The notes under the pieces were generated by a model. It made no database searches. It had not been told where the DNA came from and saw only the letters and a list, made by a program, of their open reading frames with translations. From positions 1 through 37,282 of the forward strand of contig JAJRTA010000032.1 in NCBI GenBank assembly GCA_024278515.1: 37,282 nt of DNA. Direction: 5' to 3'. Origin of the DNA: Candidatus Zixiibacteriota bacterium (GTDB lineage Bacteria > Zixibacteria > MSB-5A5 > GN15 > FEB-12). Positions 1 through 37,282 of the stretch are shown here, in pieces. Numbering within the stretch: the stretch's first letter is position 1; each line of letters begins with the position of its first letter. The position numbers were made by a program, and so were the translations under genes.

Positions 1-560
1 ACTGGAACGTACCGGACAGCATCTATACGATCGACAACGTGGACTACCAGGCCTACCAGGCGTATCTTATGAGCACTTACGGTTACCTGCGACCGGACCT
101 TCAACCTGATTCGATTCTGAATTCCGATGACAAAAAAGGATTCACGCACGTACTGCCGGATACCCGGACCCAGCAGTATTACGAGATGACCGGAAAGTAC
201 AACCAGTTCGCCTGGGGCTGGGACGACGCCAATCTCGATGGCCGGACATTGCGTGAGCTGATAGCCTCTGGCGAACTACAACGTGCCCTGGGTGATTTCA
301 TACCGCATTCGAACAACCGCGAGACTTATGAAGGGATGCGTGACAACGCCAACAAGGAGTACGACAAAAGTCTCAAAATGGTCTTTGTAGTGATGGGGAA
401 CCACCTGATCAGCGCCTTCGAGGCTTACTTCTCGGCCAAACGGCACAACCACCAGCTTAAATATAATCAGCCGTTCTCACGGGTGAAAATAGAGCCCTCT
501 CTGCGCTCCTATTCATCATGGAAAGACACGCCGTACGTAACATTGACATACAAGTTCTGA
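1..560 (+). CDS. Exported or outer-membrane protein, 3' end only (partial)
   Basis: The reading frame is open from the left edge (first full codon at base 3), so the true start lies outside the window; the GTG at 39 is probably internal. About 185 residues are visible. The C-terminus alternates hydrophobic and polar residues and ends in VTLTYKF, with a terminal aromatic as in many outer-membrane barrel strands. A segment near the middle (NHLISAFEAYFSAKRHN) resembles the helix found in DUF5683-type proteins, and the next gene carries a comparable segment (NRVVSVIDAVHDARKSRR), so the two may be paralogous. The stop is 4 nt before the next GTG, suggesting one transcript. No biochemical role can be assigned; the family link is by eye. 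Confidence 0.7.
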   Translation, partial: WNVPDSIYTIDNVDYQAYQAYLMSTYGYLRPDLQPDSILNSDDKKGFTHVLPDTRTQQYYEMTGKYNQFAWGWDDANLDGRTLRELIASGELQRALGDFIPHSNNRETYEGMRDNANKEYDKSLKMVFVVMGNHLISAFEAYFSAKRHNHQLKYNQPFSRVKIEPSLRSYSSWKDTPYVTLTYKF

Positions 561-570
561 TGAAGTGAGT

Positions 571-1365
571 ATGCGGACGGTCACGTTCATAATCGTCATT
601 TGCGCCCTGCTGACAGTGTCAGCATCACTTCACGCTGTCGATCTGCCGGCAACCCCGTTGCAGGACAGGTTTGCCGCAATGGGCAGACAGTCCGGGTTGT
701 CACAACCGGTCTACCTCGCATCCAACGGCAACTCCGGCGGACTCTGGGGCGACCGGGGAAAACCGGATCGCAAGTCGGTCGGAAAGGCTCTCCTGTACTC
801 GGCTTTACTGCCGGGGATGGGTGAATACTATGTGGGCAATCGCAAAAAAGCCCGGTATTTCTTCGCTGTCGAGGCTGTCTCGTGGCTTGGTTTCCTGTCG
901 TTTCACATGTACGGAAACTGGAAAGAAGATGACTATATCAATTTCGCGCGGGCACGGGCGGATGCCCGGCTCGAAGATAAAAGTGATGAGTTTCGTGACT
1001 GGGTCGGATTTTACGATGATATCGACCAGTTCAACGAACTCGGCCGCGTACAGGATCGGGACCGTCCCTATCTGGTGGATAATGAATCGAACCACTGGCG
1101 CTGGCGCAACCGGAGTGATAAGGCGGCCTACCGTGAAATTAAAAACCGCAGCCGGGAGGCGTTTCGCAGGCGTGATTTTACTATCGGCCTGATGATAATA
1201 AACCGGGTCGTGTCGGTTATCGATGCGGTTCATGACGCCCGCAAGTCCCGCCGGTTATTCGGGAGCTCAACCGACAATGACTCCCGGCGCTTCGGATATC
1301 GGCTGGATATCGATCCGTTCAGTGCTGATCAACAAGTCAGGCTGGCGCTTCTGGCACGTTTTTAG
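571..1365 (+). CDS. DUF5683-like exported membrane protein
   Basis: Predicted 264 residues from the ATG at 571; a GTG at 565 is an in-frame alternative giving two more residues. The N-terminus (MRTVTFIIVICALLTVSASLHA) is a clear signal peptide with cleavage likely after HA. Near residue 75 comes a hydrophobic stretch with ALLPGMGEYYVGNRKKA, a Pro-Gly-x-Gly-x-Tyr pattern typical of DUF5683 and related small-loop membrane proteins, followed by another hydrophobic segment (YFFAVEAVSWLGFLSFHMYG). The middle is highly charged (Arg, Asp), and the C-terminus (DQQVRLALLARF) ends with an aromatic like a barrel strand. It sits between a similar truncated gene and an NHL lipoprotein in an envelope cluster. 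Exact function is unknown for this family. Confidence 0.7.
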   Translation: MRTVTFIIVICALLTVSASLHAVDLPATPLQDRFAAMGRQSGLSQPVYLASNGNSGGLWGDRGKPDRKSVGKALLYSALLPGMGEYYVGNRKKARYFFAVEAVSWLGFLSFHMYGNWKEDDYINFARARADARLEDKSDEFRDWVGFYDDIDQFNELGRVQDRDRPYLVDNESNHWRWRNRSDKAAYREIKNRSREAFRRRDFTIGLMIINRVVSVIDAVHDARKSRRLFGSSTDNDSRRFGYRLDIDPFSADQQVRLALLARF

Positions 1366-1388
1366 ACTGATATTCTTGTGAGGACGGC

Positions 1389-2342
1389 ATGTATCGTTTC
1401 CTGACACCGCTGCTCCTTCTGTTAATCTCCTGTTCTCCCGGCCCCCGCAGCGGCGCGGAGCTGCTGTTGGATATCAGGGTGCCGACGGCTGTTATTGTTG
1501 ATCAGGTTATTGAAGGCAATATCCTCGGACAACGCCTCAACAACCCCTACAGTGTGGCGGTAGCCTCCGACGGAAGCTGGTACCTGGTCGACAACGGCAA
1601 CCATCGCATCATCTGTTTCGACGCCGCCATGAAACCGGTCCGGCAAACCGGCGGATACGGTTTTTCAGCCGGATTGCTCAACCACCCGGGGCGCATCACT
1701 CTTGACAATGATCTTAATTTATTGGTAGCCGATGAAGGCAACCGCAGAATAGTGCGCTATGATACCCGACTGAATTATGTGGATGAAATTGAACTGCGCG
1801 ATGACGATGACCCGTTCCGGTATGGCCGTCCCGCCGGTCTTTCGGTCACGGAGTACGGTGAAGTATGGGTGGCCGACGCCGATCAGGATCGTCTGATCGT
1901 ATTCGATAACGTCGGCAATTTCAACCGTTTTATCGGCGATTTCGGCTACGGCGGCGGACAGCTTTCCCGACCGGGCGAGGTGCTGCTCGACCGCAGGGGA
2001 GAGTTTCTTGTTTGTGATCGTGGGGGTTCCCGTCTGGTGCGATATGATTCATACGGCAGTTTTATCGACGAACTGGCGATCGACGGCATCGTTTCTCCGA
2101 ACGCGGCGGCTGCAGATAAAGGCCTGCTCTGGGTTCTCGATGATACCAACGGCCGTCTTGCCTGCTGCACCCGCCGGAGCGGCTGTCAGTTGTTGACGAC
2201 AGGACCAACTCTGGTCGGCAGTCATGTCAGCATGAACAATCCGCGTGACGTTGATGTAGCCAAAGACGGCCGCCTTATGATTGTCGACAGCGGCAATAAC
2301 CGTATCCTGCTCTGTCGTCTTCTCTATGATGAGCCGGATTGA
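1389..2342 (+). CDS. NHL-repeat beta-propeller lipoprotein
   Basis: The 317-residue product begins with a lipoprotein signal (MYRFLTPLLLLLISC), with Cys15 as the likely lipidated residue. The rest is six repeats of the NHL type, each ending in a D-x-G/x-N-x-R-[IL] strand: VDNGNHRI, ADEGNRRI, ADADQDRL, CDRGGSRL, LDDTNGRL and VDSGNNRI. Six repeats would close one propeller. Such domains bind protein or other ligands and usually have no catalytic role; nothing here indicates an enzyme. A GAGG sequence lies just upstream of the ATG. The 3' end overlaps the start of the large outer-membrane gene by about 14 nt, so the two are probably translated together. A periplasmic or surface accessory role for that barrel is inference. 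Confidence 0.85.
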   Translation: MYRFLTPLLLLLISCSPGPRSGAELLLDIRVPTAVIVDQVIEGNILGQRLNNPYSVAVASDGSWYLVDNGNHRIICFDAAMKPVRQTGGYGFSAGLLNHPGRITLDNDLNLLVADEGNRRIVRYDTRLNYVDEIELRDDDDPFRYGRPAGLSVTEYGEVWVADADQDRLIVFDNVGNFNRFIGDFGYGGGQLSRPGEVLLDRRGEFLVCDRGGSRLVRYDSYGSFIDELAIDGIVSPNAAAADKGLLWVLDDTNGRLACCTRRSGCQLLTTGPTLVGSHVSMNNPRDVDVAKDGRLMIVDSGNNRILLCRLLYDEPD

Positions 2343-5300
2343 ACCCACATCCCGACACTATGTCGCTTCCCTGAGTTCCCGTTTAATTCGTAGTCTGTAC
2401 TTTCAGTTGTTCGTTCTTGGTATAGTCGGACTGATACCATGCCTGTCCGACGCTGAACCGGTTGAGCAGATACTGACAGGCCGCGATATACCCAAACGTA
2501 TTTTCATCGGTTCATCATTTATTTTCAGTGAATCCGATTCGCTCTTTCTAAGCGGGACAAGACTGAAGCGCGGGATTGATTACCGGATAAGAACAGGGCG
2601 GGGCGTAATCGAACTGATCTCGCTGAAGCCGGCTGATCACGATACTCTGATCGTCAGGTATAACAGACTCCCCGTCTGGTTGCAGACCTCGTACGGCAAC
2701 CCCGTGCCTGTCATATCGGAAACAGACCGGTCTCCGGTTGAGGAGCAGCCTCATATTTTCACACCCGGACTTTCGCGGGATCGTACCGGTCTCACTCTGA
2801 CGGGGGCCAAGAGTTTTCGCTTCATGGCTCGCACCGACGGACCGTCCGAGTTCAGTCAGTCGCTTGATCTTTCGGTCGAAGGGAAATTGTCACCCGGCGT
2901 GACACTGACCGGAACTGTGTCGGATCGCGGTTATAATCCATCCTACGGCACCGCCGACAGTCGCCTGAACGAGCTTGATAAAGTGCGTCTGACTTTACAG
3001 TCGGCCAGTGTTACGGCACAGGTGGGTGATCTGACTCTGGAGAATCGCATGACGGGCGGTACTTTGCAGCCACGTACGCTGTCCGGAGCCGGGTTCAGCG
3101 TGAAAAAAGAGAAGTGGTATGTGCATGGAGTCGCGGCCCGTCCCCGGGGAAGGTATGAATCGACGGAATTCTTCGGCGAGGACGGCTTGCAGGGGCCTTA
3201 TTACATTAATAATGGCAGTCGCGCTCTTCCGATCGTACCGGGGTCGGAGATTGTCTGGCTCGACGGCGAACAACTGAAGCGGGGGATCTCCTCAGATTAT
3301 GAGATCGACTATCCGACCGGCAGTATAACGTTCAATGTCAACCGGCCGATCGACAAACGCAGCCGCATCGAAGTTGATTACGAACCGCTGACATCTGATT
3401 ACAAGGGAGAACTGCTGGCAAGCGGCGGAGGTGTCACGCTCGGTGATTCTGTCGTATCAGTCGAGTTTGAGTTCCGGCGTGATGGAGACGACAAAGAACA
3501 GCCGCTTTTCGGCGAGCTGAATGAAACGGACAGGCAACTGCTCTCACAGGCCGGAGACAGTACGGCCAGAGCGGTTCGCTCCGGTGTAGTTGCCGACAGT
3601 TCGGGGAACTATGTTCTGGTGCAGTCCAGCCTTCCCGATACGGTGTTTCAATATGTCGGTGAGGGTATGGGGGAGTACAGGGTAACGTTCAGTTTTGTCG
3701 GACCGGGCGTCGGGAGTTACCGATTTCTGGGCGGCAGCCGTTATGAATATGTGGGTGTCGGGCTGGGTGACTATGTTCCGGTGCGGTTGCTGGCGATGCC
3801 TGAGCGGTTTGACTATGCCCGGCTCAGGTTAGGTTGGAATAACAGCATCACCGGCAGAATTGCCGTCGATTTCAGACAGAGCGCAACTGACAGGAATCTT
3901 TTTTCAACGTTTGATGATTACGACAACCAGGGACAATACTACCGGCTTGCAGCCCAAAGACAGTTCGATCCGCGCAACAGTCTGAAACTGTCGGTCCGGC
4001 GTCGGGATAAAGAGTTTGTTTCGCTGGAACGGTTGAACATCCCTGAGTTCCGGCGGAGATTTCTGATGCCGTTGCAGTACACACCCGAGAGAGACGAGAC
4101 ACTGGTTGAGTCGGACGCAACATTCCGGCCGCTGGAACACCTTACAGTCAACACGCAATTCAACCATATCGCTTACACCGACCTGTTCAACTCCAGTCAG
4201 GGAAGCATGGGGGTCATCTTCAGCCCTTCAGATGATGTCGAACTGGCTTTCACCGCCGGCGGGATCAGGTCGGAATTGTCCGACAGCAACACAATCCTGA
4301 ATGGTAACGGTGAGAATCTGAACGGAAGACTACGAGCCAGAATATACCGTCAGACTGTCTTGACCTCTTCACTGGAATCTGATAATCGTAAAAATCTTTA
4401 CTCAGGGGTTGCAAAGGGAACAAGATACCTGCAATCAACGACCGGCCTGGAAACATCGACTGAACAGCTTCAATATGAATATTACCGCGAGGACAGCCTG
4501 ATATCCGGCTGGAGCGACCTGCTCACCCGGCACCGGGTGAAACTAAGCTCGGATCGCAGGATAGGCGGCTGGTCATACCGGCTGAATATTACACAGCAGT
4601 GGCTGAAGACAATTGATCTGGATGAGAAGAATTTTCTCGGACGTTTAGGCTATCGTTATCACAACCCACAAAAGAGGGAGACCATCGAGGGCGTCTATAC
4701 GATCTCGACCGAGTCTCGTTACGCCCGGGGTGTCGCCTACTTTGAAGTGGAACCAGGCCGTGGCGATTTCATTCTGGAAGATTCGGTGTATGTGCCGGAT
4801 CCGGACGGGAATTATATACAGGTCGATCAGATTCTGTCGGGACAGTCACGAGTACGTCGCGGGGAGAAAAGTTTCGCTTATCGAAAAGAATGGCCTCATG
4901 CTTATTTCCGAATGAATTCGCGAATTAATGAAGAGCTGATGGAAGAAGGAGAGCGCAAACTATCGTGGATTGTGCCGTTTATCTCCGATGAATCTCAACC
5001 GTACCTGTACTACCAGCGAAGATTCGATGCCGACTTCCGGTTCTGGAAAGTGCGTCACTTCCATGTGATCAATATTTTGAACCAGAAGAACGTTGAACGC
5101 CGTCTGATCGCCGACCGAACGCGCAGTCGCAGGCATGAACAAAGTATCCTGATTTTGAAACAGGCGCCCGGCCGTACTTTTCTGGAGCAAAGGCTGGAGC
5201 TGTTTGTAATTGAACGCGATCAGTATTTCGGCGGGGCCGGTGTAATCGACGGGTTCAAAGCCGCTTTATCGGCTACCTGCCGGTTTGCCTCATCCGAGTT

Positions 5301-5634
5301 GACATTCGGTGGGAGCTATCGGCGAGCCAGGGACGACACCGGCGAGCTTTCGCAACTTTACAGCACGCTGTTTGAATCGCGATTGCAGTTTCTCAGACGG
5401 GGCGAGTTGCGCACGTCGCTGGAACTGTACAGCCAGCAACTGGATAATGTCACCGGCGTACCTTCCTACTCGCTCACCGACAACAAACCGGGCAGGCGGG
5501 GAGCGGTCTGGTCGGTGAAACTGAATTATGGTGTGAAGGGGAAGCTGCGGCTGAATTTCTCTCTGACCGGGCGGCACGCCGACAACCGCACGGCCCGCGT
5601 AACCGGTCGAACCGAAATGGTGGCAGGTTTCTGA
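2329..5634 (+). CDS. Large outer-membrane beta-rich protein, SprA-reminiscent
   Basis: About 1,101 residues from the ATG at 2329 (an adjacent ATG is at 2326; a TTG further upstream is embedded in the NHL gene and is unlikely). An N-terminal hydrophobic segment (FQLFVLGIVGLIPCLSDA) acts as a signal peptide preceded by a basic stretch. Then come beta-rich modules with TGAKSFRF, SQSLDLSVEGKLSPGV and an LNELDKVRLTLQSASV-type segment, a pattern I associate with the N-terminal part of SprA-like outer-membrane proteins of the FCB group. Tyr-Val-Gly-x-Gly-x-Gly-[DE]-Tyr blocks follow at about residues 440-490. The last ~600 residues alternate polar and hydrophobic positions with many Tyr/Arg and end in Phe, like a big transmembrane barrel. 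The stop overlaps the TamA-like gene. The SprA relationship is from memory of motifs; transport function is inferred. Confidence 0.65.
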   Translation: MSRIEPTSRHYVASLSSRLIRSLYFQLFVLGIVGLIPCLSDAEPVEQILTGRDIPKRIFIGSSFIFSESDSLFLSGTRLKRGIDYRIRTGRGVIELISLKPADHDTLIVRYNRLPVWLQTSYGNPVPVISETDRSPVEEQPHIFTPGLSRDRTGLTLTGAKSFRFMARTDGPSEFSQSLDLSVEGKLSPGVTLTGTVSDRGYNPSYGTADSRLNELDKVRLTLQSASVTAQVGDLTLENRMTGGTLQPRTLSGAGFSVKKEKWYVHGVAARPRGRYESTEFFGEDGLQGPYYINNGSRALPIVPGSEIVWLDGEQLKRGISSDYEIDYPTGSITFNVNRPIDKRSRIEVDYEPLTSDYKGELLASGGGVTLGDSVVSVEFEFRRDGDDKEQPLFGELNETDRQLLSQAGDSTARAVRSGVVADSSGNYVLVQSSLPDTVFQYVGEGMGEYRVTFSFVGPGVGSYRFLGGSRYEYVGVGLGDYVPVRLLAMPERFDYARLRLGWNNSITGRIAVDFRQSATDRNLFSTFDDYDNQGQYYRLAAQRQFDPRNSLKLSVRRRDKEFVSLERLNIPEFRRRFLMPLQYTPERDETLVESDATFRPLEHLTVNTQFNHIAYTDLFNSSQGSMGVIFSPSDDVELAFTAGGIRSELSDSNTILNGNGENLNGRLRARIYRQTVLTSSLESDNRKNLYSGVAKGTRYLQSTTGLETSTEQLQYEYYREDSLISGWSDLLTRHRVKLSSDRRIGGWSYRLNITQQWLKTIDLDEKNFLGRLGYRYHNPQKRETIEGVYTISTESRYARGVAYFEVEPGRGDFILEDSVYVPDPDGNYIQVDQILSGQSRVRRGEKSFAYRKEWPHAYFRMNSRINEELMEEGERKLSWIVPFISDESQPYLYYQRRFDADFRFWKVRHFHVINILNQKNVERRLIADRTRSRRHEQSILILKQAPGRTFLEQRLELFVIERDQYFGGAGVIDGFKAALSATCRFASSELTFGGSYRRARDDTGELSQLYSTLFESRLQFLRRGELRTSLELYSQQLDNVTGVPSYSLTDNKPGRRGAVWSVKLNYGVKGKLRLNFSLTGRHADNRTARVTGRTEMVAGF

Positions 5635-7268
5635 TGCAAGCGTTTCGCAACATACTCTTTGGGCTGGTGATTTTCGCCGCCGGACAATCTGTCATGGCAA
5701 CAGAACTGGTCTGGGTGCATGATCGACCAGCCAACGCTCGACTTATCGAACGGCTGGCCGGGGCACCGTTGCCGTTACAGTCCAAAGCCGATAGTGTGGT
5801 CACCATTTTACAGGTTCATGGATACCTCGACGGACGAGTTACAGCACGCGGTGACAGTCTGCTGGTACAATCCGGGCGACGGTTCCTGCTGGATCGAATC
5901 ATTGTAACGGGCGACAGTTCGATAGAACTATCCGCCGACGGTTTCTTCACAGCCCGAAATGTCAAAGAACATCTTGATAAGCTTATTGATCAACAGGTCG
6001 AAAAGGGGTTCTATTATGCAAACCTGCAGGTCACCGAGGTTGTCGAAAAAAACAACTCGATCCTGATTCATGCGTCGTTGAACCGCGGTCCGGTTGTTAC
6101 GGTAGCGAAAGTACGTTTCGAAGGATTAAAGCGGAGCAACCCGGAACTGCTCAGGAAGTTGCTGCCGGTAAACAGCGGCGATACTCTGACCGGCGAACTG
6201 ATCAGACAGATTGAGAACGAAGCGCAACAGATGGAGCATCTGGTTTTCATTCCTCCGGTGAAAATCAAACCCCGGTCGGGTTACACCGGGGCCGAGCTTG
6301 TGCTTGAGTTTGTCGAGAAGAAACAGTTGCAGGTCGAAGGGTCGGGCGGCTATATCCCGCGTGAATCGGTCGGGCTGGTCTGGTCGCTCCGAGCAGCCTT
6401 TACCAGCCTGTTCGGAGAGGGGCGGCGAGCGGAACTGTTCACCGAGCGTGTCGAGTATGGCCGCAACATCCTCGATTTAAGCTATCATCAGCCGATGACA
6501 CTGGCCGGACAGGGACGGTTGGGTGTTCGCGTAACTACTCGTGACTACCGGGATCGGTTCTACGAGTTCAGCGCCGGAGCAGATTACTTTGCGCAGTTGT
6601 CCACCGGCTGGGCGGCTGGGCTGGGAATCACGTACCGGGCAGTGACCCCGGAAAATGACCTCCCTTCATTTATAAGCTACACTGCGGAACTATCCAGCCG
6701 TCAGCGTACGATGTATCCCCGATACAATCCACGCACCGGCTGGCTGCTGGACTGGTCTGTCTCATACACCCACCGAAAGTACCATCAGGACAGCCTTACA
6801 CCGGGAATAGAGCGGCCTATTCTTAACGACCAACGGGCGGTAATAGATATTCAGAACATTCAGCCGCTGTTCGGGCGGTTTATTGTCCGGACCGGGCTGA
6901 GTTACCGTGGATACTTTACCGCCGAAGCGCTCCCTCCGGTTTCGGAACTCTACCTGATCGGCGGGCCGCCCAGTCTGCGCGGATATCGCAACGAAAACTT
7001 CCCGGCTGTACACGCGGTGACAGGGACGGTCGAGCCACGCTTCCGTTTTGCCGACGGTTACCTCTATCTTTTTTATGACGGCGCTTATCTTAACAACCGA
7101 AGCGCCGCAGACAGTATTGTCTCGACCGAAGAGATATATCGTAACGGCTTCGGTTGCGGATTAGCGGTTGCACAACCGGGTCGGAGTGTCCGTCTTTCGC
7201 TCGGCTGGAATCCGGACCTGGCATTTGATCAGCCCCGCTTATCGATCGAGTTCTCAGCAGATATCTAA
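5634..7268 (+). CDS. Omp85-family outer-membrane protein (TamA/BamA-like)
   Basis: A 544-residue protein with signal peptide MQAFRNILFGLVIFAAGQSVMA. Residues about 25-230 hold POTRA-like units, e.g. GPVVTVAKVRFEGLKRSNPE followed by a second strand pair ending in AELVLEFVEKKQ. From about residue 230 the sequence alternates as a 16-strand barrel would, with the Omp85 loop-6 signature SLRGYRNENF near residue 447, in which the Arg-Gly-Tyr is the conserved lock motif. It is shorter than BamA (usually five POTRAs, ~800 residues) and matches TamA/BamA-like proteins with two or three POTRAs. Its start codon overlaps the preceding stop (TGATG), coupling it to the large barrel gene; it may assist insertion of that partner, but this is inference. 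Confidence 0.85.
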   Translation: MQAFRNILFGLVIFAAGQSVMATELVWVHDRPANARLIERLAGAPLPLQSKADSVVTILQVHGYLDGRVTARGDSLLVQSGRRFLLDRIIVTGDSSIELSADGFFTARNVKEHLDKLIDQQVEKGFYYANLQVTEVVEKNNSILIHASLNRGPVVTVAKVRFEGLKRSNPELLRKLLPVNSGDTLTGELIRQIENEAQQMEHLVFIPPVKIKPRSGYTGAELVLEFVEKKQLQVEGSGGYIPRESVGLVWSLRAAFTSLFGEGRRAELFTERVEYGRNILDLSYHQPMTLAGQGRLGVRVTTRDYRDRFYEFSAGADYFAQLSTGWAAGLGITYRAVTPENDLPSFISYTAELSSRQRTMYPRYNPRTGWLLDWSVSYTHRKYHQDSLTPGIERPILNDQRAVIDIQNIQPLFGRFIVRTGLSYRGYFTAEALPPVSELYLIGGPPSLRGYRNENFPAVHAVTGTVEPRFRFADGYLYLFYDGAYLNNRSAADSIVSTEEIYRNGFGCGLAVAQPGRSVRLSLGWNPDLAFDQPRLSIEFSADI

Positions 7269-7270
7269 GC

Positions 7271-7300
7271 TTGACTACTCTCCCCCGCCGGGCCTATCCT
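7271..7300 (+). promoter_or_regulatory. Possible sigma70-type promoter for the UbiA gene
   Basis: TTGACT (7271-7276) and TATCCT (7295-7300) are separated by 18 nt. The -10 box ends five bases before the GTG start at 7306, so a transcript from here would be leaderless or almost so. No Shine-Dalgarno sequence is visible before that GTG, which agrees with the idea. Confidence 0.4.
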
Positions 7301-7305
7301 GATAT

Positions 7306-8151
7306 GTGCGCAAACTGATTGACACACTCAGACTTATCCGCTGGATCAACTGTACTATGACCATGTTCGGAGTGGCCCTGGGCGTCCGCATGACGGCATC
7401 CGATATCGCCTGTTACGGCCCGGTAATGGCGGCCATCAGCGCCTTTCTGATCTGCGCGGCCGGGAATATCGTCAACGATCTGGCGGATATCGAAATCGAC
7501 CGCATCAACCGCCCGGACCGGGTTCTGGTCAGTGGCTTGCTCAGTCGAAAGTTCGCCTTTGTTCTTGCCGTTATTATGAATCTTGCCGCGATCGGGGTAG
7601 CTCTGACCGTCAACCCGGCTGTGACGGCACTCGGATTGATTGCGATATTCCTGCTTCTGGCCTACAACCTGAAACTTAAGCAAGTCCCCATTCTGGGGAA
7701 TACGATAATCGGGCTGCTGGCCGGTTTGACATTTATCTCCGGCGGACTGGCGGTGGACACAGCCTCGACTTTCGCTCTTCCCGGGCCGTTGATACCGGCG
7801 ATATTCGCATTCCTTTTTCATCTGGTGCGCGAACTGGTCAAGGATGTGCAGGATATCGACGGGGACAAAACGGCGGGAATCAGGTCAATCCCGCAGATTA
7901 TCGGGATCAGAGCCTCGCTTTGGCTGGCTCTGGGTCTGTATTTGATTTTAGCCGCGGCCAGTTTTATACCGGTTTACTTTGAGTGGTTCGGTCGATACTA
8001 CCGGCTGATTGTTACCTATATTATGAACTTGCCTCTGGGACTGTTTTTATTGTTCATTTGTTTCCGGCCGGATGAAACCGGGCTGAAAGCCCTGTCATGG
8101 GCTTTGAAAATCGGTATGATAGTCGGCTTAGTAGCTGTTTGGGTAGCATAA
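7306..8151 (+). CDS. UbiA-family membrane prenyltransferase
   Basis: 281 residues, with about eight or nine hydrophobic segments. The first Asp-rich motif is NDLADIEIDRINRPDR (about residues 57-72), followed by SG, and the second is KDVQDIDGDKTAGIRSIP (about 179-196). Both bind the Mg-diphosphate of the prenyl donor in UbiA enzymes, which attach isoprenoid chains to an aromatic or glycerol-phosphate acceptor in the cytoplasmic membrane. Length and motif spacing are normal. The acceptor cannot be read from the sequence: menaquinone-type MenA, heme/chlorophyll-type, and geranylgeranylglycerol-phosphate transferases all look similar, and there is no neighbouring quinone gene. The GTG start follows the predicted Met-Arg-Lys N-terminus; an overlapping ATG at 7304 is in another frame. 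Confidence 0.85.
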   Translation: MRKLIDTLRLIRWINCTMTMFGVALGVRMTASDIACYGPVMAAISAFLICAAGNIVNDLADIEIDRINRPDRVLVSGLLSRKFAFVLAVIMNLAAIGVALTVNPAVTALGLIAIFLLLAYNLKLKQVPILGNTIIGLLAGLTFISGGLAVDTASTFALPGPLIPAIFAFLFHLVRELVKDVQDIDGDKTAGIRSIPQIIGIRASLWLALGLYLILAAASFIPVYFEWFGRYYRLIVTYIMNLPLGLFLLFICFRPDETGLKALSWALKIGMIVGLVAVWVA

Positions 8152-8182
8152 GCTTTTGGGAAACGAACAATTAGCTTGTGCG

Positions 8183-8188
8183 TATAAT
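8183..8188 (+). promoter_or_regulatory. Candidate -10 element (TATAAT) upstream of the Bat operon
   Basis: A perfect TATAAT lies in the 147-nt gap before the first Bat gene, the only gap of any size between 7306 and 18480. No acceptable -35 is at the expected distance (TTGGGA at 8156-8161 is 21 nt away), so it is only a candidate. If used, the leader would be about 100 nt. Confidence 0.3.
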
Positions 8189-8298
8189 TCCCGTTAGCCC
8201 AAGGGCGGAACGGATAAAAACCGGAACATACGTGCTGTGTTAACCGTACCGCCTGAAAAGACAGTACCAAACAGAGATTGGAAAAACGGTTTGCTGAA

Positions 8299-9162
8299 AT
8301 GACCAAGCTGCTGATTGCCTTTTTTTCTCTTCCGTTGCTCTTCATGTCTGCCCCTGTCCATGCTGAGGGGATTTCTATCAGTCAGTCGCTGAGCAGTTCG
8401 GAAATCCCTTTTGAAGACAGCGTACTGTTTGAAATCGTGCTCTCCTGGGACGGCTCGCAGGCGGCCTATCTTTTCCCTCATCCTTTGAACCCGGTTATCG
8501 ACCGTATGACTATTCGGGGTTTCAGCTCGTCGGTCAGTTCAACCGGTCAGGGCGATTCCGAGAAAACAACCAAAACCTATCGGTACACCCTGGTGCCGAA
8601 ATCGTCGGGGATCGGACAGATCGCCCCGGTGACGGTCAGCTATATATCATGGCCGGATTCACTGCCGGGGGAAATGGTTACCGAGGCCATGACGGTCCGG
8701 ATCGCCGAACCTTTGCCGCCGGAAGAACCGCCGGATCTGTCTGTCATCTGGTGGGTGGCCGGAATATTGATTGTCATTGGGGCCGCTCTGGCCCTGCTGA
8801 TGATCAGACGATCAGGGAAGCGAAAAGCGGCCGAACCGGTACGAACACTGGTGGAGCAGTTCCTTGACGACCTCAGTCAGTTGAAAAAAGAGGCCGGAAC
8901 CGATCACAAACGGTTCCAGACCGGATTGCACCGGATATTGGCTGATTTCCTGAGTCGTAAATATGGTCTCAATCCTGACAACAAGAGCAAAGAGGAACTA
9001 AAAGAGGAACTTGCAACGGCAGGATTATCGGAGCTGGCCGCTTTCAGTATCGCCGGCTGGTACACTCAGGCGGCGCGTGATAAGTTCTCGCCGGTCACGG
9101 CCGGGCCGGGTGAAACAATAAGACTTGAAGCGGAAATCCGTCAACTGTTTGAAAAGTTATAG
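8299..9162 (+). CDS. Small BatD/DUF4381-like membrane-anchored protein
   Basis: 287 residues from the ATG at 8299 (an in-frame TTG at 8278 lacks support because the signal peptide begins at the ATG). Signal peptide MTKLLIAFFSLPLLFMSAPVHA, then a beta-rich periplasmic domain of about 120 residues containing SEIPFEDSVLFEIVLSW, similar in style to the repeated domains of BatD. One membrane helix follows (WWVAGILIVIGAALALLMI, about residues 149-168) and then a helical cytoplasmic tail of about 115 residues (RTLVEQFLDDLSQLKKE). This layout matches the proteins that accompany MoxR and DUF58 genes in Bat operons. It ends 22 nt before the moxR start. Function in the family is unproven; assisting assembly of the BatA/B complex is inferred. 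Confidence 0.7.
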   Translation: MTKLLIAFFSLPLLFMSAPVHAEGISISQSLSSSEIPFEDSVLFEIVLSWDGSQAAYLFPHPLNPVIDRMTIRGFSSSVSSTGQGDSEKTTKTYRYTLVPKSSGIGQIAPVTVSYISWPDSLPGEMVTEAMTVRIAEPLPPEEPPDLSVIWWVAGILIVIGAALALLMIRRSGKRKAAEPVRTLVEQFLDDLSQLKKEAGTDHKRFQTGLHRILADFLSRKYGLNPDNKSKEELKEELATAGLSELAAFSIAGWYTQAARDKFSPVTAGPGETIRLEAEIRQLFEKL

Positions 9163-9175
9163 CAATAAGAATATC

Positions 9176-9180
9176 GGAGG
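9176..9180 (+). promoter_or_regulatory. Shine-Dalgarno site fixing the moxR start
   Basis: GGAGG is followed at once by an ATG at 9181 whose frame stops after six codons. The in-frame ATG at 9185, four bases downstream of GGAGG, is therefore the moxR start. Confidence 0.6.
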
Positions 9181-9184
9181 ATGA

Positions 9185-10174
9185 ATGAACATCGACATTG
9201 AAGCTATCCAGGCAAGGGTGCAGGAGGAGTCGTCCTTTGTCGAGAAGCTGACCAAACAGATCCAAAGCGTGATTGTCGGGCAACAGTACCTGATCGACCG
9301 TCTGTTGATCGGAATACTGGCCGACGGTCATATCCTGATCGAGGGCGTTCCCGGTCTGGCCAAAACTCTTTCGGTCAAAACACTGGCCGACAGTATCGAC
9401 GCCAAATTTCAGCGTTTGCAGTTTACGCCCGACTTGCTTCCGGCCGACCTGATCGGAACGCAGATCTACAACCCGCAGACCTCGGAGTTTTCAGTTAAAA
9501 AAGGGCCTATTTTCGCCAATATTATCCTGGCCGATGAAATCAACCGGGCGCCGGCCAAGGTTCAGTCGGCCCTTCTGGAAGCTATGCAGGAACGCCAGGT
9601 CACAATCGGCGAATCCACTTTCCCGCTGGACAAACCATTCCTGGTGCTGGCCACTCAGAATCCGATCGAGCAGGAAGGTACCTACCCCCTGCCGGAAGCC
9701 CAGGTCGACCGTTTCATGCTGATGCTGAAAATAGGTTACCCGTCGCCTGCCGAGGAGCGCGAGATCATGGATCGCAATACCGGCGCGGAAAAGGTTGAAG
9801 TATCAAAAGTCGTCACCCCGGCTGACATACTCAAGGCGCGTCAACTGCTGAGAGATATCTATGTCGACGACAAGGTGAAAGATTATATCGTCAACATCGT
9901 GTTCGCATCGCGTGAACCGGCCAAATACGGCCTGAGCGATATGACCGACATGATCGCCTACGGCGCTTCTCCGCGTGCTTCGATCTACCTCAACCTGGCC
10001 GCCAAAGCGCACGCTTTCCTGAAAGGACGCGGTTATATCACGCCCGAAGATGTCAAGGCGATTGGCTACGACGTACTCAGACACCGGATTATTGTCACCT
10101 ATGAAGCGGAAGCTGAAGAGATCGATTCCGACAAGATTGTCGCGAAGATTTTCGACACTATTGAAGTCCCGTAA
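9185..10174 (+). CDS. MoxR-family AAA+ ATPase
   Basis: 329 residues, the usual MoxR length. Walker A is GVPGLAKT (about residues 53-60), Walker B is IILADE (113-118) followed by INRAPAKVQSALLEAMQE, and sensor 1 is VLATQNPIEQEGTYPLPEAQ, all hallmarks of MoxR proteins. The C-terminal lid domain includes YGASPRASIYLNLAAKAHA. These cytoplasmic ATPases act as chaperone-like remodelers working with von Willebrand factor A domain proteins, often inserting metal cofactors or maturing complexes. Here it is followed nine bases later by a DUF58 gene and then two VWA genes, the standard Bat arrangement, so its clients are probably BatA/BatB or the complex they serve. Confidence 0.95.
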   Translation: MNIDIEAIQARVQEESSFVEKLTKQIQSVIVGQQYLIDRLLIGILADGHILIEGVPGLAKTLSVKTLADSIDAKFQRLQFTPDLLPADLIGTQIYNPQTSEFSVKKGPIFANIILADEINRAPAKVQSALLEAMQERQVTIGESTFPLDKPFLVLATQNPIEQEGTYPLPEAQVDRFMLMLKIGYPSPAEEREIMDRNTGAEKVEVSKVVTPADILKARQLLRDIYVDDKVKDYIVNIVFASREPAKYGLSDMTDMIAYGASPRASIYLNLAAKAHAFLKGRGYITPEDVKAIGYDVLRHRIIVTYEAEAEEIDSDKIVAKIFDTIEVP

Positions 10175-10183
10175 GATGGTGAT

Positions 10184-11059
10184 ATGATTCCGAAGGAAGT
10201 ACTCAGGAAGATTCGGCGAATCGAGATCAGGACCAAGAAACTGGTCAATGATCTCTTCTCCGGTGAATACCATTCCACGTTCAAAGGACAGGGGATGGAG
10301 TTCGAAGAGGTTCGTCAGTACGAGCCGGGTGATGATGTCCGCCTGATCGACTGGAATGTCACCGCCCGCACCGGTTATCCGCATATCAAAAAATTCAAGG
10401 AGGAGCGTGAGCTTTCGGTGGTGCTTTTGGTAGACGCTTCCTCGTCCGGCCGCTTTGGAACACGAGGCCGGTTCAAAAGCGAGACGGCGGCCGAGCTGTG
10501 CGCCCTGCTGGCTTTCTCGGCGATCAAGAACAACGACAAGGTCGGGCTGATCGTATTCACCGACAAGATCGAGAAATTCGTGCCGCCTAAAAAAGGCCGC
10601 GCTCATGTGCTCAGGCTTATTCGTGAAGTGCTGTACTTCAAGCCGGAAGGGACCGGCACCGATATCGGCGGGGCGCTGGAGTACTTCAACAAAGTGATCA
10701 AACGGAAATCGGTAGTGTTCCTGGTGTCCGATTTTCTGTCGGAGGATTTTTTCCGACCGCTTCGGATCGCCAACAACAAGCATGATATCGTGGCCATGAA
10801 GATCACCGATCCGCGCGAAACGAGATTCGAGAATGTCGGACTGATCGAGCTTGAGGATGCCGAGACCGGCGAGGTCATTATGGTTGATACCGGATCGCGG
10901 AGTTTCCGCCGTCAGTTCGCGGCCAAAGCGGACGAGGATACTTCCGATCTCAAACGCGGCTTCCAGCTGATCAACCTGGATTTTATCGATATCCGCACCG
11001 ATGAATCGTATATCGTGCCGCTGATCAATTTCTTCAAACAGAGGGAGCGCAGGCACTGA
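10184..11059 (+). CDS. DUF58-domain protein
   Basis: 291 residues. The N-terminal part has the DUF58 signature GDDVRLIDWNVTARTGYPHIK (first 20: about residues 49-68), and a VWA-like fold follows with DASSSGRFG (about 84-92) in the position of a MIDAS D-x-S-x-S. The Ser/Thr and second Asp of the metal site appear partly preserved (TGTDIGGALEY, FLVSDFLSED). No signal peptide or membrane helix is visible, so it is probably cytoplasmic. DUF58 proteins nearly always follow moxR and are presumed partners of the ATPase. Its stop overlaps the start of the next gene (TGATG), consistent with coupling. Confidence 0.92.
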   Translation: MIPKEVLRKIRRIEIRTKKLVNDLFSGEYHSTFKGQGMEFEEVRQYEPGDDVRLIDWNVTARTGYPHIKKFKEERELSVVLLVDASSSGRFGTRGRFKSETAAELCALLAFSAIKNNDKVGLIVFTDKIEKFVPPKKGRAHVLRLIREVLYFKPEGTGTDIGGALEYFNKVIKRKSVVFLVSDFLSEDFFRPLRIANNKHDIVAMKITDPRETRFENVGLIELEDAETGEVIMVDTGSRSFRRQFAAKADEDTSDLKRGFQLINLDFIDIRTDESYIVPLINFFKQRERRH

Positions 11060-11967
11060 TGAGTATCAGGCAAAACTATCATTTATTATTGGCTGTCACT
11101 GCGATATTTATCATGCTGGCGGTTTCCTGCAACCGCGTGGACAATTCCGCGGCTATCGAACGACACAAAAAACTGGCCGGGGAACTTCGTGACACCAGGC
11201 TCTACCATGCGGCGATTGAAGAGTACGAAACGCTTCTCAGCTATCCTGATGTCGATGAACAGACGCGGGGAAATGTCAATTACCTGATCGCCCGGATCTA
11301 TTTTGAAAACCTGATGGATTACGAAAAGGCCGCCGCCTACTATGTACGGGCGAGATCGATCGATCCGAACGGCTCTTATGTCAACGAAGCGTCGAAAAAT
11401 CTGGTGGCCTCGCTTGAAAAACTGGGTCGGACGCTTGACGCCAAACGTCAACTGAGCAACGCCGTAGATATCGACGCGCCTCTCAAACAGGAAGGCGATG
11501 TCGCGATAGCCAGAGTCGGCGGACAGAAGATCTGGTTGTCACAGATCGAGAACGAACTTCAATCGCTGCCGGTGGAAATCCAGAAACAGTTCAGTTCACG
11601 TCAGGCTAAAATTGATTATGCCCACCAGTACGTGGCGATGGAACTGATCTACCGGGCGGCTCTGCGCGAAGGTTACGACCGCGACGCGGAAATCATGAAA
11701 CAAAAGAGAATGCTTGAGCGGAAGCTCCTGATCGATAAATACATTCTGGACAACGTGATGAATGAAGTCACAATCGACACGTCTGATGTTCGCAATTTCT
11801 ATCTGGCCAACCGTGATGAGAAATACAACAGCGCTCCTTATGATTCCGTGCGGGCGCAGGTGTTTATCGACTATCAGAATCAAAAAGCAGGCTCGGCGTT
11901 CAATGACTATATCGCGCGCCTGTCGAAGAGTGAGAATGTTGAATTTTACGATCAGAATATCAAGTGA
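11059..11967 (+). CDS. Lipoprotein with TPR and SurA-like chaperone segment, no PPIase domain
   Basis: 302 residues. The lipoprotein signal ends at Cys24 (FIMLAVSC). Residues about 35-125 form TPR-like helices (LYHAAIEEYETLLSY, YLIARIYFENLMDYEKAAAYY). From about residue 148 it looks like the N-terminal chaperone part of SurA/PpiC proteins: VAIARVGGQKIWLSQIENEL, then YVAMELIYRAALREGYDRD and VRNFYLANRDEKYN. In SurA/PpiC a parvulin domain would come next, but here the sequence passes straight to the C-terminal helix (PYDSVRAQVFIDYQNQKAGS). It is therefore a foldase-like scaffold without prolyl isomerase. The gene overlaps DUF58 and precedes the DUF4381-like gene. It is not a standard Bat component; a periplasmic chaperone role is inferred. 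Confidence 0.75.
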   Translation: MSIRQNYHLLLAVTAIFIMLAVSCNRVDNSAAIERHKKLAGELRDTRLYHAAIEEYETLLSYPDVDEQTRGNVNYLIARIYFENLMDYEKAAAYYVRARSIDPNGSYVNEASKNLVASLEKLGRTLDAKRQLSNAVDIDAPLKQEGDVAIARVGGQKIWLSQIENELQSLPVEIQKQFSSRQAKIDYAHQYVAMELIYRAALREGYDRDAEIMKQKRMLERKLLIDKYILDNVMNEVTIDTSDVRNFYLANRDEKYNSAPYDSVRAQVFIDYQNQKAGSAFNDYIARLSKSENVEFYDQNIK

Positions 11968-11988
11968 TGATGCGGTGAGAGCAGTCTG

Positions 11989-13077
11989 ATGATACGCATA
12001 GCTGGACAGGATTTGCACGGGCGGTTTTTGAAAATGTTCGGTACGTTTTCATTACTGCTGTCGCTTTTGACTATCTCTGCGGCCGCTCAATCCGATGTCA
12101 ACACCGATGCCGACACCAATATCGACACCGTATCGACACTGCCCGGGATCACGGTCGAGACATCGGTCGACCGGGCCGAGATGTACATCGGCGACCTGAT
12201 CAACTACCAGTTAGTAATAACATACGATTCCACCTACGAACTGATTCCGCCGCCGCTGGGTGCGAACCTGGGCGCTTTTGACGTCAAGGACTACAAAACC
12301 GACCAGATAACCCGGCTTGAGGACGGCCGCCTTCAGAGCAGGAGCAGTTTCACGCTCAGCACGTTTACCACCGGCGATTATGTGATACCGCCGATGCCGG
12401 CGATTTTCAACCTGCCCGACGGCACCCGCAAGGCGATCCTGTCCGAGTCGGTCCCGATAACGGTCAAGTCGTTGTTGGGCGATGAGTCCGATTCGACGGA
12501 CATCCGACCGCTTAAACCACCATACGAATTCGAAAGAGATCTGACCCGCTATTACATTTACGGCGGAGCCGCATTTCTTGTGCTGTTAATCGCCGCCCTG
12601 TTGCTTTTGCGCCGGTTGCGACGCAAGTCAGGATTGGCCGAACCGGTTGACAATCGCAAGCCGTGGGAGATCGCTTTCGAAAGGCTGGCTTTGCTCTCCG
12701 GAGAAGACCTGATCTCACAGAAAAAATACAAGCAGTACTATTTCGAACTTACCGAGACAGCCCGTGAGTATCTGGGACGCATGTACGACATCGACACACT
12801 CGAAATGACCACCGACGAGTTCTTTGCGGCTTTTCTCGATGTCAAACTTCCCGACCACCTTTATGACGAGATGCGTCATTTTTTCAGCCATGCCGATCTC
12901 GTAAAGTTCGCCCGGCTTATTCCGGAGGATGAACGGGCGCATACCGATTTTGAATTCGTGCATCGCATGATCGATTCGGTTCGGGCCGAGTTCGAACGTC
13001 GGCTTCAGGTTGAGATGGCGGTAAATCGGAAGAACGGACCGGTCGATGACGACAGCCCGAAGGAGGTTGCAACATGA
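11989..13077 (+). CDS. DUF4381/BatD-like membrane protein
   Basis: 362 residues from the ATG at 11989. An N-terminal hydrophobic segment (MFGTFSLLLSLLTISAAA) serves as signal peptide after a short basic lead. A beta-rich periplasmic domain of BatD style follows (TVETSVDRAEMYIGDLINYQ; SRSSFTLSTFTTGDYVIPPM), then one membrane helix (YGGAAFLVLLIAALLLL, about residues 188-206) and a helical cytoplasmic tail of ~150 residues with KQYYFELTETAREYLGRMYD, characteristic of DUF4381 proteins. It overlaps batA by 4 nt (ATGA). This is the second of three proteins in the operon with this beta-domain/TM/helical-tail plan. It is known as a Bat-operon component, but its molecular role is not established. Confidence 0.8.
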   Translation: MIRIAGQDLHGRFLKMFGTFSLLLSLLTISAAAQSDVNTDADTNIDTVSTLPGITVETSVDRAEMYIGDLINYQLVITYDSTYELIPPPLGANLGAFDVKDYKTDQITRLEDGRLQSRSSFTLSTFTTGDYVIPPMPAIFNLPDGTRKAILSESVPITVKSLLGDESDSTDIRPLKPPYEFERDLTRYYIYGGAAFLVLLIAALLLLRRLRRKSGLAEPVDNRKPWEIAFERLALLSGEDLISQKKYKQYYFELTETAREYLGRMYDIDTLEMTTDEFFAAFLDVKLPDHLYDEMRHFFSHADLVKFARLIPEDERAHTDFEFVHRMIDSVRAEFERRLQVEMAVNRKNGPVDDDSPKEVAT

Positions 13078-14117
13078 ACCTCGAATTCGCCGGGCTGAAA
13101 CTGAATATCCTGGACGTCATCAACACGACTGTTTCACCGCTGGTGATATTTGTCGCAGGAGCGGTCTTAATTCTCTGGATGCTTTACTATCACCGGAAGT
13201 ATCGTCGGTTCAAGTCGGCCACGATCAAGTATTCCGATCTTAAGATCGTCCGTCGCGCCGGACGGTCGGCCCGCCAGCGGTATCGTTTTCTGCTGACAGC
13301 CTTTCGTATCCTGGCAGTATCCCTGTTTATTGTAGCTTTCGCCCGACCGCGGTCGGGAACCGAATACACGGAAGTTACCTCCGAAGGTATCGACATCATG
13401 CTGGCCCTCGACGTGTCATCATCGATGCAGGCGGAGGATTTCAAACCTCACAACCGATTGTATGTGGCCAAAGAGGAGATCAAGAAGTTTGTCGAACGTC
13501 GCATAAATGACCGTATCGGTCTGGTCGTTTTCGCTCGTTATTCGTTTACGCAATGTCCGCTGACCACCGATTACGGTGTACTGCTTAATTTCATCGATCA
13601 GGTTGATTTCGGTCTGGTCGAAGACGGGACTGCTATCGGCATGGCGCTGATCAACGGGGTCAACCGTCTCCGTGAGTCCGATTCCAAAAGCCGGATCATG
13701 ATTCTGCTGACCGACGGTGACAACAATGCCGGCGAAATCGACCCGGTTACAGCGGCCGCTCTGGCCGAAGCGATGGATATCAAGATTTATACGATCGGCG
13801 CCGGCAAACCGGGTAATGCCATGTACCCGGTACAGGACCCTCTGTTCGGGAAACGGTATGTTTACCAGCCGACAAATATCGATGAGGAAACGCTGAAAAA
13901 GATCGCGGAGAAAACCGGCGGCAAATACTTTCGTGCGAGGTCGGGCGAAGAGCTGGAACAGATTTACACCGAGATAGACGCGATGGAAAAAACCGAGGTC
14001 AAGATCGCCTCGCATATTCAATACACTGAGTTGTTTCATTATTTTACCTACGGCGGTCTTTTGCTTGTGATAATTGAAACCCTGCTGGCTCATACTTATT
14101 TCAGGAAACTGCCTTAG
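13074..14117 (+). CDS. batA: BatA, von Willebrand factor A membrane protein
   Basis: 347 residues with two N-terminal membrane helices (VIFVAGAVLILWMLYYH; ILAVSLFIVAFA) and one at the C-terminus (YFTYGGLLLVIIETLLA). The VWA domain between them has the MIDAS Asp-x-Ser-x-Ser (ALDVSSSM, about residues 110-117), a Thr in DGTAIGMAL and the third motif LLTDGDNNAGEID (about 210-222), so the metal site is complete. Bat proteins are named from Bacteroides aerotolerance, where loss reduced tolerance to oxygen; the exact mechanism is unsettled. Order moxR, DUF58, DUF4381-like, BatA, BatB is classic. The start overlaps the upstream stop. Confidence 0.9.
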   Translation: MNLEFAGLKLNILDVINTTVSPLVIFVAGAVLILWMLYYHRKYRRFKSATIKYSDLKIVRRAGRSARQRYRFLLTAFRILAVSLFIVAFARPRSGTEYTEVTSEGIDIMLALDVSSSMQAEDFKPHNRLYVAKEEIKKFVERRINDRIGLVVFARYSFTQCPLTTDYGVLLNFIDQVDFGLVEDGTAIGMALINGVNRLRESDSKSRIMILLTDGDNNAGEIDPVTAAALAEAMDIKIYTIGAGKPGNAMYPVQDPLFGKRYVYQPTNIDEETLKKIAEKTGGKYFRARSGEELEQIYTEIDAMEKTEVKIASHIQYTELFHYFTYGGLLLVIIETLLAHTYFRKLP

Positions 14118-14135
14118 CCCGGGAGTTGGAAAAAG

Positions 14136-15158
14136 ATGCGTTTTGCCGATCCGATAAACTTCATTCTGATACCGGTTATCCTGTTGCTGGGCCTTTTTGT
14201 GTTCATGGCGCTGGCCCGCAAGAAGAAACTGATGCAAAGATTCGGTGATCTCCCGTTGCTTCTGAAAAACGCTCCGTATATCAGTTTCGCGCGTCAACGC
14301 ACCAAAGGTGTGCTGGTCATTACAGCCTTGATATTTGTTGCGCTGGCTCTGGCTCGTCTGCAGTTTGGCACACACATGGAACTGTTGAAACGGGAAGGTA
14401 TCGATATTGTGGTCGCCCTTGATGTATCCAATTCGATGCTGGCTCAGGATATGGAACCCAACCGGTTGACCAAAGCCAAACAGGAAATACGAGGTGTCAT
14501 TGATCGGCTCAAGGGTGATCGGATCGGTCTGGTCGTGTTTGCCGGTGAAGCGTTTATTCAATGCCCGCTGACTCTGGATTATTCTTCAGCCGGGTTTTTG
14601 CTGGCTTCAGTGGATAATACATCGGTGAGTGTGCAGGGTACGTCAATGACGGCCGCAATCGAGATGGCCTCACGTGCTTTCGACCGGAAAGAGAAAAAGC
14701 ACAAAGTCCTTTTACTCCTTACTGATGGAGAAGATCACGAGGGCGGTGTTGAAGAAAAGGCCGAAGAAGCAAGGCAGCAGGGGATCAAGATTTACACCGT
14801 AGGCATCGGCGATCCGGAAGGCGTGCCGATACCGATGCTGGATCGTGACGGCAACAAGGTAGGCGTCAGGAAAGACGAGTCCGGCGAAGTGATTGTCTCC
14901 CGGCTCGATGAAGCCACCCTGCAGAAAATCTCCCTGGCGACCGGCGGCAAGTACTACCATGCCACCGCCGGTGAGATCGAACTGGACAGGATTTTTGATG
15001 AAATATCATCCATGGAGAAAAAAGAACTCGAAGGGACCCTGGTAACACGCTATGATGACCGCTACCAATGGCCCCTAGGCCTGGCGATATTGTTGCTAAT
15101 GATCGAGTTTTTTCTCCCGGAACGAAAAAAACGAGCAGCAGGTAACAACAATGCGTAG
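14136..15158 (+). CDS. batB: BatB, von Willebrand factor A membrane protein
   Basis: 340 residues, a paralogue of the preceding BatA: two N-terminal helices (INFILIPVILLLGLFVFMAL; GVLVITALIFVALALA), VWA domain with MIDAS ALDVSNSM (about residues 94-101), GTSMTAAIEMA and LLTDGEDHEGG (about 194-204), and a C-terminal helix (WPLGLAILLLMIEFFL) followed by a basic tail. All metal-site positions are kept. The pair probably heterodimerises in the inner membrane with the VWA domains facing the periplasm, as proposed for the family. A GGGAG sequence precedes the ATG, and the 3' end overlaps batC by 8 nt. Confidence 0.9.
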   Translation: MRFADPINFILIPVILLLGLFVFMALARKKKLMQRFGDLPLLLKNAPYISFARQRTKGVLVITALIFVALALARLQFGTHMELLKREGIDIVVALDVSNSMLAQDMEPNRLTKAKQEIRGVIDRLKGDRIGLVVFAGEAFIQCPLTLDYSSAGFLLASVDNTSVSVQGTSMTAAIEMASRAFDRKEKKHKVLLLLTDGEDHEGGVEEKAEEARQQGIKIYTVGIGDPEGVPIPMLDRDGNKVGVRKDESGEVIVSRLDEATLQKISLATGGKYYHATAGEIELDRIFDEISSMEKKELEGTLVTRYDDRYQWPLGLAILLLMIEFFLPERKKRAAGNNNA

Positions 15159-15903
15159 ATTCAATGTAATATGCTATCTGTTGATATTGACTCTGATCTC
15201 AGGATCGGTTCCGGCCCGGGACTACGTGGATAAAGTCCGTGAAGGCAATAAAGCGTTCAAGGCGGGTCAGTACAAAAAGGCGCTCGACGCATACCACAGC
15301 GCGGAAACGGATCTGCCGGAGTCACCGGAGCTGGAATACAATATTGCCGGAGCCTTGTATCATGATGGAGGTTATGAAGAAGCTGTTGAAAAATACCAGA
15401 AAGCGCTGAACTCGACCAATATCGACGTTGAAGCGGCGGCTCTTTACAATCTGGGGAACACCCAGTTCCGAATGCAGGATTACCAGAGTGCGATCCAGAG
15501 CTACCAGAAAGCACTGGAGCTTCGTCCCGATGACATGGACGCCAAGTACAACCTCGAACTGGCCCGCCGTCGCCTGAAAGAACAGATGAAACAACAGCAG
15601 CAGGACCAACAACAGCAGGATCAGCAACAAAACCGGCAGCAGGAAGAAAAAGAACAACAGGATCAGCAACAGGATCAGCAACAGAATCAGGAACAACAGC
15701 AGGATCAACAGCAGCAACAGCAACAGCAGGACGAAAAAAACAAGGAAGAACAACAGCAAAAGCAGACGCAACCCCAGGAACAAAAGATGTCCAGGGAGGA
15801 TGCCGAGCGAATCCTGAATGCTATTCGCGATGACGAGTCGGAGATTCAGAAAAAGATTAAACGGAAAATGGTCGCGGGAGATTATGCCGGTAAAGACTGG
15901 TAA
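15151..15903 (+). CDS. batC: BatC, TPR protein with glutamine-rich linker
   Basis: 250 residues. Signal peptide (ICYLLILTLISGSVPA), then about three TPR units (residues ~30-145: AGQYKKALDAYHSAETDLP; GGYEEAVEKYQKALNS; QDYQSAIQSYQKALELRPDD). Residues ~150-213 are almost entirely Gln with some Asp, Glu and Lys, a low-complexity linker. The C-terminus has SREDAERILNAIRDDE, the short segment shared by BatC proteins. TPRs likely hold Bat partners in the periplasm. BatD starts inside the last codons (20-nt overlap). Confidence 0.88.
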   Translation: MRRFNVICYLLILTLISGSVPARDYVDKVREGNKAFKAGQYKKALDAYHSAETDLPESPELEYNIAGALYHDGGYEEAVEKYQKALNSTNIDVEAAALYNLGNTQFRMQDYQSAIQSYQKALELRPDDMDAKYNLELARRRLKEQMKQQQQDQQQQDQQQNRQQEEKEQQDQQQDQQQNQEQQQDQQQQQQQQDEKNKEEQQQKQTQPQEQKMSREDAERILNAIRDDESEIQKKIKRKMVAGDYAGKDW

Positions 15904-17728
15904 CAAGTCGTATTTGTTCAGATATGTAAATATATTGCTGAGTACCGCAGTATGTCTCACCCTGTCTGCCGGTACTGTTTCAGCCGAGGATATCGTGGTT
16001 GGCGTCACGCTCGACCGTACCACGATCGGCCTTGACGAACAGGCTCTTTTGCAGGTGCAGGTGTCCGGCCCGGTTCAGGATCTGCCCGAGCCGCATATTC
16101 CCACCCTGCCCGCCTTCGAGATTTATTCAAAGGGTCGTTCCAGCAATATCAGCATCACCAACGGTGTGGTGTCATCATCTTTGATTTACCGTTATCTTAT
16201 CATTCCGACCAGGCCGGGCAAGTTTCCCATCGATGACATCGCAGTCGTTTACAACAACAAACGGTACAAAGGGAACTCGGTCACGCTGACTGTTCTGAAC
16301 AAGGGCAGTTCCGTCTCAGATAACCTTCAGGATCGCAGTGTCGATGCGAACGGTGAGAGTCGCGACTATTTTCTTGAAGCTGTTGTAGACAAAAAGAACC
16401 CTTATGTCAATGAACAGGTAACGTTGACGCTCAAATTCTATATCGCCGTTCAGTATTACGGCAGTCCGGAACTGACCGAACCGACCACCACCGGTTTCTG
16501 GACCGAAGTACTCGGCAACAAAGCGCCGTATTATCAGAACATCAACAATCGTCGCTACCGGGTGATCGAGCGCAAGTACGCTCTTTTCCCCACTCAGACC
16601 GGTGAACTGACCATCGGGCGGGCGACTATCCGCACAACAGTCGCCGGAAGGAGACGTCGTTCCCGTGATCCCTTTGGTGCTTTTTCGTTTGATGATTTCT
16701 TCGGGCGAGGTGTCGAAGCGCGCGTCTCCAGCCGGGCAATCAAGATCAAAGTCAAGCCGATCCCGCAGGAGGGCCGGCCTGATGATTTCTCCGGAACGAT
16801 CGGACGATTCAGCATCAGAGCTGAAGCGGACAAACGTCAGGTGGAAATCAATCAACCGGTGACGGTTAAATTTCAGATCTCCGGTACCGGTAATATCAAA
16901 TCGGTCGCCGAACCGAAGCTTCCGGAGATGGACGAGTTTCGCATCTATCGCGCGTCATCGACGGAGAATGTCTCACAACAAAACGACCAGCTCGGCGGCA
17001 CCAAGATTTTCGAAGAAGTATTTATCCCTCGTGTTCCCGGTAATCTGGAGATACCGGCTATCAGGTTCAACTATTTCGATCCGGAAAAGGGCAGATATCG
17101 TTCCATTGCCACCAGACCGATCCCGATCAAAGTCACTGCCCCTGAAGGCTACTCCGCAGTCAATGGCGTGCCATACGCCGGACCGGGCATAACCATTGAC
17201 AGCAAGGCCCGCGATATCCGTCACATCAGAACCGATCTCGGCAAACTTGAACCGGTAGGACATAATCCCGTCATAGATGTCATTTTTATTATAGTCAATC
17301 TGGTGCCGTTGCTCGGGATGATTACGACCATCGTGGTGCGCCGCCACCGCGAGAAAATTGCAGCCGACACCGGGCGGGTGCGGGCGCGCGGCGCGGCCAA
17401 AGTTGCCAAAAAACGACTGGCCCGGGCGCGTTCTCTGGCCCGGACCGAAACGGTCGAGGAGTTTTACGTCGAAATATACCGCGCTCTGACTTCGTATTTT
17501 GCCGACAAGCTGAATATTTCTCCTCACGGACTCACCACCGAAAGCATCCGCCAGGGCCTGATAGAGCAAGGCGCGCCGTCCGATTTGATCGAAAGCTACA
17601 CTGGAGTTATCTCACGCTGTGATTATGCCCGTTTTGCGCCGGCCAATATCACTCAGGCTGATATCGAGCAAACGCTCAAGGAATCCGAGGAAGTTATCAT
17701 TAAAATCGAGGGGGTAAAGTTTGCGTAG
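15884..17728 (+). CDS. batD: BatD, multi-domain membrane-anchored protein
   Basis: 614 residues from the ATG at 15884, which has GGGAG just upstream and lies inside batC; earlier starts would only extend into the batC coding region. The signal peptide is around VNILLSTAVCLTLSAGTVSA. The periplasmic part (~420 residues) holds repeated beta-sandwich units, e.g. VGVTLDRTTIGLDEQALLQV and later RAEADKRQVEINQPVTVKFQ, which share the 'x-x-L/A-D-[RK]-x-x-[IV]-x-x-[DN]-[EQ]' opening. One helix (VIFIIVNLVPLLGMITTIVV) is followed by a basic, helical cytoplasmic domain. This is the BatD architecture (oxygen tolerance family), of normal length. It overlaps batE by 8 nt. Confidence 0.9.
   Translation: MPVKTGNKSYLFRYVNILLSTAVCLTLSAGTVSAEDIVVGVTLDRTTIGLDEQALLQVQVSGPVQDLPEPHIPTLPAFEIYSKGRSSNISITNGVVSSSLIYRYLIIPTRPGKFPIDDIAVVYNNKRYKGNSVTLTVLNKGSSVSDNLQDRSVDANGESRDYFLEAVVDKKNPYVNEQVTLTLKFYIAVQYYGSPELTEPTTTGFWTEVLGNKAPYYQNINNRRYRVIERKYALFPTQTGELTIGRATIRTTVAGRRRRSRDPFGAFSFDDFFGRGVEARVSSRAIKIKVKPIPQEGRPDDFSGTIGRFSIRAEADKRQVEINQPVTVKFQISGTGNIKSVAEPKLPEMDEFRIYRASSTENVSQQNDQLGGTKIFEEVFIPRVPGNLEIPAIRFNYFDPEKGRYRSIATRPIPIKVTAPEGYSAVNGVPYAGPGITIDSKARDIRHIRTDLGKLEPVGHNPVIDVIFIIVNLVPLLGMITTIVVRRHREKIAADTGRVRARGAAKVAKKRLARARSLARTETVEEFYVEIYRALTSYFADKLNISPHGLTTESIRQGLIEQGAPSDLIESYTGVISRCDYARFAPANITQADIEQTLKESEEVIIKIEGVKFA
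17708..17714 (+). promoter_or_regulatory. Shine-Dalgarno site fixing a TTG start for batE
   Basis: GAGGGGG lies six bases before a TTG at 17721. The signal peptide begins directly at that codon and no in-frame ATG is near, so batE very likely uses TTG. Confidence 0.55.
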
Positions 17729-18479
17729 ATATTTGACAATCCTGACGGTTCTCATGATTCTTTCAGTTACCGGTGCGTCTTCAGGCTTTGCCCAGACCGA
17801 AGAGTTCAAAATGGCCAACAAGTTCTACGAAGACAAAGATTACGAGAGCGCCATCCGTATGTACCAGAGTATCCTTAACAACGGTCAGGAATCGGCCAAT
17901 ATTTATTTCAATCTGGGCAATGCTTATTTTAAGGCCGGTGATCTCGGTCATGCTATTTTGTACTATATGAAGGCGCGCCGTCTGGCTCCGGGTGATGAGG
18001 ATGTGCTGTTCAACCTGGAATTCGCCAAACAGTATTCGCGGGTGCAGATGCAGGGCGTGCAGCTTAACCCTGTCCGCAGCTTCTTTATAGATCTTGTGGA
18101 CACTTATCAGTTGAAACATCTGGCCTGGCTGTCATCGATCTTCTTTATACTCCTTGTAATCGGACTGACTCTTCGCTACGGTTTCAGCTTCAACAATTCA
18201 CCCGTACGTCTTTTGATGGTTGTCAGCCTGCTGCTGCTGGTCTTTTCCGGAGGGCTGACTACGTTCAAATACCGTGAAGATTATCTCACACAGCGAGCGG
18301 TGATCATCGCAGAAGAAAGCCCGGTATTCACCGGGGCTTCGGAACAGTCGGAAATCGAGCTTCGGGGAGCGCCCGGGCTGATTGTGAAGATTTTAGACGA
18401 ATCCGGCGAATTCCTGAATGTGCTGTTTGAGAATAAACGTCGCGGCTGGATCAGAAAAGAATATGTTGCCCTGATCTGA
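17721..18479 (+). CDS. batE: BatE, TPR membrane protein with C-terminal SH3-like domain
   Basis: 252 residues starting at TTG. Signal peptide (YLTILTVLMILSVTGASSGFA), then two TPR units (residues ~25-105: KDYESAIRMYQSILNNG; AGDLGHAILYYMKARRLAPG). Two membrane helices follow (LAWLSSIFFILLVIGLTL; LLMVVSLLLLVFSGGLTTF), and the last ~65 residues form a bacterial SH3-like domain (AVIIAEESPVFTGASEQS... RRGWIRKEYVALI). TPR-TM-TM-SH3 is the BatE layout. It is the last gene of the Bat run; a strong promoter follows before the next gene, so the operon probably ends here, though no clear terminator hairpin is visible. Confidence 0.88.
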   Translation: MRRYLTILTVLMILSVTGASSGFAQTEEFKMANKFYEDKDYESAIRMYQSILNNGQESANIYFNLGNAYFKAGDLGHAILYYMKARRLAPGDEDVLFNLEFAKQYSRVQMQGVQLNPVRSFFIDLVDTYQLKHLAWLSSIFFILLVIGLTLRYGFSFNNSPVRLLMVVSLLLLVFSGGLTTFKYREDYLTQRAVIIAEESPVFTGASEQSEIELRGAPGLIVKILDESGEFLNVLFENKRRGWIRKEYVALI

Positions 18480-18539
18480 TTATTTTTCTCTTTGAGGCTC
18501 TCTTACCACCCGACATGATATCGGCTACAACTCTTTTCG

Positions 18540-18568
18540 TTGACACTGTTTAGCGCAATATCTATCTT
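18540..18568 (+). promoter_or_regulatory. Sigma70-type promoter for the flippase-corA pair
   Basis: TTGACA (18540-18545), a 17-nt spacer and TATCTT (18563-18568). The predicted transcript start near 18575 leaves about 27 nt before the ATG at 18602. It would leave only six before the GTG at 18581, which argues for the ATG. Confidence 0.6.
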
Positions 18569-18601
18569 AAACGCCGGTTTGTGGCCGGAGAAAAATATCT
18601 G

Positions 18602-19642
18602 ATGTTTTGGAAGAGTAAACAATTCTGGGGCACTATCGTTGCCGTTGCTTTGCTGGGGTATTGCGTCAAGGATATAACCCTCGAAGAACTAAGGGTTCTT
18701 TCCGAACGTGTGGATTATTGGTATCTGCTTCCGGCCCTGCTCTGTACTTTTCTCTTCGTGGTTTTGCGGGCCCTGCGCTGGAAGCTGATGATCTCTCAGC
18801 ACAAACAGGTTAAAACCGGCCGCCTGATTACTTTGTATTCCGCCGGACAGGTTCTCAATATTGTAATGCCGGTACTGACCGGCCAGGTGGGACGTCTCTT
18901 TTTGTTTGCTCGCAAGGAAGGTCTGCGCAAAACCTTCGTCTTTTCCACTATAATTCTCGAAGTGTTGTTCGATGCCATCAGCCTGGTGATCTTCCTGTTG
19001 TTCACTTCGCTCGCTTTTGTTGTGCCCGACGAATATCGCTCGGCCGGTATTATCATTTCGGTGATCACCCTGACCTTACTGGTCACCCTCTATTTGATTC
19101 TGAACTTTCAGACTCGCCTTGAGGATATCGGCAGACGGCATTTGCGTAACCGCTGGCCCGGTCTTTATGTCGGTGCAAGGAAGTTCATACGTTCGTTCAC
19201 TAAGGGCATAAAAACTCTGCGTTCAAGTCAGCATTTTATCAGTACGTTCGCTTTTTCGCTGGCATCGTGGACCGCCCATGTTGCGGTGATCTATTTTTTG
19301 TTCCTTTCGTTCGGGTTTGATCTTCCCTTTGCCGCCGCCGCGGTCGTCATGATTGTCAATACTCTGGCCCTGCTGATCCCCATCACTCCGGGCAATGCCG
19401 GTACTTTCGAGGTGGCGGTCAGCACTTCACTGGCCGCTTTCGCCGTCGGTCGCAGTGACGCCGTGCTGTTTGCGGTGGCCTTGCATATTCTGGATTTCCT
19501 GCCGGTTTTTGTGTTGGGAATGATCTTTCTGCGCATTGAAAAACTATCAATAAGCCAGATAAAATCCGAACACCGGGAGAAAGATATTCTCGATCATGTA
19601 TCCGAAAACGGCACCCTGGTTGAGGTGGAGGAACCGTCATGA
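18602..19642 (+). CDS. LPG-synthase/AglD-type multispan membrane protein (flippase-like)
   Basis: 346 residues from the ATG at 18602; GTG at 18581 would add seven. About eight membrane helices. The N-terminal SERVDYWYLLPALLCTFLFV and ALRWKLMISQHK, then GQVLNIVMPVLTGQVGRLFL, and near the end LLIPITPGNAGTFEVAVSTS, form the set of motifs of the 'lysylphosphatidylglycerol synthase TM region' family (also YbhN/AglD). Only the membrane region is present, with no aminoacyl-transferase domain, so lysyl-lipid synthesis is not implied; such stand-alone members are thought to move lipids or lipid-linked sugars across the membrane. It overlaps corA by 4 nt (ATGA). Confidence 0.82.
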   Translation: MFWKSKQFWGTIVAVALLGYCVKDITLEELRVLSERVDYWYLLPALLCTFLFVVLRALRWKLMISQHKQVKTGRLITLYSAGQVLNIVMPVLTGQVGRLFLFARKEGLRKTFVFSTIILEVLFDAISLVIFLLFTSLAFVVPDEYRSAGIIISVITLTLLVTLYLILNFQTRLEDIGRRHLRNRWPGLYVGARKFIRSFTKGIKTLRSSQHFISTFAFSLASWTAHVAVIYFLFLSFGFDLPFAAAAVVMIVNTLALLIPITPGNAGTFEVAVSTSLAAFAVGRSDAVLFAVALHILDFLPVFVLGMIFLRIEKLSISQIKSEHREKDILDHVSENGTLVEVEEPS

Positions 19643-20607
19643 TCAGATCGTTCCTCTATCTGCCGAAGGTCGGGGTCAGGATGGCTGAAGGTATCGGAGA
19701 TTTTGATTCCTGGATCGAGCAGGATAAATCCCTCCTCTGGATCGACATGTGCAAACCGACCGATGAAGAATCGTTTGTGCTGACCAACGACTTCCAGTTC
19801 CACCCGTTGGCAATTGAGGACGTTATAGCGGAAAAACCACGGACCAAGATCGACGACTATGATCGTTACCTGTTTTTGGTGTTTCAGGCGGTGGATTATA
19901 TCGGGCGCGAGGAAGGGCTCAAGCTCAGTGAAATCGACTTGTTCCTGAGCGAAAACTCACTGGTGACGGTTCACTATGATGAACACCGGATCTTTGACTA
20001 CCTGTACACGCGGGCGGAACGTGATGAACGTCTGATGAGACGCGGGATCGACTTTCTTTTCCACGCAGTTATCGATACGATTGTCGATAACTACAACAGC
20101 ACGCTCGACATCCTCGAGTACGAAATTGATCAGGTGGAGGCTGATGTTCTCGGAGAACCGGACCAGGACACGGTCAAGTCGATCTTCACCCTGCGTCGTG
20201 ATATCCTCGAGCTGAAACGTGCCGTCCTCCCTCAGAAAGAAGTGATCAGTCAGCTTTCCCGCCAGCACTACCGTCTGATCAGCGATAAAGCGGCCCTGTA
20301 TTTCTCGGATATTCATGATCATCTGGTGCGTATTTCCGATGTGGCCGATTCGCACAGAGAGACTCTGAACTCGTCGCTGGAGGTCTATTTTTCATCGGTA
20401 TCGACCAAAACCAACGAAATCATCAAAGTTCTCACCATGTTCACGGTGCTGTTTATCCCGCCCACTTTCCTTGTCGGCTTGTGGGGGATGAACTTCAAGT
20501 TCATGCCCGAGCTGGATTGGAAATACGGTTACCTTGCCTCGCTTATCCTGATGGCTGCCATTGTCGTGGGGTTGATTATCTTTTTCCGGCGAAAAAAATG
20601 GCTGTAG
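19639..20607 (+). CDS. corA: CorA-family divalent cation transporter
   Basis: 322 residues: a large cytoplasmic N-terminal domain (with FHPLAIEDVIAEKPRTKIDD and long helices), then two C-terminal helices. The first ends with the CorA signature Gly-Met-Asn in GLWGMNFKF (about residues 280-288) and the second is LASLILMAAIVVGLIIFF, followed by the basic tail RRKKWL. CorA pentamers carry Mg2+ (also Co2+/Ni2+), and the GMN motif at the outer mouth of the pore is intact. Its start lies within the last codons of the flippase-like gene. It could instead be a ZntB-like zinc or other divalent exporter; the sequence does not separate them. Confidence 0.92.
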   Translation: MIRSFLYLPKVGVRMAEGIGDFDSWIEQDKSLLWIDMCKPTDEESFVLTNDFQFHPLAIEDVIAEKPRTKIDDYDRYLFLVFQAVDYIGREEGLKLSEIDLFLSENSLVTVHYDEHRIFDYLYTRAERDERLMRRGIDFLFHAVIDTIVDNYNSTLDILEYEIDQVEADVLGEPDQDTVKSIFTLRRDILELKRAVLPQKEVISQLSRQHYRLISDKAALYFSDIHDHLVRISDVADSHRETLNSSLEVYFSSVSTKTNEIIKVLTMFTVLFIPPTFLVGLWGMNFKFMPELDWKYGYLASLILMAAIVVGLIIFFRRKKWL

Positions 20608-20652
20608 CCGACTTTTTCTGAAACTTTTCTTCTGTCATCCCGTTTTATCCGC

Positions 20653-20680
20653 TTGACAACTTAATTTTGTATTCTATTTT
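20653..20680 (+). promoter_or_regulatory. Sigma70-type promoter of the tetR-efflux-bsh operon
   Basis: TTGACA (20653-20658) and TATTTT (20675-20680), spacer 16 nt, in an AT-rich stretch between corA and tetR. The palindrome at 20683-20700 begins two bases after the -10 box and covers the expected start site. Confidence 0.65.
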
Positions 20681-20682
20681 AG

Positions 20683-20700
20683 ATACCGACCAGTAGGTAT
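20683..20700 (+). promoter_or_regulatory. Probable TetR operator (imperfect 18-bp palindrome)
   Basis: ATACCGACCAGTAGGTAT matches its own reverse complement at 14 of 18 positions (outer ATACC/GGTAT perfect). Its core resembles the ACCGACC-x-GT-x-GGT type bound by many TetR/AcrR repressors. Sitting directly downstream of the -10 box, occupancy would block transcription, fitting autoregulation by the tetR gene 46 bp downstream. Confidence 0.65.
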
Positions 20701-20746
20701 TTTAATGAAGATGCAGTGATTTTCGTCAGAGGATAAATACGACGAT

Positions 20747-21352
20747 ATGAAAAAGATCAAACAAAGCCCGAAGCTTCCGCCTGAAAAAAGGCGGGAACAG
20801 TTACTGACATCGGCTCGAAAGCTGATAGTCAAAAAGGGCTTCCGAGCCACCACCACCGAGGAAATCGCCCGGAACGCCCATCTGACCAAAGGTGCGCTCT
20901 ATTTTCACTTTAAGTCGAAAGAAGACATCTTCCTGGAACTGGTTAAATCCATCTCGGAACGCAACCGCTCGATTCTCGAATCACAACTCGGCGAGAAAAT
21001 AAGCCCGACGGAGTTTTTTGAGGTTCTTCTGCAACTGCACACCAAGTGTGACATCAATGAGTACGGCGATATGGTGGATATATGGAATCAGGCCTGGCGG
21101 GTGCCGAAGATCAGACGGTATATCACCCGGCGGATGCGCTCGATATCCGATTTGTTCATTGAACGGGTGACTCTGGGATCCGGCTGGGCGAAGAAAGACG
21201 CCCGGAACCTGGCTATGTTGATCTTTGCGGTGGTCCATGGCCTTTCGGGGCTCTGTATGATAGCTCCTCGCAATATCGACATGAAAGCGCAGGTGAAGCT
21301 GGTGACAAAACTGCTTACTGATACGGACCGTCAACACGGGAGGAAAACATGA
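20747..21352 (+). CDS. TetR/AcrR-family transcriptional regulator
   Basis: 201 residues. The N-terminal helix-turn-helix is typical: RREQLLTSARKLIVKKGFRA, TTTEEIARNAHLTKGALYFH, FKSKEDIFLELV (about residues 18-70). The C-terminal part is the variable ligand-binding, dimerising domain with a segment KDARNLAMLIFAVVHGLSGL. AGAGGA lies 13 nt upstream of the ATG. It is the first gene after a promoter with a palindrome over the start site and overlaps tolC by 4 nt, so it very probably represses its own operon and is released by a pump substrate. The effector is unknown. Confidence 0.93.
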   Translation: MKKIKQSPKLPPEKRREQLLTSARKLIVKKGFRATTTEEIARNAHLTKGALYFHFKSKEDIFLELVKSISERNRSILESQLGEKISPTEFFEVLLQLHTKCDINEYGDMVDIWNQAWRVPKIRRYITRRMRSISDLFIERVTLGSGWAKKDARNLAMLIFAVVHGLSGLCMIAPRNIDMKAQVKLVTKLLTDTDRQHGRKT

Positions 21353-22743
21353 TGAGGGGCGACCGAACTGTCCGGACAGCAGGAAAGTCCGAAAGACGGA
21401 TTGCCGTCCGACGGCTGATGAGCGTAACAGTTGCTCTGTTGATACTGTCGGTGTCGGGACCGTCATTGCGAGCCGAAGCCGACACAACCATCCTGACCAT
21501 AGAAAGTGTGCGTGAACGTGTGCTCGAAGCCAACCGTCGCGTATTGAGCGCCCGCGAGGAGGTCAGGAAAGCTCAGGCCGATATTGTCACCGCGCGTGCC
21601 GGAGCCTTTCCGAATATCCGCCTCTCCAGCCGGTATCAGCGTAATTTCTCGATTGCTCCTGTCTATTTCGAAGCCAACGGCGAAATACAGCAGTTGAAGT
21701 TCGGCTTTGAAAACACCTTCGGCGCCTCGATATCACTTCGTCAACCGATCTGGAAAGGCGGCAAGGTTTTCACTGCATATAAAATAGCAAAGCAGTATCA
21801 TAAATACTCGCAACTGGGCGCCGACCAGGTGGGAGCAGCTTCGATGTATCAGGGTGAAGTGCTTTTTTACCAGGTGATCCTCGATAACGCCCGGTTGAAA
21901 GTTCTGAGACAGGCGCTGAAAACCGCCGAGAAGAATCTGGAGGTTGTGGAAGCGCACTATCAGCAGGGGATGGTTTCCAAATTCGAATTGATGCGGGCGA
22001 AAGTCGAGCGATCGAATATCCTGCCGAAAATACTGGCGGCTGAATCGGAAGTTAGATTATCGCGAAAACGGTTACAGTCGTTCCTCAATCTCGATCTGGA
22101 TCAGCCGGTGATATTACTGGAACCGGAAGACGATACGTTGACCGGCAATCTGCCGCCGCTTGATGATTTGATAGATACCGCCCTGGTTTCCCGACGCGAG
22201 ATGCAGCAATCCGATCTGATGGTCGAGATGACCCGACGGGCAATACGAGTGGCCAAAGCCGGATATTACCCAAGCCTGGAAGCGGTCTCCGATTTCAGCT
22301 GGCAGTCACAGGCAGATGAATTCACTATCGGAAAAAATGAAGCGACTTCGTTCACGGCCGGGCTGGTACTGTCTTTCCCTCTTTTTGACGGCGGCGTTAC
22401 CCGTGGCACGGTCGGTAAAATGAAAGCTGAACATCGCCAGTCGCAGATCAATCAGGAAGAACTTGCCGATCAGATTCGATTGGAGGTCGAGCAGGCCTAC
22501 GACCGTCTGATCCAGGCGAGGGAAACGATAGAGATTCATCAGGAAAATATCGCCCAGGCGGAGGAAGGTCTTCGCATCGCCGAACTTCGTTACAAGGCGG
22601 GCGAAGGGACCCTGCTGGAAATCCTGTCGGCCCAAACCGCTTTGACCGACGCTCGCACGGCGATGGCCGAAGCCAGGTTTATGTTACGCACATCAGAGGC
22701 CGGTTTGAAACTGGCCGGCAATATTGATAAAATCGGGAATTAA
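21349..22743 (+). CDS. TolC-like outer-membrane efflux channel
   Basis: 464 residues with signal sequence (LMSVTVALLILSVSGPSLRA) after a basic lead. Two similar halves of long coiled helices and short strands follow, as in the OEP family: ESVRERVLEANRRVLSARE with SISLRQPIWKGGKV in the first half, and VSRREMQQSDLMVEMTRRA with VLSFPLFDGGVTRGTVGKMK in the second. The C-terminal helix contains LRIAELRYKAGEGTLLEILS, the usual TolC-family block. A trimer would form the outer-membrane duct for the RND pump encoded two genes downstream. No stop or frame problem is seen. Confidence 0.93.
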   Translation: MMRGDRTVRTAGKSERRIAVRRLMSVTVALLILSVSGPSLRAEADTTILTIESVRERVLEANRRVLSAREEVRKAQADIVTARAGAFPNIRLSSRYQRNFSIAPVYFEANGEIQQLKFGFENTFGASISLRQPIWKGGKVFTAYKIAKQYHKYSQLGADQVGAASMYQGEVLFYQVILDNARLKVLRQALKTAEKNLEVVEAHYQQGMVSKFELMRAKVERSNILPKILAAESEVRLSRKRLQSFLNLDLDQPVILLEPEDDTLTGNLPPLDDLIDTALVSRREMQQSDLMVEMTRRAIRVAKAGYYPSLEAVSDFSWQSQADEFTIGKNEATSFTAGLVLSFPLFDGGVTRGTVGKMKAEHRQSQINQEELADQIRLEVEQAYDRLIQARETIEIHQENIAQAEEGLRIAELRYKAGEGTLLEILSAQTALTDARTAMAEARFMLRTSEAGLKLAGNIDKIGN

Positions 22744-22749
22744 CTAAAG

Positions 22750-23796
22750 ATGAAAAAACAGAAGCGAAATGTTCTTGTAGCAGCTATTGTCTTAACCCTG
22801 ATAGTGTCGTCATGCGCCAACAACAGTGACATGTCGCAGCAGGCTGAAGTCAAACCGACACCGATCGAGGTTATGGTTGTAAAGACCAACAGTTACGATG
22901 TCACACGTAATTTCTCCGGAACCTTAGTCGGTGAAAAGCAGGCGGAGATTCATGCTCGAATAACCGAAGCTGTGCAAAAGCTGTGGGTAGAGGAAGGTCA
23001 AAAAGTATCAGCAGGCCAGGTATTGTTGACTCTTGATAAGAGCGGGCCGTCATCTTCGTACCGTAACAGTGAATCGATTTTCAAAAACGCGGAGAAGAAC
23101 TACAAAAAAGCGAAGTATCTTTATGAACAAGGGGCTATCCCCGAATCTCAATACGACGCCGCTTTTACGGAATACGAAGTGGCCCGGGCATCATTTGACG
23201 CCGTGGCGCAGTTGGTGGAGATTCGGTCGCCTATCGATGGAATAGTTACCTCGTTGAATGTCAAAACAGGTGAGTACGTACAGATCGGGCAGAAACTGGC
23301 CACAATCGCCACTCTTGAGAACCTGCGTGTGACTTTCAACGTCAACGCAGGTGATATCGCAAAGATACATATCGGCGATACGGTTCTCATCTCATCGTCC
23401 AATACAGACAAAACGGTTCCGGGTGAAGTAATCGCTATCGCCCAATCGGCCGACCCGAAGACGCGCGCTTTTGAAGTCGAGGCTACAATCGCCAACACCG
23501 GTACCGGGTTGCACCCCGGGATGTTTGTACGTGTCGGGATTATCGTCAAACAGTGGAAAGATGCTATTATCATTCCGCACCGTTCCATAGTAGTGCTGAA
23601 TGATCAGGAGAATGTATTCGTTGTCGACAACGGGAAAGCTGTTCGTCGTCCGGTAACGGTCGCCGATGAGACACCGGCCGGAGTAGTGATCTCAAGCGGC
23701 CTGAATGTCGGCGACACCCTCGTGACTCTGGGGCAGACATATCTCGATAACGGCTTCGCGGTAAATGTCACTTCGATGAAGGAGAACCGTCTATGA
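22750..23796 (+). CDS. RND efflux periplasmic adaptor (membrane fusion lipoprotein)
   Basis: 348 residues. Lipoprotein signal ends at Cys22 (LIVSSC). A short lipoyl/hairpin region follows: EIHARITEAVQKLWVEEGQK, SAGQVLLTLDKSG, a brief helical hairpin (KNYKKAKYLYEQGAIPESQY), then VEIRSPIDGIVTSLNVKTGE, all standard for HlyD/AcrA-type adaptors. Beta-barrel and membrane-proximal domains complete it. It links the RND pump to TolC across the periplasm. It overlaps the RND gene by 4 nt (ATGA). Confidence 0.93.
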   Translation: MKKQKRNVLVAAIVLTLIVSSCANNSDMSQQAEVKPTPIEVMVVKTNSYDVTRNFSGTLVGEKQAEIHARITEAVQKLWVEEGQKVSAGQVLLTLDKSGPSSSYRNSESIFKNAEKNYKKAKYLYEQGAIPESQYDAAFTEYEVARASFDAVAQLVEIRSPIDGIVTSLNVKTGEYVQIGQKLATIATLENLRVTFNVNAGDIAKIHIGDTVLISSSNTDKTVPGEVIAIAQSADPKTRAFEVEATIANTGTGLHPGMFVRVGIIVKQWKDAIIIPHRSIVVLNDQENVFVVDNGKAVRRPVTVADETPAGVVISSGLNVGDTLVTLGQTYLDNGFAVNVTSMKENRL

Positions 23797-26700
23797 AGCT
23801 GTCCGATATTTCCGTAAGGCGGCCGGTCTTCGCCACCATGATGATCGGCGCTCTGCTGGTGCTTGGTGCGTTCTCGTATCTCGATCTGGCCGTGGAGATG
23901 TTCCCCGAGGTCGATTTCCCCATCGTGGTGGTCCAGACTTTCTACCCCGGCGCTGCAGCCGAAGCGGTCGAGACGGAAGTAACGAAAAAGATCGAGGAGG
24001 CGATCAATCAGATCAGCGGGGTACGTCATATTCAGTCCAGTTCGCGTGAGGGCTATTCGCTCCAGGTCATAGAGTTCCTGCTGGAAGTCGACGGTACGGT
24101 GGCATCTCAGGATGTACGTGAAAAGGTCTCGGGGATTCGCGCCACGTTACCGGATGACATTGAGGAGCCGATTGTCAGCCAGTTCGACCCGGGAGCCCAG
24201 GCGATTATGTCGCTGGCCTTGTCCGGCAGCCGGTCGCCGCGTGAGATAACGCAACTGGCCGAAGATGTAATCAAGCCGCGCCTCGAACCGATCCCGGGGA
24301 TCGGTCAGGTCCAGATTATCGGCGGTTCCGAGCGTGAAATCCGCGTCCTTCTCGATCCCGACATGATGGAAGCGTACGGCGTGACGGTCGGCCATGTGCA
24401 GCGGGCTATCGCCTCGGCCAACCTGGAAGTCCCCGGTGGACGGGTCGAGGAGTCTTCCCGTGAATACCTGGTGCGGATGCAGGGAAGGATGACACGGATC
24501 GAGCAGTTCGACTCGGTGATCGTCAAAAACAAAAACGGTTCGCCTGTCTATCTGAGCGATCTGGCCCGCGTGGTCGACACGATCGCCGAACAACGTTCCC
24601 TGTCGCGCTACAACGGCAAGAGCGCCGTCGGCTTGAATATCCTCAGACAGTCGGGAGCCAACGTTGTTAAAATGGCCGCCCGTACTCGTGAAGTAATTGC
24701 CGAATTGCAAAAAGAGCTCCCCCCCGGCGTGGATATTCAGATTGTGAACGATAACTCGAACTTCATCGAGGACTCCATCCACGAAATCCTGACCAATATC
24801 CAGATCGGTACGATTCTCGCCGTAATTGTGATTTTCCTGTTCCTGCTCGACGGCCGCCCGACATTAATCACGGGGCTGTCGATCCCGATTTCGATTATCG
24901 GAACCTTTACGGCCATGAAGTTTCTCGGGTTTACGATCAATTTTATGACCCTGCTGGGCCTGTCGCTGGCCGTGGGGATTCTGATCGACGACGCCATTGT
25001 GGTGGTGGAGAATATCTACCGCCATCTGGACGAAGGCAAATCACCGTTCAAAGCCGCTATCGATGGAACCAAAGAGATCGGTCTGGCTGTGTCGGCCACT
25101 ACTTTCTCGATTATCATGGTGTTTTTGCCGGTTGCGTTTATGGAAGGTATTGTCGGTCGTTTCTTCTACCAGTTCGGGATGACGGTAGCCTTCGCTGTGT
25201 TGATATCGCTGTTTGTAGCTTTCAGCCTGACCCCGATGTTGTCGTCGAGAATGCTGAAAAAGAACCACGAATCATCCACCGGGCCCGGGTCGGCGCTCGG
25301 CCGATTCTGGCTCTCGATTCGTAACGTGCTCAACCTGTGGAACCGCGGATTCGATATTCTTAAACCGAGCTACCGCGCCATGCTGGCCTGGTCGCTCAGG
25401 CACCGTTGGCTGATCGTGCTGATCGCTACCGGAACCTTTGTTTCCTCGTTATATCTGGCCGGTCAGTTAGGCTCGGAGTTCATTCCGGAAACCGATGAAG
25501 GTCGAATGTATGTATCTATCAAGACCCCTCCGGGCACCGACCTTGAGGATACTTCCCGTCGGTTCGGGCAGGTTGAAAAAATACTTTCAGGTTTTAAGGA
25601 AGTGACCGGGATGTTTGTCAATATCGGCGGAGGTAATTCCGCCGTGACCGAGGGTACTATTCTGGTTCGGCTCACTGACGCCGCTACCCGGGAGTTGTCG
25701 GCGCCGCAGTTGATGGACTCGGCGCGAATCCTGCTGGCCAATATTCCCGGTATAAAGTATTCCCTTTCCAAGGAAAGCGGTCAGGGTAACCACGGAAAAC
25801 CTATCGAGGTGTCGATTCGTGGCGACGATCTGGACGAACTATCAAGAATCGTCCACGAGGTACAGGCAATCGCGCGTTCGGTGCCGGGCGCTACCGATAT
25901 CGACAACACGATGGAAGAAGGCAAACCGGAAGTGCGAATAAACGTCGACCGTCAGGCGGCTGATGATCTCGGGCTGAATATCGGCAGTATCGCCATGACC
26001 GTGCGTTCGCTGATCGAGGGAGAAGTCGTGACCCGCTATAAAGAAGGAGACGAAGAATACGACGTGCGTCTCCAGCTTGATCTTCCTTATCGAAACTCGG
26101 TGGCAGCGTTGGGTCGGATACGGGTGGAAAGTAGTAAAGAACTACCGAACGGTGATAAGTTCCAGGTCCCCATTGACCGTGTGGCAACCCTCTCACGAGG
26201 AACCGATATCGGTAAATATAACCGCTACGATCGCAAACGTGAAGTTCGGGTCAGCGCCAACGCGATGTCGGGCGCGTTCTCCGGAAGTATTGCTCAAAAG
26301 ATACTGGATTCCGCCGCTACTCTGAAACTGCCGCCCGGATATGATATCGGCGCCGTCGGCACCCAGGAGTTCATGGAAGAATCGTTTCAGAATATCTTCA
26401 AGGCGTTATTGCTTGCGGTCGTGTTTATCTATCTGCTTCTGGCCTCGCAGTACGAGTCGTTTTTTGATCCCTTGTCGATTATGGTCTCGCTTCCTTTGTC
26501 GCTGGTGGGAGCAATCCTCGGCCTGCTGGTTTTCAAATCATCGCTTTCCATTATGTCGATGATCGGAATTGTGATGCTCATGGGCCTTGTGACCAAGAAC
26601 GCCATTCTCCTCATTGATTTTGTGAAACAACAGCGAGCCAATGGTGTTTCAAGGTCCGAAGCCATCCTGATCGCCGGACCGGTCCGGCTTCGTCCGATTT

Positions 26701-26939
26701 TGATGACTGCTTTTGCGACCGTGTTCGGAATGCTGCCGCTGGCCTTAGGGTTGGGACCGGGCGCGGAAATGCGCTCAGGCATGGCCCGGGCGGCGATCGG
26801 CGGGATGATCTCGTCAACACTCTTGACTTTGATTGTGGTGCCGATTGTGTATACAATTATTGACGATATGTCGGGATTCTTGTTCAGGCGAAACAAAAAA
26901 GAACCGGCCGTCACCGAATCAGCCGAAGTAAGCGCATGA
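23793..26939 (+). CDS. RND multidrug efflux pump (AcrB/HAE-1 type)
   Basis: 1,048 residues, normal for AcrB-type pumps. It opens with ISVRRPVFATMMIGALLVLG, then the periplasmic porter domain (FYPGAAAEAVETEVTKKIEE). The proton-relay residues are present: the double Asp in AVGILIDDAIVVVENI (about residues 399-400) and the Lys in LMGLVTKNAILLIDF (about 935). The second half repeats the layout (FIPETDEGRMYVSIKTPPGT). It exports drugs, dyes, lipophilic toxicants or thiol conjugates using proton flow; CusA-type metal Met ladders are not obvious, so a multidrug rather than a heavy-metal pump is favoured. It overlaps bshC by 4 nt. Confidence 0.95.
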   Translation: MKLSDISVRRPVFATMMIGALLVLGAFSYLDLAVEMFPEVDFPIVVVQTFYPGAAAEAVETEVTKKIEEAINQISGVRHIQSSSREGYSLQVIEFLLEVDGTVASQDVREKVSGIRATLPDDIEEPIVSQFDPGAQAIMSLALSGSRSPREITQLAEDVIKPRLEPIPGIGQVQIIGGSEREIRVLLDPDMMEAYGVTVGHVQRAIASANLEVPGGRVEESSREYLVRMQGRMTRIEQFDSVIVKNKNGSPVYLSDLARVVDTIAEQRSLSRYNGKSAVGLNILRQSGANVVKMAARTREVIAELQKELPPGVDIQIVNDNSNFIEDSIHEILTNIQIGTILAVIVIFLFLLDGRPTLITGLSIPISIIGTFTAMKFLGFTINFMTLLGLSLAVGILIDDAIVVVENIYRHLDEGKSPFKAAIDGTKEIGLAVSATTFSIIMVFLPVAFMEGIVGRFFYQFGMTVAFAVLISLFVAFSLTPMLSSRMLKKNHESSTGPGSALGRFWLSIRNVLNLWNRGFDILKPSYRAMLAWSLRHRWLIVLIATGTFVSSLYLAGQLGSEFIPETDEGRMYVSIKTPPGTDLEDTSRRFGQVEKILSGFKEVTGMFVNIGGGNSAVTEGTILVRLTDAATRELSAPQLMDSARILLANIPGIKYSLSKESGQGNHGKPIEVSIRGDDLDELSRIVHEVQAIARSVPGATDIDNTMEEGKPEVRINVDRQAADDLGLNIGSIAMTVRSLIEGEVVTRYKEGDEEYDVRLQLDLPYRNSVAALGRIRVESSKELPNGDKFQVPIDRVATLSRGTDIGKYNRYDRKREVRVSANAMSGAFSGSIAQKILDSAATLKLPPGYDIGAVGTQEFMEESFQNIFKALLLAVVFIYLLLASQYESFFDPLSIMVSLPLSLVGAILGLLVFKSSLSIMSMIGIVMLMGLVTKNAILLIDFVKQQRANGVSRSEAILIAGPVRLRPILMTAFATVFGMLPLALGLGPGAEMRSGMARAAIGGMISSTLLTLIVVPIVYTIIDDMSGFLFRRNKKEPAVTESAEVSA

Positions 26940-28558
26940 AACATCTGATCGTTCCGACCAAAGGAATGGGATACACTGATCTGTTTCTTGACTTTCTGTC
27001 GGGAAACAACGCGGCGCCCGGTTTTTTCGCCGTCGGCAGTATTGAAGAAGCGGCCGCCGGTCTCGATTGTCGTGAACACAATCGTTCCGGGATCGTCGAT
27101 ATCCTGCTCAGGCAAAACCGTAAATACGGGGCCTCCGATGCCATCCTTGCCGCGATAGAAAAGCTCCGCGACCCCAAAGCTCTGGCCGTCTTCTCCGGAC
27201 AACAAGCCGGATTGTTCGGCGGGCCTTTTCTTGTCGTGAACAAAGCTCTGGCCATCGTGAAGGCGGCCGAGCGTTATTCCCGGCAGTTGAATCGGCCGGT
27301 CGTACCGATTTTCTGGATCGCCGGTGACGATCACGATTTTGAAGAAGCCAACCATACCTACCTGTTCGACCGCAATGTCGAACCGGTCCGGCTGGAATAC
27401 GACTGCCCTCCGGAGGTTGAACTGCCGACCTCGGAGATCAGGTTCTCCGATGAACAATGCCTGAACGATATAAAAACCAGGCTGGCGGACACTCTGGGAC
27501 AAACCGACTTTACATCGGAGCTTTATCAATCCATTGACCGGTGCTATACCAGTGACGACAGCATGGTTATGTCGTTCGGGAAACTGATGACCACCCTGCT
27601 CGGTGAACACGCCCCCGCTTTTTTCTCACCGGGCGACCCGGAAGCCAAAAAACTGGCCGTGCCTCTGTTCGAGGCTATCGTAAACCGGCAGGATGAGTTG
27701 CATCGATGTCTCAACGAACGGAACCAAACGATTCTCGACAGCGGTTACCATATTCAGGTTGAAAAAAAAGAAAGCTCCTCCCACCTGTTCTGCAACGACA
27801 ACGGCCGAAAACCGATTCTGCGCGATGGTGACGGTTTTCTCCTTGGTGACAAAAGATTTTCCCGCGACGAACTGCTGGCCCGGATCAGAACGGAGCCGGA
27901 GAGATTCTCACCGGACGTGCTGACCCGGCCATTGCTCCAGTCGTATCTTTTCCCGGTTCTGAGTCAGAAGGGGGGGCCGTCCGAGATTGCCTACCTGGCT
28001 CAGATCAACCCGCTTTTTGAACTTTTCGATCTGGCGACACCTTTGCATATTGCCCGGGCTTCGGCAACCATCGTCGAAAAACGGAACTGGGACCTGATGC
28101 AACTGGAACATATCGAGTTCTCCGAACTGACCGGTGATATCGAGCAGGTGATCAATCGCGTTATGAGCCATTCCTTCCCGGCCAGTCTGGAAAAGGAATT
28201 CGGACAGCTTCGTTCAGATGTTGAGTACCATTTCCATAAGTTCGCCGACGAGTCGTTAAAGTTCGACCCATCACTCAAACGAACCTCTGAGCAAATTCAC
28301 GGGCGGATTGATTTCGCATTGAAAAGCTATGAAAGCAAGGTATTCGCAGCGCACAAGAAGAAGTCGCAGCAGGTGCGGGATCGTATTTACAAGCTGCATC
28401 GCGCGCTTTACCCCAATCGTGGTTTGCAGGAGAGATGTCTGAACATTTGTTATTTTATCAGCAGGTACGGAATGAAATTCGTATCTTTTCTGTATCGGAA
28501 TCTGGACAGCGAAGAGAAATGCCACCAGCTTGTCGAACTCTCCGATTATGACGCTTAG
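26936..28558 (+). CDS. bshC: BshC, bacillithiol biosynthesis cysteine-adding enzyme
   Basis: 540 residues, the family's usual length. Diagnostic motifs are FSGQQAGLFGGPFLVVNKAL (about residues 87-106) and PIFWIAGDDHDFEEANH (about 124-140); the C-terminal helical coiled-coil ends with RCLNICYFISRYGMKFVSFL. BshC completes bacillithiol by joining cysteine to glucosaminyl-malate (family knowledge; the enzyme has been hard to assay in vitro). The ATG overlaps the RND stop (ATGA), so it is translationally coupled to the pump, and bshA follows 15 bases after its stop. Confidence 0.93.
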   Translation: MKHLIVPTKGMGYTDLFLDFLSGNNAAPGFFAVGSIEEAAAGLDCREHNRSGIVDILLRQNRKYGASDAILAAIEKLRDPKALAVFSGQQAGLFGGPFLVVNKALAIVKAAERYSRQLNRPVVPIFWIAGDDHDFEEANHTYLFDRNVEPVRLEYDCPPEVELPTSEIRFSDEQCLNDIKTRLADTLGQTDFTSELYQSIDRCYTSDDSMVMSFGKLMTTLLGEHAPAFFSPGDPEAKKLAVPLFEAIVNRQDELHRCLNERNQTILDSGYHIQVEKKESSSHLFCNDNGRKPILRDGDGFLLGDKRFSRDELLARIRTEPERFSPDVLTRPLLQSYLFPVLSQKGGPSEIAYLAQINPLFELFDLATPLHIARASATIVEKRNWDLMQLEHIEFSELTGDIEQVINRVMSHSFPASLEKEFGQLRSDVEYHFHKFADESLKFDPSLKRTSEQIHGRIDFALKSYESKVFAAHKKKSQQVRDRIYKLHRALYPNRGLQERCLNICYFISRYGMKFVSFLYRNLDSEEKCHQLVELSDYDA

Positions 28559-28573
28559 GATGAAAACGTACTT

Positions 28574-29707
28574 ATGGTGATAGGCATTACATGTTACCCT
28601 TCGGCCGGCGGTTCCGGTATCGTGGCGACGGAACTGGGACAGCAACTGGCCGCCCGTGGTCATCAGGTTCATTTTGTTTCGTATGCTCTGCCCTTTCGGC
28701 TGGACAAGTTTCAGGCCAACCTGATGTACCACGGTGTTGAGATGACAGCCTATCCGTTGTTCAAATATCCTCCTTACACCCTGACGCTTGCCGCCAAAAT
28801 GGCCGAGGTGGCCCGTGATTTCAAGCTGGACATAATGCATGTTCATTATGCTATCCCCCACGCGATATGCGCCTGGATGGCCAAACAGCTTCTGGAATCG
28901 AACGGCGACTCCAACTCCACCAAAATCATCACCACCCTGCACGGCACCGATATTACATTGGTGGGAGCCGATCCCTCGTACTATGATATCACCCGCTTCT
29001 CAATCAACTGTTCTGACGGGGTGACGGCTGTTTCAAAATATCTCGCCGATGAAACAGCTCAGGTGTTCAGCCTCGACAAAGAAATACGGGTGATTCATAA
29101 TTTCTTCGACGTTAACAGATTCAGACCGGGCGCAACCGAATGTCAACGATCCGAGTTCGCCCCTGAAAATGAATTCCTGATCGCCCATGTGTCCAATTTC
29201 CGCCCGGTGAAAAGAATCATCGATGTAATAGATGTGTTCGAGCGAATCAATCAGGAACTGCCGTCGCGGCTCTTGCTGATCGGCGAAGGACCGGACACGA
29301 TTCTGGCCCGTCGTCAGGTGACCAGGAAAGGTCTTACCGACCGGGTGATTTTCCTCGGTAACCAGAGCCGGGTGGAAGCGGTTATTCCCTGCGCGGATCT
29401 CTTCCTTGTGCCTTCCGAAGAAGAGTCGTTCGGGCTGGCCGCTCTTGAAGCGCTGGCCTGCGGAGTGCCGGTTATCGGTACTTCCGGCACCGGCCTGTCG
29501 GAAGTAGTCGATGATTATCAGAACGGCTTCCTGTTGCCGGTCGGCGACACTTCCGCAATGGCGCGCGCCGCGGTATCGTTGTTGAAAGATACCGAGCGTT
29601 TGAATCTGTTCAAAAAGGCCGCCGCCGAGCGTGCCCGGGCCCGGTTTTCATGTGACAAGATCGTTTCGGAATATGAACAGTTCTATCACGAGATACATGA
29701 TGCCTGA
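28574..29707 (+). CDS. bshA: BshA, N-acetyl-glucosaminyl L-malate synthase
   Basis: 377 residues, GT4 (GT-B fold) glycosyltransferase. The N-terminus IGITCYPSAGGSGIVATELG is typical of BshA, with HVHYAIPHAICAWMAKQ and TTLHGTDITLVGADPSY (about residues 120-136). The donor site has FRPVKRIIDVIDVF and PSEEESFGLAALEALACGVP (about 279-298), the Glu-x7-Glu motif of the GT4 family. It transfers GlcNAc from UDP-GlcNAc to L-malate, the first step of bacillithiol synthesis. The next gene starts within its last codons. Confidence 0.94.
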   Translation: MVIGITCYPSAGGSGIVATELGQQLAARGHQVHFVSYALPFRLDKFQANLMYHGVEMTAYPLFKYPPYTLTLAAKMAEVARDFKLDIMHVHYAIPHAICAWMAKQLLESNGDSNSTKIITTLHGTDITLVGADPSYYDITRFSINCSDGVTAVSKYLADETAQVFSLDKEIRVIHNFFDVNRFRPGATECQRSEFAPENEFLIAHVSNFRPVKRIIDVIDVFERINQELPSRLLLIGEGPDTILARRQVTRKGLTDRVIFLGNQSRVEAVIPCADLFLVPSEEESFGLAALEALACGVPVIGTSGTGLSEVVDDYQNGFLLPVGDTSAMARAAVSLLKDTERLNLFKKAAAERARARFSCDKIVSEYEQFYHEIHDA

Positions 29708-30422
29708 TTACAAGAAACTTGATATTCTGGCCATAGCCGCCCACCCGGATGATATCGAAATCACCTGCGGGGGGTTCATGATCAAAATGTCCTCGCTCGG
29801 TCGGGCGGTGGGCGCCCTTGATCTCACCGCCGGCGAAATGGGAACATTCGGCAATGAAAAAGACCGTTCAGCCGAGGCCGCCGCTGCGGCAGAAATAATG
29901 AACCTGAGCTGGAGGGGCAACCTTGGGATGCCGGACTCGGCGGTGGAGATTAATCAGGAAAACAAGCTGAAAATCGCCGAAGTCATCCGCATGACCCGGC
30001 CTGAGCTGGTGGTGCTGCCGCACTGGGAACAACGTCACCCGGATCATGCCGCCTGCTCCCGACTCGGATTTGACGCCTGTTTTCTGGCTGGATTGAAGAA
30101 GATAAAGGTCGAAGGAGAACCGTTCCGCCCACGCAAGATTATCTATGCCTCGTATTTCCGCAATCGTGATCATTCCTTTCTGGTCGATATCACCGATTCT
30201 ATGGAATTCAAGTGCAAAGCCATCGCCGCCTACCGCTCTCAGTTTGCCGAAGAGGTAGTCGCAAAGCGTATTTTCATGCCCGGAGTCGATATCTATGAGA
30301 TGGTGCGAATTCGGGCGGCCCAGTTAGGACAGCAGATCGGCGTGCAATATGCCGAAGCGTTTACTATGAAAGAACCGATCAGATACGACGACCCTCAGAA
30401 AATGCCGGGACAGTCGATCTGA
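29700..30422 (+). CDS. bshB1: BshB1, GlcNAc-malate deacetylase
   Basis: 240 residues from the ATG at 29700 (a tandem ATG at 29697 adds one). The PIG-L/LmbE fold metal motif is AAHPDDIEITCGG (about residues 12-24) and the second is EQRHPDHAACSRLGFD (about 109-124); these His and Asp residues bind zinc and act in hydrolysis. The segment NLGMPDSAVEI is typical of BshB1. It removes the acetyl group from GlcNAc-malate, the second step of bacillithiol synthesis. An open frame continues further upstream, but that part lies within bshA and is not needed. With bshC and bshA all three pathway steps are encoded here. Confidence 0.92.
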   Translation: MPDYKKLDILAIAAHPDDIEITCGGFMIKMSSLGRAVGALDLTAGEMGTFGNEKDRSAEAAAAAEIMNLSWRGNLGMPDSAVEINQENKLKIAEVIRMTRPELVVLPHWEQRHPDHAACSRLGFDACFLAGLKKIKVEGEPFRPRKIIYASYFRNRDHSFLVDITDSMEFKCKAIAAYRSQFAEEVVAKRIFMPGVDIYEMVRIRAAQLGQQIGVQYAEAFTMKEPIRYDDPQKMPGQSI

Positions 30423-30465
30423 CGGGCGACGGGGTATGAACTGACTCCTGCTTTTGGAAGATAAC

Positions 30466-31377
30466 GTGAGCGAACTCGAAGACAGACTGGCGGCAGAAGG
30501 TAACGATGCTGTTAAGGCCGGTATGAATGTAACAGTTGTCGGAATGGTGATCAATGTCCTGCTGGCCGGGCTTAAGATCACAGCCGGGTTGGTCGGACGG
30601 TCACAGGCGCTGATCGCCGATGGCATTCACTCCCTTTCCGACCTGTTCAGTGACATAGTCGTCATCCTCGGCCTCAGGTGGGGCCGCAAAGAGGAAGACG
30701 ACAAGCATCACTTCGGGCACGCACGAATCGAAACCGTGGCCGGAATGATTACCGGAATAATCCTGCTGGCTACCGGCATCGGTCTGGCCTGGCGGGCTAT
30801 CGACGCTATTTACCAGCATCGTATTTCATCACCCGGATTTCTTCCGATAATTGCCGCCGCTATAAGTGTCGTTATCAAGGAAGGGCTTTTCTGGTACACG
30901 GTGCGGGTAGGACGAAAGATCAAAAGCCTCGCTTTGATCGGCAACGCCTGGCATCATCGCAGCGACGCCTTAAGCTCGATCGCCGTGCTGGTCGGTGTTA
31001 CCGGAGCGCATTTCAGCCCTTCGTGGGGGATGGCGGATGCCTACGCCTCGCTGTTTGTCACATTTTTCATCGGTAAAGCCGGCGCCGAACTGTTCTGGAC
31101 AGCCTCGAAAGAAGTAATAGATACCGCCCCTGATCAGAAACTGCTCGATCAACTCGATCATATCGCCACGACAGTTGAAGGTGTTCATCAGACCCACGAC
31201 ATCCGAGCGCGACTATCCGGCGGGCAGGTGTTCGCCGAGATACACATCGTTGTCGATCCTGATATCACCGTTCGAGCCGGGCATGAAATAGCGGCGACGG
31301 TCAAGTATCGGCTGCTGACAGACATTCCGGATGTTGCCCGGGTGATAGTACATGTCGACCCGGACCCGAAAGAATAA
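30466..31377 (+). CDS. Cation diffusion facilitator (CDF) metal exporter
   Basis: 303 residues from the GTG at 30466, preferred because GGAAG sits five bases upstream; TTG at 30454 lacks a site. Six membrane helices. Metal site residues lie in LIADGIHSLSDLFSDIVVIL (helix 2) and NAWHHRSDALSSIAVLVGVT (helix 5, His-x3-Asp), and the first loop has DDKHHFGHARIETVAGMI. The C-terminal cytoplasmic domain (QLDHIATTVEGVHQTHDIRA) is the ZT_dimer fold. His plus Asp in the site suits Zn2+ (or Fe/Mn/Co). It starts 43 nt after bshB1, so it probably belongs to the same operon; bacillithiol is a known zinc ligand in other bacteria, making the pairing sensible though unproven here. Confidence 0.9.
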   Translation: MSELEDRLAAEGNDAVKAGMNVTVVGMVINVLLAGLKITAGLVGRSQALIADGIHSLSDLFSDIVVILGLRWGRKEEDDKHHFGHARIETVAGMITGIILLATGIGLAWRAIDAIYQHRISSPGFLPIIAAAISVVIKEGLFWYTVRVGRKIKSLALIGNAWHHRSDALSSIAVLVGVTGAHFSPSWGMADAYASLFVTFFIGKAGAELFWTASKEVIDTAPDQKLLDQLDHIATTVEGVHQTHDIRARLSGGQVFAEIHIVVDPDITVRAGHEIAATVKYRLLTDIPDVARVIVHVDPDPKE

Positions 31378-31410
31378 TATCGAACCGTAAGCTAATCCTT
31401 CATCTCACCT

Positions 31411-31435
31411 CAACCCAACCTAACCTGACTTAACA
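31411..31435 (+). repeat. Short imperfect pentamer run in promoter-upstream DNA
   Basis: CAACC, CAACC, TAACC, TGACT and TAACA stand in tandem just upstream of the -35 box at 31442. The run is short and imperfect; it is noted as sequence content of the 131-nt gap, with no assigned function. Confidence 0.4.
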
Positions 31436-31441
31436 GATTGC

Positions 31442-31470
31442 TTGTCAGTCCGGTTGCAACACCCTATAGT
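31442..31470 (+). promoter_or_regulatory. Sigma70-type promoter of the repeat-protein gene
   Basis: TTGTCA (31442-31447), 17-nt spacer, TATAGT (31465-31470). The transcript would start near 31477, leaving a 32-nt leader that contains the ribosome site below. This separates the gene from the bsh/CDF operon. Confidence 0.6.
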
Positions 31471-31493
31471 TGATACAGTCGAACCGGATAATC

Positions 31494-31503
31494 AGAAGGT
31501 GAT
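31494..31503 (+). promoter_or_regulatory. Strong Shine-Dalgarno site
   Basis: AGAAGGTGAT is nearly complementary to the 3' end of 16S rRNA and lies five bases before the ATG at 31509, the strongest such site noticed in the window. Confidence 0.65.
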
Positions 31504-31508
31504 CAAGT

Positions 31509-33662
31509 ATGAAAACTGTTATAGTCTCGCTCCTTATAATCCTAATGACATCAACCGGGCTTATCGCTGAGGATACTCCCGATATCCTTGATTCCATCCT
31601 GTCCGAAGTCGGTTTTACGCGGGCCGATCTGGGTTATCGTCCGACCGGTTACTGGAACCGGTTTCCCCTTGATGTTCCGTACCGGCTGACATCATTCGAC
31701 GCTCTTTTCTCCGAACCCCTGAAACTTTACGACTACGCCCGGGTAATGGCCAACACGGTCGAGTTCTACCTCAGTCCCGGTTACGCCGATTCCGCGCACG
31801 ATGGCTTATATAAGCTGACCTACAATCTTGGCGTGGACAAAAAACTCGGCGGGTTCCGGTCGTACTCGGCCAACCTGTTGCCTCCGCCGGAGACCAGCGA
31901 ACCGTTGGTAACGGCGATCGACAATCTGTTCAATCTGGCCGGGCGGTCGACCGAGTTTTATACATTCGGTAACAAGGCGGAGTGGCCCGACTACAAACAA
32001 CAGGTTCGGGATCAGGTATCGCAGCTGCCCGATACGGTCGAGCTTGCCCTGGCCCGGCTTCTGGTCAACCTGACCGAAGCAATCAAATGGCGGAACCTGG
32101 CTTTCCGCAATTGCGATCCTGAGGATATACAAGCCGCGTTTCAGATTCGCGATCTTGCCGACACACAGGCCGACGGAATGGTGTACTATCCGGAGCTTGA
32201 TGATCTGGCGGCGACGATCGACTGGCCGTCGCTTCATTACGCCGCGCTCAAGACAGCCGCCGCGGCCGAACAGGCGGAGGCGGAACTGGCTCGATATATC
32301 GACCGGATACCTGATGACTTCGAGCTGATGATAGGCAGTCCGTTCGGATCGGTGGTGATGTTCTCGCCGGTATATGACGGACGATTCGTGTGTGACTACG
32401 ACAACACTCTTTTAGTAATAGATTTCGGGCGCGATTGCGACTACACCGGAACTCCCGGCGCGACCGCGTCACCGGCCAACCCGGTATCGGTCCTGATCGA
32501 CCTCGGCGGCGACGATATCTACGGGAAGAAAGAACATCACAATAAACCCTCAGCCGGAGTGGGGATCATGGGGATTGGTCTGCTGCTGGATCGATCCGGG
32601 GATGATCAGTACTTCGGATCAACCCTGGCGCAGGGAGCCGGGCTGGTCGGCGTGGGTATCCTGCTGGACCGCGAAGGCAATGACAAATACAAAGCTGACC
32701 TGTCGGCGCAGGGAGCCGGATATTTCGGGATCGGACTTTGCTTCGATGGTGAAGGGGATGACGATTACTATCTCTACGGCGACGGCCAGGGGATGGGTGG
32801 AATCGGCGGCGGGGTAGGTATCTGCGCCTCGTTCGGAGGGAACGATAAATACACAGCCGAACCTTTCTCTGAAAACTACAACCGCGGCGACTATCACTCC
32901 GAGAACAAGATCAACGGCAATAATGCTCAGGGAGCCGGGTTTGGACGACGTGGAGACGGTTCCGACGGTCACGCCTGGGCCGGGGGGCTGGGAGCGATAA
33001 TCGACATTAACGGCGACGACCACTACTATTCAGGCAACTGGACACTCGGGCTCGGGTACTGGTTCGCCACCGGGATTGCGGTCGATATCAACGGCAACGA
33101 TATCTATGAGTCCTGTTATTTCACCCAGGGTTCCGGAGCGCATTATTGCAACGGTATTCTGCTCGATGAAAACGGTGACGACCGTCACGAACTGTTCGAA
33201 ACAGCCGGTGCCGGGCTCGGGTTCGGCTGGGATTACACCAATGCTTTCCTGATCAACAAAAACGGCAATGATACCTATCGCGCGAAGATGATCTCGATGG
33301 GCCTGGCGCAGATTCGATCCAACGCTTTCCTTATCGATATCGGCGGGGCGGATAATTATTATCTGGGAAAAGGAACGCCCGGACTGGGTGAGGCGACTTT
33401 CCGGGCCGATTTCCTGAAGCCGTCGAAACTGACCCCTTACTACACCTACGCCAAATCGTTTGGAGGGTTTATCGATATCGGCGGGACCGACCGCTATTTC
33501 GAGTTCGATAAAGATAGTGAAACGTTACATCCGCAGGCGACCAACAACCGTCTCTGGCTGCAGCCATCGCGTTCCGATTCAACTTTCGGCGCCGACAATT
33601 ACGGAGTCGGTATCGACACTGAGCGGGGAACTGTTCCTGAGTTCTTCAGGTGGGAGAGATAA
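31509..33662 (+). CDS. Exported protein with tandem D-x-x-G-[DN]-D-x-Y solenoid repeats
   Basis: 717 residues. Signal peptide MKTVIVSLLIILMTSTGLIA. Residues ~20-325 are a helical domain without a recognised family (many Leu/Ala/Tyr, e.g. VELALARLLVNLTEAIKWRN). From about 327 to 667 there are about eleven repeats of ~26 residues (some with insertions): each opens with a hydrophobic strand, then D-x-x-G-[DN]-D-x-Y, then an 'x-Q-G-[AS]-G-x-x-G-x-G' turn. Examples are LLLDRSGDDQY, ILLDREGNDKY, AIIDINGDDHY, IAVDINGNDIY and ILLDENGDDRH. Repeated Asp/Asn/Gly turns suggest a beta-solenoid that may bind calcium, like RTX or haemolysin repeats, although the RTX nonapeptide GGxGxDxUx is not matched exactly. 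No catalytic motif is seen. It is alone behind its own promoter, and its role is unknown. Confidence 0.8.
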   Translation: MKTVIVSLLIILMTSTGLIAEDTPDILDSILSEVGFTRADLGYRPTGYWNRFPLDVPYRLTSFDALFSEPLKLYDYARVMANTVEFYLSPGYADSAHDGLYKLTYNLGVDKKLGGFRSYSANLLPPPETSEPLVTAIDNLFNLAGRSTEFYTFGNKAEWPDYKQQVRDQVSQLPDTVELALARLLVNLTEAIKWRNLAFRNCDPEDIQAAFQIRDLADTQADGMVYYPELDDLAATIDWPSLHYAALKTAAAAEQAEAELARYIDRIPDDFELMIGSPFGSVVMFSPVYDGRFVCDYDNTLLVIDFGRDCDYTGTPGATASPANPVSVLIDLGGDDIYGKKEHHNKPSAGVGIMGIGLLLDRSGDDQYFGSTLAQGAGLVGVGILLDREGNDKYKADLSAQGAGYFGIGLCFDGEGDDDYYLYGDGQGMGGIGGGVGICASFGGNDKYTAEPFSENYNRGDYHSENKINGNNAQGAGFGRRGDGSDGHAWAGGLGAIIDINGDDHYYSGNWTLGLGYWFATGIAVDINGNDIYESCYFTQGSGAHYCNGILLDENGDDRHELFETAGAGLGFGWDYTNAFLINKNGNDTYRAKMISMGLAQIRSNAFLIDIGGADNYYLGKGTPGLGEATFRADFLKPSKLTPYYTYAKSFGGFIDIGGTDRYFEFDKDSETLHPQATNNRLWLQPSRSDSTFGADNYGVGIDTERGTVPEFFRWER

Positions 33663-33754
33663 ATGGGTTTCATTGGCCCAATTGCTGACACAATATTACG
33701 CCTTGCTTCCGCTTCGACTTCGCTCACCTATGACAGCTTTGGTGCAACTGCCTT

Positions 33755-33772
33755 TTTTGCCTGCCGGCAAAA
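33755..33772. other. Hairpin, 7-bp perfect stem
   Basis: TTTTGCC, loop TGCC, GGCAAAA. A perfect stem without a T-run after it on either strand, so not a standard intrinsic terminator; it may help end or stabilise the 31509-33662 transcript. Confidence 0.4.
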
Positions 33773-33786
33773 CCAGTATCTGGTCC

Positions 33787-33818
33787 CGTAAGCCGGAACC
33801 CCTTAGCGGGTTCCGACT
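33787..33818 (+). repeat. Dispersed hairpin element, copy 1
   Basis: The core is an 8-bp perfect stem, CGGAACCC (33794-33801), loop CTTAGC, GGGTTCCG (33808-33815). A near-identical 31-nt sequence occurs at 36565-36595 (27 of 32 aligned positions, one gap). It may act in transcript ends or be a REP-like interspersed element. It is not followed by a T-run. Confidence 0.6.
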
Positions 33819-33844
33819 CTCAAACCGGTCTGGTTGTTTTCTCC

Positions 33845-33873
33845 TTGACACCGCGCCACAGACCGCCTAACTT
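33845..33873 (+). promoter_or_regulatory. Sigma70-type promoter upstream of kdsB-pyrG
   Basis: TTGACA (33845-33850), 17-nt spacer, TAACTT (33868-33873). The expected start is at or near the ATG of the small frame at 33879, and 140-odd bases before kdsB. Confidence 0.5.
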
Positions 33874-33878
33874 GGTCC

Positions 33879-34031
33879 ATGCCGCTTGTAGAAAGACAGG
33901 TGGAAGGCCTTGTACGGTTGCTCCAGCCGTTTGTATCCCCCAGGGAAAAGGAAGTTTTGCCCTCAAAATCAGAGGTAACAGGCACCAGCAGACCTGAAAT
34001 ATTCAATCCGGGGCTTCGGTATGAGTATTAA
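33879..34031 (+). CDS. Possible 50-residue small ORF overlapping the kdsB start
   Basis: An ATG frame of 51 codons beginning MPLVERQVEGLVRLLQPF and ending LRYEY, running 11 nt into the kdsB-like gene. The -10 box of the promoter above ends five bases upstream, so it could be a leaderless start; no Shine-Dalgarno is present. It has no recognisable domain or signal peptide. It may be a leader peptide coupled to kdsB, or a chance frame. Conservation in relatives would decide. Confidence 0.25.
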   Translation: MPLVERQVEGLVRLLQPFVSPREKEVLPSKSEVTGTSRPEIFNPGLRYEY

Positions 34032-34764
34032 AGTAACCGCGGTTGTTCCGGCTCGCCTGATGTCGAGCCGCTTTCCCGGAAAAGTGATCTGCAATTACCG
34101 TGGACGGCCGCTTATTACATACCTTCTTGATGATATCAGACGGTCGCGATGTATCCACCGGATTATCGTGGCTACCGACTCACGCGAAATTGTAAAGGCG
34201 CTTTCTGATTATGATGTCGAGGTCATGATCACGAAGCGTCATCACCGCACCGGTTCCGACCGGGTCAGCGAAGTGGCCCGACGGGTCGGGGGGGATATCA
34301 TCATCAATATTCAGGCGGACAATTTCGGCCTCAAAGCCACTCTTCTGGATCGCGTAATTAATCACATGCGTATCAACCGTCGGGTCGAATACGCAACTAT
34401 TGGACGAAGGCTGACCGACGACGAGGAACTTTTTGACCCCAACACGGTCAAATTGATCGCCAACAAGAAGAAAGAAGTAGTCTGGTTTTCACGCTACCCG
34501 CTGCCCTACTTACAGAACCTGAAGCCGGGGTCCCATGTGAGCCAGCACCCTTTTATCGGACATATCGGGGTTTATTTTTTCCGACGGGAAGCTCTCCGGG
34601 CGTTTGGTAAATGGTCCAGTTCAGCTCTGGAGAAGGCGGAATCGCTGGAACAGTTGAGGATTCTCTTGCATGGCCGCAGGATACGCCTTTTTATGACTCA
34701 GTCGAATGTGGTGTCGGTTGACACCGAAGCTGATTTGAAAAAGTTGGATGCTGTATATAAATGA
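34021..34764 (+). CDS. KdsB-like 3-deoxy-manno-octulosonate cytidylyltransferase family protein
   Basis: 247 residues, normal KdsB length. The N-terminal nucleotide loop is VVPARLMSSRFPGKVICNYR (about residues 9-28), matching the family's PAR(L)xSxRxPGKxL. HHRTGSDRVSEVARRVGGD (about 70-88) and LEKAESLEQLRILLHGRRIR near the C-terminus also fit. The site that usually reads Gln-Gly-Asp-Glu-Pro instead reads IQADNF (about 97-102): the Mg-binding Asp is kept but Glu and Pro are lost. It would join CMP to a Kdo-type sugar for lipopolysaccharide. The changed motif may mean a related sugar (e.g. an amino-Kdo or other ulosonate) or altered activity. A strong neighbour is pyrG, 9 nt downstream. Confidence 0.85.
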   Translation: MSIKVTAVVPARLMSSRFPGKVICNYRGRPLITYLLDDIRRSRCIHRIIVATDSREIVKALSDYDVEVMITKRHHRTGSDRVSEVARRVGGDIIINIQADNFGLKATLLDRVINHMRINRRVEYATIGRRLTDDEELFDPNTVKLIANKKKEVVWFSRYPLPYLQNLKPGSHVSQHPFIGHIGVYFFRREALRAFGKWSSSALEKAESLEQLRILLHGRRIRLFMTQSNVVSVDTEADLKKLDAVYK

Positions 34765-34773
34765 GGTAATGGC

Positions 34774-36456
34774 ATGGCCAAAAGGATGAAGTTCATTTTT
34801 GTGACCGGCGGGGTGGTTTCTTCTTTGGGAAAGGGAATTGCGGCGTCATCAATCGGGCTTTTATTACAACGGCGCGGTCTCAAGGTGCGTAACTGCAAAC
34901 TCGACCCCTACCTGAATGTCGACCCCGGCACGATGAATCCCTTCCAGCATGGTGAAGTATTCGTGCTCGATGACGGCGCCGAAACCGACCTGGATTTGGG
35001 TCATTACGAACGGTTTCTGGATCAGCCGCTGGCCCAGCAGAACAATGTCACCACCGGCCAGGTCTATCATACCATCATCACCCGCGAACGGCGCGGCGAT
35101 TATCTGGGTGCGACTGTTCAGGTCATTCCGCATGTTACCGAGGAAATCAAAAAGCGGATCAAGAAACTCGAACGTGACGCTCAGGGGGAGCCATGCGATG
35201 TCGTGATCGCTGAAATCGGCGGCACGGTCGGTGATATCGAATCGCTGCCGTTTCTGGAGGCGATTCGTCAGATGGGACAGGAAGAAGGCCCATCCAATAC
35301 CATGTTTATCCATGTAACGCTGGTACCTTACATCGATACGGCGGGCGAATTCAAGACCAAACCGACCCAGCACTCGGTACGTGAACTACGGGCCATCGGT
35401 ATTCAGCCGAATATGTTGCTTTGCCGTTCGGCCCGGCCGCTTTCCGAATCATTACGGCAAAAGATCAGCCTGTTCTGTTCGGTTCCCACCCGGTCGGTTA
35501 TCTCGGCTGAGGATGTGGCGACGATCTACGATGTTCCGCTGAATCTGCATGATCAGAAGATCGATGAAATAATATGCGAACTGTTTGGATGGGAAACCGC
35601 TGAGCCGGAACTGGACGACTGGAAGAGTATGCTGGAAAGGATTCACACCCCGCGTCACCGGGTCAAAATAGGTATATGCGGAAAATACGTGAACCTGAAA
35701 GACGCCTACAAATCGATAATCGAGTCATTCGTGCACGCCGGAGTTCACAGTGAAGCCGAAGTCGATCTGATCTGGGCCTCGTCTGAGGACATCAAGAAGA
35801 AAGGGGCCGACAAACTCCTGCACGATATCGACGGATTGTTGATTCCGGGCGGATTCGGCGAACGCGGAGTCGAAGGAAAAATCGAGGCGATTCGATACGT
35901 GCGCGAACGGAATATTCCGTTCCTGGGTATTTGTCTCGGAATGCAGTGCGCGGTAATCGAGTTTGCCCGCAATGTTTGCGGATTGAAAGACGCGCACAGT
36001 TACGAGTTTTACCGCGACCTGAAACATCCGGTTATTCATCTGATGGCTGATCAGGAAGGTGTCACCGAACTCGGCGGTACGATGCGCCTGGGGGCTTACC
36101 CCTGTGTCCTGAAAAAAGGCTCACGCGCCGCCGAAGCATACGGTGTTGAAGAGATATCCGAACGGCATCGGCATCGGTACGAAGTCAACAACGCCTATCG
36201 TGATATGCTGACCGAAGCCGGCCTGGTGCTTAGTGGTTTGTCGCCCGATGGCCGTCTGGTGGAAATCGCCGAGATACCGGATCACCGCTGGTTTGTCGGG
36301 GTTCAGTTTCACCCGGAGCTGAAATCACGACCGACCCGTCCGCATCCGTTGTTCCGCGATTTTGTCAAAGCGGCGGTGGAGTATCATTACGACCAGTCGG
36401 ATAAGCCTGCCGCTAACCCGGAAGCTAACGAGAACGTCTCGGAAACACGGGGTTGA
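34774..36456 (+). CDS. pyrG: CTP synthase
   Basis: 560 residues. The ligase domain starts [20 protein letters not shown] with P-loop Lys20, followed by [20 protein letters not shown] and [20 protein letters not shown], nearly invariant in PyrG. The glutaminase domain has [20 protein letters not shown] with catalytic Cys about 387, and HPEL near 513-516. It makes CTP from UTP, ATP and glutamine. Located next to a KdsB-like gene, whose enzyme uses CTP, it is likely co-transcribed with it. The C-terminal ~25 residues ([16 protein letters not shown]) are an extra polar tail beyond the usual end. Confidence 0.97.
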
Positions 36457-36513
36457 ATTATCCCGGCTCTACACTATACCGGCAACCGAAAGGGAAAAGA
36501 ACTTAGCAGGGTG

Positions 36514-36530
36514 TTAACAAACTTTGTTAA
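36514..36530. other. Perfect AT-rich palindrome between pyrG and the MEMO-AMMECR1 gene
   Basis: TTAACAAA, central C, TTTGTTAA. Arms of eight bases with one centre base favour protein binding or weak hairpin over a strong terminator. It lies between convergent genes, where promoter control is unlikely. Confidence 0.45.
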
Positions 36531-36564
36531 TGTTGTGTCGGGTCCTTAACAGGCCGCCGTCAGG

Positions 36565-36595
36565 CGTAGGCTGGAACTCCTTGCGGATTCCGACT
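36565..36595 (+). repeat. Dispersed hairpin element, copy 2
   Basis: Related to 33787-33818. The hairpin is GGAA-C-TCC (one bulged C), loop TTGC, GGATTCC (36573-36591). Situated in the 179-nt gap between pyrG and the minus-strand gene, 3' of both. Confidence 0.6.
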
Positions 36596-36635
36596 TTCCA
36601 CTGCCACAGGGTAAAGAGACTTTTTCAAAAAGCTC

Positions 36636-37282
36636 TCAGAACACTTCCGCCGAGAACTTATAGATTTCAGCCAGACGGTCTTTATAGCTGTTACGTGGCA
36701 GACCGGCTTTCAGACAGGTCTGTTCCAGAAAATGTACCGTATCCCACCCATGTTCAACAGCCACCTGCGGCAGAAGCAGGCCGGAGTGGGTTTCCAGCTT
36801 GATCATCAAACCGTCACGGCCTACTTTGATGTCGTCGATATCATGCACCCGCTCAAGCGGTGACAACACTGAAATCTCCGTCTCAATCCGTTCGGCTTCT
36901 TCCTGCGTTAGCGGCGGGAATCTTGGATCCTCAAAGGCGGCCGCCTGGGCCATCTCGGCCACCGCCTCGTACAACGGCAACTGCGATTTGATCATGCCGA
37001 TACAACCGCGCAGGCGGTCATCTATATTCAACGTTACGAACAGTCCGCGTTTTTTGTCGAGCGCTTCAATCAACGGCGGGCGGTAGGATTTGTTCTGCAA
37101 CCTCGAAATTATAGCATCGCGTGCGATCTGATGCAACCGGTCCCGATATTCAAGCGGCACTTCCAGACTTTCAGAACGGGCCGCCGGGGTTCCCATCATC
37201 GTACGGTCCCGCACCACAGGCGAAGCCGCCGTGATTGCCGCGGCCAGGTATCCGACCACACTGTCGAAATCACCGGTTGCCT
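36636..37282 (-). CDS. MEMO-AMMECR1 fusion protein, 5' part outside the window (partial)
   Basis: The frame is open to the right edge; the GTG at 37257-37259 is probably internal. The residues before it (ATGDFDS) continue into VVGYLAAAITAA, matching the C-terminal end of MEMO1-type proteins (usually x-GD-x-x-x-VVGY). A linker leads to the AMMECR1 domain: IARDAIISRLQNKS, RGLFVTLNIDDRLRGCIGMI (with the signature LRGCIG), and YEAVAEMAQAAAFEDPRFPP. Such fusions belong to the AmmeMemoRadiSam group, in which the two proteins co-occur with a radical-SAM enzyme. Substrate and reaction are not established. The third partner is not in this window, and the upstream part of the MEMO domain lies beyond it. 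Confidence 0.82.
   Translation of the reverse strand, partial: ATGDFDSVVGYLAAAITAASPVVRDRTMMGTPAARSESLEVPLEYRDRLHQIARDAIISRLQNKSYRPPLIEALDKKRGLFVTLNIDDRLRGCIGMIKSQLPLYEAVAEMAQAAAFEDPRFPPLTQEEAERIETEISVLSPLERVHDIDDIKVGRDGLMIKLETHSGLLLPQVAVEHGWDTVHFLEQTCLKAGLPRNSYKDRLAEIYKFSAEVF

Follow-up and report, generated by a model that had tools for sequence, protein, structure and literature searches.

A predicted SprA-like giant outer-membrane barrel paired with an Omp85 protein at the end of a T9SS cluster

In a 37,282-nucleotide stretch of DNA (hereafter the window), which is contig C249 of a 2.86 Mb genome in 257 contigs, we identified a pair of overlapping genes encoding a predicted SprA-like giant outer-membrane barrel (SPL) and a TamA/BamA-like Omp85 protein. 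Across relatives, the two genes keep the same order, occur side by side, are absent together, and lie in a T9SS neighborhood; the genome of the window also encodes a true SprA. We propose, at about an even chance, that the pair constitutes an accessory T9SS module made up of a distant SprA relative and its dedicated Omp85 assembly partner. If true, a second barrel near SprA size that is co-present and co-absent with its own Omp85 would render the outer-membrane insertion of very large barrels testable, along with the question of whether T9SS uses several exits or docking stations in the outer membrane. Within the open-access literature, the pair is named in no title or abstract beginning that we found, and the passages of PMC10994853 and PMC12611786 that were available contain no mention of an SPL–Omp85 component.

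Gene organization, pairing, and joint absence

The genes at the start of the window are compiled in Table 1. SPL may alternatively begin at the preceding ATG (2326), and its TGA stop shares one base with the Omp85 ATG in the sequence TGATG (5632–5636). The sequence-only reading had described a 1,101-residue beta-rich protein overlapping an Omp85 gene at TGATG, preceded by NHL and DUF5683-like genes; our analysis bears out this arrangement, with SPL modeled as a barrel by AlphaFold2 and the upstream genes recognized by their profiles. ORF1, which has no Pfam match of its own, is DUF5683-type by profile. The NHL protein starts with a stretch ending in LLISC that resembles a lipobox by eye, and the lipobox-like cysteine recurs, under a loose pattern, in 28 of 37 homologues. 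Downstream of the pair lie UbiA and then a Bat operon; farther along, BshC (bacillithiol biosynthesis, PF10079; 26936–28558) and a glycosyltransferase (28574–29707) follow one another in what seems an ordinary arrangement.

Table 1. Genes and domains in and around the SPL–Omp85 pair (window coordinates)
Feature	Position	Strand	Basis or remark
ORF1, C-terminal part of a DUF5683-type protein; 5' end off the contig, rest on contig C47	39..560	+	family profile also matches DUF5683-type proteins of other groups
DUF5683 protein	565..1365	+	PF18935, 33.3 bits (cut-off 26.7)
NHL beta-propeller protein, probable lipoprotein	1389..2342	+	PF01436, 79.4 bits
SPL, predicted SprA-like giant outer-membrane barrel, 1101 aa	2329..5634	+	AlphaFold2 pLDDT 84.9; two SprA-type domains
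SPL first SprA-type domain, residues ~47–120	2467..2688	+	hhalign against the class SprA profile, P 97.9%, E 3.6e-13
SPL second SprA-type domain and following hairpin, residues 299–388	3223..3492	+	hhalign P 97.1%, E 5.4e-11; TIGR04189 positions 600–652
Omp85 partner, TamA/BamA-like, 544 aa	5634..7268	+	AlphaFold2 pLDDT 90.4; TamA 4c00, TM 0.68
UbiA prenyltransferase, downstream flank	7306..8151	+	PF01040

Records of the close relatives are mostly labeled Candidatus Zixiibacteriota, some just "bacterium" or candidate division GN15, and once Calditrichota. Omp85 lies directly 3' of SPL in all 38 loci read from the window's class (L035–L072, hand-picked from SPL matches). Outside the class, the comparison covered 13 loci (Fermentibacteria, Fermentibacteraceae, Aegiribacteria, and one Eisenbacteria record); 12 of them extend 600 bases or more beyond SPL, and all 12 show the same arrangement. 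In an overlapping set of 39 loci from another collection (L077–L115), many of whose genomes are the same as those of the class loci and whose counts are not added to them, 31 leave room for the partner, which comes next in every one of them.

A first scan of the genome contigs with SPL as a single protein recovered no relative. In the survey of 117 class genomes, SPL was matched at E <= 0.001 in 105, and in 97 (best E 0 to 5.9e-24) after setting aside eight genomes with weak or SprA-domain matches only (G008, G012, G043, G048, G072, G075, G101, and G110; best E 1.5e-9 or weaker), which were scored as lacking SPL; in the first four of these, the matches fall in frames of 1977–2004 aa, the length of SprA. 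The partner was matched at E <= 1e-30 in 100 of the 117 before set-asides, and was scored absent in G008, G039, G048, G062, and G095, where matches of 121–132 bits fall in BamA/TamA-like frames of 665–850 aa. The resulting tally gives 92 genomes with both genes, 17 with neither, five with SPL only, and three with the partner only. All eight discordant genomes have their gene at a contig edge: SPL extends to the contig end in G039, G089, G092, and G095; the bases remaining on the contig are too few for the rest of SPL in G054; the partner begins at the contig start in G103 and G107; and a C-terminal SPL fragment stands at the contig start in G110.

Among the 17 pair-lacking genomes, the corresponding site was fetched in 12 and analyzed in 11 (G048 was fetched only; G012, G034, G062, G101, and G111 fall outside the site reading), of which G016, G043, and G079 end before the site, leaving eight. 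Both genes are cleanly absent in all eight, with UbiA directly behind NHL or DUF5683. Specifically, NHL, SPL, and Omp85 are absent together between DUF5683 and UbiA in five (G061, a single-contig genome, G072, G075, G080, and G008), whereas only SPL and Omp85 are absent in the three that have NHL next to UbiA (G052, G069, and G076). The strongest argument for a single unit is that several families lack precisely these genes. The pair is conserved in relatives, and of the dedicated insertion or secretion module suggested from the tight linkage, the linkage holds, the genes being adjacent wherever both are readable and missing together, while the inserting or secreting role is one that we infer.

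The T9SS cluster upstream of the pair

The opening 315 nt of the window are 99.4% identical to the closing 315 nt of contig C47, indicating that the cluster continues upstream on that contig. Its order is porU, a porV-family gene, an M6 gene, two DUF5683-type genes, NHL, SPL, and Omp85, with the pair forming the cluster end. The PorU protein of the genome scores 677.5 bits (cut-off 420) and the upstream PorV/PorQ family protein 228.8 bits (cut-off 90), so that, taking the PorV/PorQ family model for PorV, porU and a porV-family gene occur in the same conserved cluster as SPL. This recalls the PorU–PorV sorting complex, both members lying directly upstream and scoring over their cut-offs; unlike a canonical PorV, however, the porV-family protein reaches only 168.6 of the 250 bits that the stricter PorV model demands. 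A search for other T9SS genes in the genome, which the sequence-only reading had advised, recovered SprA, PorU, the PorV/PorQ family protein, and 35 T9SS tails above cut-off. The targets of the whole-genome searches were SPL, SprA, PorU, T9SS tails, Omp85, TamB, LptD, and M6.

This composition recurs beyond the window. In each of the 30 genomes, of 59, for which both were found on one contig, PorU lies 8.6–10.3 kb upstream of SPL on the same strand, and the loci read have the porV-family and M6 genes between the two. Among loci with at least 5.5 kb upstream, M6 is present in 32 of 34 from the class (L047 and L068 are without it at E 1e-10), 17 of 18 from the overlapping set, and 9 of 9 from other groups. 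Upstream of SPL, six loci of the Fermentibacteria/Aegiribacteria type (L116, L118, L119, L122, L126, and L127) carry a porV-family gene, M6, and a single DUF5683 gene, preceded by the portion of porU that encodes the C terminus; NHL is matched only weakly in such loci, in 3 of 12 non-Eisenbacteria loci. The Eisenbacteria locus (L123) carries porV, M6, both DUF5683-type genes, and NHL; the 1.25 kb read ahead of porV gave no match to PorU. The porU–porV–M6 cluster is thereby documented in the window's class and in Fermentibacteria/Aegiribacteria, and porV–M6 in one Eisenbacteria locus.

The M6 protein scores 299.4 bits against the NCBIfam model "T9SS-dependent M6-like inactivated metalloprotease" (cut-off 600), and its T9SS tail is borderline, at 26.5 bits in the genome search (C47:28263-28448) and 21.7 bits in the protein scan, with a cut-off of 23. 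The nearest model is named inactivated, yet the HExxH motif is retained in this protein (L141:10111-13521, C47) and in 58 of 58 homologues of at least 700 aa, some genomes being counted twice. We considered whether M6 might stand in for an absent PorU and rejected this, since PorU matches are found in 59 of 59 genomes, 53 of them above cut-off.

The PorV-family protein on C47 (L141:7352-10099) is 915 aa long, with a stretch of about 580 residues between two PorV pieces; the insert matches a two-component-regulator propeller at 24.2 bits (cut-off 20.4) and, weakly, PorZ at 15.1 bits (cut-off 260), and the protein is possibly a PorV with a PorZ-like insert. The 334-aa homologue in L118 is without it. 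In an Aegiribacteria locus (L119:6253-7914), a 553-aa protein with a metalloprotease-like HELVH, noted by eye, lies between the DUF5683 and propeller genes.

SprA is above cut-off in 16 of the 17 pair-lacking genomes and in seven of eight pair-bearing genomes of other groups. Its retention where the pair is missing indicates that the pair accompanies T9SS and is dispensable for it. The persistence of T9SS genes without the pair would also fit a different interpretation, in which SPL and Omp85 form a separate outer-membrane conduit for lipid, glycan, or another substrate, perhaps with NHL and DUF5683, and their location in the T9SS cluster is incidental. The downstream neighbors are indeed non-T9SS genes, NHL is absent with the pair in five of the eight informative loci, and at L068, where the pair and UbiA are present, the upstream stretch read contains no T9SS genes. 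Against incidental placement, the order porV–M6–DUF5683–SPL–Omp85 recurs in several groups. Bearing also on this interpretation is the relationship of SPL to SprA, as most of the SPL barrel is unlike SprA but the protein contains two SprA-type domains; on balance, we regard a separate conduit as rather unlikely.

Relationship of SPL to SprA

The AlphaFold2 model of SPL (39-row alignment; mean pLDDT 84.9, pTM 0.70) has 37 strands of at least nine residues between residues 154 and 1100. The prediction for SPL is a barrel of about 36 strands, and the protein carries a SprA domain twice; SprA is itself described as a 36-strand barrel in the part of PMC10994853 that was available. Foldseek recovers the SprA entries 8gl6, 6h3i, 8gl8, and 6h3j at E 1.5e-6 to 6.9e-6, so that SprA-type barrels are among the structural matches; nevertheless, their TM scores are only 0.20–0.22 and BtuB-type barrels outrank them, meaning that the fold search supports a large barrel and not SprA in particular. 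With VIA-align, the matches are generic barrels of the usher, AlgE, and OprD types (Z up to 17.3), SprA not being among the 50 matches listed, which does not count against a relationship. SPL has no Pfam family and no PDB relative by sequence; the profile search gave a single match, at E 1.6. Three YVGxGxGDY-like motifs, arranged in tandem and conserved among family members, occur at window positions 3640–3783 (SPL ~438–485), between predicted strands 8 and 9.

At the sequence level, the SprA family (TIGR04189) is the only NCBIfam match of SPL at E <= 1 (55 residues, E 5.2e-5), and its 20.6 bits fall well below the curated cut-off of 200. We compared SPL with a SprA profile of the class built from 17 proteins of 1964–2179 aa, both profiles deriving from longest open frames, which leaves extra N-terminal residues in some rows. 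The internal SprA domain is found twice in SPL (hhalign P 94.7–98.2% across runs), and clear similarity is confined to this domain of about 90 residues in its two copies. For the first six strands of SPL, the 39- and 17-row profiles give no significant match to SprA, whereas broader profiles (82 SPL and 28 SprA rows) align their full length with the opening strands of SprA across 134 columns, at E 0.0016 but with a probability of only 15.8%. The score of 26.1 exceeds the maximum of 22.6 among 95 control pairs built from overlapping windows, and a reversed template scores 13.1; we treat this match as suggestive only. Residues ~490–1101 have no similarity to SprA detectable by profile comparison.

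Collectively, SPL is probably a distant relative of SprA but is not SprA itself. The likeness to SprA/Sov lies in the shared domain, the approximate predicted strand number, the weak match over the first strands, and the linkage to porU and a porV-family gene. In contrast to SprA, SPL has only 1101 aa, most of its barrel is without a sequence match, and it is accompanied by an Omp85 partner gene, SprA itself being encoded elsewhere in the genome. The initial description of the barrel as SprA-reminiscent is accordingly upheld for the two SprA-type domains, the predicted barrel of about 36 strands, and the adjoining T9SS cluster, but not for membership in the SprA family.

Two assignments of SPL within its own genome were rejected. 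The SprA of the genome is a 2005-aa protein on C117 (607.4 bits, cut-off 200), and a separate LptD match lies on C125 (35.0 bits, cut-off 22.4). The shared domain also turned up on a contig that is phage-like by eye (G000 C135, L074:6408-7388), in a protein matching the SprA model over this domain at 30.3 bits, under the cut-off; hence the domain is not restricted to T9SS and is no proof of a T9SS role.

The Omp85 partner and candidate roles of the pair

The partner exceeds the Pfam cut-offs for Omp85 (43.2 bits) and POTRA (30.5 bits), and its AlphaFold2 model (pLDDT 90.4) has three POTRAs and 16 barrel strands, as read from the predicted secondary structure. Foldseek ranks TamA and BamA entries first, in keeping with the earlier label of TamA/BamA-like, and by sequence its profile is closest to BamA proteins among PDB entries (E 4e-45). 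Arg449 is invariant and Gly450 near-invariant. The partner is TamA-like in its three predicted POTRAs and 16-strand barrel, with a TM score of 0.68 to 4c00; unlike TamA, the partner of TamB, it has no TamB beside it and reaches only 16.7 bits against the NCBIfam TamA model (cut-off 625). From BamA, it differs in having three predicted POTRAs and in scoring 53.2 bits against TIGR03303 (cut-off 297.15). The genome has seven Omp85-family places, and other genes suit the BamA and TamA assignments better: going by score and length alone, BamA is more likely the 820-aa Omp85 on C109, and the TamB match on C122 adjoins another Omp85 of 654 aa.

In the accessory-module reading, which we consider the most likely, SPL would be a shortened, distant SprA relative composed of a signal peptide, a SprA-type domain ahead of the barrel, some six strands, the second SprA-type domain, and some thirty further strands. 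The TamA-like Omp85 would be its dedicated assembly partner and would fold or insert a barrel of this unusual size, or remain bound to it. Strict pairing is what a dedicated insertase would lead one to expect. Insertion through Omp85 also fits the C-terminal residue of SPL, which is phenylalanine in 33 of 38 homologues, a C-terminal phenylalanine being the residue that usually marks a barrel for insertion by Omp85 proteins. The T9SS cluster, together with the SprA-type domains, points to the pathway: SPL might sit in the outer membrane beside PorV and PorU and act on cargo exported through the true SprA, e.g., as a second exit, or a docking or attachment site. Both the insertion by the partner and the role in T9SS cargo handling are thus what we infer from the gene context and predicted folds.

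A bolder version, which we hold tentatively and consider doubtful, is that SPL is a second giant T9SS translocon, i.e., a minimal SprA relative with its own Omp85 assembly factor that, together with PorV, PorU, and NHL, would export or anchor a subset of the cargo. Its setting would be deep-branching phyla in which T9SS has hardly been studied; no Zixibacteria in culture are known to us.

The strict pairing and joint absence would also be expected if the Omp85 protein were a structural partner seated at a lateral opening of SPL, as PorV is on SprA, making a two-barrel translocon and not an insertase. We judge this improbable, because the Omp85 layout with three predicted POTRAs is kept and the conservation of Arg449 and Gly450 suggests substrate handling. 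The adjacency of the two genes could, in turn, be read in terms of two-partner secretion, in which pore and substrate genes are typically adjacent; the Omp85 protein would then be a two-partner-type secretion pore, and SPL or NHL its exported substrates. Such an arrangement is very improbable here, as the prediction for SPL is an integral barrel, its homologues mostly have the terminal phenylalanine, and the partner has three predicted POTRAs against the two usual for the two-partner family.
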